From positions 1 to 49,393 of the forward strand of contig JACQDW010000022.1 of assembly GCA_016200845.1 (NCBI GenBank): a stretch of DNA of 49,393 nt, read 5' to 3'. Below the pieces are notes generated by a model, which made no database searches, was not told the DNA's origin, and was given only the letters and a program-made list of their open reading frames with translations. The DNA is from Burkholderiales bacterium (lineage in GTDB: Bacteria > Pseudomonadota > Gammaproteobacteria > Burkholderiales > Burkholderiaceae_D). This document shows, one piece after another, positions 1 through 49,393 of this stretch (position 1 is its first letter; the number at the start of each line of letters is the position of its first letter). The position numbers were made by a program, and so were the translations under genes.

Positions 1-54
1 ACAACTGCATAGTCAGGCCGTGGCGCGATTGAGGGCATCATTGAGGGAGCGGGC

Positions 55-795
55 GTGGACCGGGCTAGCTTAATTGGAATTATCCTGGTATTGATCGGGG
101 TCTTGGCTGGACAGGTGCTGGAGGGCGGCCGTCTTTCTTCCCTGTTTCAACCAGCCGCGTTCGTGATCGTCGTAGTAAGTACCATCGGTGCGGTGTTAAT
201 GCAAAGTCGTTTGCCTGTGTTTTGGCGTGGTGTGAAATTGTTGCGCTTTGTCGCTTTGATGCCTGAAGATCAGAGTCGCAAAAATGTACAAGACGCGATG
301 ATCTGGAGTGCGGTTGCCAGACGCGAAGGATTTCTTAGCCTGGAGCGTTACATCGCGAGTGCGAAAGATCCTTTCGTGGAAAAAGGTTTGAAGTTGGTGA
401 TTGATGGCATTGATCCTGATCGCTTAAAAGAAATTTTGGACGTTGATATTTCTTTTTACGAAATGGAACAGCGGCAGGCGATAAAGATTTGGGATGCTGC
501 GGGCGGCTATTCGCCCACCATAGGGATACTTGGCGCGGTGTTGGGTTTGATTCACGTGATGGAAAATCTGACGGATCCGGGCAAACTGGGTAGTGGAATC
601 GCGGTGGCATTTGTAGCGACGATTTATGGTGTGGGACTGGCTAATCTGTTGTTCTTGCCGATCGCAAATAAATTGAAAGATATCGTTGGACGAGAAGTCG
701 TCAGGCGCGAAATGCTGGCGGATATTTTCTATAGTATTGCGCAAGGAGATAGTTTGCGGATCGTAGAAGAACGTGTCGCCAATCACCGCAAGTAA
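55..795 (+). CDS. motC: Flagellar motor stator protein, MotA/MotC type
   Basis: Proton-channel stator subunit of the flagellar motor in the inner membrane, partner of the MotB-type protein encoded just downstream. The 246-residue protein has two N-terminal membrane segments (about 5-22 and 33-50), a cytoplasmic loop with conserved charged residues (R89/R90, E97), and two C-terminal membrane segments (about 152-170 and 180-203). The third segment starts with the family's S-P-T-I-G-I-L-G motif, with Pro154 as the conserved channel proline. The start is GTG, placed by a GGGAG ribosome site about 7 bases upstream. Its position next to flgN/flgM/flgA, and the form of its partner, suggest the second (MotC/MotD-like) stator set rather than primary motAB. 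That assignment is inference; the stator family itself is clear. Confidence 0.85.
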   Translation: MDRASLIGIILVLIGVLAGQVLEGGRLSSLFQPAAFVIVVVSTIGAVLMQSRLPVFWRGVKLLRFVALMPEDQSRKNVQDAMIWSAVARREGFLSLERYIASAKDPFVEKGLKLVIDGIDPDRLKEILDVDISFYEMEQRQAIKIWDAAGGYSPTIGILGAVLGLIHVMENLTDPGKLGSGIAVAFVATIYGVGLANLLFLPIANKLKDIVGREVVRREMLADIFYSIAQGDSLRIVEERVANHRK

Positions 796-805
796 TTGCT
801 TTATC

Positions 806-1576
806 ATGGCCAGAAAAAAATACATTGAAGAGCTTGATAATCACGACCGCTGGTTAGTGTCGTATGCCGACTTTATGACGCTGTTGTTTGCATTTTTTGT
901 GGTGATGTATGCGATTTCGTCGCTCAATGAGGGTAAGTATCGTGTGCTGTCCAACGCCTTAAATGGTGCCTTTGGTACGACGACCAATCCGCAAGGTGTG
1001 ATTCCTGATCTGAAAAATCAACAATCATCAATTATTGAAGGGCTTCCAAAAATAAAACCAAATCATCAGGAGCCGCTCAGGAAAGAGCGGGAAAAAATGA
1101 CGGTGGTAGCCAGAGATATCTTGACTGTGTTAGAGCCTTTGGTCCGAGAGGGGAAAGTCAAAGTCACACAAACAAGCAGGGGTGTGTCGATAGAAATTAA
1201 CGCCAGTTTGTTATTTGGACAGGGAGAGGCAAAACTCCATGTGGACTCGATTCAGGCATTGAACGCAATTGCATCGGTACTGAAGATTGATCATCACGAC
1301 ATTCAAATTGAAGGATTTACCGATAATTTACCAATCAAAAATTCGACCTTTCCATCAAACTGGGAGCTGTCTGCAACCCGAGCCAGTACGGTCGCTCGTT
1401 TGTTTATGGAAAATGGGGTTGATGAAAATCGGATTACGGCGGTAGGGCAGGGGCCGAAAAATCCAGTCGGCTCAAATGATAATGTTGAGGGGCGAGCACG
1501 GAATCGTCGAGTGACAATCACCATTTTGGCAGTGCTGCCTGAAACTCCGGTGGATATTCCAGTCAAAGTTGATTAG
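806..1576 (+). CDS. motD: Flagellar motor stator protein, MotB/MotD type
   Basis: Second stator subunit, which anchors the motor to peptidoglycan. The 256-residue protein has one membrane segment (about 19-42). Within the Y-A-D-F-M-T-L-L-F-A-F-F motif, Asp22 is the expected ion-binding aspartate. The C-terminal OmpA/Pal-like peptidoglycan-binding domain (about 130-240) shows the N-W-E-L-S-A-x-R-A and R-N-R-R-V sequences typical of MotB. An in-frame ATG at 773 would overlap the upstream gene; I prefer ATG 806 because M-A-R-K-K is a typical MotB/MotD opening, although neither start has a clear ribosome site. It lies 10 bases after the MotA-type gene, so the two are cotranscribed. It converges on flgN with no evident hairpin terminator between them. 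Confidence 0.85.
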   Translation: MARKKYIEELDNHDRWLVSYADFMTLLFAFFVVMYAISSLNEGKYRVLSNALNGAFGTTTNPQGVIPDLKNQQSSIIEGLPKIKPNHQEPLRKEREKMTVVARDILTVLEPLVREGKVKVTQTSRGVSIEINASLLFGQGEAKLHVDSIQALNAIASVLKIDHHDIQIEGFTDNLPIKNSTFPSNWELSATRASTVARLFMENGVDENRITAVGQGPKNPVGSNDNVEGRARNRRVTITILAVLPETPVDIPVKVD

Positions 1577-1634
1577 CGTCGATCAACATAAAATGAACGC
1601 TGACATGCAGTGAGGGTGACTTGGAGCGAGAGAC

Positions 1635-2117
1635 TTAGCCAGCAACAATGCCACGACCAGTACTGCTAGAAATTTTTGATTGGCCGTCCGCGCCATACAT
1701 AGCGCCGCCCTGATCTTGTTGCAGAATATTGAGTATGCCCTGATTGCGACTCATTTGACGACTGATGAGTAGACCGTTAGTGCGATTAAGTTCCTGTGCT
1801 TCGGCTGAAACTAATAGTAGTGTATCCCAATGTTCTGTCAGTGCGGCATGCGTGTTCTGGGTTAACAGGCTTTGCATACCTGATGCATCGGCATTGAACC
1901 CTAAGCTGACCAAGCTTAGATTTCTTTGATTCTCCATGCCCACGATGCTGGTTAATAGCTCATTTTTTTGCGGCGTAATCGCGATTAATTCATCCGCATT
2001 ATTATCGACAAGAGCTTGTTGCTCGTGCTTTAGCGCTTCTACAAACGATCGCATTGCCGCCACTTCCGTGAGCAGATTGTCTTTTAATGCCTCGAATGAG
2101 TGAAGGTGCTGTGTCAT
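1635..2117 (-). CDS. flgN: Flagella synthesis protein FlgN (export chaperone for FlgK/FlgL)
   Basis: FlgN is a cytosolic, mostly helical type III export chaperone that keeps the junction proteins FlgK and FlgL unfolded and delivers them to the export gate. The 160-residue protein looks helical, with a hydrophobic N-terminal half and the N-E-L-L-T-S-I-x-x-x-E-x-Q-R-N segment common in FlgN. It is identified mainly by family resemblance and by its place directly after flgM, whose stop overlaps this start (ATGA). Sequence conservation in this family is low, so context carries much of the weight. Its clients FlgK and FlgL are encoded 9 kb away in the same flagellar region. Confidence 0.82.
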   Translation of the reverse strand: MTQHLHSFEALKDNLLTEVAAMRSFVEALKHEQQALVDNNADELIAITPQKNELLTSIVGMENQRNLSLVSLGFNADASGMQSLLTQNTHAALTEHWDTLLLVSAEAQELNRTNGLLISRQMSRNQGILNILQQDQGGAMYGADGQSKISSSTGRGIVAG

Positions 2118-2428
2118 GTTGGCTGTCGTCTCGCATTTAGTAAATCTTTGACGGTCTCTAATAAACCATCTGCGACTTTTTCTGCATCGACCTGAAAACG
2201 GCCTTCTGCAATCGCTAATTTGATTTCTGCTACCTTTTTCGCTTCAAACACCGCACCGCTGGCCTGTGTGTTCTGCAATGCCTGAAGTTGAACCGATAAA
2301 GGAGAAATTTGCACGCTGTGCGAAGGCGTTACGGCAACTTGGGCGTTGTCGCCAGCTTTTTCAGCACGTGGCGCAGGAGGGCTATTAGCCAGTCCTTGCG
2401 TCGAGTTGAGAGAGTCATTAATTTTCAC
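2114..2428 (-). CDS. flgM: Anti-sigma-28 factor FlgM
   Basis: FlgM binds and inhibits the flagellar sigma factor FliA until the hook is complete, then leaves the cell through the export apparatus. With the GTG start at 2428 the protein has 104 residues and begins K-I-N-D, as FlgM proteins do. An AGAGGT ribosome site lies just upstream of this GTG. A longer reading frame back to 2470 would lack the typical N-terminus. The C-terminal half (V-A-E-I-K-x-A-I-A-E-G-R-F-Q-V followed by A-D-G-L-L) is the helical sigma-binding region. The gene overlaps flgN by four bases. A near-consensus sigma-28 promoter lies upstream (2472-2498), so FlgM would be made from a late promoter as part of its own feedback loop. 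Confidence 0.88.
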   Translation of the reverse strand: MKINDSLNSTQGLANSPPAPRAEKAGDNAQVAVTPSHSVQISPLSVQLQALQNTQASGAVFEAKKVAEIKLAIAEGRFQVDAEKVADGLLETVKDLLNARRQPT

Positions 2429-2471
2429 GGTATTACCTCTACAGTTGGATTTACATACATCTACGTCCATT

Positions 2472-2498
2472 ATAACGGCGCACTTATTTTAAACTTTA
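2472..2498 (-). promoter_or_regulatory. Sigma-28 (FliA) promoter of flgMN
   Basis: Read on the minus strand, this is TAAAGTTT, an 11-base spacer, then GCCGTTAT. The -35 box matches the enterobacterial sigma-28 consensus (TAAAGTTT-N11-GCCGATAA) in all eight positions; the -10 box matches six of eight. It lies about 45 bases upstream of the flgM GTG start. A promoter of the same form precedes flgK. Confidence 0.85.
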
Positions 2499-2577
2499 AT
2501 CCAATTGTGAGAAATCTTTCTGTTGTTGTGTTGTTATGTGGTTGTATCGACTATCAGGAGTTGCGTGTTAAAGGTTC

Positions 2578-3282
2578 CTAACGTACTTCTATACTCCCTG
2601 CTGCCGTCGCATATCCCGAAATAATTTGCCCAGTGCCAGTGCGTGCTTTTGCGAGTTGGCCTTGCGCTGCGTTATTGATGGCGATGCCATCATTGGTAGC
2701 GATAAAGCCAGCGCCTTGCGTAAAAATTTTGACCGCCTGACCACTTTGTATCAGTGGCGTTAATTTGAACATGGTTTGATGCAAACTCGCGCCCGCTGCC
2801 TGACTTGTCAGCAGTGTCTTGCCAATAGCGTTGTCGATTTCTGTCACCAGCCCGGGGGCGAGACTACTGATTTCGCCCTTCACGATATGAATGTCGCCAG
2901 CACTGATTTGCTGACCTGCAGCGAGCGCTTTTGTGGTGCCCACGTAGTCGCCAAAGACATGTACCGTCGTGGCGACATACAGTGTCCATGTATGCGGAGT
3001 GAGACAGCGCACGCCGACCGTGATTTTGCCCCACTCTTTGCTATTTGGCGGTAAAAAATTTTCCAGTCGATCGCAAGCTGTGAGCTTAAGTCTGGGATCT
3101 ATTTTTCCTACTTCGATGTGTACTTGGATTAAGTTGTCCGGTTGGCGATCGCGCAGGAATTTTTCTATGCCTGCTTTGATTTGTTCATAAGTTTGAGTTG
3201 GAGCAAACGATTGCGCTGATGCACTTAGCGTTATGCCTGTCATCAAGACGCTTAAGGTGAATTGTAAGAGTGTTTGTTTCAT
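2578..3282 (-). CDS. flgA: Flagellar P-ring assembly chaperone FlgA
   Basis: Periplasmic chaperone required for FlgI to assemble into the P ring. The 234-residue protein starts with a Sec signal peptide (hydrophobic stretch about 7-20, likely cleavage after A-S-A at about 23). The C-terminal part is the SAF-like region with the G-x-x-I-x-x-x-D-I and long beta-rich G-Q-A-V-K segments typical of FlgA. It is transcribed away from flgB across a 156-base intergenic region. The stop is about 150 bases before flgM, which has its own sigma-28 promoter, so flgMN can be read both from the flgA transcript and separately. Confidence 0.9.
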   Translation of the reverse strand: MKQTLLQFTLSVLMTGITLSASAQSFAPTQTYEQIKAGIEKFLRDRQPDNLIQVHIEVGKIDPRLKLTACDRLENFLPPNSKEWGKITVGVRCLTPHTWTLYVATTVHVFGDYVGTTKALAAGQQISAGDIHIVKGEISSLAPGLVTEIDNAIGKTLLTSQAAGASLHQTMFKLTPLIQSGQAVKIFTQGAGFIATNDGIAINNAAQGQLAKARTGTGQIISGYATAAGSIEVR

Positions 3283-3438
3283 ACACCGTATTTTAGCGAG
3301 CGCAGCTTAGCTTAAACGGATGAATAGATAGGGTTTTCTAAGCCTTTTTGACGCATCGTTGAGTAATTTCGAGGCTTACTATGCATGCTAGGTTCGGTGG
3401 AAAGTAATGCTTGGTACGAACAGTATGAAAGGGTGACG

Positions 3439-3834
3439 GTGAATAAGTTAGATGATTACCTGCGGTTTCACGAATTGTCGCTCTCGATCCGGAGCCAGCG
3501 TCAGCAATTGCTGGCATCGAATATCGCTAACGCGGATACGCCTAACTACAAAGCTCGTGATCTTGATTTTAACGCTGCGATGAACTCGGCACTAGATAAA
3601 ACGCAGGCCGCGCAAAGTTTGAATCGAACTACTGCAACGCATCTCGGTGGTGCGCCGACAATAGCCGGTGTGCAGCCAGCTTACAGAAAAGAAGTACAAG
3701 GCAACGTCGATGGTAATACGGTCGATATGGACGTGGAACGTAATGCATTTACAGAAAATGCGCTGCGCTACGAGGCAAGTTTGACCATGATTAATATTCA
3801 GATCAAGAGTCTGTTGACTGCTATTCAGGGATAA
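3439..3834 (+). CDS. flgB: Flagellar proximal rod protein FlgB
   Basis: Rod subunit at the base of the flagellar axle, exported by the flagellar type III system. The GTG start at 3439 gives 131 residues, the usual family size, beginning N-K-L-D-D-Y-L-R-F-H. It is preceded at good spacing by GAAAGGG. An ATG at 3385 in the same frame would add 18 residues unlike the family. The N-terminal rod signature L-L-A-S-N-I-A-N-A-D-T-P-N-Y-K-A-R-D is intact and the C-terminus has the coiled-coil heptad region. It is the first gene of flgBCDEFGHIJ. I searched upstream for a sigma-54 GG-N10-GC site and for a good sigma-70 promoter and found neither. Confidence 0.92.
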   Translation: MNKLDDYLRFHELSLSIRSQRQQLLASNIANADTPNYKARDLDFNAAMNSALDKTQAAQSLNRTTATHLGGAPTIAGVQPAYRKEVQGNVDGNTVDMDVERNAFTENALRYEASLTMINIQIKSLLTAIQG

Positions 3835-3851
3835 ATTGAGAGGTAATTGCG

Positions 3852-4256
3852 ATGTCACTCTTTAAAATTTTCGATGTCTCAGGCTCGGCAATGAGTGCTC
3901 AGGCGCAGCGTTTGAATGTGGTGTCGAGCAACCTTGCAAATGCCGATAGCGTGACCAGTTCCAATGGTCAGGCGTATAAAGCGAAACAAGTGATGTTTGC
4001 AGCTGTACCGACGAATAGTCCGGCCTCAACAGGAGTTAAGGTGACGCAAGTATTGGAAGATACAGCGCCGCCGAAATTAATGTACGACCCTAAGCATCCA
4101 TTAGCAGATGAGAAGGGGTATGTGGCGATGCCGAACGTGAATGTGGTGGAGGAAATGGTGAATATGATTTCCGCATCGCGTTCGTATCAAACCAATGTGG
4201 AAACGATGAACGCTGCGAAATCAATGTTGCTCAAGACCTTGAGCCTTGGTCAATAA
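3852..4256 (+). CDS. flgC: Flagellar rod protein FlgC
   Basis: Proximal rod subunit polymerising after FlgB. The 134-residue protein has the N-terminal [11 protein letters not shown] signature and the C-terminal [20 protein letters not shown] motif of axial rod/hook proteins, which together form the discontinuous D0 coiled coil. Length matches the family. It starts 17 bases after flgB with a GAGAGG ribosome site, consistent with one operon. Confidence 0.95.
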
Positions 4257-4281
4257 ATTCACCGCTTGATTGGAGAAACAC

Positions 4282-4959
4282 ATGAGTACCATTACTACAC
4301 AGAGTTCACAGACCGTCGATCCTAGTTTGCTTTCTACGATGAACGGCAATCGCACGACCAAGACGACAGCGCAAGAAGCGCAAGATCGTTTTATGACTCT
4401 GCTGGTCACGCAAATGAAAAATCAAGACCCCTTGAATCCTATGGATAACGCACAGGTGACGAGTCAATTGGCACAACTTTCTACAGTGACAGGGATCGAT
4501 AAACTCAACGATACGATGAATGTAATGAGCGCTGGCATGCAGAGTAATCAGGGCTTGCAAGCCGCCAGTATGATAGGGCATGGCGTTGTCGTGCCGGGTT
4601 CTAATGTCGAGTTAAAAGATGGTAAGTCGGTGTTTGGTTTTGACTTGCCTCAGCCTGCAGATAAGGTGCAAATTTTAATCAAAGATCAGGGCGGAGTTGT
4701 GGTGCGAACTTTGAGTGCGAGCAGCGCGACCGCAGGGTTCAATACCCTCACTTGGGACGGTAAAAATGATGCAGGTAAAGTTGCTGCTAATGGTAATTAT
4801 CATTTCGAAGTGCAGGCAAGTAGTGGCGAAAAAGCGTTGGACGTAAGTACCTTGAGTTTTGGCATGGTGTCGAGTGTGGCGTTTGGTAGCCAGGGAACCA
4901 GTATTACAGTTTCAAATGTCGGCGAAATTCCAATGTCTCAGGTACGTCAGATTTTCTGA
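4282..4959 (+). CDS. flgD: Flagellar hook-capping protein FlgD
   Basis: Cap on the growing hook that directs FlgE polymerisation and is later discarded. ATG 4282 gives 225 residues and sits nine bases after a GGAGAAA ribosome site, which is why the in-frame TTG at 4270 was not used. The conserved N-terminal export and cap segment reads D-R-F-M-T-L-L-V-T-Q-M-K-N-Q-D-P-L-N-P, followed by the low-complexity Q-L-A-Q-L-S-T region. The C-terminal FlgD Ig-like/tudor region has the T-W-D-G-K-N-D-A-G motif. Between this gene and flgE lies a perfect 12-base palindrome (4969-4980) of unknown meaning. Confidence 0.95.
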   Translation: MSTITTQSSQTVDPSLLSTMNGNRTTKTTAQEAQDRFMTLLVTQMKNQDPLNPMDNAQVTSQLAQLSTVTGIDKLNDTMNVMSAGMQSNQGLQAASMIGHGVVVPGSNVELKDGKSVFGFDLPQPADKVQILIKDQGGVVVRTLSASSATAGFNTLTWDGKNDAGKVAANGNYHFEVQASSGEKALDVSTLSFGMVSSVAFGSQGTSITVSNVGEIPMSQVRQIF

Positions 4960-5040
4960 AATAAAAAATTAGCCGGCTAAAACAGGTTGGTGAGGTTGTT
5001 GATGTCGATTTGTCGTGATCCAAATTGAAGGAGAAGTATC

Positions 5041-6393
5041 ATGGGTTTTCAACAGGGCTTAAGCGGATTAAATGCGGCCTCGAAATCATTGGATGTCATT
5101 GGGAATAATATTTCGAATGCCAATACCGTTGGTTTTAAGATGGCGCAGGCGCAGTTTGCGGATGTGTACGCGAATTCACTCAGTGGTGCCGGTGGTAGTG
5201 GGGTTGGTATCGGCGTGAAAGTGGCGACAGTTGCGCAGCTTTTTACCCAAGGGAATATCAGTTCAACCAATAATCCCTTGGATATCGCTATTAACGGAGC
5301 GGGCTTTTTTCGCATGTCCACGAACGGAGCAATTACCTACAGCCGTAACGGACAATTTTCGCTGGATAAAAACGGTGATATAGTCAATTCGCAAGGTGCG
5401 CATCTGACGGGATATCTTGCGGACTCAAATGGCGTCCTCTCTACGGGCTCTGCTGTGCCGTTAACGATCAATACCAATGATATCGCGCCGAAAGAAACGG
5501 ATGTTGTGAATGCCTTACTAAATTTGGATTCGCGCTCCCTGGTTCCTGGCACTCAAGTTCCAGTCGCGAGTCCGCCGGTGATTATTCCTGTCGCTTTTTC
5601 TCTAACGGACCCTCTTTCGTATAACAACGCAACATCGGTCGCAGTGTACGATAGCTTGGGAAATTCTCATGTGTTACAAACTTTTTTTGTTCGCGCAAAT
5701 CCTGCGACTAGGACTCCACCTGTCACCGTCCCCGTGACTACCGCCGAGTGGGACGTGTTTGCAGCTGTAGACGGAATATTGATTGCAGGCCCTGGAAGTG
5801 GTGCTGGCTCTCCGGCAAACTCAATTGGCAAAGTTGGTTTTGATAGTCGCGGTAAATTGGTTGGGGCGACGCCATTTTTTGCAGCAACTGACCCAAATGC
5901 ATTTGCGATTGCAATTCCAGTCACTACAGGGGCAACAACGCCAATATCAACACCGACTATTAAATATGATATGACCGGGATGACTCAGTTCGGCGCCTCA
6001 TTCAGTGTTAATGCAATCAAACAAGATGGATATACATCAGGGAAGCTATCAAAATTTAATACGTCAAAAGATGGGACAATTGTTGGAAGCTATACCAACG
6101 GGAAGACCTCGGTCTTAGGTCAAATTTCCCTCGCTAATTTCGTCAATCCAAATGGTTTGCAATCTTTAGGTGATAATCAATGGACGGAAACGGCAACATC
6201 TGGACCATCTTTAGTGGGACCGCCAAACTCAGGCAGCTTAGGTGTGTTGACATCAAATGCAACTGAGGACTCAAACACTGACTTGACTGGTGAATTGGTG
6301 AACATGATTACCGCGCAACGTGTGTATCAGGCAAATGCGCAAACGATTAAGACGCAGGATCAGGTTTTACAAACCTTAGTGAATTTGCGTTGA
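5041..6393 (+). CDS. flgE: Flagellar hook protein FlgE
   Basis: Main subunit of the hook, the universal joint of the flagellum. The 450 residues show the axial-protein N-terminus (G-L-S-G-L-N-A-A-S-K-S-L-D-V-I-G-N-N-I-S-N-A-N-T-V-G-F-K) and the C-terminal signature ending in L-T-G-E-L-V-N-M-I-T-A-Q-R-V-Y-Q-A-N-A-Q-T-I-K. The middle third is variable, Ser/Thr/Pro-rich, surface-exposed domain sequence, as usual in hook proteins. An AAGGAGAAG ribosome site precedes the ATG. It follows its cap gene flgD, the standard order. Confidence 0.95.
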   Translation: MGFQQGLSGLNAASKSLDVIGNNISNANTVGFKMAQAQFADVYANSLSGAGGSGVGIGVKVATVAQLFTQGNISSTNNPLDIAINGAGFFRMSTNGAITYSRNGQFSLDKNGDIVNSQGAHLTGYLADSNGVLSTGSAVPLTINTNDIAPKETDVVNALLNLDSRSLVPGTQVPVASPPVIIPVAFSLTDPLSYNNATSVAVYDSLGNSHVLQTFFVRANPATRTPPVTVPVTTAEWDVFAAVDGILIAGPGSGAGSPANSIGKVGFDSRGKLVGATPFFAATDPNAFAIAIPVTTGATTPISTPTIKYDMTGMTQFGASFSVNAIKQDGYTSGKLSKFNTSKDGTIVGSYTNGKTSVLGQISLANFVNPNGLQSLGDNQWTETATSGPSLVGPPNSGSLGVLTSNATEDSNTDLTGELVNMITAQRVYQANAQTIKTQDQVLQTLVNLR

Positions 6394-6439
6394 TTTTGAA
6401 TTGAAGCTGAGGCACGAAAATTTGTGACGAGAATAGGCC

Positions 6440-7180
6440 ATGGATAGACTAATTTATACCGCGATGTCTGGCGCTAAGCATATCTTGGAGCAGCAGGCGA
6501 CTAATTCGCATAATTTGGCCAATGCCACGACCACAGGTTTTCGTGCACAGTTAGATTCGTTTCGTGCTGTTCCAGTGATCAGCGAAGGTTTGCCAACACG
6601 CGCTTTTGTCGTCGATGCGACGGTGGGTACGGACTTTACTACGGGAAGCTTGCAAAACACCGGGCGTGATCTTGATGTGGCATTGCAAGGCAAGGGGTGG
6701 CTGGTCGTGCAGGCTGAAGACGGGAGTGAAAAAATGACTCGTCATGGCAGTCTTAAAGTCAATGAAAATGGTGTGCTGCAAACACAGAATGGTTTGAGCG
6801 TACTTGGCGATGGCGGGCCAATTACGATTCCTCCTGAAGTCACGATCGCGATTGCTAAAGACGGCACCGTTTCAGCCGTGCCTATGGGAACCAAACCCTC
6901 GGCTGTGCAAGTGATAGGTCGACTTAAATTGGTGAATCCGGCTGAATCGAATTTGGTGCGCGATGCGGACGGTCTATTTAAAACTAAAGACGGTGCTGCG
7001 CCAGATGCGGACGCGAATGTGACCGTTGCCAGTGGCATGCTGGAAGGAAGTAATGTCAACGTGGTGGAATCGATGGTGACGATGATAAATCTCGCGCGAC
7101 AATTTGAAATGCAAATGAAACTCTTGAGCAATGCAGAGAGCAACGCGACGAAAGCGAGTCAGATCTTCACTTTGGGCTAA
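6440..7180 (+). CDS. flgF: Flagellar proximal rod protein FlgF
   Basis: Rod subunit. The 246-residue protein begins M-D-R-L-I-Y-T-A-M-S-G-A-K with the N-S-H-N-L-A-N-A-T-T-T-G-F-R rod motif, and ends with N-V-N-V-V-E-S-M-V-T-M-I-N-L-A-R-Q-F-E-M-Q-M-K. Both are diagnostic for FlgF as against FlgG. Length is normal. It lies 46 bases after flgE and 59 bases before flgG; the latter gap contains a short hairpin. Confidence 0.95.
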   Translation: MDRLIYTAMSGAKHILEQQATNSHNLANATTTGFRAQLDSFRAVPVISEGLPTRAFVVDATVGTDFTTGSLQNTGRDLDVALQGKGWLVVQAEDGSEKMTRHGSLKVNENGVLQTQNGLSVLGDGGPITIPPEVTIAIAKDGTVSAVPMGTKPSAVQVIGRLKLVNPAESNLVRDADGLFKTKDGAAPDADANVTVASGMLEGSNVNVVESMVTMINLARQFEMQMKLLSNAESNATKASQIFTLG

Positions 7181-7188
7181 TACCTTAT

Positions 7189-7203
7189 CCCTCATAATGA
7201 GGG
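7189..7203 (+). repeat. Short intergenic hairpin between flgF and flgG
   Basis: CCCTC-ATAAT-GAGGG forms a five-base-pair stem (seven if the loop is tightened). No T-tract follows, so it is not a usual terminator. It could mark an mRNA processing or stability site inside the operon, or be chance. Confidence 0.35.
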
Positions 7204-7239
7204 TGACGATGCAATAGAAACGCTTACAGGGAGAAACAA

Positions 7240-8022
7240 ATGATACGCTCATTATGGACTGCGAAAACCGGCCTCGATGCGCAGCAAACCCAGATGGATG
7301 TGATCACCAATAATCTGGCAAACGTGAGCACGACTGGATTTAAGCGCTCGCGTGCGGTGTTTGAAGATTTGCTGTATCAAACCGTAAGGCAACCTGGTGC
7401 GCAGAGTTCGCAACAAACGCAATTGCCTTCTGGTTTGCAATTGGGTGTCGGTGTGCGTCCTGTCGCTACTGAGCGCATTTTTACGCAAGGTAATTTGCAG
7501 CAAACGGGGAATAACAAAGACTTGGCGATTAATGGACAAGGTTTTTTCCAAGTCTTGATGCCAGATGGGACGACAGGATATACCCGAGATGGTTCGTTCC
7601 AAGTAGATAGCCAGGGACAGATGGTTACTTCCAGTGGTTTTGTCATTCAGCCCGCAATCACGATTCCTTCTAACGCACAATCAATTACCGTGGCACGAGA
7701 TGGTACGGTGTCGGTGACTCAGCCTGGCTCGGCGTCGCCCGTACAAGTAGGGTCAATACAACTGGCGACTTTTATTAACCCAGCCGGATTGTCGGCATTG
7801 GGGGAAAATTTATTTGTTGAGACAGCTTCTTCTGGTAATCCTGGTACCAATGCACCGGGCACAAATGGCGCGGGTTTATTGGTGCAATCTTTTGTCGAAA
7901 CTTCGAACGTCAATGTGGCTGAGGAGTTGGTCAGCATGATACAAACTCAGCGCGCGTACGAAATTAATAGTAAGGCGATTACGACATCTGATCAGATGTT
8001 GCAGCGTCTGTCACAACTATGA
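7240..8022 (+). CDS. flgG: Flagellar distal rod protein FlgG
   Basis: Distal rod subunit forming most of the driveshaft through the P and L rings. The 260 residues match the family length. The protein starts [17 protein letters not shown] and carries the [15 protein letters not shown] motif, the G-Q-G-F-F-Q-V core segment and a C-terminal [19 protein letters not shown] signature, all typical of FlgG. A GGGAGAAAC ribosome site precedes the ATG. Confidence 0.96.
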
Positions 8023-8075
8023 TTGGCTATTTTGATTTAGTCGTATGCCTGTCTACGTGGAACAGGGAGCGGACA

Positions 8076-8747
8076 ATGAAATCATTTACAAATTTGTGTG
8101 TGTGGTCGCTAGTCGGGTGTTTGTTGTCGGGGTGTGCCGTGACGCCAACCCCGATTGTGCATCAACCGACTAGCGCATATGGTCAAAGCGCAAAAGCCCA
8201 GCGCGAAGTCAATGGCGCGATATTTCAAGCGTCTTCTTATCGTCCCTTGTTTGAAGACTATAAGGCGCGTCTGGTCGGAGATGTGGTGACGATTACGATC
8301 ACAGAAAACACGTCGGCAACAAAAGCCGCCGCGTCGTCGGGCAGCAAATCAGGTGGCGCTTCATTTGCTGCACCTACCTTATTGGGCATCCCGACGACAA
8401 CCTCCGCAAAAGCCTCGATCTCGACGACAGGTTCGACGAAATTCGACGAAAAAGGTGCAGAGACGGCGAGCAATAGCTTTACGGGAACAATTGCCGCAAC
8501 GGTGGTTGAAGTTCTTCCTAATGGCCATTTGCTGGTGAGCGGTGAAAAGCAAATTGCGTTTAATAAAGGTGCTGAGTTTGTACGGTTTTCTGGCATCGTG
8601 AATCCGCAAACGATCAATGCTGCTAACACAGTGTCTTCAACGCAGGTTGCCGATGCTCGCTTCGAATATCGTTCCACCTCGCGGGTGGATCTGGCCGAGG
8701 CGAATTCTTTATTGACGCGTTTCTTTTTAAGTTTTCTGCCTTTTTGA
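8076..8747 (+). CDS. flgH: Flagellar L-ring lipoprotein FlgH
   Basis: Outer-membrane L-ring subunit that forms the bushing for the rod. ATG 8076 gives 223 residues with a lipoprotein signal peptide ending in L-L-S-G-C, so Cys20 is the lipidated residue; an AGGGAG ribosome site lies just upstream. An in-frame ATG at 8019 overlapping the flgG stop would push the lipobox to residue 39, too far from the N-terminus, so it is rejected. The core has the conserved R-L-V-G-D-V-V-T-I-T-I-T-E-N-T and the C-terminal G-I-V-N-P-x-T-I-N-A-x-N-T-V-S-S-T-Q-V-A-D-A-R segments of FlgH. Confidence 0.95.
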   Translation: MKSFTNLCVWSLVGCLLSGCAVTPTPIVHQPTSAYGQSAKAQREVNGAIFQASSYRPLFEDYKARLVGDVVTITITENTSATKAAASSGSKSGGASFAAPTLLGIPTTTSAKASISTTGSTKFDEKGAETASNSFTGTIAATVVEVLPNGHLLVSGEKQIAFNKGAEFVRFSGIVNPQTINAANTVSSTQVADARFEYRSTSRVDLAEANSLLTRFFLSFLPF

Positions 8748-8760
8748 TGGAGCCACGGTT

Positions 8761-9906
8761 ATGACAAGCTTATTGAAAGTGCGCGGGATGTTACCGGCAA
8801 ATTTATCGTCATTGATTGCTACTCTGATTGCGTGCATAGCTTTATTGGGTACATTGGATTGCCGGGCCGAGCGTTTAAAAGATATCGCTGGGATACAAGG
8901 CGTTCGCCAGAATCAATTGATGGGATATGGTCTGGTGGTTGGCTTGGATGGTAGTGGCGATCAAACGACGCAAACACCGTTCACTGTTCAAAGCATTATC
9001 AGCATGATGCAGCAAATGGGTGTCAGTATCCCTGTTGGCACGAGTTTGCAATTAAAAAATGTCGCAGCCGTGATGGTCACTGCATCTTTACCACCGTTCT
9101 CGCAACCGGGACAGACTCTGGATATCACAGTTTCTTCTATGGGAAATGCGAAAAGTCTCAAGGGGGGCACATTGCTGATGACGCCTTTGAAGGGTGCTGA
9201 TAATCAGATCTATGCTATGGCACAAGGGAACGTTTTAGTTGGGGGCGTAGGCGCTTCTGCAAATGGTAGTAAGGCACAGGTGAATCATTTGAGTGTTGGA
9301 AAAATTTCTGGAGGCGCAACCGTGGAGCGAGCGGTGCCAACGACACTGGGGCAGGGCAGCGTAATCCAATTGGAGTTGAATAATTCCGATTTTTCTACTG
9401 CAAGTCGAGTGGTGGAAGCGATTAATAAAAAATTTGGTGCAGATACTGCTGCAGCGCTTGATGGTCGTGTGATTCAAGTGCGCGCGCCGCAAGTGAATGA
9501 TCAGCGAGTGTCATTTTTAGGTAGTCTGGAGAGCTTAGAAGTGACGCCCGCGCCAGCTGCGGCCAAAATTATCCTCAATGCGCGTACAGGCTCTATCGTG
9601 ATGAATCAAACGGTGAGTTTGGAAAACTGTGCTGTGGCACATGGAAATTTGAGTATCGTCATCAATACCGATAATGCAAGCAGTCAGCCCAATGCCTTAA
9701 GTCAGGGACAAACTACTAACACTGCTAATTCAAGTATTTCGATCACGAAAGAGGGTGGTCAGTTATTGAGTTTAAAAGCAAGCGCCAATTTGGCGGAGGT
9801 TGTGAAAGCCTTGAATTCCATCGGCGCGACGCCACAAGATTTGCTGGCGATATTGCAAGCGATGAAGGCTTCTGGCGCCTTGCGTGCTGATCTTGAAATC
9901 ATTTAA
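8761..9906 (+). CDS. flgI: Flagellar P-ring protein FlgI
   Basis: Periplasmic P-ring subunit, matured with the help of FlgA. The 381-residue protein begins with a long signal peptide (hydrophobic core about 18-32, cleavage expected near C-R-A at 34-36). The mature N-terminus R-L-K-D-I-A-G-I-Q-G-V-R-Q-N-Q-L-x-G-Y-G-L-V-V-G-L-x-G-S-G-D is highly characteristic. The C-terminal T-P-Q-D-L-L-A-I-L-Q-A-M-K-A-S-G-A-L-R-A segment is also standard. It lies 13 bases after flgH with a GGAGCC site. Confidence 0.96.
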   Translation: MTSLLKVRGMLPANLSSLIATLIACIALLGTLDCRAERLKDIAGIQGVRQNQLMGYGLVVGLDGSGDQTTQTPFTVQSIISMMQQMGVSIPVGTSLQLKNVAAVMVTASLPPFSQPGQTLDITVSSMGNAKSLKGGTLLMTPLKGADNQIYAMAQGNVLVGGVGASANGSKAQVNHLSVGKISGGATVERAVPTTLGQGSVIQLELNNSDFSTASRVVEAINKKFGADTAAALDGRVIQVRAPQVNDQRVSFLGSLESLEVTPAPAAAKIILNARTGSIVMNQTVSLENCAVAHGNLSIVINTDNASSQPNALSQGQTTNTANSSISITKEGGQLLSLKASANLAEVVKALNSIGATPQDLLAILQAMKASGALRADLEII

Positions 9907-9917
9907 GCCTTTTACGT

Positions 9918-10862
9918 ATGGCTTCTGATATGACTGGAATAAGCGGCATGAATGCGTTGAATGGGCGAGTAGATGTGAGCGATAAGCTGGCGTTTGACAG
10001 CAAAGGCTTGGATGCCTTGCGTCAATCCGCAAAGGATAATTCGCCCGAATCATTAAAAGCAGCTGCGACTCAGTTCGAGGCTTTATTCGTGGGTATGCTG
10101 CTCAAATCCATGCGCCAGGCTGGCGCTCAAGATGGGATGTTCGATAACGAGCAAAGCCGCATGTATACCACAATGCTCGACCAACAGCTGTCACAAAAGA
10201 TGGCCAGTCGCGGCATTGGACTTGCTGATGCCATGGTCAGACAACTCAGTCAGCAAACAATGCAGCAAGCGGTACAGGGTGAAGACATGCCTGCATTGCC
10301 CAATCTCGGTGCGGTTAATCAATATATGTTCCAACAAAAAAATAGCATTCGCTCTGATCAATCTGGATGGGATACGAGTGTGGCTGATGGTGTTTCATCA
10401 TCGCGCCATGTACAAGAATTTACTCAGAAATTGAGTCAACATGCGGAGCAAGCGAGCTTGAGTAGCGGCATTCCAGCCAAGTTTATGTTGGGGCAGGCTG
10501 CATTGGAGAGTGGCTGGGGGCGGCGCGAAATAAAGGCGGTGGATGGTAGTACCAGTCACAATTTGTTCGGGGTAAAGGCAGGCGCCTCATGGCGTGGTAA
10601 GACGGTCGATGCGTTGACAACCGAATACGTGAATGGGGTCGGCTATCAAAAAATTGAAAAATTTCGTGCCTACGATAATTATGCGGAGTCGTTTAAAGAC
10701 TATGCCAAGTTGCTAACTGAAAACCCGCGTTATCAAGAGGTACTTCGTAGTGGTGGCGACGCAGTTCAATTCGCACAAGCCTTACAAAAAGCAGGCTATG
10801 CAACGGATCCGGCTTATGCGCAAAAATTAACAAAAGTGATACAGCAATCTTTAGCGGGATAG
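9918..10862 (+). CDS. flgJ: Flagellar rod-cap protein and peptidoglycan hydrolase FlgJ
   Basis: Two-domain protein, as in Salmonella. The N-terminal rod-scaffolding domain (about 45-110) has A-A-T-Q-F-E-A-L-F-V-G-M-L-L-K-S-M-R. The C-terminal glycosidase family 73 domain (about 160-312) cuts peptidoglycan so the rod can pass. Glu197 in A-A-L-E-S-G-W-G is the expected catalytic acid, and the Y-D-N-Y-A-E-S-F segment (from residue 252) is the usual second conserved block. Some bacteria have only the rod-cap half; here both are present. Last gene of the flgB-J run, 138 bases before the flgK promoter region. Confidence 0.95.
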   Translation: MASDMTGISGMNALNGRVDVSDKLAFDSKGLDALRQSAKDNSPESLKAAATQFEALFVGMLLKSMRQAGAQDGMFDNEQSRMYTTMLDQQLSQKMASRGIGLADAMVRQLSQQTMQQAVQGEDMPALPNLGAVNQYMFQQKNSIRSDQSGWDTSVADGVSSSRHVQEFTQKLSQHAEQASLSSGIPAKFMLGQAALESGWGRREIKAVDGSTSHNLFGVKAGASWRGKTVDALTTEYVNGVGYQKIEKFRAYDNYAESFKDYAKLLTENPRYQEVLRSGGDAVQFAQALQKAGYATDPAYAQKLTKVIQQSLAG

Positions 10863-10893
10863 CGGAATAAAGCTGAGATCGCCTAGATATGAT

Positions 10894-10920
10894 TAAAGTT
10901 TTCCGATGGGTGCCCGTTAA
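10894..10920 (+). promoter_or_regulatory. Sigma-28 (FliA) promoter of flgKL
   Basis: TAAAGTTT, an 11-base spacer, then CCCGTTAA. The -35 box matches the consensus in eight of eight positions and the -10 box in six of eight (GCCGATAA). It lies about 87 bases before the flgK ATG. Box, spacing and the T at the fifth -10 position are shared with the flgM promoter. Confidence 0.83.
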
Positions 10921-11006
10921 TTAGGCAGACGGACGCACGTAATAGTAAATATAGACGCAATAAATCGTGCAACACTTCAGTCGCACATTACGCAAATAGG
11001 TTGAAT

Positions 11007-13328
11007 ATGGGTACCAGTATTTTAGGGATAGGCCAGAGTGCCTTAGCCGCGGCGCAATTGGGTATCGCGACGTCTGGTCACAATATTGCGAATGCAAATA
11101 CGCCTGGCTATAGTCGGCAAATTCTCCTTCAAAGTGCGGCGGCTGCGCAGAACGATGGCGGGAGTTTTATTGGACAAGGTACCAAGGTTGGTGATGTTAA
11201 ACGTATTTACAATCAATTTATCGCGCAGCAGGTTAATTCAACACAATCCACAAAAAATTCAGCGTCAACTTACTTCGATCAAATTAATCAGATTAATAAT
11301 TTATTGTCAGATCAAACCGCAGGGATATCCCCAGTCTTACAGGAGTTTTTTAGTTCTGCACAGAACCTTGCAGCAACACCGAATGGCACAGCGGGCGCTG
11401 CTGCCCGCCAATCCGTATTGTCAACAGCATCTTCGCTTACTTCTAGACTGAAGAGTTTGGGCGGGCGTCTTGATCAAATCTCTTCTGAGGTGAATGACCG
11501 TATTTCTCAGACTATTACTGAAGTGAACGCATATGCGAAACAAATTTCCGAACTGAATGATTTTATTGAGACAGCAAAGTCTGTTTCCGGTGGCGCAGTG
11601 CCAAATGATTTACTTGATCAACGTGATTACGCAGTGACGCAATTGAGTAAATTGACGAATGTTACAGCTGTTGAGCAAGGTGGAAAGTACAACATATTTA
11701 TAGGTAGTGGCCAGGCTCTCGTGTTGGGTGCTAAAGTAAATAATTTGCAGCCAACCAGTTCTGTCACCGATCCGAGTCGTTTGCAGATTGCCTATGAGTC
11801 AAATGGTGTGTTGGTCACGATGAGTGAGAGTAGTCTTACCGGGGGGCAGTTAGGTGGTTTATTTTCATTTCGAGCCAATTCACTTGATGCCACTCGAAAT
11901 TCATTGGGGCGCATCGCCGTATCAATAGCCACAGAGTTTAATGATCAGCATAAGTTGGGGCAGGATCTAAACGCACAAATTGGTGGAGATTTTTTTAGTG
12001 TCTCTGGTCCCGTGTCAACTCCGAGTTCTGCTAATACCAGTACAGCGAAAGTGGATGCATCGTTCGTTGATGTTGGTGCGCTTACCCTGAGCGACTATCG
12101 GGTACAGTATTTAGCAGGTTCTGGTGGTGCGCCAAATTACTTTAAAATCACCAGAGTGTCAGATGGAACCGTACAAACATCAACGACACTTCCAGCGGTC
12201 GTTGATGGGCTGTCATTCTCGCTTGGATATAATACAGCTGTTCCTCCTGTTGCGATTACTCCCAATGTTAATGATGAATTTTTGATTAAACCTACAGCAA
12301 ATGCGGCTTCTACGATCAGTGTGGCGGTGACCGATATCGCGAAAATTGCGGCCGGTACACCTGTCGCCACAAATCTTCCCAGTACGAATTTGGGATCGGG
12401 TAAATTTAGCTCTGGTGTGGTAGATGCGCCAATCGCGGCGACCAGCAATTCATTAACTGGTGTGATTGGTTCAGTGGCGATTGATGATGCGTTTAAAACA
12501 TCCACTTTTTCTCCACCTTTAACGTTGACATTTGCAACTGGCCCAAACGCCTTGTCTGGTTTTCCCGTTGGCGCATTGGTTTCGGTGACGTCTGCTGGCG
12601 TGACCTCAAATTACGAAGTGGCGGCGGTGGCAAACCCAGCCGCAACTCCGCCAAAGGTCGTTAATGTTCCCTATACAAGCGGAGCCAATGTCAAGTACGG
12701 TGGTGTTAGCTTTGTCATCAAAAATAATCCTACCGTGCCAACTGCTGGTGAAACTTTTACGCTTGGTAGTTCTCAGCCTGTGACGACGACAAAGCTTACC
12801 TATAATTCAGCCGGAAATAATTTCACTGGTTTTCCCGCAAATGCTAACGTCACAGTGACGAACGGAGGGACCACAACCTCATACGTGGCGGGATCTGCGA
12901 TACCTTATGTTGAAGGAGCAACCATTAGTTTTAATGGTCTGAGCTTTGTTGCGTCAGGCGCATATACGAATGGTGATGTTGTGAATATTACCAATAATCC
13001 TAGTGGCACAGGAGATAGCCGGAACGCGACTCTACTCGCCGGATTGCAAACTAAAAATACCATAGGTTCTGGAAGTACCACTTTTCAGGGAGCTTATGGC
13101 CAATTGGTTAGCTCAGCGGGAAATAAGGCGCATGAGTTGTCAGTTACCAATAATGCGGAGTCAAAGCTGTTAGCCCAAGCTGAACAAGCTCAACAATCTG
13201 AATCGGGTGTCAACCTGGATGAGGAGGCTTCCAACCTTCTGCGATACCAGCAGGCCTACCAAGCCGCAGGGAAATTAATGCAAATTGCCAGCCAGTTGTT
13301 TGATGCGTTGTTGGCCTTGGGTAGATAA
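11007..13328 (+). CDS. flgK: Flagellar hook-associated protein 1, FlgK
   Basis: First hook-filament junction protein, exported with the help of FlgN. ATG 11007 gives 773 residues starting M-G-T-S-I-L-G-I-G-Q-S-A-L; AATAGG lies six bases upstream. An in-frame TTG at 11001 would add only two residues. The conserved N-terminal S-G-H-N-I-A-N-A-N-T-P-G-Y-S-R-Q and the C-terminal G-V-N-L-D-E-E-A-x-N-L-L-R-Y-Q-Q-A-Y-Q-A-A-G-K motifs are intact. The protein is longer than enterobacterial FlgK (about 550 residues) because of an expanded variable region of several beta-rich modules (about 350-670), two of which look like a tandem duplication. Followed 11 bases later by flgL. Confidence 0.95.
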   Translation: MGTSILGIGQSALAAAQLGIATSGHNIANANTPGYSRQILLQSAAAAQNDGGSFIGQGTKVGDVKRIYNQFIAQQVNSTQSTKNSASTYFDQINQINNLLSDQTAGISPVLQEFFSSAQNLAATPNGTAGAAARQSVLSTASSLTSRLKSLGGRLDQISSEVNDRISQTITEVNAYAKQISELNDFIETAKSVSGGAVPNDLLDQRDYAVTQLSKLTNVTAVEQGGKYNIFIGSGQALVLGAKVNNLQPTSSVTDPSRLQIAYESNGVLVTMSESSLTGGQLGGLFSFRANSLDATRNSLGRIAVSIATEFNDQHKLGQDLNAQIGGDFFSVSGPVSTPSSANTSTAKVDASFVDVGALTLSDYRVQYLAGSGGAPNYFKITRVSDGTVQTSTTLPAVVDGLSFSLGYNTAVPPVAITPNVNDEFLIKPTANAASTISVAVTDIAKIAAGTPVATNLPSTNLGSGKFSSGVVDAPIAATSNSLTGVIGSVAIDDAFKTSTFSPPLTLTFATGPNALSGFPVGALVSVTSAGVTSNYEVAAVANPAATPPKVVNVPYTSGANVKYGGVSFVIKNNPTVPTAGETFTLGSSQPVTTTKLTYNSAGNNFTGFPANANVTVTNGGTTTSYVAGSAIPYVEGATISFNGLSFVASGAYTNGDVVNITNNPSGTGDSRNATLLAGLQTKNTIGSGSTTFQGAYGQLVSSAGNKAHELSVTNNAESKLLAQAEQAQQSESGVNLDEEASNLLRYQQAYQAAGKLMQIASQLFDALLALGR

Positions 13329-13339
13329 GAGAGCACATC

Positions 13340-14554
13340 ATGAGAATCAGTACCCAAACTATTTATGAGACTGGCGGTTCTCGTATTAGCGAATTGCAAG
13401 TAAATCTGAATAAGACCCAGCAACAGATTGCGGCGGGACGCAGAATCTTAACGCCATCAGATGATCCAATTGGTTCTGCCCGGGCGTTATCGATTTCGCA
13501 GTCGGATGCTGTGAATGAGCAATTTTCTGTGAATCGCAAAAATGCGACGAATACATTAAGCGTTGCCGAGTCGGTTTTGGGAAACGTGACGACGACCATG
13601 CATAATATTAAGACCTTGTTGGTTAGTGCTGGGAACGGTACATTGTCTGATCAGGATAGATCTTATATTGCGAATGAATTACAAGGTAACCTTGATCAAT
13701 TATTGGGGCAAGCTAATTCTACTGATGGAACGGAAGCTTATCTGTTTTCGGGTTTTAATTCGACTGTTGCTCCGTATACCAAGACGCAAGGCGGCGCTCA
13801 GTATAACGGTGATCAAGGAATGCGTTATCTGCAGGTGGATACAAGCAGAAAAATTCCTTTGAGTGAAGTTGGCTCAGCTATTTTTGGTAATATTCGCACT
13901 TCTAATGGCCAATTTAATGTCTTGCCGAATCCGTCCAACGTCGGCGGTGTGGTCGCTACCGCTGCGATTAACGTGCCGACTTCAGCTAACTTGACGGGGA
14001 ATAACTATGAAGTTGCATTTAATGGCTTAGGAAACAGTTTTACTGTGACCAATAAGACGACAGGCGTGGTTGTGGTACCTTCCACTGCATTTGTGAATCC
14101 TCACTCTGTCACGGTCGATGGGATGACGATTACATTGACTAACTCCCCAACTCCACCAGGGGCGAATGACAAATTTGTGATTCAGCCAGGTAATCAAAAT
14201 ATTTTTGAAACTCTGACTGACGCGATCAATTCTCTAAAGTTGCCGGCAACAGCGACTGCAGCGAAGTTGGAATTGACTGCAAGCCTGAATCAAGCGAACG
14301 CGAACTTAGACAAGTCTTTGTCAAACGTTTTAATGGCCAGAACTAATTTCGGTACTTCGTTGCGCGAGATAGATAATCTCAGTAGTGCAGGTGATGGGAT
14401 GTCTTTGATCTTCAAACAGGAGTTGTCGGGAATTCAGGATTTGGACTATGCCAAGGCCATCTCCGAGTTAAATCAAAATCAGGTCGTCTTGCAAGCGGCA
14501 CAGCAGTCCTTTGTGAAGACGGCTGCATTGTCCTTATTTAGCTATATAAACTGA
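13340..14554 (+). CDS. flgL: Flagellar hook-associated protein 3, FlgL
   Basis: Second junction protein, between FlgK and the filament. The 404 residues have the flagellin-like N-terminus (R-I-S-T-Q-T-I-Y-E followed by L-Q-x-x-L-N-K-T-Q-Q-Q-I-A-A-G-R-R-I-L-T-P-S-D-D-P-I-G) and a C-terminal flagellin helix with the D-L-D-Y-A-K-A-I-S-E-L-N-Q-N-Q block. A beta-rich insert (about 212-290, ending N-D-K-F-V-I-Q-P) resembles one of the FlgK modules. Transcribed with flgK from the sigma-28 promoter and ended by a strong hairpin. Confidence 0.94.
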   Translation: MRISTQTIYETGGSRISELQVNLNKTQQQIAAGRRILTPSDDPIGSARALSISQSDAVNEQFSVNRKNATNTLSVAESVLGNVTTTMHNIKTLLVSAGNGTLSDQDRSYIANELQGNLDQLLGQANSTDGTEAYLFSGFNSTVAPYTKTQGGAQYNGDQGMRYLQVDTSRKIPLSEVGSAIFGNIRTSNGQFNVLPNPSNVGGVVATAAINVPTSANLTGNNYEVAFNGLGNSFTVTNKTTGVVVVPSTAFVNPHSVTVDGMTITLTNSPTPPGANDKFVIQPGNQNIFETLTDAINSLKLPATATAAKLELTASLNQANANLDKSLSNVLMARTNFGTSLREIDNLSSAGDGMSLIFKQELSGIQDLDYAKAISELNQNQVVLQAAQQSFVKTAALSLFSYIN

Positions 14555-14574
14555 AGACAAGTCAGTACGGATTA

Positions 14575-14608
14575 AAAAGAAAAAAGCCCACGAGGGCTTT
14601 TTTCTTTT
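14575..14608 (+). terminator. Bidirectional rho-independent terminator after flgL
   Basis: A perfect 15-base-pair stem (A-rich then AGCCC, matched by GGGCT then T-rich) with an ACGA loop, followed by a T-tract. It ends flgKL on the plus strand. Because both flanks are A/T tracts it can also end the minus-strand phosphatase gene, whose stop is at 14624. Confidence 0.93.
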
Positions 14609-14623
14609 GCGGGTGATGCATAC

Positions 14624-15421
14624 TCAGATGACCCGAGTCATTTTTTCCGCGATGTAATTTTTTTGTTCCGTAGGAGGTGTCACCAACTTGACGATCGCAA
14701 ACGAGACATTGTCACCAGTGGAATTTGCCCGTTCACGCGCTTTTCTGATCAGTAATTCCGAAGCTTGGCGTGGCGAACTTGCGCCAATAGCGACAGACAA
14801 CTCAATATCTGCGAAGTAATGCCAAAGCCCATCTGAACATAATAAGAATGAGTCTCCCGCGCTTAGATCGTCTTTTTCTCCAAAACTGACATAGGGGATC
14901 GCATTTTTTGAGCCTAGCACGTTGACCAAGACGTTCGACATTTTGTGGTTCTTGGCTTCCTCGGAAGTGATGACGCCTTCGTCAACTAGTCTTTCCACAT
15001 AAGAATGGTCTTTCGTCCGCTCGCCCAGATTGGGGCCGTCGAAGCGATAGAGCCGGGAGTCTCCCACGTGTGCCCAGACGGCTTTTTGGGGCGAAATGAC
15101 CAGGGCAACGAAGGTACTGTGAGGTTCTTTTTCAGAGGATACCGCAGAGAGTTTAATGACGGTATGCGCTTCTTGTACGATGGCATCTAACATCGCTTTA
15201 ATGTCATTGCCCGGAAAAAATTCATCAAAAAGCATTTTGGCAGAGCGAACCACTTGCTCTGCAGCAATTGCACCTCCGCTTTTTCCTCCCATCCCGTCTG
15301 CTACAACCGCCATCATATGCCCGGGAGCGTTGGGGGCAGCAAACAATGCAACGCGGTCTTGTTGTTCTTTCCTGTCACCGATGTGTTGTGCGGTGCCTGC
15401 TTCGATCTTATATTGGCTCAT
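14624..15421 (-). CDS. PP2C-family serine/threonine protein phosphatase
   Basis: Metal-dependent phosphatase removing phosphate from Ser/Thr of proteins; the target is unknown. The 265 residues carry the PP2C motifs in order: G-D-R-K-E-Q-Q-D-R (about 15-23), V-A-D-G-M-G-G (40-46), V-G-D-S-R-L-Y-R (119-126), C-S-D-G-L-W (195-200) and G-D-N-V-S (236-240). These give the aspartates for the two-metal site. No membrane segment or extra domain is visible, so it is a stand-alone cytosolic PrpC/Stp-like enzyme. It is not next to a kinase here, and its neighbourhood with flagellar genes need not mean a functional link. Confidence 0.9.
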   Translation of the reverse strand: MSQYKIEAGTAQHIGDRKEQQDRVALFAAPNAPGHMMAVVADGMGGKSGGAIAAEQVVRSAKMLFDEFFPGNDIKAMLDAIVQEAHTVIKLSAVSSEKEPHSTFVALVISPQKAVWAHVGDSRLYRFDGPNLGERTKDHSYVERLVDEGVITSEEAKNHKMSNVLVNVLGSKNAIPYVSFGEKDDLSAGDSFLLCSDGLWHYFADIELSVAIGASSPRQASELLIRKARERANSTGDNVSFAIVKLVTPPTEQKNYIAEKMTRVI

Positions 15422-15745
15422 ACGTCTTGGTAGTTTACACTAGTCGGATATTCCGAAAATTTCATTTATTGAAGATACGTTAAAAACATTGGTTCAATCA
15501 TCGTGCCTGAATTGGTTTTGCTCTAAAGCGCCAACAATAGAGGAGAAAAGCGTTATAGTAAAGGGTGGGGCATGACAATCTGATATAGATGCAAAATATT
15601 CTGGCTTGCTCGCAACGATTGGTTGAAAACGGAGCCTTGGGCGGTGTTTTTAACTGGAGTAGATACATCGGAGCGGGTCTGCATCTGCCCAAAGTTTGCT
15701 AAGGTTTTTTCATGTTAAGTTTCATTTTACTCGTTCTGAAGGCCT
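15422..15745. other. Intergenic region between the PP2C phosphatase and the YdcH-like gene
   Basis: A 324-base stretch between divergent genes, which must hold promoters for both directions. I see no convincing coding frame, hairpin with T-tract, tRNA or known RNA. Several AT-rich -10-like boxes occur (for example TATAGT near 15555) but none has a good -35 partner, so I do not call a promoter. Confidence 0.4.
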
Positions 15746-15946
15746 ATGGATCATACAAATCAAATTCGGTTGCGCATTTGTGAGCTGGAAGTAGAGCATC
15801 GCGATCTTGATGCTGTCATTGAGACGATTACTAAAGATCCCAATCACGATGAATTGCAACTGCGCCGCCTCAAAAAACGTAAGTTGCAACTGAAAGATTA
15901 TATTGCGCTCTTGAAGATGCAATTATCGCCGGATATCCCAGCGTAA
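15746..15946 (+). CDS. YdcH-family small protein (DUF465)
   Basis: A 66-residue, highly charged, alpha-helical protein with the pattern of the YdcH/DUF465 family: an N-terminal helix (R-L-R-I-C-E-L-E-V-E-H-R-D-L-D), a turn with D-P-N-H-D-E-L-Q, and a second helix rich in Lys/Leu (L-R-R-L-K-K-R-K-L-Q-L-K-D-Y-I) that probably forms a helical hairpin. The family is conserved in proteobacteria and its function is not established. GAAGG upstream serves as ribosome site. It lies 77 bases before the helicase gene; cotranscription is possible but not shown. Confidence 0.8.
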   Translation: MDHTNQIRLRICELEVEHRDLDAVIETITKDPNHDELQLRRLKKRKLQLKDYIALLKMQLSPDIPA

Positions 15947-16023
15947 ATTTTTTTCTGTATAAGCTATTCGACAGGCGCGGCATTTTTGGCGCGTCGGTAT
16001 ATTTGTATTAGATAACACCTATT

Positions 16024-18093
16024 TTGACAGCCATTTTGACAGACGCATCCATCCCGACCGACATTGCAGGCATCCATGATCGTGAAGTAGAGCAGATTTT
16101 TGGTGACAGCGGCGTACTCAGTAATTCAATTCCCGGTTATCGTTCCCGACAAGCGCAGATAGAGATGGCAAAAGCCATCGCGAGTTCTATTGAGGGGCAA
16201 AAAACTTTATTGGCCGAAGCAGGTACGGGCACGGGGAAAACTTTTGCTTACCTGATCCCCGCCATGCTGTGGGGCGGTAAAGTCATTGTTTCTACCGGCA
16301 CCAAAAATCTCCAAGATCAATTGTATTTGCGCGATGTGCCCACCATCAAAAAAGTCTTGAAAGCACCGGTCTCGGTCGCCTTGTTAAAAGGGCGGGCCAA
16401 CTATGTCTGTCATTTTCATCTCGAGCGAACCTTGCAAAATGGGCGTTTAACATCGCGTGAAGATGTGGGGTATTTGCGTGACATTTTGCGTTTTATTAAG
16501 ACCACCAGCAGCGGCGATAAAGCGGAATTGGCGCGGGTGCCAGAGACTGCAGGGGTGTGGAATCTAGTGACCTCCACGAAAGACACGTGCCTGGGATCGG
16601 AGTGCCAATATCATCAAGATTGTTTTGTGATGAAGGCGCGCAAAGAGGCGCAGCAAGCGGATATGGTGGTGGTCAATCACCATTTATTTTTTGCTGATCT
16701 CGCCTTAAAAGATACTGGAATTGCAGAATTACTGCCGTCCGCAAATACGATTATTTTTGATGAGGCACATCAGTTGCCAGAGACGGCGACTTTGTTTTTT
16801 GGCGAATCGATTTCAACGTCGCAGATATTGGAGCTTTGCCGCGATAGTTTGGCGGAAGGTTTATCGCATGCGCGGGATGGCGCTGAGTGGGCAAAAATCG
16901 TCTCGCCTTTGGAACGTGCGGCGCGCGATTTGCGATTAGCATTTCCTCAGGATTCGGTTCGCTTATCTGTACAGCAAATTGCGCCTTCCAGTTCCTTCTT
17001 TGATTGCCTCGATGTAGTGAGAGATACATTGCTCGCGTTGATTCAGGTATTAGAGAAACAGGCAGAACGCGCCGAGACCATAGAGCAATGTCGGGTGCGC
17101 GCATTGGATTTGCAAACCAAGCTCGATACGTGGTGTGACGAAGCAGCGCAAAATACTTCGTCGGATGGCAAAGTGAAGCCAGCAGCACCAGCTAAAAATC
17201 AAGGTCCAGAGTGTGTCTTGTGGGTGGAAGCTTATCAAACCAGTCTGCAATTGCATCGCACTCCGCTATCGATAGCGCCCATTTTTAATAAACAGCGTGA
17301 GGGTTCGCCACGAACCTGGATTTTTGCGTCGGCGACGATGGCGGTTAAAAATGATTTTAGCCATTACGTATCGCAGATGGGCTTGTGGGATGAACCGGCT
17401 CGCACTTGGCCTAGTCCCTTCAATTATCAAGAGCAGGGGATTTTGTATGTTCCCGAACAAATGCCGCAGCCAAATTCACGTGAATATACCGACGCTGTGG
17501 TGGATGCAGCCTTGCCTTTGATTATCGCTGCGGGTGGACGTACGTTTTTGCTGTGCACGACTAATAAGGCGGTCAAGCATAGCGCCGAGCGATTGAGGGC
17601 AGAATTTGAACAGCGCGGTCTGACATTTCCTTTGTTTGTACAGGGCGATGCCGGACGAACAGAGTTACTGGATCGTTTCCGCGCGTCCGGGCAAGCAGTG
17701 CTAATCGGTAGTCAGAGTTTTTGGGAGGGCGTCGATGTGCGGGGAGAGGCTTTGTCTTTAGTGATTATCGATAAGCTGCCATTTGCACCACCTGATGACC
17801 CTGTCCTCGCAGCACGCATTGAAGCGATGGAGAAAAAGGGACTGAATGGTTTTGTTCATCATCAATTGCCGGAGGCAATCATCAATTTAAAGCAAGGCGC
17901 AGGGCGTCTGATACGCGATGAAACCGATCGCGGTGTCTTGATGATTTGCGACCCGCGCCTGATTTCTAAACCCTATGGACGGCGTATCTGGCAAAGCTTG
18001 CCGGCATTTTCACGTACACGCGAAGCAGCGGTCGTCGTACAATTTTTTGCGGATCTTGAAGCGCAACGCCAACTGAAACAACAATCAACCTAA
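16024..18093 (+). CDS. ATP-dependent DNA helicase, DinG/YoaA family (XPD-like)
   Basis: Superfamily 2 iron-sulfur DNA helicase, 5'-3' polarity in characterised relatives, acting in repair or resolving structured DNA. The 689 residues show Walker A (A-E-A-G-T-G-T-G-K-T, 64-73), DEAH box (246-249), and four cysteines for the Fe-S cluster (C129, C189, C194, C200). The C-terminal helicase half includes G-S-Q-S-F-W-E-G-V-D-V and Q-G-A-G-R-L-I-R. It resembles YoaA more than DinG, but I do not assign one. No ATG precedes the conserved region: the start is TTG at 16024 or the TTG four codons later, and neither has a strong ribosome site, so the exact N-terminus is uncertain. Confidence 0.92.
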   Translation: MTAILTDASIPTDIAGIHDREVEQIFGDSGVLSNSIPGYRSRQAQIEMAKAIASSIEGQKTLLAEAGTGTGKTFAYLIPAMLWGGKVIVSTGTKNLQDQLYLRDVPTIKKVLKAPVSVALLKGRANYVCHFHLERTLQNGRLTSREDVGYLRDILRFIKTTSSGDKAELARVPETAGVWNLVTSTKDTCLGSECQYHQDCFVMKARKEAQQADMVVVNHHLFFADLALKDTGIAELLPSANTIIFDEAHQLPETATLFFGESISTSQILELCRDSLAEGLSHARDGAEWAKIVSPLERAARDLRLAFPQDSVRLSVQQIAPSSSFFDCLDVVRDTLLALIQVLEKQAERAETIEQCRVRALDLQTKLDTWCDEAAQNTSSDGKVKPAAPAKNQGPECVLWVEAYQTSLQLHRTPLSIAPIFNKQREGSPRTWIFASATMAVKNDFSHYVSQMGLWDEPARTWPSPFNYQEQGILYVPEQMPQPNSREYTDAVVDAALPLIIAAGGRTFLLCTTNKAVKHSAERLRAEFEQRGLTFPLFVQGDAGRTELLDRFRASGQAVLIGSQSFWEGVDVRGEALSLVIIDKLPFAPPDDPVLAARIEAMEKKGLNGFVHHQLPEAIINLKQGAGRLIRDETDRGVLMICDPRLISKPYGRRIWQSLPAFSRTREAAVVVQFFADLEAQRQLKQQST

Positions 18094-18107
18094 ACTTATT
18101 TAGACCT

Positions 18108-18803
18108 ATGATTTCTACCCCCTTACAGCAAACTGTCGATGAATTGATACGCTCACGCCGTTCACTACGTGCATTTTTGTCGACGCCAGTAGCCGATGAA
18201 GATCTACGCGCCATGTTGGAAGTGGCGGCGCGCGCACCGTCTGGGACGAATACCCAACCGTGGAAGGTCATTGTCGTTAAGGGTGAGGCTTTGCGGCGCT
18301 TGTCGCAGGCGATTTTGGCGGCGCATCATGATCCCGAAGTCGCCAAAACCCATACGGAAGAATATAAATATTATCCGGTTGAATGGCGTAGTCCTTACAT
18401 CGACAGGCGTCGTAAAGTGGGCTGGGATTTATATGCTTTGTTGGGACTGGCAAGAGAAAACAAAGTAGGAATGCATGCGCAACATGGACGTAACTATGCG
18501 TTTTTCGATGCACCGGTTGGTTTGATATTTACGATAGACCGGGTGATGGAACAGGGTTCGTGGTTGGACTATGGAATGTTCTTGCAAAATGTGATGTTGG
18601 CAGCGCGTGCGCGTGGCTTGGATACATGTCCGCAAGCGGCGTTCACGCAATATCACCGCATTATTCAAGAACAACTGGAAATTCCAGAGCAAGAAATGAT
18701 CGTGTGCGGCATGTCCTTAGGGTATGCAGATCACAGCAAAATCGAAAATAGTTTGCACACTGAACGTGCGGGTGTCGATGAATTTGTGCGATTTGTTTCA
18801 TAA
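18108..18803 (+). CDS. Nitroreductase-family FMN oxidoreductase
   Basis: Flavin-dependent NAD(P)H oxidoreductase of the nitroreductase fold; natural substrate unknown. The 231 residues contain the FMN-binding start R-S-R-R-S-L-R-A-F and A-R-A-P-S-G-T-N-T-Q-P-W at about 45-55. Later come D-Y-G-M-F-L-Q-N-V-M-L-A-A-R-A-R-G-L and a final G-M-S-L-G-Y-A-D segment, as in the family. It lies 14 bases after the helicase gene with little room for a promoter, so the two are probably cotranscribed. The fold is certain; the specificity is not. Confidence 0.88.
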   Translation: MISTPLQQTVDELIRSRRSLRAFLSTPVADEDLRAMLEVAARAPSGTNTQPWKVIVVKGEALRRLSQAILAAHHDPEVAKTHTEEYKYYPVEWRSPYIDRRRKVGWDLYALLGLARENKVGMHAQHGRNYAFFDAPVGLIFTIDRVMEQGSWLDYGMFLQNVMLAARARGLDTCPQAAFTQYHRIIQEQLEIPEQEMIVCGMSLGYADHSKIENSLHTERAGVDEFVRFVS

Positions 18804-18901
18804 AAAAATATGCTTGGGCGTGCAAAGTGTTTTTCTTTGACTATTTTTTCTTCCAAACCAAAGAAATTTAATGAAGAAGTCGCGCTAAGCCTTTAATTCT
18901 C

Positions 18902-18929
18902 TTGCGGTTTATCAAGAATTTGCTACACT
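18902..18929 (+). promoter_or_regulatory. Probable sigma-70 promoter of the PBP7-type gene
   Basis: TTGCGG, a 16-base spacer, then TACACT, each four of six to the consensus. It lies 40 bases before the ATG at 18970 and upstream of an AAGGAG ribosome site. Spacing and position are good; the boxes are moderate. Confidence 0.5.
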
Positions 18930-18969
18930 CTGTTTCGTTAAGGAATTTTTCGGTCATAAGGAGTCAGCC

Positions 18970-20016
18970 ATGCCAGTACGAGGGTGGAAATCAGGGATGA
19001 AATCAGTGTTGATGGGCTTTGCAGTCGCATCTTTGTTTGCGCTCAGCCCCGTTGAGGCCGCGACGCATTCGAAATCATCAGGCGCACATAAAAAAGCAGG
19101 CCATACGCAAAAGAAAGTTGCCAGCAAACATGCCGGTACAAAAAAGCATAGTGTCAAAAAGAATCTTGCCGCGAAAGGCGCAAAAACGCATCGCTTGGCA
19201 CATGTAAAAGCGGATATCGTGGAAGGTCCAAGTGTTGGAGATAACGTAGGTTTAAAACATTCGCGTGACCCGTTAGCATTGGCATCGAATGCTGCATTTG
19301 TAGTGGATCAGGATAGCTCAAAAGTGTTGTTTGAAAAAAATGCGGCGGTTTCTTTGCCGATTGCATCAATCACTAAATTAATGACTAGCCTGATCGTGGT
19401 TGAAACAAAACAAGACCTCAACGAAGTCATTGAAATTACCAACGATGATTTGGACAAAGAAAAAGGTACTTCGTCACGTCTGCGCGTCGGCGCTAAATTG
19501 ACGCGTGCTGATTTGTTGCACATCGCTTTGATGAGTTCGGAAAATCGTGCAGCATCTGCCTTAGGTCGTAATTATCCGGGTGGCTTGCCAGCATTTGTCG
19601 CAGCGATGAATGCGAAGGCGAAACAATTGGGCATGAACGATACCTACTATGTTGATTCAAGTGGCTTATCAAGTAAAAATGTTGCCAGTGCGCGTGACTT
19701 GGTGAAAGTCATTAATGCGGCATATGAATACCCTTTAATTCGCGAGTATTCCACCGATTCGCATTATGTCGTCACTCCGGGTAAGCAGAGTCTTGAATAC
19801 GGTACAACCAATAAATTGGTCGTTAATTCTGAGTGGAATATCGGTTTGCAAAAGACAGGTTACATTGCTGAGGCGGGGCGTTGCCTAGTCATGCGGGCGA
19901 TGATAGAGGGTCGTGCGATTGTGATGGTGTTTTTGGATTCAAAAGGGAAGTATTCTCGCCTTGCTGATGCCAGCAGAATTAAAAAATGGCTACAAAGCGT
20001 ACGCCCGCAAGCTTGA
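18970..20016 (+). CDS. pbpG: D-alanyl-D-alanine endopeptidase, PBP7/8 type
   Basis: Periplasmic serine peptidase that cleaves D-Ala-mDAP cross-links in peptidoglycan. The 348 residues begin with a signal peptide (hydrophobic segment about 12-26, cleavage near V-E-A-A at 28-31). A very basic, Lys/His/Ala-rich stretch (about 33-80) precedes the S11 peptidase domain with S-I-T-K (Ser133, Lys136), S-E-N (190-192) and K-T-G (295-297). All three active-site motifs are intact. The basic linker is unusual in length and may bind anionic wall polymers; that is inference. It starts after an AAGGAG site and ends at a strong hairpin shared with glnE. Confidence 0.9.
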   Translation: MPVRGWKSGMKSVLMGFAVASLFALSPVEAATHSKSSGAHKKAGHTQKKVASKHAGTKKHSVKKNLAAKGAKTHRLAHVKADIVEGPSVGDNVGLKHSRDPLALASNAAFVVDQDSSKVLFEKNAAVSLPIASITKLMTSLIVVETKQDLNEVIEITNDDLDKEKGTSSRLRVGAKLTRADLLHIALMSSENRAASALGRNYPGGLPAFVAAMNAKAKQLGMNDTYYVDSSGLSSKNVASARDLVKVINAAYEYPLIREYSTDSHYVVTPGKQSLEYGTTNKLVVNSEWNIGLQKTGYIAEAGRCLVMRAMIEGRAIVMVFLDSKGKYSRLADASRIKKWLQSVRPQA

Positions 20017-20032
20017 TTGTCGTTTGTATTGA

Positions 20033-20063
20033 AAAAAAAGCCTGACTTGGTCAGGCTTTTTTT
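20033..20063 (+). terminator. Bidirectional terminator between pbpG and glnE
   Basis: Stem A7-GCCTGA / TCAGGC-T7 with a CTTGG loop: a perfect 13-base-pair stem flanked by A and T tracts, so it works in both directions. It overlaps the last bases of glnE, whose stop codon is read from 20064 to 20062. Confidence 0.92.
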
Positions 20064-22788
20064 ATGCCGATTGAGAAAAGAGTTGGTTCCAAAGCGTCGT
20101 GCTGGCGCCAATTGCGTTGGCAACTTTGTCGATGCTGATACGTGCTTTCTCTTCGCCCTGCAGGCGTATATTGTGCTGGTATTTGCGTAAGAGACGGTAG
20201 CAATCTGCGGTCTGACTTGCTAATTCGGGATCGATCAAGCCTAGCTGTCCGCACATTTTTAAGAGCGCGATATTGCCCCAGTTGCCGCACAATTGTGGAT
20301 GAGTATGGGCATAGCGCAAGAGCAAATATTGCACCATAAACTCGATATCGATCATGCCGCCGTGGTCGTGTTTGAGGTCGAAAAGTTCACTGCGATTATG
20401 ATTGGCATCGTGCATTTTTTTGCGCATGTTTACGACTTCTTGCGCTAAGCTTTCTGGATCGCGTTCTAGCTGCAATACCGCTTCACGTATCGTTTCAAAT
20501 TGCTTTCCTATGTCGCTGTCGCCCGCGCAAAATCGTGCCCGTGTCAGTGCCTGATGCTCCCATAGCCACGCTGATTTTTCTTGATAGCGCTGGAACGCCT
20601 GGATGGAAGACACCATCAAGCCGCTAGCCCCATCGGGACGCAATGCGATGTCGATATCGAACAAAATCCCCGCCGATGTGTGGGTGGTCATCCAGGTGAT
20701 AAATCGCTGTGCCAGTTTGGCGTAATTGGCGGGAGCGTCCTGATCGTCGTCGTCGTACAGAAAAATAACATCTAAGTCCGACGCGTAGCTGAGTTCTTTG
20801 CCACCCAATTTTCCGTACGCAATGACAGCAAATTGCGGTGTCTCGCGATGCCGATTGGCGATGGTTTTCCAGACCGCTTGTATGACCGCTTCGACGATGA
20901 TATCGGCCAGACGTGATAATTCATCGGCCAGATGTTCTACACTCAGTTTACCTTCTAAGTCTTGCGCCAGCAGGCGAAACAGCAAGACGTGATGCGATTC
21001 GCGCAGCAGATCGAGTTGCGCTTCTATGTCGCCCTCGGCATGTTGCAAGGCAAGCCGTAATTCTTCGCTGAAGGCTTGCCAGTCAGGCGCTTGATGCAAG
21101 ACTGCTTCATCAAGCAATTCATCGAGCAAGATGGGGTGTCGGTTTAAAAATTGCGCTGCCCAGTCACTGGCTTGCATCATGCGAATCACACGCTCTAAGG
21201 CGTGGGGAAATTCGTTGAGCAAAGAGAGGTAAGCGGTGCGCCGCGTGATCTGTTCTATGAAATTGATGAGCCTGTGCAGCGTGTCAGCTTGGTCTTCTTT
21301 TTGTGTTGCAATGATTTTGAGTGCGCTATTGATGACGCTGCTCATTTTCTGCTGACTTGCTTCGGTAAGTGCTTGTACTTTTGTTGACTGCCAGGTGTTG
21401 GTGAGCCGTTGTGCGATGGCGTCGATTTCTAGTATGCCTATCTGACTTAAATGCTGTTTGATCGTTTCCAAGCCATCGGGGTCGGACAAAGTTGAGGTAC
21501 CCAGCGATTCGGTTTCTTGCTCGGTTTTCTCTTTGAAGATAGCGTCGAATTGTTCTGCAACCAATAGCATGTGTGGGATGAGTTGTTGATTTAGTTGCGC
21601 GACATCTGCACACTCCATCATTTGCGCGACCTGATTGGCGTCAATGATATTGGCAGGGAAGGTGTGGGTTTGCGCATCATCGAGATATTGCAGGCGATGT
21701 TCGACATTACGTAAAAATGCGTAAGCAGCTTGCAATTGTTCGACCACGGTTTTATCGAGTATGCCTTTATCTGCCAGCGTAGTTAAGGTGTTGCGCGTGG
21801 AGCGGTCACGTAAGATGGCTTCACGGCCACCACGTATCAATTGAAATACCTGCGCCAGAAATTCAACTTCGCGTATGCCGCCTCGCCCTAGTTTGACGTT
21901 GATGCCGCGATTCGGGTGACGGGTTTCCTGACGTATCACTTCGGCGCGGATTTGGTGATGCATATTGCGCAGAGAATCAATCACGCCGTAGTCGAGATAA
22001 CGGCGATAAACAAAGGGAAAAACTATTTTTTCGAGCTCTGCAATGTGCTTGGCCTTGCCTGTAATCGCCCGTGCTTTGACCCAGGCATAGCGCTCCCATT
22101 CGCGACCTTGCACTAAGAAATAATCTTCCAGCATGCCCAGACTGGCTACCAAAGGACCTGAGTTGCCATTGGGGCGCAACGCCATATCGACCCGAAATGA
22201 AAAACCATCTTCGGTGATTTCTGAAATCGCGGCGATCAGCTTTTTTCCAAGGCGGCTAAAAAATTCGTGATTGGATAAAGATCGCTGCTCGCCGCTCGCT
22301 TGAGTTTCTCCATCTTCGCTATAACAAAAAATCAAATCGATATCTGATGAGACGTTTAACTCAAACCCACCCAGCTTTCCCATACCTAGCACGATCAATT
22401 CTTGCGTTTCGCCACTTTCCTCGCCGATAGGGAAGCCGTGGTTGTTGACCATCTCTTGCATTAATTCTTTGAGGTGAGTCTGCACCACAAAGTCGGCAAA
22501 TTCGCTGATAGTGCGCATCACTTCATCTAAGCCTCCGCTGTGCGTCAAATCACGCTGAATCAGGCTGGCGACCAGCAAATTGCGTGTGCGGCGCATGGCG
22601 GCGTTTAAGGAGGCGCCCGAAATCATTTCATTTTGTAAAATATCTGCAAAAATCCTCGGTGTCGGGGATAATTGCGCTATATTCTCAAGCTCAGAAAAGC
22701 GGCTGTCTTTGGCAGCGAGCCAGCGACAGACAAAACGCGATAAAGAGTGATTGCAAGCAGTGGTGTTGGCGCTGGGCAGAGAGGTCAT
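20062..22788 (-). CDS. glnE: Bifunctional glutamine synthetase adenylyltransferase/deadenylylase
   Basis: Adds AMP to glutamine synthetase when glutamine is plentiful and removes it when nitrogen is short, under control of PII. The 908 residues match the family length. Two nucleotidyltransferase domains are visible: the N-terminal deadenylylase with G-M-G-K-L-G-G-F-E-L-N-V-S-S-D-I-D (about 135-151) and the C-terminal adenylylase with Y-G-K-L-G-G-K-E-L-S-Y-A-S-D-L-D (about 658-673). Each has its metal-binding aspartate pair and is followed by a helical domain. I use ATG 22788; a TTG five codons upstream is also possible, and neither has a clear ribosome site. Confidence 0.95.
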   Translation of the reverse strand: MTSLPSANTTACNHSLSRFVCRWLAAKDSRFSELENIAQLSPTPRIFADILQNEMISGASLNAAMRRTRNLLVASLIQRDLTHSGGLDEVMRTISEFADFVVQTHLKELMQEMVNNHGFPIGEESGETQELIVLGMGKLGGFELNVSSDIDLIFCYSEDGETQASGEQRSLSNHEFFSRLGKKLIAAISEITEDGFSFRVDMALRPNGNSGPLVASLGMLEDYFLVQGREWERYAWVKARAITGKAKHIAELEKIVFPFVYRRYLDYGVIDSLRNMHHQIRAEVIRQETRHPNRGINVKLGRGGIREVEFLAQVFQLIRGGREAILRDRSTRNTLTTLADKGILDKTVVEQLQAAYAFLRNVEHRLQYLDDAQTHTFPANIIDANQVAQMMECADVAQLNQQLIPHMLLVAEQFDAIFKEKTEQETESLGTSTLSDPDGLETIKQHLSQIGILEIDAIAQRLTNTWQSTKVQALTEASQQKMSSVINSALKIIATQKEDQADTLHRLINFIEQITRRTAYLSLLNEFPHALERVIRMMQASDWAAQFLNRHPILLDELLDEAVLHQAPDWQAFSEELRLALQHAEGDIEAQLDLLRESHHVLLFRLLAQDLEGKLSVEHLADELSRLADIIVEAVIQAVWKTIANRHRETPQFAVIAYGKLGGKELSYASDLDVIFLYDDDDQDAPANYAKLAQRFITWMTTHTSAGILFDIDIALRPDGASGLMVSSIQAFQRYQEKSAWLWEHQALTRARFCAGDSDIGKQFETIREAVLQLERDPESLAQEVVNMRKKMHDANHNRSELFDLKHDHGGMIDIEFMVQYLLLRYAHTHPQLCGNWGNIALLKMCGQLGLIDPELASQTADCYRLLRKYQHNIRLQGEEKARISIDKVANAIGASTTLWNQLFSQSA

Positions 22789-23017
22789 AGGGTGATGATA
22801 CAAGCTGGTTAGCAGGGGCTTTCGGTGAAAATAAGAAGCCGCGAATGGCAGCTATTGTAAAGCGAGAATGGCGAAAGAGTGATCAGTTTCTATCGACGAG
22901 AGTGACAGTGCCATTGTCAACGATGATGAGTGAAGGGTTTATTTTTGAAGTCTATTTTTTTTGTATCCTTGATGGCATATTTCAGCCTCGCCTGTTTTCG
23001 CATAGAGCGCTCCGACG

Positions 23018-26000
23018 GTGAACGTGGATAAATTTACTTCTCCTGAACAGAAAAGCGGATCGCCATCGCGGGTCAACTTGGGGGCGATCAGCAAGTTCTT
23101 CATAAAAATGCGGGGCGCCTGTATCATAGCGGCATTTCATGCTGGCTATGGTTTTCGCAAAAGTATGCGCCTGTGCTTCAAGCTGCTCTTGGTTTTGTAT
23201 TTTTTAAGCGCTTTTGTCTTTTTGCTGATGCGCTATGTGTTGCTGCCGCAAGTGACGCAATACAAGCCAGAGATTGAGCAATATGTGAGTCAACAAATTG
23301 GCCGCCCGGTCAAGATCGCTCAATTGCAAGCCTCGTGGCAGGGGCTGAACCCCTTAATTTCTCTGCGTAATTTACAGATACAAGATCAAAGCGGTCATGC
23401 AGCTTTTGTGTTGCCTGAGCTGAATGCGCGCATTTCCTGGTGGTCGTTTTTGGTATTCGATCTTAGTTTTGCGCACATCGAGTTAGCGAACGCGCGCTTG
23501 AATATTAAGCGAGACCGCGAAGGCAAGTTGGAGGTCGCAGGGATTCCGCTGGGAAGCAATCAACATGGTGGTGAAGCCGATCAGCTCTTGTCCTGGGTTT
23601 TGTCGCAACATGAGATTAGTATTCGCGATGCTTCTTTGGTCTGGGATGATCAATATTTGGGCAACCCTTTGCTGGAGTTGAATTCTCTCCAGTTTTCTTT
23701 ACGTAATCACTGGCATCACCATCAGTTTGCGTTGCAGGCGACACCTCCTATTGCATTGAGTGCTCCCATCGATGTACGTGGTAGTTTTCAACAATCGGCT
23801 TTCGCTCCCAAGAAAATACAACTTAATTCCTGGTCAGGTGATTTGTATGCTGACTTACGTCAGGCGGATTTACTGGTCGTGCATCGCTATCTGGCGCTTC
23901 CCGTGAAATTGGAAAAAGGCTGGGGAAATTTGCGATCCTGGTTGAAATTGGATCACGGGCGGGTGGTCGATTTTACGGCTGACGTCCGTTTGGTTGACGT
24001 TGTGGGAAAGTTTAGAAAAGATTTGCCAGAATTAGATATGGCGCAAATTTCTGGCCGTGTCATTGCCAGTGAATTTTCTCCAAAATTAAAATCTTTACTT
24101 TCAAGAGCGCCAGTAGAAACTGGACATCGTTTGGCTCTATTGGATTTTTCTATGCAAACGCGGGACGGCTTGGTATTGCCTGAGACTAGTTTTACCGAGA
24201 GTTTTTTACCCGCACAAAACGGGCAATCGGAAAAAGTTGAGCTGTATGCCCGAAGTGTGGATTTGCATTCACTTGCTAATTTCGCCGAGCACTTGCCGCT
24301 CCCTGCTGATCAGCGCCGCTTATTAATCGATGTCGCACCCAAGGGCGTGTTGAAGGATTTTTCTGCGCATTGGCAAGGTAGTTTTCCTGACGTGTCAAGC
24401 TACCAGATCAAGGGGCAGTTTTTTAATTTGGAGATGCAGCCTCAAAAGGCGCAACTAGCACGTCCCAAGACGGCGAAACTTGCAGCAAAAGCTGCGGTGC
24501 CTGCGATTCCCGGTTTTGATAATCTGAGCGGAACGATAGACGCCAATGATAAAGGGGGGCACCTCACTTTAGATTCAAGTGATTTGCAATTGCAAACACC
24601 GAGTTATTTTGTCGATCCTTTGATGCCGTTTAAACGTTTGCAAATGCGGGCAAAGTGGACGCTGCAAGAAGACAATCAACTGCTGTTTGAAATCGACGAT
24701 ATGCAATTTCAGCAGGACGAGAGCAAGGGAAGCGTGCAGGGGACTCATAGGATTTCTTTGCAAGGCGGCGACCTTGGTACGGTTGATTTAACTGCCCAAG
24801 TCAATCGGTTTGATTTGAAAAATATCAATCGATATATTCCAGCGCACACGCCAGATAATTTGCGACACTGGTTGAGTCACGCCCTGCTCGACGGCGAGGC
24901 GCAAAATGTGAGTCTGCGTTTAAAGGGCGCGCTCAGTGATTTTCCTTTTTATGTATCAGGCCAACGCAAAGAAAATCAGCAGGCAGAATTTATTGTTAAA
25001 GGCGATATTCAAAACGGGCAATTAAATTTCCTGCCAGGTGTGCTGGCAAAAGATGGGACGAATCCTTTTTGGCCCGTTATCGATCACATTAAAGGGCGTT
25101 TTGTTTTTGATCGTGCCCGCATGGAGATTCTCGGCGATACCGCCATGAGTCTTGGCGTCAATCTGAGCAAAGTAAAAGCGGTCATTCCTGATTTGGGCGA
25201 TCATCAAGCGGTGTTGCAGATTGATGGTCTTGCGACAGGGGCGCTGCAAGGGATGCTCAATTATGTTGCGGCAAGTCCGGTCGAAGACTGGCTAGGTGGT
25301 TTTTTGCATGAGACGACTGCCAGTGGAAATGCAAATCTCAATTTGAAATTAATCCTGCCTTTAAAAGCTTTACCTGACTCCAAAGTGGTCGGGCAATTAC
25401 AGTTAAATAGTGTTGAGTCGCGTTTATTGACGGATCTGCCCGTGATCAGTGCACTGACCGGGCGTATCGATTTTAATGAACGCGGCGTGAGTTTGAATAA
25501 CCTCAAAGGGAATGTATTGGGCGGTGTGGCGCAAGCGAGTGGCGGGACGCAACGCGACGGTGCGATTCGGATCAAGCTCGATGGCATTGCCAGTGCAGAC
25601 GGGGTGCGTCAACATTTTAAACAAGCAGATCTCACAAAGCCACTATCACTCTTGAGCGGCGAATCCGCTTATCAGGCGCAGATCAATGTCAAAAATCGTT
25701 TGACCGAAGTGATCGTTGATACCAATCTTCAAGGTTTCGCCTCGACCTTACCTATCCCATTGAATAAGTCAGCAAGCGAAATCTGGCCAGCCCGATTTGA
25801 AATGATACCGGAGGCCACTACCGATTCGTCTGAATGGCGGGATCAGATTAAATTGCATGTCGGCGATAAAATCAACGCGGTCTATCTGCGCAAGAAAGGG
25901 AAAGAGTCGAATGCACCCTGGACCGTGGCGCGCGGGGTTGTCGCTGTGAATACTGAGGCTGTCCTACCAGAGCAGGGATTGAGTCTGCATTTTGCGACGA

Positions 26001-27286
26001 AACAATTTAATCTTGATGAATGGAGAAAAGTCCTTGGCACGGAAGCTCGGACTGAGGAAGTTTCCGCCAGCAAAGCAGCGTCGCCTGATCATCAAATGCT
26101 GTCCGGCTTTGCGCAATATTGCGAGCCAACGGTTTTTTCCTTGGTGACAGACGAGTTGATTGTCTTTGGAAAGAAATTGGAGAAGCTCGTGATCGGCGCA
26201 TCACGTCAAGCTGGATTGTGGCAGAGCAACGTCGATTCCCATCAGATTTCTGGTTTCTTGACGTGGAATGGCGTTGATGAAAAAAAGAACGCGGGACAAC
26301 TGCGGGCGCGATTAAGTCGCCTCGTCATTCCTAAATCGGCAGCATCTGATGTGGGGGATTTGTTAGAGGCAAAAAATACCACGCAGCATATTCCAAATCT
26401 GGATGTGCAAGCGGAGCATTTTGAATTGTTCGATAAAAAAATGGGACAGCTAAATTTGCTGGCAAATAACAGCAGCATAGAGCAAGGTCGCGAGTGGCAA
26501 ATTGAAAAATTGCAGTTAAAAAGCGAAGACGCGCAATTGAATGCACATGGAAAATGGACAGTCGGCCCCAAGGATAGTCATACTCAGCTCAATTATGTGT
26601 GGGATATTAATAACGTCGGAAAATTATTAGATAAATTAGGTTTTCCAGATTGGGCTCGCGCAGGAAAAGGGCAATTAGAAGGGCAAATGAATTGGAATGG
26701 TTTGCCGTTTGATTTAGATATTCCCAGCCTCAGTGGTGATTTGCAGTTAAAGCTGTCCAACGGTCAGATCTTGAAAGTGAACGCGCCGCAGTTAAAGCTA
26801 TTGAGCGTAGTGAGCATGCAAGCCCTGCGACGGAGATTGACTCTGGATTTTCGCGATATGCTTGCTGAAGGTATCGCATTCGATACGATCTTCGGTACTG
26901 CAAAAATTAAGCAAGGTGTGCTGCGTACAGATAATTTCAAAATGAGTAGCGTCAATATGGTCGCTCTGATGGAAGGGCAAGTCGATTTGCACAAAGAGAC
27001 GCAAGACGTGCATCTCGCTGTGATTCCGGAGGCTAATGCGGGTGGCGCTTCTGTCTTGCTGGGCTTGGCGGTGAACCCCGTGATAGGCTTAAGTACATTT
27101 TTGGCGCAATTATTCTTGCGTGACCCTATCAATAAAGCTGTCACCACAGAATATAAAGTGACAGGTTCTTGGGATAATCCTGTGACCACTGAAATTGAAA
27201 ATAAAGAGCGTCAACGCTTACTGGAAAAGCGCAAAGCTGAGCAAGCGAAGGCGGAATCTTCACCTCAGAAGGACAATGCTCAATAA
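23018..27286 (+). CDS. yhdP: YhdP-family AsmA-like outer-membrane lipid transport protein
   Basis: Very large (1422 residues) inner-membrane-anchored periplasmic protein. One N-terminal membrane segment (about 52-74) is followed by a repetitive beta-rich body expected to form the hydrophobic groove that carries phospholipids toward the outer membrane. This role is known for E. coli YhdP and inferred here. The opening S-Q-Q-I-G-R-P-V-K-I-A-Q-L-Q-A-S-W-Q-G-L-N-P block and the C-terminal AsmA-like region ending G-L-S-T-F-L-A-Q-L-F-L-R-D-P match the TIGR02099 family. A short charged tail follows. The start is GTG 23018; ATG 23108 or 23165 are alternatives. It heads the yhdP-nitrilase-tldD cluster. 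Confidence 0.88.
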   Translation: MNVDKFTSPEQKSGSPSRVNLGAISKFFIKMRGACIIAAFHAGYGFRKSMRLCFKLLLVLYFLSAFVFLLMRYVLLPQVTQYKPEIEQYVSQQIGRPVKIAQLQASWQGLNPLISLRNLQIQDQSGHAAFVLPELNARISWWSFLVFDLSFAHIELANARLNIKRDREGKLEVAGIPLGSNQHGGEADQLLSWVLSQHEISIRDASLVWDDQYLGNPLLELNSLQFSLRNHWHHHQFALQATPPIALSAPIDVRGSFQQSAFAPKKIQLNSWSGDLYADLRQADLLVVHRYLALPVKLEKGWGNLRSWLKLDHGRVVDFTADVRLVDVVGKFRKDLPELDMAQISGRVIASEFSPKLKSLLSRAPVETGHRLALLDFSMQTRDGLVLPETSFTESFLPAQNGQSEKVELYARSVDLHSLANFAEHLPLPADQRRLLIDVAPKGVLKDFSAHWQGSFPDVSSYQIKGQFFNLEMQPQKAQLARPKTAKLAAKAAVPAIPGFDNLSGTIDANDKGGHLTLDSSDLQLQTPSYFVDPLMPFKRLQMRAKWTLQEDNQLLFEIDDMQFQQDESKGSVQGTHRISLQGGDLGTVDLTAQVNRFDLKNINRYIPAHTPDNLRHWLSHALLDGEAQNVSLRLKGALSDFPFYVSGQRKENQQAEFIVKGDIQNGQLNFLPGVLAKDGTNPFWPVIDHIKGRFVFDRARMEILGDTAMSLGVNLSKVKAVIPDLGDHQAVLQIDGLATGALQGMLNYVAASPVEDWLGGFLHETTASGNANLNLKLILPLKALPDSKVVGQLQLNSVESRLLTDLPVISALTGRIDFNERGVSLNNLKGNVLGGVAQASGGTQRDGAIRIKLDGIASADGVRQHFKQADLTKPLSLLSGESAYQAQINVKNRLTEVIVDTNLQGFASTLPIPLNKSASEIWPARFEMIPEATTDSSEWRDQIKLHVGDKINAVYLRKKGKESNAPWTVARGVVAVNTEAVLPEQGLSLHFATKQFNLDEWRKVLGTEARTEEVSASKAASPDHQMLSGFAQYCEPTVFSLVTDELIVFGKKLEKLVIGASRQAGLWQSNVDSHQISGFLTWNGVDEKKNAGQLRARLSRLVIPKSAASDVGDLLEAKNTTQHIPNLDVQAEHFELFDKKMGQLNLLANNSSIEQGREWQIEKLQLKSEDAQLNAHGKWTVGPKDSHTQLNYVWDINNVGKLLDKLGFPDWARAGKGQLEGQMNWNGLPFDLDIPSLSGDLQLKLSNGQILKVNAPQLKLLSVVSMQALRRRLTLDFRDMLAEGIAFDTIFGTAKIKQGVLRTDNFKMSSVNMVALMEGQVDLHKETQDVHLAVIPEANAGGASVLLGLAVNPVIGLSTFLAQLFLRDPINKAVTTEYKVTGSWDNPVTTEIENKERQRLLEKRKAEQAKAESSPQKDNAQ

Positions 27287-27295
27287 GGAATAGAC

Positions 27296-28003
27296 ATGAA
27301 GATCGCAGCAATTCAAATGGTCTCTGGTGTAGACCTCGATCGCAATATGGAAGCCGCCTATCAGCTACTTTGCCAAGCCAAACAGCGGGGCGCCACGCTG
27401 GCGGCTCTGCCTGAATATTGGCCTATCATGGGACGGCGCGATGGCGACAAAGTCGTCTGCGCCGAAGAGCCTGGTAGCGGAAGATTGCAAACCTTTTTAT
27501 CGCAGACCGCACGCGAACTGGCGATGACGATAGTGGGCGGCACAATTCCACTGAAATCACAAGTTGCCGATAAAATTTACAATACTTGTCTGGTATTTGA
27601 TGCGCAAGGCCAGGCGCTGGGTCGCTATGACAAAATTCATTTATTTGGATTTCATCAAGGGCAAGAAAGCTATCAGGAATCAACTACCATCACACCCGGA
27701 GATCAGGTCGTTTGCGTGGATACGGAGGTCGGAAAAATCGGTCTGGGCATATGTTATGACTTACGCTTTCCAGAGTTGTTCCGTCAGATGGGTAATCAAT
27801 GCTATGTGTTGGCCGCAGCGCAAGGTGGGACGCATGAAAACGGTCGCCGTACGTGGGGGCACAGTATGTTGATAGACCCTTGGGGTAAGGTGTTAGAATG
27901 TCTGGATGAGGGTGCGGGGGTGATCTGCGCCGAACTTGATGTCGCCGCGATGGCGATAATACGCGACAATCTTCCTGCACTCTCGCACAGAAAATTTATT
28001 TAA
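27296..28003 (+). CDS. Carbon-nitrogen hydrolase (Nit1/YbeM-like) with an internal deletion
   Basis: Nitrilase-superfamily amidase; relatives in this position resemble Nit1, which repairs deaminated glutathione. The protein keeps the classical triad Glu40 (L-P-E-Y-W), Lys113 (Y-D-K-I-H-L-F) and Cys153 ([10 protein letters not shown]). However, at 235 residues it is about 30 short. After M165-G166 the sequence jumps directly to [12 protein letters not shown], which in relatives follows a segment containing P-x-A-F-T-x-x-T-G-x-A-H-W-E and R-A-R-A-x-E. That segment, with the second conserved glutamate (H-W-E) and a helix near the active site, is absent, while the frame stays open. It may be inactive or altered. 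It starts 9 bases after yhdP and is followed 26 bases later by tldD. Confidence 0.85.
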
Positions 28004-28029
28004 ATCATTGCACCGATAAAACCAATTCC

Positions 28030-29493
28030 ATGACCACTCTTTACGACACTCAGTTCAAACACTTGGCAACCGCAAGGGATATTCTGTTGACGCCTTTTGG
28101 TTTGGATGAAACCAAGTTAAATGCTGCGTTGAAGACCATGTTTACGCATAAGATTGATTATGCCGATCTTTATTTTCAATTCACAAAAAATGAAGCCTGG
28201 AGTTTGGAAGAGGGAATCGTCAAAACCGGTAGTTTTTCTATTGATCAGGGCGTTGGTGTGCGCGCTGTGTCGGGTGATAAAACGGCATTTTCTTATTCAG
28301 ATGAGATTTCTGAACAAGCGCTATTAGAAGCGGCTGCTGCAACCCGCACAATTGCGCGCGCGGGTGCTGGAAAAATCAAAGTCGCATCAGGCATGCAGGG
28401 AATACAAGGGCATCAATTGTATTTGCAAGACGATCCGCTTGCGTCTTTAGATGCAAATCAAAAAGTCGCTTTGTTAGAGCGTATAGAAAAAATCGCGCGG
28501 GCAAAAGATCCGCGCATCGTGCAAGTGATGGCGAGCCTGGCCGGTGAATATGATGTGATTTTGGTGGCGCGCAGTGATGGCGTGATTGCTGCCGATGTAC
28601 GTCCCTTGGTGCGTGTCTCGTTGACTGTGATTGCAGAGCAAAATGGACGCCGTGAAACCGGTTCCAGTGGTGGCGGTGGTCGTTATGATTTCTCTTATTT
28701 TAGCGATGCATTGTTAGAACTGTATGCCGATGAAGCGGTCAAGTCAGCCTTGGTGAATTTGGATGCGCGCCCAGCCCCCGCTGGCCCGATGACAGTCGTC
28801 TTGGGTTCGGGCTGGCCGGGCGTGTTGTTGCACGAAGCAATTGGTCACGGTTTAGAAGGTGACTTTAATCGTCGCGGTTCCAGCACGTTTTCTGGTCGTA
28901 TTGGAGAGCGGGTTGCTGCTAAAGGTGTGACTGTGGTCGATGATGGCACATTGCTCAATCGTCGCGGTTCGCTCAATATCGATGACGAGGGTAATCCTAC
29001 TCAATGCACGACGCTGATCGAAGACGGTATTTTGAAAGGCTATATACAAGACACGATGAATGCGCGATTGATGAAAATGCCCGTGACCGGCAATGCACGT
29101 CGTGAATCATTCGCCCACTTGCCTATGCCGCGCATGACAAACACCTATATGCTGGCGGGCGATAAAGATCCGGAAGAAATTCTGGCGTCGGTCAAAGATG
29201 GTTTGTATGCGGTGAATTTTGGTGGTGGTCAGGTCGATATTACCAATGGCAAGTTTGTGTTCTCCGCGAGTGAGGCCTACAAAATAGAAAACGGAAAAGT
29301 GACCTATCCGGTCAAAGGCGCAACCCTGATAGGCAATGGCCCTGAGGTATTGAATCGCGTCACGATGATAGGAAAAGACTTGCGTCTCGATTCTGGCGTC
29401 GGTGTCTGCGGCAAAGAAGGGCAGAGCGTGCCAGTCGGCGTTGGTCAGCCTACTTTGCGGATTGATGGTTTAGTGGTGGGTGGGACAGCCTAA
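28030..29493 (+). CDS. tldD: Metalloprotease subunit TldD
   Basis: Partner of TldE/PmbA in a cytosolic metalloprotease that degrades unfolded or modified peptides, including microcin B17 precursor and CcdA in E. coli. The 487 residues match the family. The zinc site H-E-A-I-G-H (268-273) followed by G-L-E-G-D-F-N-R-R is intact, and the conserved C-terminal [21 protein letters not shown] segment supplies the third (Cys) ligand. No tldE/pmbA lies in the window, as is common. The yhdP-nitrilase-tldD order is conserved in many proteobacteria. Confidence 0.95.
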
Positions 29494-29575
29494 ACAAAAG
29501 ATCCTGCGGCTAAATTTGCAATTTCCCGTGCAATTGTTCTCAAAGCGAAGCGTTTTTCCGAACTTGTTTTGAATC

Positions 29576-29601
29576 AAGGGCTCTCTATTGAGAGCCCTTT
29601 T
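29576..29601 (+). terminator. Terminator after tldD
   Basis: Stem GGGCTCTC / GAGAGCCC with a TATT loop and four Ts, extended by AA/TT pairs. It lies about 85 bases after the tldD stop and 43 bases before the next ATG. Its position argues against any longer N-terminus for the following flavoprotein. Confidence 0.85.
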
Positions 29602-29643
29602 GCTTGCGACTACAGTATCGTTTTTCGTCTGGAGAGGTGCCGT

Positions 29644-30333
29644 ATGTCTAAGCTTGCAATCAATCAAGGAACGCCGCAATTTATTCCCTTAACGACTTAT
29701 CGATCCTATCCTGCGGAAGAGATGGAGCAGCGTGCGCGTGAATTTTATGCCGACATTGCGCGTCGTAAAACCATACGTGAATTTGCCAGCACTGCCGTGT
29801 CTCGCAAAGTTATAGAACAGTGTCTGCTCGCTGCGGGGACAGCACCTTCTGGCGCGAATCATCAGCCCTGGCATTTTGCTGTGGTCAGTGATCCTGCGAT
29901 TAAAAAGCGGATACGCGTAGAAGCAGAAATCGAAGAGCGCGAATTTTATGAGCGTCGCGCTCCGCAAGAATGGAAGGACGCACTGGCACCACTGGGCACC
30001 GATTCAAACAAACCATTTCTGGAAGAAGCACCGTATCTGATCGCCATTTTTGGACAGAAAAGCACTTTGATGGAGGATGGCACTGCGGTCAAAAATTATT
30101 ATGTGCCCGAATCGGTATCGATCGCGACAGGTTTTCTGATCGCCGCGTTGCATCACGCAGGTCTGGCAACTTTGACTCACACGCCAAGCCCTATGGGTTT
30201 TTTAAATGAATTATTGGGGCGCCCCGACAATGAGAAACCGTATATTTTGCTAGTGGTGGGACATCCTGCTGGGCATTGTATGGTGCCAAATATTCGTAAA
30301 AAGTCCTTAGAAGAGATTGCCAGTTTTCTTTGA
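29644..30333 (+). CDS. Iodotyrosine-deiodinase-like nitroreductase-family flavoprotein
   Basis: FMN enzyme of the nitroreductase fold whose best match by motif is the iodotyrosine deiodinase (IYD) subfamily. The 229 residues include R-R-K-T-I-R-E-F and [10 protein letters not shown] for FMN binding. The active-site lid carries Glu98, Tyr102 and Lys123, with the same spacing (4 and 21 residues) as the Glu/Tyr/Lys set that grips halotyrosine in animal [13 protein letters not shown] and the L-G-R-P-x-N-E-K-P segment also fit that subfamily. Substrate in this organism is unknown; halogenated or plain phenolic amino acids are guesses. ATG 29644 follows a GGAGAGG site. It sits between two terminators as a single-gene unit. 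Confidence 0.85.
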
Positions 30334-30413
30334 TTTGAAATTGGCGGAGATTTGTGATTCATCAGGGGATTGCGAGAAATTTTGTGATATTCATAGAAAA
30401 TTCAAGAAAATAC

Positions 30414-30443
30414 TTGCCAATGCCGCGTTGATGTTGTTATAGT
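30414..30443 (+). promoter_or_regulatory. Sigma-70 promoter of the aroG leader
   Basis: TTGCCA, an 18-base spacer, then TATAGT, each five of six to the consensus. It would start transcription near 30450, about 30 bases before the leader peptide ATG and over 200 bases before aroG, leaving room for the attenuator. Confidence 0.72.
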
Positions 30444-30479
30444 CGTTCCATTCAATTTGTTTGCAGACTTGGCAGAAAC

Positions 30480-30551
30480 ATGAACTTCGCACGATTTTAC
30501 TTTCACTTTTACTTTAGCTATTCCAAACCCTCGGCGGTGGAAAAGCGGTAA
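30480..30551 (+). CDS. Phe/Tyr-rich leader peptide of aroG
   Basis: A 23-codon open frame ending in TAA. Residues 3-14 read F-A-R-F-Y-F-H-F-Y-F-S-Y: five Phe and three Tyr in twelve positions, closely resembling known phenylalanine-operon leader peptides. It sits between a good sigma-70 promoter and a rho-independent terminator, directly upstream of the aromatic pathway gene aroG. In the standard attenuation model a ribosome stalled on uncharged Phe or Tyr tRNA would favour an antiterminator. The ribosome site is weak (GGCAGA). Attenuation is inferred from sequence only. Confidence 0.75.
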   Translation: MNFARFYFHFYFSYSKPSAVEKR

Positions 30552-30608
30552 GTTCACGACTAAGTAAAATTCAGCGAAACTTGACAAAACCGATTCCAAA
30601 AAACCGCC
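30533..30608 (+). promoter_or_regulatory. Candidate antiterminator pairing in the aroG leader
   Basis: GGCGGT at 30533-30538, inside the leader frame 11 bases after the last Tyr codon, is complementary to ACCGCC at 30603-30608, the 5' arm of the terminator. The two pairings exclude each other. A ribosome stalled on the Phe/Tyr codons would leave 30533-30538 free; one reaching the stop codon would cover it. Six pairs is short. A second, bulged pairing (around 30546-30554 with 30578-30592) is also possible. Confidence 0.5.
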
Positions 30609-30628
30609 TTAGGGGCGGTTTTTTTTTG
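30598..30628 (+). terminator. Terminator (attenuator) before aroG
   Basis: Stem A6-CCGCC / GGCGG-T6 with a TTAGG loop and a run of ten Ts. It stands 45 bases upstream of the aroG ATG and 46 bases after the leader stop codon, so it must be bypassed for aroG to be expressed from the upstream promoter. Confidence 0.88.
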
Positions 30629-30673
30629 CACAAATAATTTCAGATTTAAACCTCACAAACCACGGAAAAAACT

Positions 30674-31732
30674 ATGCAACGCACTGATGATTTACGTATT
30701 CGAGAAATGAAAGAGCTTTTGCCACCTTCGCATCTCATTCGCGAATTTGCTTGTTCGGACAAAGCTTCTGAAGTGACCGCTAGCGCACGCACCGCGCTCC
30801 ATCAAATTTTGCAAGGTCAGGATGACCGCGTGATGGTGGTGATCGGCCCATGCTCCATCCATGACACCAAAGCGGCACTCGAATATGCGCGCAAATTGGC
30901 TGCGGCTAAACAACGTTTTGCCGGTGAGCTGGAAATCGTCATGCGCGTGTATTTTGAAAAACCACGCACCACCGTAGGATGGAAGGGTTTGATTAATGAT
31001 CCCTACATGGACAATAGCTTCCGCATCAATGATGGTCTGCGTATTGCTCGTGAATTGCTATTGAATATTAATGAATTGGGGCTGCCAGCGGGTACGGAAT
31101 ATCTCGATATGATTAGCCCGCAATACATCGCGGATTTGATTAGCTGGGGTGCGATTGGTGCTCGCACCACAGAGTCACAAGTCCACCGCGAATTGGCGTC
31201 TGGTTTATCTTGCCCAGTTGGTTTTAAAAACGGCACTGATGGAAATGTGAAAATTGCGGTCGATGCGATCAAAGCGTCTTCACAACCGCATCACTTTTTA
31301 TCGGTGACCAAAGGCGGACATTCAGCGATTGTTTCCACTAACGGTAATGAAGATTGTCACCTGATTTTACGCGGCGGTAAAACGCCCAATTATGATGCGG
31401 CTAGTGTTGATGCGGCAGCCAGCAGTATCCTTGCAAATGGGTTGGCAGCGCGTATCATGATCGACGCCTCCCACGCGAATAGTTCAAAAAATCCTATGAA
31501 TCAGATTCCGGTTTGCGCCGATATCGCGCAGCAAATTGCGGCGGGTGACAAACGGATTATTGGCGTCATGATCGAATCAAATCTGGTGGCGGGGCGTCAG
31601 GATTTGGTGGCGGGAAAAGAGCTGGTCTATGGACAATCTGTCACGGATGGCTGCATTGATTGGGATGACAGTGAAGCCGTCTTGGAAAGCTTGGCAAAAG
31701 CGGTGCAACAGAGACGTGCTTTGTCGGCATAA
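30674..31732 (+). CDS. aroG: 3-deoxy-7-phosphoheptulonate synthase, class I (AroG/AroF type)
   Basis: First enzyme of the shikimate pathway: condenses phosphoenolpyruvate and erythrose-4-phosphate to DAHP for Phe, Tyr and Trp synthesis. The 352 residues match the class I family, with V-V-I-G-P-C-S-I-H-D, E-K-P-R-T-T-V-G-W-K-G and the G-A-I-G-A-R-T-T-E-S-Q and D-A-S-H-A-N-S-S-K-N segments for substrate and metal. The N-terminal extension (R-T-D-D-L-R-I-R-E-M-K-E-L-L-P-P) is the part used for feedback inhibition in this class. Whether Phe, Tyr or Trp is the inhibitor cannot be read with confidence, but the Phe/Tyr-rich leader points to the first two. Confidence 0.95.
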   Translation: MQRTDDLRIREMKELLPPSHLIREFACSDKASEVTASARTALHQILQGQDDRVMVVIGPCSIHDTKAALEYARKLAAAKQRFAGELEIVMRVYFEKPRTTVGWKGLINDPYMDNSFRINDGLRIARELLLNINELGLPAGTEYLDMISPQYIADLISWGAIGARTTESQVHRELASGLSCPVGFKNGTDGNVKIAVDAIKASSQPHHFLSVTKGGHSAIVSTNGNEDCHLILRGGKTPNYDAASVDAAASSILANGLAARIMIDASHANSSKNPMNQIPVCADIAQQIAAGDKRIIGVMIESNLVAGRQDLVAGKELVYGQSVTDGCIDWDDSEAVLESLAKAVQQRRALSA

Positions 31733-31760
31733 AAAATAGAGGGACTTCCCTCTATTTTTT
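31731..31760 (+). terminator. Bidirectional terminator between aroG and the aspartic protease gene
   Basis: AAAAAATAGAGGGA pairs with TCCCTCTATTTTTT around a very tight centre (effective loop ACTT). It overlaps the aroG stop codon and the stop codon of the convergent gene (31752), so both genes end inside their shared terminator. Confidence 0.88.
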
Positions 31761-32435
31761 TGTCAGTACCATGCGGTCACCGTCTTTGCTCATGCTGAGG
31801 CGCTTTAAGAAAGAATTGCCTAAGAGAGTGACTGGTAAAGGACCTTCGTGCACGGAAGCTTGTACTTGAAATACCTCGATGTCGCCGACCTTCACTGAGT
31901 CGAGTTGTATGAGATAAGTCGGCACGATGCCATTGGCGGTGTTGCTATAGCTGAGTCGGCCCTTTTTGTAATCCAAGCCCATGCGTTGTGCTTCATTGGC
32001 TGGGATGGCGACAAAGCTGGCACCGGTGTCTATCATGGCGCGGGTTTGACTGCCGCCGTTGATTTGTAGCTGCGTGAAGAAATGTCCCATTTCACTGGCG
32101 TTAAGCGTGACGCTGGGATTTTTGCTATTGGCGCTGGGGGCTAGCGCGGCTTGGCCAAGATAGAGCACCTGCTTTTTTCCACTCACTTCTATTGTCGCGC
32201 TACTGTGATCTAATGCGGTGAGTTTGGTATCGGGTGTCATCGCACTGCCGATGGCAAATGCTTTGGGCGCTTTGCCATCGATGATGAACAAGGCTTTTTC
32301 GCTACTGAGTGAAACCAATTTGATGTCAGCGGCATGTGCAACACCGGAGAAACTGAGCGTCAGGCAAGCTGACAATTGAATTGCAAGGAGAATTTTCTCC
32401 ACGATATTCAATATGTCTCGCTTGCTTTGGCTCAT
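31752..32435 (-). CDS. Periplasmic retropepsin-like aspartic protease (TIGR02281 type)
   Basis: Retroviral-type aspartic protease domain in a secreted protein. ATG 32435 gives 227 residues with a signal peptide (hydrophobic segment about 15-31, cleavage after A-H-A at 35). The catalytic motif is A-M-I-D-T-G-A-S-F (Asp136), followed by Y-K-K-G-R-L-S-Y-S-N-T-A-N-G and L-L-G-N-S-F-L-K-R-L near the C-terminus, as in the clan AA family; such enzymes act as dimers. Substrate unknown. It follows yajQ by 5 bases and is probably cotranscribed. An in-frame TTG overlapping the yajQ stop is a less likely start. Confidence 0.85.
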   Translation of the reverse strand: MSQSKRDILNIVEKILLAIQLSACLTLSFSGVAHAADIKLVSLSSEKALFIIDGKAPKAFAIGSAMTPDTKLTALDHSSATIEVSGKKQVLYLGQAALAPSANSKNPSVTLNASEMGHFFTQLQINGGSQTRAMIDTGASFVAIPANEAQRMGLDYKKGRLSYSNTANGIVPTYLIQLDSVKVGDIEVFQVQASVHEGPLPVTLLGNSFLKRLSMSKDGDRMVLTKK

Positions 32436-32440
32436 TATGA

Positions 32441-32932
32441 TCAATCGCGGAAGTTATTAAACTCCAGAGGTAAGTCTTTGATTTCTTTGCGCAGCAAGGC
32501 CATTGCCGACTGCAAGTCATCGCGCTTGGCTCCCGTCACGCGCACTGAATCGCCTTGTATGCTGGCTTGCACTTTCATTTTGCTATCTTTGATCGCCTTG
32601 ACGATTTTTTTTGCGTCTTCGGTCTGGATACCGTTCTTCACTTTTAAGACTTGTTTGACTTTGTCGCCGCCGATTTTTTCAACGTCGCCCTTGTCCAGAA
32701 AGCGAACGTCGACACTGCGTTTTCCTAAAGTCTGGGTGACTTCGACCATGATTTGGTCGAGGTGAAATTCAGAGTCGCCAAATAAAATAATCTCGCGCTC
32801 TTTGTCTTTTAATTCTACTTTGGCACTGGTTCCTTTTAAGTCGAAGCGATTGGTGACAACTTTGTTCACCTGGTTAATCGCGTTCTTGACTTCTTCCATA
32901 TTGGCTTCAGAAACGGTATCGAATGAGGGCAT
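32441..32932 (-). CDS. yajQ: YajQ-family nucleotide-binding protein
   Basis: The 163 residues match YajQ over the whole length: M-P-S-F-D-T-V-S-E, then [10 protein letters not shown]-x-x-R-F-D-L-K-G-T, and the C-terminal [12 protein letters not shown]-x-A-M-A-L-L-R. The family has two ferredoxin-like halves. A Xanthomonas member binds cyclic di-GMP and acts with a transcription factor; whether this one does is unknown. Divergent from murB. Confidence 0.95.
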
Positions 32933-33043
32933 GGGATTTCCTGTTGGTTTGCTTGTTTGTTGTGAGAGATGAATTCGCGCTATTTTAACAAAAACTTGCG
33001 CTCACTTTATAGGCAAAATGCCTAAAGTTGATCGCTTCGCGAC

Positions 33044-33049
33044 TATAAT
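33044..33049 (+). promoter_or_regulatory. Perfect -10 box just upstream of murB
   Basis: TATAAT ends nine bases before the murB ATG (33059). A transcript starting at the usual distance would have almost no 5' untranslated region, and no ribosome site is visible. A good -35 box at 17 bases is not evident. Confidence 0.55.
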
Positions 33050-33058
33050 TCTGTCCTT

Positions 33059-34099
33059 ATGAATACAGAAACCCTTATTCAGCGCGAAGTTCCGCTACAA
33101 AACTTGAATAGTTTTGGCATCGCCGCCTGTGCCGAACGTTTTGTGCACGTGCAATCACTGGAACAATTGCGGTCCATTCGACAGCTTGTCCTCGGTAGTG
33201 ATGATTTGTTGAACTTACAGCGCTTTGTCCTTGGTGGCGGAAGCAATGTGATTTTGCCCGATCGCTTGCCACAATTGGTGTTGCAGATGGCGATACTGGG
33301 GCGTGAATTGATACAAGAAACGAATGACCATTATATTGTCCGTGCCGGTGCGGGCGAAAATTGGCATGCCTTTGTCGAATGGACTTTGCAGCAAGGCTAT
33401 CCCGGATTGGAAAACCTTTCTTTAATTCCCGGCACTGTGGGCGCAGCACCGATACAAAATATCGGTGCTTATGGCGCGGAGATGCAAGATCATTTTTTGA
33501 GTCTGACGGCGTTTCATTTTGAGAGTGGAGAAATAAAAACGTTTTCTAAAAAAGAGTGTGCCTTCGCTTATCGCGATAGTGTGTTTAAGAGTGTGTCGCC
33601 AAATCCGTATTTGATTTTAGACGTCAGTTTTGCTTTGCCTAAGCTATGGTATCCCAGCATTAATTACGGTGATGTCGCTCTTCGTTTGAAAGACATGGGC
33701 GTCACAAAAGCGCAGCCTATCGATGTTAGCAGGGCGATCGTGGCAATACGTCAGAGTAAATTGCCTGATCCAACAATCATCGGAAATGCCGGAAGTTTTT
33801 TTAAAAACCCGATTGTAAGTTGCGCCGTCAAAAATCGTATTCTCGAATCTTTTCCTACTTGCGTCAGTTATCCGCAAACCGATGGCCGATATAAATTGGC
33901 AGCGGGATGGCTGATTGAACAGTGTGGCTGGAAAGGGCGCGACTGCGGTGCCGTCGGCGTCTATGAAAAGCAAGCGCTGGTGTTGGTGAATCGTGGCGGC
34001 GCGACAGGTGAGGCCGTGCGTGCCGTCGCCAATCGTATACAGTCAGATGTGTTTGATCGGTTTGCTGTGCAGCTGGAAATCGAACCTGTCTTTATTTAA
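33059..34099 (+). CDS. murB: UDP-N-acetylenolpyruvoylglucosamine reductase
   Basis: Flavoenzyme reducing UDP-GlcNAc-enolpyruvate to UDP-MurNAc in peptidoglycan synthesis. The 346 residues show type I MurB features: N-S-F-G-I, the FAD-binding G-G-G-S-N-V-I-L-P, I-P-G-T-V-G-A-A-P-I-Q-N-I-G-A-Y-G, Y-R-D-S-V-F-K, and the catalytic Ser in G-N-A-G-S-F-F-K-N-P, with a C-terminal E-I-E-P-V. Length is as in E. coli MurB. It begins almost at the predicted transcript start and lies 23 bases before the synthetase gene, so the two may be cotranscribed. Confidence 0.95.
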   Translation: MNTETLIQREVPLQNLNSFGIAACAERFVHVQSLEQLRSIRQLVLGSDDLLNLQRFVLGGGSNVILPDRLPQLVLQMAILGRELIQETNDHYIVRAGAGENWHAFVEWTLQQGYPGLENLSLIPGTVGAAPIQNIGAYGAEMQDHFLSLTAFHFESGEIKTFSKKECAFAYRDSVFKSVSPNPYLILDVSFALPKLWYPSINYGDVALRLKDMGVTKAQPIDVSRAIVAIRQSKLPDPTIIGNAGSFFKNPIVSCAVKNRILESFPTCVSYPQTDGRYKLAAGWLIEQCGWKGRDCGAVGVYEKQALVLVNRGGATGEAVRAVANRIQSDVFDRFAVQLEIEPVFI

Positions 34100-34122
34100 G
34101 TTTTATTTTTTATTTCATTTCA

Positions 34123-37100
34123 ATGTCAACAGCCTCTCAGTCGGAACAAAAAGCTCTGTTTGCTCAAACCCCAATTCTTTACGGACCAGAGCAAGACAGC
34201 TTGCTACGTCAAGAATGTTTGGCGGACATATTAGAATCCACCGCGACAAAATTTCCTGATCGACTTGCTTTGGCTAGTGATCATGTGAGCTTAAGTTATG
34301 CAGAATTAGGTGCCCGTGCCGACCTGTTTGCCCATTATTTGATACAAGCCGGTGTGAAGGCGGGTGACATCGTCGGGCTTTGGATGCCACGTGGTATTGA
34401 TGCGTTGGTGGCGCAAGCGGGGATTGCGAAGTCAGGCGCTGCATGGTTGCCGTTTGATGCCGATGTGCCGGTCGAGCGCATTGCGGTGTGTCTGGATGAT
34501 GCGCGGGCGGTAGGCATCGTGACGTCAGCAGAATTTGCGACACAGCTGACAGATTTGCCCCAAACGCTGTTTGTTTCCGAGCAGATGAGTGCACCAGTCA
34601 CAGGTGCGTTGTCACGACGCCAGCCTGTGCAGGGGAGCGACCCTGCCTACGTTATCTATACTTCCGGATCGACAGGAAAACCCAAGGGAATTCTCATCAC
34701 GCAGGCAAGTATTTGTCACTTTTTGCGAAGTGAAAATAGCGTGTTGGGAATACGCGAAACAGATCGTGTTTATCAGGGTTTTTCTCTGGCATTTGACATG
34801 TCCTTTGAGGAAATCTGGATTAGTTATCTGGTCGGTGCTAGCTTGTGGATCGCTCCCAAAGAAGTCGCCTTAGATCCGGATGCATTGCCTCGTGCCCTGA
34901 TTGCGCAGAACGTGACTGTGTTACACGCCGTGCCAACTCTGCTTGCCTTGTTTAGTGTCGATGTGCCCTCGCTTCGTTTGATTAATCTGGGTGGCGAAAT
35001 GTGTCCCGCATCCTTGGTGGATCGTTGGGTGAGGGACGATCGTCAGATGTTTAACACCTATGGCCCGACAGAAGCCACGGTATCGGCAAGTCTGGCTCGT
35101 TTGCATGCGAACGAGGAAGTCACGATAGGTGAGCCTTTGCCCAATTATGGTTTGTTGGTGATTGATCCTGATGTCAGTGCTGGTTTGCGTTTGTTGGCGC
35201 GCGGTGAGCTTGGTGAACTATGTATTTTTGGCCCCGGAGTTTCGGCTGGATATTTAGGGCGGCCTGATTTGACCGCAGAAAAATTTTTAGATAATCCCTG
35301 GGCAAGCATAGAAGATGAGCGTCGTTTATATAGAACAGGTGATTTGGCTCGTATCTCTGAGGAAGGCATGGTGCAATGTTTAGGACGTGCTGACGATCAG
35401 ATCAAAATTCGGGGCTTTCGCGTTGAGCTCGGCGAGATAGAAGCTGTGTTAGCACAGCAAGCTGGCGTGGGGACGGTGGCGGTGCTGCTACGCTCTGAAC
35501 AAGGGATTGATCAGTTGGTCGCCTTTGTCGTGAAAGAGTCGGGGCCTGATGGCGAGGCGCTGACTGCGCAGCACTGCAGGCAAAGCTTGGCGCATAGCTT
35601 GCCCGCCTATATGGTGCCATCACGGTATGAGTTTTTAGATGAAATGCCGCGTTTGAGTTCCGGCAAGATCGATAGAAAAACACTCAAGAGTAGGGAACTG
35701 GCGGAGCAAGTTGCCAGCGCTGAAAATGATAGCGCGCAGACAGAAGCAGAGCAGGTCTTGTTCGCATCTTTGACCGCACTGTTCCCGGGACAGGCAATAC
35801 GCAGAGACGCTGATTTTTTTAGTGATCTTGGTGGCCACTCTTTGATGGCGGCACGGTTGGTGTCGTCCTTGCGACAAGATGCTCGATTTGCGTATTTTAA
35901 AATTGGCGATATTTATCAGCATCGCCTTTTAGGCAAAATTGCAGAAGCCATGCAGGCGGGGATGGTACGGCCAACCTCCGCTTTGGAGGAAGAGCCATGG
36001 TCGCCGCCGTCGGCATGGAAACGCTGGACATGCGCATTGGCGCAGGCGACCATGATTCCTTGTCTGGTTGCTTTTCGTATGCTGCAGTGGCTGACACCAT
36101 TTTTTGCCTATCACTTCTTTACCGGTGATTCTGACGATTCGATTCCACGCGCAGTTGCCTTGTCTCTGCTGTGCTTTTTGCTGGTCACCGTGGCTGAGTT
36201 TTTGCTGGCGATCGCGGCCAAGTGGCTGATTCTGGGACGAGTGCGTGCGGGGGCATATCCATTATGGGGTGCTTATTATTTCCGCTGGTGGCTGGTTGAC
36301 CGGATTGTTGAGGCCGCGCCAGTGTATATGCTGAGTGGTTCACCGATGTACGCTTGGTGGTTGAGGGCCTTGGGTGCGCGTATTGGCAAGGACGTCATTA
36401 TTGGTTCTATGACTTTGCGCGTTCCCGATTTGCTGTCCATAGAACGCGGTGCCAGCGTGGGAAATGCCTGTAATTTTGAGAATGCGCGCGTGGAACGTGG
36501 CGTGCTTCATTTGGGATCAATTGATCTCGGTGAGCATACTTGTGTTGGTTCTTATGCCCTGTTGGAAGGTGGCACGCGCTTGCATGCTTATGCTCATTTG
36601 GCGGGACAGTCGGTATTGGTGGATGGGCAGGAAATTCCTGCTTATCGCTGCTGGAGTGGCTCACCAGCGCTTGATACAGGCGCATTTGACCCTGCATCCT
36701 TACCGCCACGCCCGCAATCGGGGCGACTCCGGCAAATCGCTGAATCTCTGTTTTATGTGTTGGGTAGCCTGACGATTACGGCGTTGTTCTTCTTGCCTGT
36801 TTTTCCAACTTTTATTTTGATCGACTGGTTAGATACGTTGGAGCTGTTACCGAATACGCAAAATGCAGAAGTCTCCCGGCAGCTCAGCGAATATTTTATT
36901 TTTGCCTTTCCCGCCACTGCAGTGTTAATCGTGTGTACGGCTTTATTGTCGGCGGGCATACGATGGGGCTTATTACCCAAATTAGTTCCCGGACGCTATG
37001 CCGTGCACAGCAATGTGTATTGCGGAAAATGGCTGGTGAATCAGATTCAAGAGTGTAGTCTGCAAGTGTTACACGGCGTGTATGCCACCATTTACTCGCC

Positions 37101-38154
37101 TTTCTGGTATCGCTTGTTAGGCGCAAAAATCGGTAAGGAAACCGAGGTCTCAACCGCATTGGGTGTGGTGCCAGATATGCTTACATTAGGCGATGAATGC
37201 TTTATCGCTGACGCCGTGATGTTGGGCGATGAAGAGATTGATCAAGGGTGGATGAGTGTGCAGGCAACGGTCGTTGAACGTCGTAGCTTTATCGGCAATG
37301 GCGCTTATATCCCGGACGGCACGCATATTCCAGAAAACGTCTTGATTGGTGTGCATACCAGCGCCCCAGAGAATTCAAAAATGCAGAGCGGGCAAACCTG
37401 GATAGGCTCACCTGCTATGCATTTGCCTGCACGTGAAGAGCTGCAAGGTTTTCCTGAGCATTTGACGTTTAAGCCCAAGTTCTGGCGTCGTTGTGCACGT
37501 GGTTTGATCGAAGCATTCAGAATTATCGCGCCGCATGCGTTAGTGATTGCAATCGGCTATACCATCGTCTTAGATTTAATGCCCTTGGCGGCAGAAGAGC
37601 GCTGGCTGGAAGTGGTGTATTACTTGGGAATTTCTGGCCTGTTGTACGGTGCTGGTTGCTTTGTTTTTGTGTTGGCGGCAAAGTGGCTCTTTATTTTCAA
37701 GTACAAGAAGAGTAGCCATCCTATGTGGACGCGATTTGTCTGGTTCTCGGAAGCCGTGACCAACTTGTATGAGGGCATCGCAGTGCCTAATTTCATGCGC
37801 TATTTAAAGGGAACGCCGTGGTTGCCATTGGCCTTTAATTTGTTAGGCGCAAGAATCGCAAAAGGTGTTTATCTCGATACCACCGATATCACCGAATTTG
37901 ATTGTGTGACGATAGGCGCTTATAGCGAGATCAATGCAGCAGCTTGCCCGCAAACTCATTTATTTGAAGATCGCGTGATGAAGATAGATCATGTCGTCAT
38001 CGGTGAAAAAGTGGTGATGGGTGCCCGTAGTTTTGTCTTGTATGGTGCAGAAATCGGAGATGGTGCTCAACTGGGCGCGTTAACGCTGGTGATGAAAGCT
38101 GAATTTATTCCATCCGATTCGCACTGGCGCGGCTGTCCCGCTGCGATTGCCTGA
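34123..38154 (+). CDS. Membrane NRPS-like homopolymer synthetase, Pls/PosA family
   Basis: A 1343-residue protein. An adenylation domain (about 30-520) shows A3 Y-T-S-G-S-T-G-K-P-K-G (179-189), A5 N-T-Y-G-P-T-E-A-T (311-319), Y-R-T-G-D-L, and the A10 lysine (Lys515 in S-G-K-I-D-R-K). A carrier domain follows with phosphopantetheine Ser573 in D-L-G-G-H-S-L. Then come three repeats of a membrane pair followed by a left-handed-beta-helix acyltransferase-like domain (membrane pairs near 640-705, 870-950 and 1128-1195; soluble parts near 750-850, 1000-1100 and 1243-1343). No classical condensation or thioesterase domain is present. This is the layout of epsilon-poly-L-lysine synthetase (about 1320 residues), which joins one amino acid repeatedly. 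Specificity-pocket residues by alignment to GrsA are D225, M226, E229, H268, I287, L289, T312, V320, S321 and K515; the substrate is not known to me. Confidence 0.88.
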   Translation: MSTASQSEQKALFAQTPILYGPEQDSLLRQECLADILESTATKFPDRLALASDHVSLSYAELGARADLFAHYLIQAGVKAGDIVGLWMPRGIDALVAQAGIAKSGAAWLPFDADVPVERIAVCLDDARAVGIVTSAEFATQLTDLPQTLFVSEQMSAPVTGALSRRQPVQGSDPAYVIYTSGSTGKPKGILITQASICHFLRSENSVLGIRETDRVYQGFSLAFDMSFEEIWISYLVGASLWIAPKEVALDPDALPRALIAQNVTVLHAVPTLLALFSVDVPSLRLINLGGEMCPASLVDRWVRDDRQMFNTYGPTEATVSASLARLHANEEVTIGEPLPNYGLLVIDPDVSAGLRLLARGELGELCIFGPGVSAGYLGRPDLTAEKFLDNPWASIEDERRLYRTGDLARISEEGMVQCLGRADDQIKIRGFRVELGEIEAVLAQQAGVGTVAVLLRSEQGIDQLVAFVVKESGPDGEALTAQHCRQSLAHSLPAYMVPSRYEFLDEMPRLSSGKIDRKTLKSRELAEQVASAENDSAQTEAEQVLFASLTALFPGQAIRRDADFFSDLGGHSLMAARLVSSLRQDARFAYFKIGDIYQHRLLGKIAEAMQAGMVRPTSALEEEPWSPPSAWKRWTCALAQATMIPCLVAFRMLQWLTPFFAYHFFTGDSDDSIPRAVALSLLCFLLVTVAEFLLAIAAKWLILGRVRAGAYPLWGAYYFRWWLVDRIVEAAPVYMLSGSPMYAWWLRALGARIGKDVIIGSMTLRVPDLLSIERGASVGNACNFENARVERGVLHLGSIDLGEHTCVGSYALLEGGTRLHAYAHLAGQSVLVDGQEIPAYRCWSGSPALDTGAFDPASLPPRPQSGRLRQIAESLFYVLGSLTITALFFLPVFPTFILIDWLDTLELLPNTQNAEVSRQLSEYFIFAFPATAVLIVCTALLSAGIRWGLLPKLVPGRYAVHSNVYCGKWLVNQIQECSLQVLHGVYATIYSPFWYRLLGAKIGKETEVSTALGVVPDMLTLGDECFIADAVMLGDEEIDQGWMSVQATVVERRSFIGNGAYIPDGTHIPENVLIGVHTSAPENSKMQSGQTWIGSPAMHLPAREELQGFPEHLTFKPKFWRRCARGLIEAFRIIAPHALVIAIGYTIVLDLMPLAAEERWLEVVYYLGISGLLYGAGCFVFVLAAKWLFIFKYKKSSHPMWTRFVWFSEAVTNLYEGIAVPNFMRYLKGTPWLPLAFNLLGARIAKGVYLDTTDITEFDCVTIGAYSEINAAACPQTHLFEDRVMKIDHVVIGEKVVMGARSFVLYGAEIGDGAQLGALTLVMKAEFIPSDSHWRGCPAAIA

Positions 38155-38156
38155 AG

Positions 38157-38771
38157 ATGAATGCGCCAACGCAGATATGGCACTTACCTGCTGAGACTGC
38201 GTCGGCGATCCACTCATTGCGGGTGAGAGGAAGTGTGGCGGTGGCGCTTCGTTTTGCTCCTGGGATAAAACGGGAACAGGCGCGCGCGCGGCTACGGCAA
38301 ACGATCAGGGAATTTCTGGTAGCGACTTACGAATTGTCAGAATCTCAGATGAGTATTGACGATCGTCGAGGCAGTGCGCCGCAGATTTGTTTGCGCAGCC
38401 ATGGTCACTTGACACGTTTCGCTGCGTCGTTTGCTTACGAAGGTGAATATGCTGTGTTTGCATTGGCGGAAGGCGGTTCAATAGGCATTGATCTCGTCAA
38501 TGGCAATACAAGCTTTGATTGGCGCGAGACAGCGCGACTCTATTTGGGGGGAGCGGAAAGTCAGCGGATAGAACAATGCTCGCCAGACCAGCAGATAAGA
38601 GAATTTTTTCGCGCGTGGTCAGGATTGGAGGCGAGACTGAAATGTCTTGGTCTGCCGCTGCAAGAATGGACAATCGACTTGGCGCAGCAATTAGAACAAT
38701 GTCAGATCGCACATGTAGTTCTTGAGCAGAGCTACATGTGCGCGATTGCTACTCTTTTTTACGCAAAGTGA
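38157..38771 (+). CDS. 4'-phosphopantetheinyl transferase superfamily protein (degenerate motifs)
   Basis: Expected to move the phosphopantetheine arm of CoA onto Ser573 of the adjacent synthetase. The 204 residues contain G-I-D-L-V (110-114), where Asp112 is the metal ligand but the usual following Glu is Val114. W-S-G-L-E-A-R-L-K (154-162) keeps the catalytic Glu158 and Lys162. The usual S-H-S motif is replaced by S-F-A near residue 91, so the CoA-binding His is missing. It begins 2 bases after the synthetase stop, a strong sign of translational coupling. Its 3' end overlaps ppnP by 13 bases on the other strand and contains an 11-base-pair inverted repeat. Confidence 0.8.
   Translation: MNAPTQIWHLPAETASAIHSLRVRGSVAVALRFAPGIKREQARARLRQTIREFLVATYELSESQMSIDDRRGSAPQICLRSHGHLTRFAASFAYEGEYAVFALAEGGSIGIDLVNGNTSFDWRETARLYLGGAESQRIEQCSPDQQIREFFRAWSGLEARLKCLGLPLQEWTIDLAQQLEQCQIAHVVLEQSYMCAIATLFYAK
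38708..38742. repeat. Inverted repeat in the 3' end of the transferase gene
   Basis: CGCACATGTAG at 38708-38718 and its exact complement CTACATGTGCG at 38732-38742, with a 13-base gap. A T-rich tract begins about ten bases later (38752-38760), further than in a standard terminator. It lies where two convergent genes overlap and no other hairpin is available to end either of them. Confidence 0.55.
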
Positions 38772-39073
38772 CAGACATACTGCAAGATGCCATCGGTCGC
38801 GATGTCAAAACTGGTTGCCGCTAAGACTTGAAATTCCTGACCGGCCGAGATCGTCGTCCATTCAGTTTCATCGCCGATCTTGACGCGGCATTCGCCACTG
38901 GTGATTTCCATTAATTCCATGACCTTGGTGGTAAAGGTCAGGCACGATGGAAAAATAATACCCAAAGTTTTTTTGCTGCCATCGGCAAATAAAACCGTAT
39001 GCGAAACACACTTGCCCTCGAAGAATACGTTGGCGTTTTTGACTACGCTGACTTGATCAAATTGTGAGCTCAT
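38759..39073 (-). CDS. ppnP: Pyrimidine/purine nucleoside phosphorylase PpnP (YaiE)
   Basis: Small cupin-fold phosphorylase cleaving a broad range of nucleosides to base and ribose-1-phosphate in E. coli. The 104 residues match the family: F-D-x-V-S-V-V-K-x-A-N-V-F-F-E-G-K-C-V-S-H-T-V, then G-I-I-F-P, then G-E-C-R-V-K-I and the C-terminal D-I-A-T-D-G-I-L-Q-Y-V-C. It lies 14 bases after argG and so forms the last gene of the arginine operon transcript. No metabolic link to arginine is evident. Confidence 0.92.
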   Translation of the reverse strand: MSSQFDQVSVVKNANVFFEGKCVSHTVLFADGSKKTLGIIFPSCLTFTTKVMELMEITSGECRVKIGDETEWTTISAGQEFQVLAATSFDIATDGILQYVCHFA

Positions 39074-39087
39074 TTTTTCTCCCTGGA

Positions 39088-40317
39088 TTAACCACGTTTT
39101 AATTTTGCGTTTGCAGCGATACGCATACGCAAGGCATTGAGTTTAATAAATCCACCTGCATCGGCTTGATTATACGCGCCACCATCTTCGTCGAATGTCG
39201 CGATATTCATATCGAACAAAGAATCTGTTTTGGAGTCGCGTGCAACTGTAATGACATTGCCTTTATACAGTTTCAGACGCACCCAACCATTCACCGTTTG
39301 TTGAGTGTGATCGATTAAAGTCTGCAATGCGAGACGTTCCGGTGCCCACCAGTAACCGTTGTAAATGAGGCTGGCGTAACGTGGCATTAAATCGTCTTTC
39401 AAATGCGCGACTTCGCGATCTAAAGTGATCGATTCTATGGCGCGGTGTGCACGCAACATGATGGTGCCACCCGGTGTTTCATAGCAACCGCGTGACTTCA
39501 TGCCAACATAGCGATTTTCGACCAGATCGAGACGACCTATGCCATGTTTGCCACCGAGACGGTTCAATTCAGTGAGCACAGTTGCGGGTGACATGCGCAC
39601 CCCATTCAATGCCACGATGTCGCCTTTTTCAAATTCGACGTCCAGATATTCTGGTGTATCTGGTGCGGCTTCCGGACTGACGGTCCAACGCCACATCGAT
39701 TCTTCCGCTTCGGCACTGGGGTTTTCCAGATGACGGCCTTCAAAGCTGATGTGTAAGAGATTGGCATCCATAGAGTAGGGCGCGCCACCATTTTTGTGCT
39801 TTTGATCGATCGCAATACCAGCCTCTTCGGCATATTTCATCAATTTTTCACGCGAGAGCAAATCCCATTCACGCCACGGTGCAATCACCTTCACGTTTGG
39901 CATTAAAGCGTAAGCACCGAGTTCAAAACGCACCTGATCATTGCCTTTGCCAGTCGCGCCATGCGAGATTGCATCGGCACCAGTTTGACGCGCGATGTCG
40001 ATCAGGCGCTTTGCGATCAGTGGACGGGCAATCGAGGTGCCGAGCAAATATTCACCTTCGTAAATGGTGTTGGCGCGGAACATGGGGAACACGAAATCAC
40101 GCACGAATTCTTCGCGCAAATCGTCGATGTAAATATTCTCAGGCTTGATGCCAAATTTAATCGCCTTGGCACGCGCTGGTTCTAGCTCTTCACCTTGACC
40201 GAGATCTGCTGTGAAGGTCACGATTTCGCATTGATAATTGTCTTGTAACCACTTCAGAATCACGGAGGTATCAAGGCCGCCGGAATAGGCTAAGACTACT
40301 TTTTTAACGTCGCTCAT
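39088..40317 (-). CDS. argG: Argininosuccinate synthase
   Basis: Joins citrulline and aspartate with ATP to argininosuccinate, the seventh step of arginine synthesis. The 409 residues show the N-type ATP pyrophosphatase loop A-Y-S-G-G-L-D-T-S near residues 10-18, [15 protein letters not shown], and [10 protein letters not shown]. It is the shorter (about 400-residue) bacterial class. Third gene of argD-argF-argG-ppnP, 37 bases after argF. argH is not in the window. Confidence 0.97.
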
Positions 40318-40354
40318 TTTTCTGCTTTCTAGTATTAAGTGATGAATCTAAGAA

Positions 40355-41272
40355 TTAATTTTCTACCTTGCCGATGACTAGGTATTCCAACAAAGCTTTT
40401 TGCACATGCAAGCGGTTTTCCGCTTCGTCCCACACTACAGATTGCGGACCGTCGATCACACCGGACGAGACTTCTTCGCCGCGATGCGCTGGCAAGCAAT
40501 GCATAAATAAGGCGTCGGGATTGGCACGTGCCATCTTGGCTTCATCAACAATCCAGCCATCGAAGGCTTTCAAACGCGCCTGATTTTCAGCTTCATAACC
40601 CATGCTAGTCCAGACATCGGTGTTGACGAGATCAACACCGGCACAGGCGTCAGATGGGTTTTCAAATACTGTGAAAAAACGATCCTCGACAGTGACGCAT
40701 GCCGGATCAATGTCATAGCCTTTGGGCGTAGAAATGTGTAAGTGGAAGCCAAACACTTTGGCCGCTTGCATCCACGAATACAACATATTATTAGCGTCGC
40801 CTATCCATGCCACTTTTTTACCAGCGATGGAGCCGCGATGCTCGATATAGGTGAAGACATCGGCGAACACTTGACATGGATGATGCTGATTGGTCAGCCC
40901 ATTAATCACAGGCACCCGTGAGTGCGCGGCGAAGCGTTCTATCATCGATTGTTCAAAGGTTCTGATCATGATGATGTCACACATGCGTGACATCACCTGA
41001 CCCGCATCTTCGACCGGCTCACCACGACCAAGTTGACTGTCGCGGGTATTGAGATAAATCGCCGCACCGCCCAATTGATGCATGCCCGCCTCAAAACTTA
41101 AGCGGGTACGGGTTGAGTTTTTTTCAAAGACCATCACCAAAGTTCTGTCGAGCAGTGGGTGATAGGGTTCATATTTTTTAAATTTGTCTTTGATGATCCG
41201 CGCCCTTTGCATCAGGTAGTGGTACTCATCCAGACTCAAGTCAGAGACTTGCAAGTAGTGTTTGATTGTCAT
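40355..41272 (-). CDS. argF: Ornithine carbamoyltransferase
   Basis: Makes citrulline from ornithine and carbamoyl phosphate. The 305 residues contain the carbamoyl phosphate motif S-T-R-T-R (preceded by E-K-N), H-P-C-Q near the middle, and the ornithine-binding H-C-L-P-A-H-R-G-E-E-V. All catalytic segments are intact. It starts 2 bases after argD, so the two are translated from one mRNA. Confidence 0.97.
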   Translation of the reverse strand: MTIKHYLQVSDLSLDEYHYLMQRARIIKDKFKKYEPYHPLLDRTLVMVFEKNSTRTRLSFEAGMHQLGGAAIYLNTRDSQLGRGEPVEDAGQVMSRMCDIIMIRTFEQSMIERFAAHSRVPVINGLTNQHHPCQVFADVFTYIEHRGSIAGKKVAWIGDANNMLYSWMQAAKVFGFHLHISTPKGYDIDPACVTVEDRFFTVFENPSDACAGVDLVNTDVWTSMGYEAENQARLKAFDGWIVDEAKMARANPDALFMHCLPAHRGEEVSSGVIDGPQSVVWDEAENRLHVQKALLEYLVIGKVEN

Positions 41273-41274
41273 AA

Positions 41275-42492
41275 TTAAGTTGGTGATGAAGTTGCCGCTT
41301 GCTCAGCTTGTACCTGTTGAATGACCTGGCCTAACATGGAAATCATGGTGTCGATTTCTTCGTAGCTGACATTCAGTGCGGGCATGAAACGTAATAAATT
41401 GGGACGGGGTGAATTAATTAATAAACCTATGGGTTGCATATCGCGAGCGACTTCGACCAGTCTGGCGCCGATATCACTGCCCAGCATAAGTGCGCGCAAT
41501 AATCCTTCGCCACGTTCGCCTTCTAATCCAAATCGCTCAGATAATTGGGTAAGAGCTTGGCTCAGATAAGCAGATTTTTCTTTGACCTCTTCCAGAAAAC
41601 CGGGAGCGATTAAACTCTTCAGTACAGCGATGCCAACTGCCGTGATCAGTGGATTGCCGTTATAAGTGCCGCCTTGGTCGCCAGGTACAAAACAGGCGAC
41701 TTCTTCTTTGCACAAAAGCGCTGCGAGTGGCACTCCACCGCCTATGCCTTTTCCCAGCGTCATGATGTCGGGTTCTATTCCTGATAATTGATAGCCAAAC
41801 AGTTCGCCAGTGCGTCCCATACCGGTTTGCACTTCATCGACGATCAATAAGAGATTGTGTTTCTTAGTCAGTGCCCGTAGTTCTTGCATAAAGCTACTGC
41901 TGGCCGGAATCACGCCACCTTCGCCTTGCACCGGCTCTAACATGACAGCCACGGTATTGGCGTTGATCAGTTTTTCGACCGAGGCGATATCGTTCAAGTC
42001 AGCTTTGGGGAAACCTGTCACTTGAGGCGCAAAAATCGTGTCCCACCCCGGCTTGCCTGAAGCCGACATCGTCGCCAAGGTGCGACCGTGGAAGCCATGA
42101 TCGAAGGTGATGATTTCAAATGCGCCGTTCTTGTTGAGTTGACCCCATTTACGTGCCAATTTGATTGCACCTTCATTCGCTTCCGCACCGCTATTGGTGA
42201 AGAACACGCGGTCAAAACAAGAATGCGTCGTCAGCATATTCGCTAGCTCCGCCATCGGCGCATTGTAGAAAGCAGGAGAAGGGTTAAGTAATTTGCTCGA
42301 TTGTTCAACGAGGGCTTCTCGTATGCAGTCGGGAGAGTGGCCGAGGCAATTAACAGCCCAGCCTTGTAGATAATCGAGATAGCGTTTGCCTTGATGGTCA
42401 GTCATCCACATGCCTTTACCCTCGGTAAACACCAACTCAGGACGTGGTGTGATATGCATCAGGGCGTTGACATTATATTGACTAAATTCCAT
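41275..42492 (-). CDS. argD: Acetylornithine aminotransferase
   Basis: Pyridoxal-phosphate aminotransferase converting N-acetylglutamate semialdehyde to N-acetylornithine; relatives also act in lysine synthesis (as succinyl-DAP aminotransferase). The 405 residues show [18 protein letters not shown], the [11 protein letters not shown] cofactor motif, and T-L-G-K-G-I-G-G-G with the Schiff-base lysine. A GGAG ribosome site lies 7 bases before the ATG. It is the first structural gene of the arg operon and sits directly behind a terminator and a possible Arg leader peptide. Confidence 0.95.
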
Positions 42493-42554
42493 TTCAAGAC
42501 TCCAAAAAAAGTTTTAGATAAAGTTACGAACAAAAAGAATAGAACAAATCGGGC

Positions 42555-42590
42555 AAAAAAAAACCACAGGGTGAGAGCCTGTGGTTTTTT
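42555..42590 (-). terminator. Terminator (possible attenuator) before argD
   Basis: On the minus strand: A6-CCACAGG, loop CTCTCAC, CCTGTGG-T9. It is a strong rho-independent terminator located between the small Arg-containing frame and argD, about 60 bases before the argD start. Anything transcribed from upstream must pass it to reach argD. The plus strand also has six Ts after the stem, so partial bidirectional action is possible. Confidence 0.87.
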
Positions 42591-42631
42591 CGTTGAGCTT
42601 GCTGATTTTACGCGCAAGACTTCCCAGGCTC
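42575..42631 (-). promoter_or_regulatory. Candidate antiterminator pairing in the argD leader
   Basis: On the minus strand GAGCCTG (42631-42625, within the leader frame, 12 bases after the third Arg codon) is exactly complementary to CAGGCTC (42581-42575), which includes part of the terminator's 5' arm and loop. The two structures compete. A small hairpin (CTTGC/GCAAG) would be enclosed between the paired arms. Confidence 0.5.
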
Positions 42632-42691
42632 GGAGTGCGAACTGCGACGTCGAGCGATATTTGGGGAAGACATGTGGGTAAAATTTTTCAT
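42608..42691 (-). CDS. Putative arginine leader peptide upstream of argD
   Basis: A short frame of 27 codons from ATG 42691, or 21 from the internal ATG 42673, ending in TAA. Its middle reads N-I-A-R-R-R-S-S-H-S, with consecutive Arg codons CGA-CGT-CGC, followed by a strong terminator and then argD-argF-argG. By analogy with amino-acid leader peptides it could sense charged Arg tRNA. Neither start has a good ribosome site; a weak TACACT -10 box about eight bases before ATG 42691 would make a nearly leaderless message. The peptide could instead be chance. The function is inference. Confidence 0.55.
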   Translation of the reverse strand: MKNFTHMSSPNIARRRSSHSEPGKSCA

Positions 42692-42755
42692 GGGCGTAGT
42701 GTAACGGCTTTTTCGCATTTTTGCGCAACGCAATAAAAATTTTTTTTGATTATTG

Positions 42756-42858
42756 AGGACTTGCGCAAAATTGCGCTGGCTAGGCGCGGAGGTGAAGACA
42801 GTACAAATGTACGGCAAGCCGAACGCAACAACGCCAGCGTCTGTTTTGTGAAAGTCCT
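42756..42858. repeat. About 100-bp imperfect palindrome (intergenic repeat-like)
   Basis: The ends AGGACTTGCGCAAAA and TTTTGTGAAAGTCCT form inverted terminal repeats (13 of 15 matching). Inside, CGCTGGC and GCCAGCG form a second arm pair, and GTACAAATGTAC is a central near-palindrome. The style matches REP/MITE-like elements common between genes in Burkholderiales. Only one copy is seen here. It abuts, and by two bases overlaps, the stop codon of the reductase gene and may end its transcript. Confidence 0.6.
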
Positions 42859-43888
42859 ATGATTTTTGTGCCAGGTCGGCTTCTGAGGTAAACGAGTCGG
42901 CAAAAAATGCATCTGCGGGTAAATTATATTGGCCTACAAAATCGCGTTTAGCCGATTCCACCATAATAGGTGCGCCGCAAGCATAGACTTCAAAACCTGA
43001 AAGATCGGCATGGTCGGTATACACCGCTTGATGAACAAAACCCGAACGGCCTTGCCACTGGTCTTCGGCTAATGCGTCAGAGATGACGGGAATGTAGGTG
43101 AAGTCGGGTAGTGTGCTTGCCCATTCTTGACATGAAAGATGCATATACAAATCTTGCGGGCGGCGACCGCCCCAATATAGATGCACAGGGCGTTGAGATT
43201 CCAGATGCACCAATTGTTCGACGATGGCTTTGATCGGTGCGAAGCCCGTACCGGACGCTAATAAGATGATAGGTTTGTCGCTGTCTTCTCGCAAAAAGAA
43301 GCTGCCTTGTGGGCCTTCTATACGCATGATGTCGCGTTCCTTGAGCGTGCCAAACACTTGGTCGGTGAAATAGCCACCGGGCATGTGACGCAGATGCAAG
43401 CTCAAGGTATCAGCCAGATGCGGCGCACTGGCCAGACTATAGCTGCGGCGCTTGCCATCTTTGAGCAAAAATTCTATGTATTGCCCTGCGCGGTAATTGA
43501 GTTTTTCGTTGGCGGGGAGCTGTAATTGAATCAGCATCACGTCGTCTGATAATTTTTCTAATTTGGCGATACGACTAGGGAGTTTTTTGACGGGATAATC
43601 ATCGTCAGCCAGCATTTCGCGGGCTTCGATGACGACATCGGATTGCGGTTTGGCGCAGCAAAACAGTGCGCCACCTTGTGCTTCTTCTTCAGCGCTTAAG
43701 GCCTTTTCTTGATGATTGCCGTGAACCACCGTGCCTTGACTGACTTTACCTTTGCACGAACCGCAAGCCCCATTTTTGCAACCGTATGGCAAAATGAAGC
43801 CTGCGCGTAAGGCGGCACTTAAGATGGTTTCATCAGCATCGCAATTGAATTGGCGACCGCTGGGTGTGAGACTGACTTGGAACGTCAT
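42857..43888 (-). CDS. Ferredoxin-type NAD(P)H oxidoreductase (CDP-6-deoxy-delta-3,4-glucoseen reductase-like)
   Basis: Electron-transfer flavoprotein with three domains in 343 residues. An N-terminal plant-type 2Fe-2S ferredoxin domain has Cys37, Cys42, Cys45 and Cys77/78. The FAD-binding domain has R-R-S-Y-S-L-A-S. The NAD(P)-binding domain has L-L-A-S-G-T-G-F-A-P-I-K. ATG 43888 follows a CAGGAA ribosome site; a longer frame to 43969 adds residues unlike the family. Betaproteobacterial proteins of this type are often annotated after CDP-glucoseen reductase, but no deoxysugar genes are nearby, so the electron acceptor is unknown. Divergent from the SDR gene. Confidence 0.88.
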   Translation of the reverse strand: MTFQVSLTPSGRQFNCDADETILSAALRAGFILPYGCKNGACGSCKGKVSQGTVVHGNHQEKALSAEEEAQGGALFCCAKPQSDVVIEAREMLADDDYPVKKLPSRIAKLEKLSDDVMLIQLQLPANEKLNYRAGQYIEFLLKDGKRRSYSLASAPHLADTLSLHLRHMPGGYFTDQVFGTLKERDIMRIEGPQGSFFLREDSDKPIILLASGTGFAPIKAIVEQLVHLESQRPVHLYWGGRRPQDLYMHLSCQEWASTLPDFTYIPVISDALAEDQWQGRSGFVHQAVYTDHADLSGFEVYACGAPIMVESAKRDFVGQYNLPADAFFADSFTSEADLAQKS

Positions 43889-43929
43889 ACTATTCCTGAA
43901 AAATGAATTGAGTTTGATTGAGTATCGAC

Positions 43930-44841
43930 GTGAATAATCCCAGTTTTCCATCCGCTTCCAAGTGGGCAAAGCCTCGTTGCCTGATCATCGGTTGCGGTGA
44001 CGTCGGCATGCGTTTGCTACCCATGTTGTGTCAGCGCTTTCGGGTATTCGCGGTCACAAGTCAGCCGCCAACATCAGAACGCTTTCATGCATTGCGTCAC
44101 GCGGGAGCGATTCCACTGGTCGCTGACCTCGATCAGCCTGCGAGTTTGCGTCGCCTTGCTGGATTGGCACAAGTGATTGTGCATCTGGCGCCGCCGCAAA
44201 CGGAAGGTCATGCTGACAAGAGGACACGTCGTTTGGCCGCTATTTTACCCGAGAAGGCGCGTCTTGTTTATATCAGCACGACCGGAGTCTATGGTGATGG
44301 TGGTGGCACATCTTTTGACGAAACCAGACCAGTCAAGCCAGCCAATGCACGCGCTCAGCGTCGGGTCTCTGCCGAGACTAGCTTGCGCAACTGGGCGCGG
44401 CGACGCTCTGGGCATCTGAGTATTTTGCGCGTGCCGGGGATTTATGCCGAAGATAGGCTGCCCCTGGAGCGTATTAAAAAAGGCTCGCCCGCTTTGCTGG
44501 CTGAGGATGATGTGTTTAGCAATCATATACATGCTGATGATCTGGCGTATTTGATTTTTCTGGCTTGTTTTCGGGGCAGTGCTAACCGCGTTTATCATGC
44601 GGTCGATGATAGTGAACTCAAAATGGCAGATTACTTTGATTTGGTGGCAGATCATTTTGAACTGGCACGAGTGCCGCGTATGTCGCGGGCAGAATTAACA
44701 CAATGCGCAACGCCATTGACGATGTCGTTTATGTCAGAGTCGCGGCGTTTAAAAAATGACAGAATTAAACGAGAATTGGCCGCCAAATTGCGCTTTCCGA
44801 CCGTGCAAGCGACGTTGGTACAAATGCGTGACAAGACATAG
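43930..44841 (+). CDS. SDR-family NAD(P)-dependent protein, YeeZ-like
   Basis: Rossmann-fold protein with N-terminal nucleotide loop L-I-I-G-C-G-D-V-G (about 16-24), I-S-T-T-G-V-Y-G-D-G-G-G in the middle, and L-R-V-P-G-I-Y-A. This is the YeeZ subgroup of extended/atypical SDR epimerase-like proteins. The usual Y-x-x-x-K catalytic pair is not obvious, so enzymatic activity is uncertain. The GTG at 43930 gives 303 residues; a TTG at 43918 in the same frame is also possible. It starts about 40 bases from the divergent reductase gene, so the two share a promoter region. Confidence 0.8.
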   Translation: MNNPSFPSASKWAKPRCLIIGCGDVGMRLLPMLCQRFRVFAVTSQPPTSERFHALRHAGAIPLVADLDQPASLRRLAGLAQVIVHLAPPQTEGHADKRTRRLAAILPEKARLVYISTTGVYGDGGGTSFDETRPVKPANARAQRRVSAETSLRNWARRRSGHLSILRVPGIYAEDRLPLERIKKGSPALLAEDDVFSNHIHADDLAYLIFLACFRGSANRVYHAVDDSELKMADYFDLVADHFELARVPRMSRAELTQCATPLTMSFMSESRRLKNDRIKRELAAKLRFPTVQATLVQMRDKT

Positions 44842-44878
44842 GAGTACAATGCCTGTATTCCATGACGTATCGTATTGA

Positions 44879-45748
44879 ATGAATTCTATGAAGCCTCAAC
44901 TCAATGTGGATCTGCATTGCCACTCTACTGTTTCCGACGGTGTGTTCGCCCCCGATGTCTTAGCACGTCGCGCCCATGCAAATGGTGTGGATGTCTGGGC
45001 GTTGACCGATCACGATGAAGTCGGTGGCATTGCGCTGGCGCGTCAGACAGCACAGGAACTTGGCATGCAATTTTTGACAGGAGTGGAAATTTCCGTGACT
45101 TGGGCGAATAAAACCGTCCACATCGTCGGTATCAATTTCGATGAAACAAATGCCGACTTACTAGCTGGTTTGCAGCGTACCCGTTCTGGTCGCCAGCAAC
45201 GCGCCGAGGAAATAGCAGCAGGCTTGGCGAAAGTCGGTATTCCGAATTGTTATGAAGGCGCTTTGAAGTATGTGGGCAATCCGGATTTGATCTCGCGCTC
45301 GCATTTCGCACGCTATTTGGTGGAAATTGGGATTCGTCCAGACGTCTCTAGTGTATTTAAGTCTTACCTCGCCGATGGTTTGCCAGGTTTTGTTCCACAT
45401 CGTTGGGCGAGTTTGTCGGATGCAGTCGCATGGATTACCGGAGCGGGTGGCGTGGCGATTATCGCGCATCCGGGACGCTATGATTTAAGTCCCCTGGCGT
45501 TCGATGCACTGTTCACCGAATTTAAGAGTTTAGGTGGAACCGGGATAGAGGTTGTGACCGGCAGCCATACTCCAGATCAATATGAAGAGTATGCGCGCGT
45601 CGCGTTACAGTATGGATTTGCTGCCTCACGCGGCTCCGATTTTCATGCCCCTGATGATCATTCACCAGACTTAGGACAAATTCCTCCTTTGCCTAAGGAG
45701 CTGACGCCAGTCTGGAGTGAGATCTTGAATTCAGTGAGTGTGCCTTGA
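44879..45748 (+). CDS. PHP-domain phosphoesterase, RNase AM/YciV (TrpH) type
   Basis: Metal-dependent phosphoesterase. In E. coli the relative (Rnm, formerly YciV/TrpH) trims the 5' ends of rRNA and hydrolyses 3',5'-bisphosphonucleotides. The 289 residues show the PHP motifs D-L-H-C-H-S-T-V-S-D-G near the N-terminus, L-T-D-H-D-E-V, G-V-E-I-S, I-A-H-P-G-R-Y, and G-S-D-F-H-A near the C-terminus, covering the expected metal ligands. Start choice between ATG 44879 and ATG 44888 is open. The nearby YciO/Sua5-family gene recalls the yciV-yciO neighbourhood of enterobacteria, here interrupted by htpX. Confidence 0.88.
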   Translation: MNSMKPQLNVDLHCHSTVSDGVFAPDVLARRAHANGVDVWALTDHDEVGGIALARQTAQELGMQFLTGVEISVTWANKTVHIVGINFDETNADLLAGLQRTRSGRQQRAEEIAAGLAKVGIPNCYEGALKYVGNPDLISRSHFARYLVEIGIRPDVSSVFKSYLADGLPGFVPHRWASLSDAVAWITGAGGVAIIAHPGRYDLSPLAFDALFTEFKSLGGTGIEVVTGSHTPDQYEEYARVALQYGFAASRGSDFHAPDDHSPDLGQIPPLPKELTPVWSEILNSVSVP

Positions 45749-45802
45749 TATAGAGCTTGGTTTTAGTCTTGTCGTTATTTAGGGTAGTAGGGAGAACAAA
45801 CA

Positions 45803-46678
45803 ATGAAACGAATTTTTTTATTTATCGCAACGAACCTGGCGGTGATGTTGGTGCTGTCCGTGGTGCTTTCGCTTCTGGGCGTGAATCGTTATTTGACGGC
45901 GCATGGTTTGCAATTGGGAACACTACTGGCGTTTTCTTTAGTGGTTGGATTTACTGGCGCTATTTTCTCTCTTTTGATCAGTAAGCCAATGGCAAAATGG
46001 TCTACCGGTGCGCGTGTGATTGAGAGTCCCGCATCATCGACCGAGGCGTGGCTGGTGAATGTGGTGCAAACTCTGGCGCAACGGGCTGGTATAGGCATGC
46101 CAGAAGTGGCGATTTATAACGGTGAACCGAATGCGTTTGCGACCGGTGCATTTAAGGATTCCGCCTTGGTTGCTGTGTCCACAGGCCTGTTGGAGAGCAT
46201 GACCAAAGAAGAAGTCGAAGCTGTTCTGGGACATGAAGTCGCCCATATCGCTAACGGCGACATGGTGACGATGGCCTTGATTCAAGGCGTGGTGAATACC
46301 TTTGTTGTGTTCTTGGCGCGTGTTGTTGGCTATTTTGTTGATAGTTTTTTGTCGCGCGACGAAGACGATCATCATCAAGGTATTGGTTATTATGTGACCG
46401 TATTTGTTTGTGAAATTTTGTTTGGGATTGCTGCTTCGATGATTGTGGCGTGGTTCTCGCGTCAGCGTGAATTCAGAGCAGATGCAGGTTCGGCTCAGTT
46501 GTTGGGGAATCGCCAGCCTATGATCAATGCCTTGGCCCGCTTGGGTGGGATGGAACCGGGTGAGTTGCCAAAATCGATGGCGGCGGCTGGTATTAGTGAT
46601 AAGGCAGGGTGGGGCGCATTGTTTTCTACTCACCCTCCAATGGAAGAGCGCATTGCCGCTTTACAGCAAGCGCGTTAA
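45803..46678 (+). CDS. htpX: Membrane zinc metalloprotease HtpX
   Basis: Stress-induced inner-membrane protease taking part in quality control with FtsH. The 291 residues show two N-terminal membrane segments (4-26 and 38-59), the zinc motif H-E-V-A-H (144-148), and two more hydrophobic segments (about 160-178 and 200-215). A conserved R-Q-R-E-F-R-A-D segment supplies the third ligand, and there is a C-terminal [18 protein letters not shown] ribosome site precedes the ATG, and a terminator follows the gene. Confidence 0.96.
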
Positions 46679-46692
46679 TGCGTGGTAGTGAG

Positions 46693-46727
46693 AATGACGG
46701 AGGCAATTTGCCTCCGTTGTCATTTTT
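46693..46727 (+). terminator. Terminator after htpX
   Basis: GACGGAGGC, loop AATTT, GCCTCCGTTGTC followed by ATTTTT; the outer AATGAC/GTCATT pairs extend the stem with a small bulge. It starts 15 bases after the htpX stop and ends 24 bases before the next gene. Confidence 0.82.
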
Positions 46728-46750
46728 AGCTAGATTTTTACTCTCCAACT

Positions 46751-47374
46751 ATGAGTCAATTTTTTCAGTTGCATCCAGAAAATCCGCAAGCCCGTTTGGT
46801 GAAGCAGGCGGTGCAGATTATTTCTCAGGGCGGTATCGTGGCCTTGCCCACCGATTCTTGTTATGCCTTGGTGTGTCATCTTGATGATAAGGATGCTGTG
46901 TTGCGTTTGCGCCGGATTCGCGGCGTCGATGAAAAGCATCATTTGACCTTATTGTGTCGCGATTTATCTGAGATCGCTCAGTATGCGAAGGTCGACAATC
47001 GGCAGTTTCGTATGTTGAAAGCGGCAACGCCGGGGCCTTTCACTTTTATTTTGGAAGCAACCAAAGAGGTGCCACGTCGCCTTAGTCATCCGTCACGCAA
47101 AACCATAGGTTTGCGCGTACCAGAGAACCGGATTGCCCATGCTGTGCTGGAAGAATTGAAGCAGGCATTATTAGGAACGACCTTGATTTTGCCGGGGGAT
47201 GAAGAAGCGATTACTGATGCCGAGACCATACGTGAACGTCTGGAAAAGCAAATCGATTTAGTGATCGATGGCGGGGCTTGTAGCTTGACGCCGACCACGG
47301 TGATCGATATGACTTCGGATCTGCCGGAGTTATTGCGACATGGTCGAGGTGATCCTGCTTTGTTTGGATTGTGA
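46751..47374 (+). CDS. Sua5/YciO/YrdC-family protein (L-threonylcarbamoyladenylate synthase-like)
   Basis: The 207 residues form a YrdC-type domain with G-G-I-V-A-L-P-T-D-S-C-Y-A-L near residues 27-40, and K-A-A-T-P-G-P-F-T-F-I-L and S-x-K-T-I-G-L-R-V-P-E-N later. The family makes the threonylcarbamoyl-AMP intermediate for tRNA t6A37. The R-L-R-R-I-R-G-V-D-E-K-H-H-L-T-L-L-C block is of YciO style rather than TsaC, and YciO proteins have weak or different activity, so I leave the symbol blank. It is followed 3 bases later by the methyltransferase gene, consistent with an operon. Confidence 0.85.
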   Translation: MSQFFQLHPENPQARLVKQAVQIISQGGIVALPTDSCYALVCHLDDKDAVLRLRRIRGVDEKHHLTLLCRDLSEIAQYAKVDNRQFRMLKAATPGPFTFILEATKEVPRRLSHPSRKTIGLRVPENRIAHAVLEELKQALLGTTLILPGDEEAITDAETIRERLEKQIDLVIDGGACSLTPTTVIDMTSDLPELLRHGRGDPALFGL

Positions 47375-47377
47375 AGC

Positions 47378-47965
47378 ATGATGTTCGCTCCTGTCTCTGA
47401 TTGGGTGCAGCGCTATCAGCTCGAGATTCCTGCAAATGCCGGGCCAGTGCTGGATCTGGCGTGTGGTGGTGGGCGTCATGCGCGTTTTTTGCGTGGGCTT
47501 GGCTATGACGTGTATGCGGTCGATCGTGATACGGCTGCGTTCTCTACATTGCGTGCGCAAGGCATCACCTGTCTGCAGCATGATCTGGAGAGTTCAAAGG
47601 ATGGCCTTGATCAGTCTGAGCAAAGCTTTCATTGGCCTTTCGAGCCAGAGCAGTTTGCCGGCATCGTCATTTGCAATTATTTGCATCGTCCCCTTATGCC
47701 ATCGATACTCGCCTCAATTAAAGACGGTGGCAGCTTAATTTATGAGACCTTTGCTGTCGGCAATGAGCGCTATGGGCGTCCGCGCAATCCGCGGTTTTTA
47801 CTGAAAGAGAATGAGTTATTAGAACACTTTGTGTTTGCTCAACGCTCTGGCTGGCATCAGCATTGCCTCGCTTTTGAGTCTGGCTTTGTCAACCGCGGTG
47901 ATGGCGCTGTCGTTCAGCGTATTTGCGTCCGGATTTTGCGGGACGCAATTTCGATAGGAATGTGA
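47378..47965 (+). CDS. SAM-dependent methyltransferase, class I
   Basis: The 195 residues show the SAM-binding motif V-L-D-L-A-C-G-G-G-R-H-A-R-F-L (about 24-38), a motif II acidic residue in V-Y-A-V-D-R-D (about 46-52), and I-V-I-C-N-Y-L-H-R-P in the middle. The pattern recalls small TehB-like methyltransferases, but no substrate can be assigned. It directly follows the YciO-type gene and precedes dapA by about 100 bases. Confidence 0.8.
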   Translation: MMFAPVSDWVQRYQLEIPANAGPVLDLACGGGRHARFLRGLGYDVYAVDRDTAAFSTLRAQGITCLQHDLESSKDGLDQSEQSFHWPFEPEQFAGIVICNYLHRPLMPSILASIKDGGSLIYETFAVGNERYGRPRNPRFLLKENELLEHFVFAQRSGWHQHCLAFESGFVNRGDGAVVQRICVRILRDAISIGM

Positions 47966-48064
47966 GATTTTTTGCTTGAAATAGAGGCAGAAGTCACCTT
48001 GATTTCCTCCCATGGCGGGTAACGATCCGCTACAATATTACCTTTACTTTTTTCTTGCGCTAAG

Positions 48065-48949
48065 ATGACAACGATTCAAGGAAGTTTGGTCGCGATTGTG
48101 ACCCCCATGCATGCAGACGGTAGCCTCGATATTCCTTGCTTGCGCAAGCTGATCGACTGGCATATCGCAGAAGGTACAGATGGCATCGTCATCGTTGGTA
48201 CCACTGGCGAGTCTCCTACGGTCAGTGTAGAAGAACATTGCGAATTAATCCGCGTCGCTGTTGAGCATGCTAACAAGCGCGTTCCCATTATTGCTGGTTC
48301 CGGTGGCAACTCCACCGCAGAAGCAATTGCCTTAACCAAGTTTGCGAAAGAAGCGGGCGCTGATGCCTCTTTGCAAGTGGTTCCTTATTACAATCGCCCT
48401 ACGCAAGAAGGCATGTATCAGCACTTCAAAAAAATTGCTGAATCTGTCGATATTCCTGTGATTTTGTATAACGTGCCAGGCCGTACGGTTGCTGATATGA
48501 GCAATGAGACGATACTGCGTTTGGCGCAAGTGCCGGGCATTATCGGTGTGAAAGATGCGACTGGCAATATCGCACGAGGTTTGGAATTATTGCGGTTGGC
48601 GCCAGCGTCTTTTGCGGTCTATTCAGGCGATGATCCGACTGCGATGACTCTGATGTTCTGCGGCGGCAAAGGCAATATTTCGGTGACTGCAAACGTCGCG
48701 CCCCGGGCTATGCACGAATTGTGTGTCGCTGCAATGAACGGTGAAGTTGCGAAAGCTGTGGAAATTAATCGTCGTTTGATTCCATTGCATGCCAAGCTGT
48801 TTATTGAGCCGAATCCTATCCCTGTGAAGTGGGCATTAAACCAGATGGGCATGATTCCAGAAGGAATTCGCTCACCTTTGCTTAGCCTGTCTGAGCAATA
48901 TCGTGATATTGTTCGTTCCGCTTTAGTTGAAGCTGGTGTATTACAATAA
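48065..48949 (+). CDS. dapA: 4-hydroxy-tetrahydrodipicolinate synthase
   Basis: Condenses pyruvate and aspartate semialdehyde in the lysine/diaminopimelate pathway, feeding both protein and peptidoglycan synthesis. The 294 residues contain the Schiff-base Lys163 (G-V-K-D-A-T-G-N), G-T-T-G-E-S (45-50), Y-Y-N-R-P (108-112), and Y135/R140 in [15 protein letters not shown] -10 box lies at 48031-48036, but I found no good -35. Upstream there is no sign of a lysine riboswitch. The gene is followed by bamC, as in E. coli. Confidence 0.97.
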
Positions 48950-48965
48950 TCGCCATCTTGGTATC

Positions 48966-48992
48966 GCCCGATTCACTATGATAGTGTCGGGC
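48966..48992 (+). terminator. Hairpin between dapA and bamC (possible weak terminator)
   Basis: GCCCGA-TT-CACT, loop ATGAT, AGTG-TCGGGC: a ten-base-pair stem with a two-base bulge. Only a short T-tract follows (AAGTTT), so it may be a partial terminator or an mRNA processing hairpin in a dapA-bamC transcript. Confidence 0.5.
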
Positions 48993-49028
48993 AAGTTTGA
49001 TAGATCACAATTCCTAGGGATGTCTCAC

Positions 49029-49393
49029 ATGGCAAAAAGTGTTGTTGCTCATAAAAAGATGGTTCGTGCTTTAGCTGGCGTAATCGGATTTTCTGCTTTA
49101 ACGACTGGATGTAGCTTCGTTGGTAATATTTCTGACTCAAATCGTATTGATTATCGCAGTGCGGCTCAAGCAAAAACAACGCAGCTGGAAGTGCCTCCCG
49201 ATTTGACGCAAATTCGACGTGATAATCGTTTTTCGATTCCTGATGCTGAGCAAGGCAGTGCCACCGCTTCTTCCTACTCTGCCAATCGTGGCGGACGTCC
49301 TGTGGCGACAGCCAACGGTGTGGTCGCTTTAAATCAATTGAAAGACATGCGCGTGGAGCGCAATGGTAGTCAGCGCTATCTGGTAGTGAAGTT
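49029..49393 (+). CDS. bamC: Outer membrane assembly lipoprotein BamC (5' part)
   Basis: Lipoprotein of the BAM complex that inserts beta-barrel proteins into the outer membrane. The gene runs off the window, leaving 121 codons. The signal peptide ends in L-T-T-G-C, with Cys28 lipidated, and the mature part has D-Y-R-S-A and L-E-V-P-P-D-L-T, the conserved unstructured segment with which BamC binds BamD. ATG 49029 follows a TAGGGA ribosome site. The dapA-bamC order matches E. coli. Confidence 0.88.
   Translation, partial: MAKSVVAHKKMVRALAGVIGFSALTTGCSFVGNISDSNRIDYRSAAQAKTTQLEVPPDLTQIRRDNRFSIPDAEQGSATASSYSANRGGRPVATANGVVALNQLKDMRVERNGSQRYLVVK

Follow-up and report, generated by a model that had tools for sequence, protein, structure and literature searches.

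A probable ribosome-mediated Phe/Tyr attenuator in front of the DAHP synthase gene aroG in Burkholderiales

In Escherichia coli, attenuators govern pheA and trp, and aroG is repressed by TyrR. For a DAHP synthase gene, attenuation is described in Corynebacterium glutamicum, where aroR-aroF is controlled via a Phe-Tyr-Phe leader (PMC11802643, PMC4046766). In Sinorhizobium meliloti, the trpL transcript is described as starting right at the leader AUG (PMC7298713). Table 7 of PMC1173090 gives tyrA-linked attenuators, including those of Vibrio aroA-tyrA and of the Bordetella parapertussis gyrA-serC-pheA-tyrA cluster, but not the element described here, and the main text of Naville and Gautheret 2010 (PMC2965389) does not name aroG. 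Within the open-licence literature, where most subscription papers are absent, we found no report of an aroG attenuator in Burkholderiales.

The locus studied here lies in a 49,393-nucleotide stretch of DNA from a Burkholderiales bacterium (contig JACQDW010000022.1), referred to as the window. The initial annotation of the window had proposed a Phe/Tyr attenuator before aroG, and this proposal is borne out by conservation, in-frame codons, pairing and the three classical fold states at the terminator base. We conclude that aroG is very probably governed by a ribosome-mediated transcription attenuator that responds to the levels of charged Phe- and Tyr-tRNA, and in several lineages also of Trp-tRNA. 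The parts of the attenuator, its conservation, frame, spacing, covariation and fold states were computed. Between a nitroreductase gene and aroG, the promoter, the 23-codon ORF, the antiterminator arm and the terminator follow one another in this order:

29569-30333: nitroreductase-family gene, upstream neighbour of the leader region
30414-30443, plus strand: putative sigma-70-type promoter TTGCCA-18-TATAGT with an extended -10 TG, based on the recurrence of TATAGT in family sequences
30480-30551, plus strand: leader peptide ORF MNFARFYFHFYFSYSKPSAVEKR of 23 codons with stop TAA; frame conserved
30486-30521, plus strand: run of aromatic codons F3 F6 Y7 F8 F10 Y11 F12 Y14, the proposed sensor, based on frame counts and fold scan
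30486-30502, plus strand: segment 1, which overlaps the aromatic codons and forms the 5' half of the protector (1:2) hairpin by pairing with 30562-30578 in the fold
30533-30542, plus strand: antiterminator 5' arm GGCGGTGGAA, containing GGCGGT at 30533-30538, based on pairing and fold scan
30562-30578, plus strand: segment 2, the 3' side of the protector hairpin, based on fold and permutation test
30594-30608, plus strand: antiterminator 3' arm TTCC..ACCGCC, common to the terminator 5' arm, based on pairing and fold scan
30598-30627, plus strand: intrinsic terminator, with a hairpin at about 30598-30624 and nine Ts at 30619-30627
30674-31732, plus strand: aroG, class I DAHP synthase and regulated gene, based on NCBIfam and Pfam

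The gene downstream of the attenuator belongs to the sensed pathway, AroG catalysing the first step in the synthesis of aromatic amino acids. Its product scores 595.5 against a cut-off of 568 with the NCBIfam AroG model NF006723, and Pfam agrees. The minus strand at 31752-32932 carries a DUF520 gene and a gene of the retropepsin-like aspartyl protease family, both convergent to aroG. The genome that holds the window is of Oxalobacteraceae type, near Undibacterium, and is represented by a 3.43 Mb assembly in 227 contigs that is 70.6% complete; the closest named loci are 91-92% identical in AroG. It encodes a second DAHP synthase (L002:1366-2427, on G000:C151) that is 51% identical to the window AroG and has no aromatic leader. 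Another candidate DAHP synthase, L003, was rejected as a KDO8P synthase. A search for more leaders in this genome with R1, a covariance model of 44 family cores, gave one full-length match to a leader, and the next best match (C102, L144) reads as a plain terminator.

The leader peptide carries eight Phe or Tyr residues within residues 3-14, just as had been read from the 23-codon frame, and this frame is conserved in relatives. It is the sole ATG ORF of 10-45 amino acids in the window with at least seven aromatics in twelve residues, and one of 20 shuffled windows contained such an ORF. Across 101 leaders, the ten in-frame codons up to the last aromatic one give a TTY:TTR ratio of 439:5 and a TAY:TAR ratio of 210:2, figures that are favoured by the choice of frame on aromatic content; the other two frames give TTY:TTR ratios of 251:78 and 168:164. 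Three leaders misframed by our script (L063, L065 and L092) are kept in these codon counts and in those of spacing and phase. Codon-position entropy alone is a weak indicator (0.44, 0.53 and 0.60 in 28 leaders), with third positions mildly higher. Phe, Tyr and Trp codons substitute for one another across leaders, and Trp codons average about one per leader in families f22 (8 leaders), f49 (4), f39 (1) and f11 (1), against 0.1 in the window's family. At one locus (L183), the frame with the aromatic codons hits a stop after three Phe codons. The aroG leader has a short ORF that is rich, in frame, in codons of the regulated amino acids and that is presumably translated.

An intrinsic terminator stands before the structural gene, as had been noted, although its T run comprises nine Ts rather than the ten first counted. 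Its hairpin has 12 pairs in the fold, with CCGCC at 30604-30608 and GGCGG at 30614-30618. The leader region 30450-30632 folds at -47.5 kcal/mol compared with -35.55 (sd 3.76) for 200 shuffles, a z-score of -3.18 that beats all 200. The last aromatic codon, TAT at 30519-30521, lies 11 nt before GGCGGT, a distance shared by 53 of the 101 leaders (range 5-17). Relative to the ORF, the arm falls into the three phases in 81, 11 and 9 leaders; three of the 11 off-phase leaders are the misframed ones, so that 17 truly differ and not 20. In 98 of 101 leaders the stop codon comes before the terminator; the three exceptions are again the misframed ones.

The ability of GGCGGT to pair with the ACCGCC arm of the terminator, already pointed out in the initial annotation, holds up in that native pairing beats partner-swapped pairing. 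Since the GGCGG:CCGCC core is nearly invariant and cannot covary, the pairing around the core was tested, using permutations that correct only partly for relatedness. In 57 leaders (56 from other families plus L189), native antiterminator pairing outside the core reached -7.66 kcal/mol versus -6.59 when permuted (0/5000), and it exceeded the row mean in 40. L137, whose arm could not be parsed, was left out of the covariation set. The family set of 44 gave 5/5000 permutations, with native pairing better in 26, and when one leader was drawn from each of 14 families the median permutation p was 0.008, with p<0.05 in 178 of 200 draws. Among the core-flanking pairs in the 57 leaders, pair 1 (paired in 43; T-A 23, C-G 17) and pair 3 (paired in 33) lie above all 2000 permutations, and pairs 2 and 4 are within the permuted range, the native value being reached by 726 and 201 of 2000, respectively. 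For the protector hairpin, native pairing beats every permutation in the family set (45 leaders, 0/5000), and the 56 leaders of other families show no clear covariation (416/5000). An earlier and weak pairing test on 92 family sequences had native pairing above the swapped mean in 57 for both helices; compared with a shuffled partner, it was better in 69 (protector) and in all 92 (antiterminator). RNAalifold returned the terminator only, with little covariation, as the terminator core is invariant.

The switch states were explored with a footprint scan, in which the A-site codon was varied and the predicted folds were compared at several RNA 3' ends. The leading edge of the ribosome was taken to lie 10 nt beyond the A site. 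For window RNA ending at 30619, the terminator wins when no ribosome is present (-42.7 versus -31.4 kcal/mol); with codons 3-13 in the A site the antiterminator is predicted, and from codon 14 to the stop the terminator. As the RNA grows, the antiterminator range shrinks to codons 4-12 at 30621 and to codons 10 and 11 only at 30623. The 101 leaders behave similarly. With RNA just short of the terminator 3' arm, a stalled ribosome yields the antiterminator in 97 (shuffled spacers: 215/303), and 42 adopt it without a ribosome. Once GGCGG is complete, 53 stalled leaders are antiterminated and 47 terminated (shuffled spacers: 93 and 194 of 303), and 94 unmasked leaders form the terminator. Eight bases later, when the T run is complete, even masked leaders have the terminator as their minimum in 97 of 101 cases (96/101 in a separate run), and shuffled spacers give the antiterminator more often than native ones (41/303; 77/505 in the separate run). 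The switch is thus not visible in equilibrium folding with the full T run. Because the antiterminator is favoured only briefly as the RNA lengthens, the leader must decide kinetically, in line with the classical model, and it is only in this kinetic sense that the leader has a covarying antiterminator which uses the terminator 5' arm and excludes the terminator. The 11-base spacing had been taken to be about the ribosomal footprint. The spacing itself stands, but Tyr14 falls on the terminator side in this simple footprint model, so that the earlier aromatic codons would be the sensors.

From these features, we infer how the leader would be transcribed, translated and terminated and how it would respond to starvation. 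Transcription would start just after 30443. When aromatic amino acids are ample, the ribosome would reach the leader stop and cover the GGCGGTGGAA arm, the terminator would form, and aroG would not be transcribed. When aromatic tRNA is short, the ribosome would stall in codons 3-12 and open the protector hairpin; the freed arm would pair with TTCC..ACCGCC once this is made, delaying the terminator and letting aroG be transcribed. If the leader were not translated, the protector hairpin would bury the arm and the terminator would win.

A sigma-70 promoter had been claimed upstream of the leader, and TTGCCA-18-TATAGT is indeed present, with 36 nt between the end of the -10 and the leader ATG. 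On its own, the match in the window is not above chance (1 found versus 1.4 expected in shuffles). The motif recurs, however, in relatives: of 96 non-redundant family sequences (window included), 42 have TATAGT ahead of the leader, versus 1.2% of 2000 random 125-nt window stretches, and 45 have TTG-N3-16/18-TA-N3-T, versus 7.4% of random stretches. We consider it unlikely that the genome's TyrR-like protein, acting at the promoter, exerts the main control over aroG and that the leader only tunes expression. The genome does encode such a sigma-54-type regulator (L276:94-1653, on G000:C109), which has PAS, sigma-54 and HTH_50 domains, plus an ACT match that stays below threshold; its NCBIfam TyrR score of 473 bits lies below the cut-off of 576, and the protein is TyrR/PhhR-like. 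Yet between 29049 and 33372, no TyrR-box-like site of the kind associated with TyrR-repressed aroG in E. coli was found near the promoter or elsewhere when up to three mismatches to the consensus were allowed. PMC5343134 assigns TyrR regulons to gammaproteobacteria and describes the factor as missing from other classes. TrpR was not found in the window's own genome, within its 70.6% complete assembly. The proposal that attenuation is a different solution from TyrR keeps its footing in the missing TyrR-box-like site near the leader, but needs care since a TyrR-like protein is encoded.

We regard it as very improbable that the leader peptide acts through nascent-chain arrest or in trans rather than as a codon sensor. 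Of the 99 distinct family leaders, 93 retain a tail of AVE or a similar sequence, which is what action by the peptide would favour. The codons of this tail, however, lie across the antiterminator arm, and in five of the 99 (L018, L073, L080, L081 and L082) the tail frame changes while the DNA of the arm is kept. The phase differences in 17 of 101 leaders across families and the mutual replacement of Phe, Tyr and Trp codons likewise speak against action by the peptide.

Conservation was assessed in 112 loci with an AroG-type hit, comprising 80 named loci, 29 from a family search, the window locus in two copies and the paralogue L002. Of the 111 AroG-orthologue loci (duplicates included), 109 have both leader and terminator, in 99 distinct segments, so that the comparison with relatives, including in-frame aromatic codons and antiterminator covariation, comes out in favour of the initial annotation. 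The element occurs in 78 of 79 named loci with upstream sequence (one frame-shifted); the other named locus, L077, starts inside aroG and is uninformative on the leader. L058 is without the element, and its aroG directly follows tldD. In L068:2334-2395, from a metagenome-assembled genome, the element is present with its aromatic codons frame-shifted, either a real loss or an assembly error. The element of L089 lies ~530 nt before aroG; by eye, several hundred bases of repeat-like DNA (L089:930-1330) separate terminator and gene. Upstream of the 80 named loci, we detected a nitroreductase gene in 8, tldD alone in 35 and neither in 37, three of the latter having <1.5 kb of upstream DNA. The upstream gene varies while the element stays, and the element therefore belongs to aroG. 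That the hairpin and Ts are instead the terminator of the nitroreductase gene, ~270 nt past its stop, with the short ORF incidental, is scarcely credible, because this gene is upstream in so few of the 80 named loci, 78 of which nevertheless have leader and terminator ahead of aroG, the in-frame aromatic codons are conserved and the promoter motif recurs in between.

Beyond the family, the attenuator was traced with R1, which matched in 63 of 399 genomes of the order. Outside the family, 47 of 52 matches in the order (18/18 + 29/34) lie just upstream of an aroG orthologue, placing the element before aroG in 13 other families, or 14 with the window's own. Matches without aroG (L165, L178, L180, L182 and L186) were rejected by eye as ordinary terminators; the one in L178 precedes a mraZ-like gene. 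Irrespective of the element, 120 genomes of the order were also sampled evenly over families. There was no AroG match at E 1e-60 in 29 genomes. Of 101 loci, 22 (13 from a second DAHPS group plus nine more) were dropped for a short coding overlap that went unrecognised and L242 for being too short, leaving 78 usable aroG upstream regions. A fixed rule was passed by 27 of the 78 (1/78 after local shuffling), and L227, recognized by eye, makes 28. About a third of the sampled aroG genes carry the element; in these 78 regions, it was not found in many families of the order. With all 13 second-group DAHPS loci dropped, L002 is the one gene of that group for which a leader was looked for and found absent. 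A class search with model R2 gave matches in 40 of 369 genomes. Fifteen loci outside the order were inspected, of which 11 are without aroG and four, in four genomes (three of family f63, one of f68), have the element before aroG. A quickly built AroG tree with 88 ingroup rows (element present in 69 and absent from 19; not a random sample) was rooted on a distant paralogue. On this tree, the label needs 8 changes versus 17.3 in shuffles. Well-supported branches force 6 of the 8, and element-bearing rows branch deepest. The tree fits an old element with repeated loss, although a single origin is not proven.

The other families also differ in where the leader mRNA appears to begin. Of 53 leaders outside the family, 23 have an extended -10 (TGnTAnnnT) whose end lies 6-10 nt ahead of the leader ATG, versus 0.13 expected from other offsets, and these 23 belong to five families (f4 6/8, f22 8/8, f39 1/1, f43 4/4 and f49 4/4). 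With so short a distance to the AUG, their leader mRNAs are probably leaderless, starting at or beside the AUG.

As the element stands before aroG in many related bacteria, they probably use it to detect a lack of aromatic amino acids. If so, a sizeable share of Burkholderiales would sense such shortage at the pathway entry by RNA and not by a repressor, and one leader would read two or three amino acids. We lean, by a small margin, toward a broader view, namely that the attenuator is an ancient gate which, on shortage of any aromatic amino acid (Phe or Tyr, and Trp in several lineages), acts on the first committed step of the entire aromatic pathway. In this view it was passed on together with aroG in Burkholderiales and in a small number of other Gammaproteobacteria, is read from a leaderless leader mRNA in several families, and does the job of enteric TyrR and TrpR. 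Leaders differ naturally in how many Phe, Tyr and Trp codons they hold, in spacing and in whether their start is leaderless; they offer a test set for how leader design relates to amino acid specificity, and the switch is one to consider when engineering aromatic production in Burkholderiales.

Rfam Phe_leader (RF01859) and Leu_leader (RF00512) represent the same kind of element as the aroG leader, which scores 22.9 bits against a gathering score of 55 for the former and 24.5 bits against 50 for the latter. Rfam models, including T-box and riboswitches, gave no gathering-level matches in the window or in 10 relatives, and a covariance model could therefore serve to annotate the element across genomes. 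The predicted leaderless leaders resemble those described for S. meliloti trpL (PMC7298713) and Streptomyces lividans (PMC8079986), whose transcripts start from the leader AUG; these differ in reading Trp, Leu or other single amino acids before other genes, and in S. meliloti the trpL peptide and RNA are reported to act in trans as well (PMC7298713). The E. coli pheA and trp attenuators share the leader ORF, the competing antiterminator and terminator and a protector pairing that is predicted for the aroG leader, but serve terminal branches of the pathway and respond to Phe or Trp alone (PMC11878033, PMC11802643). The mechanism is very likely classical and is well supported by the comparison among relatives, with a placement before Burkholderiales aroG for which we found no earlier report. 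In C. glutamicum aroR-aroF, likened here by its description rather than by its sequence, a leader with Phe and Tyr codons likewise precedes a DAHP synthase gene, and stalling under Phe limitation enhances expression (PMC11802643, PMC4046766); that system belongs to an actinobacterium and has a Phe-Tyr-Phe run, whereas the window leader has eight aromatics.
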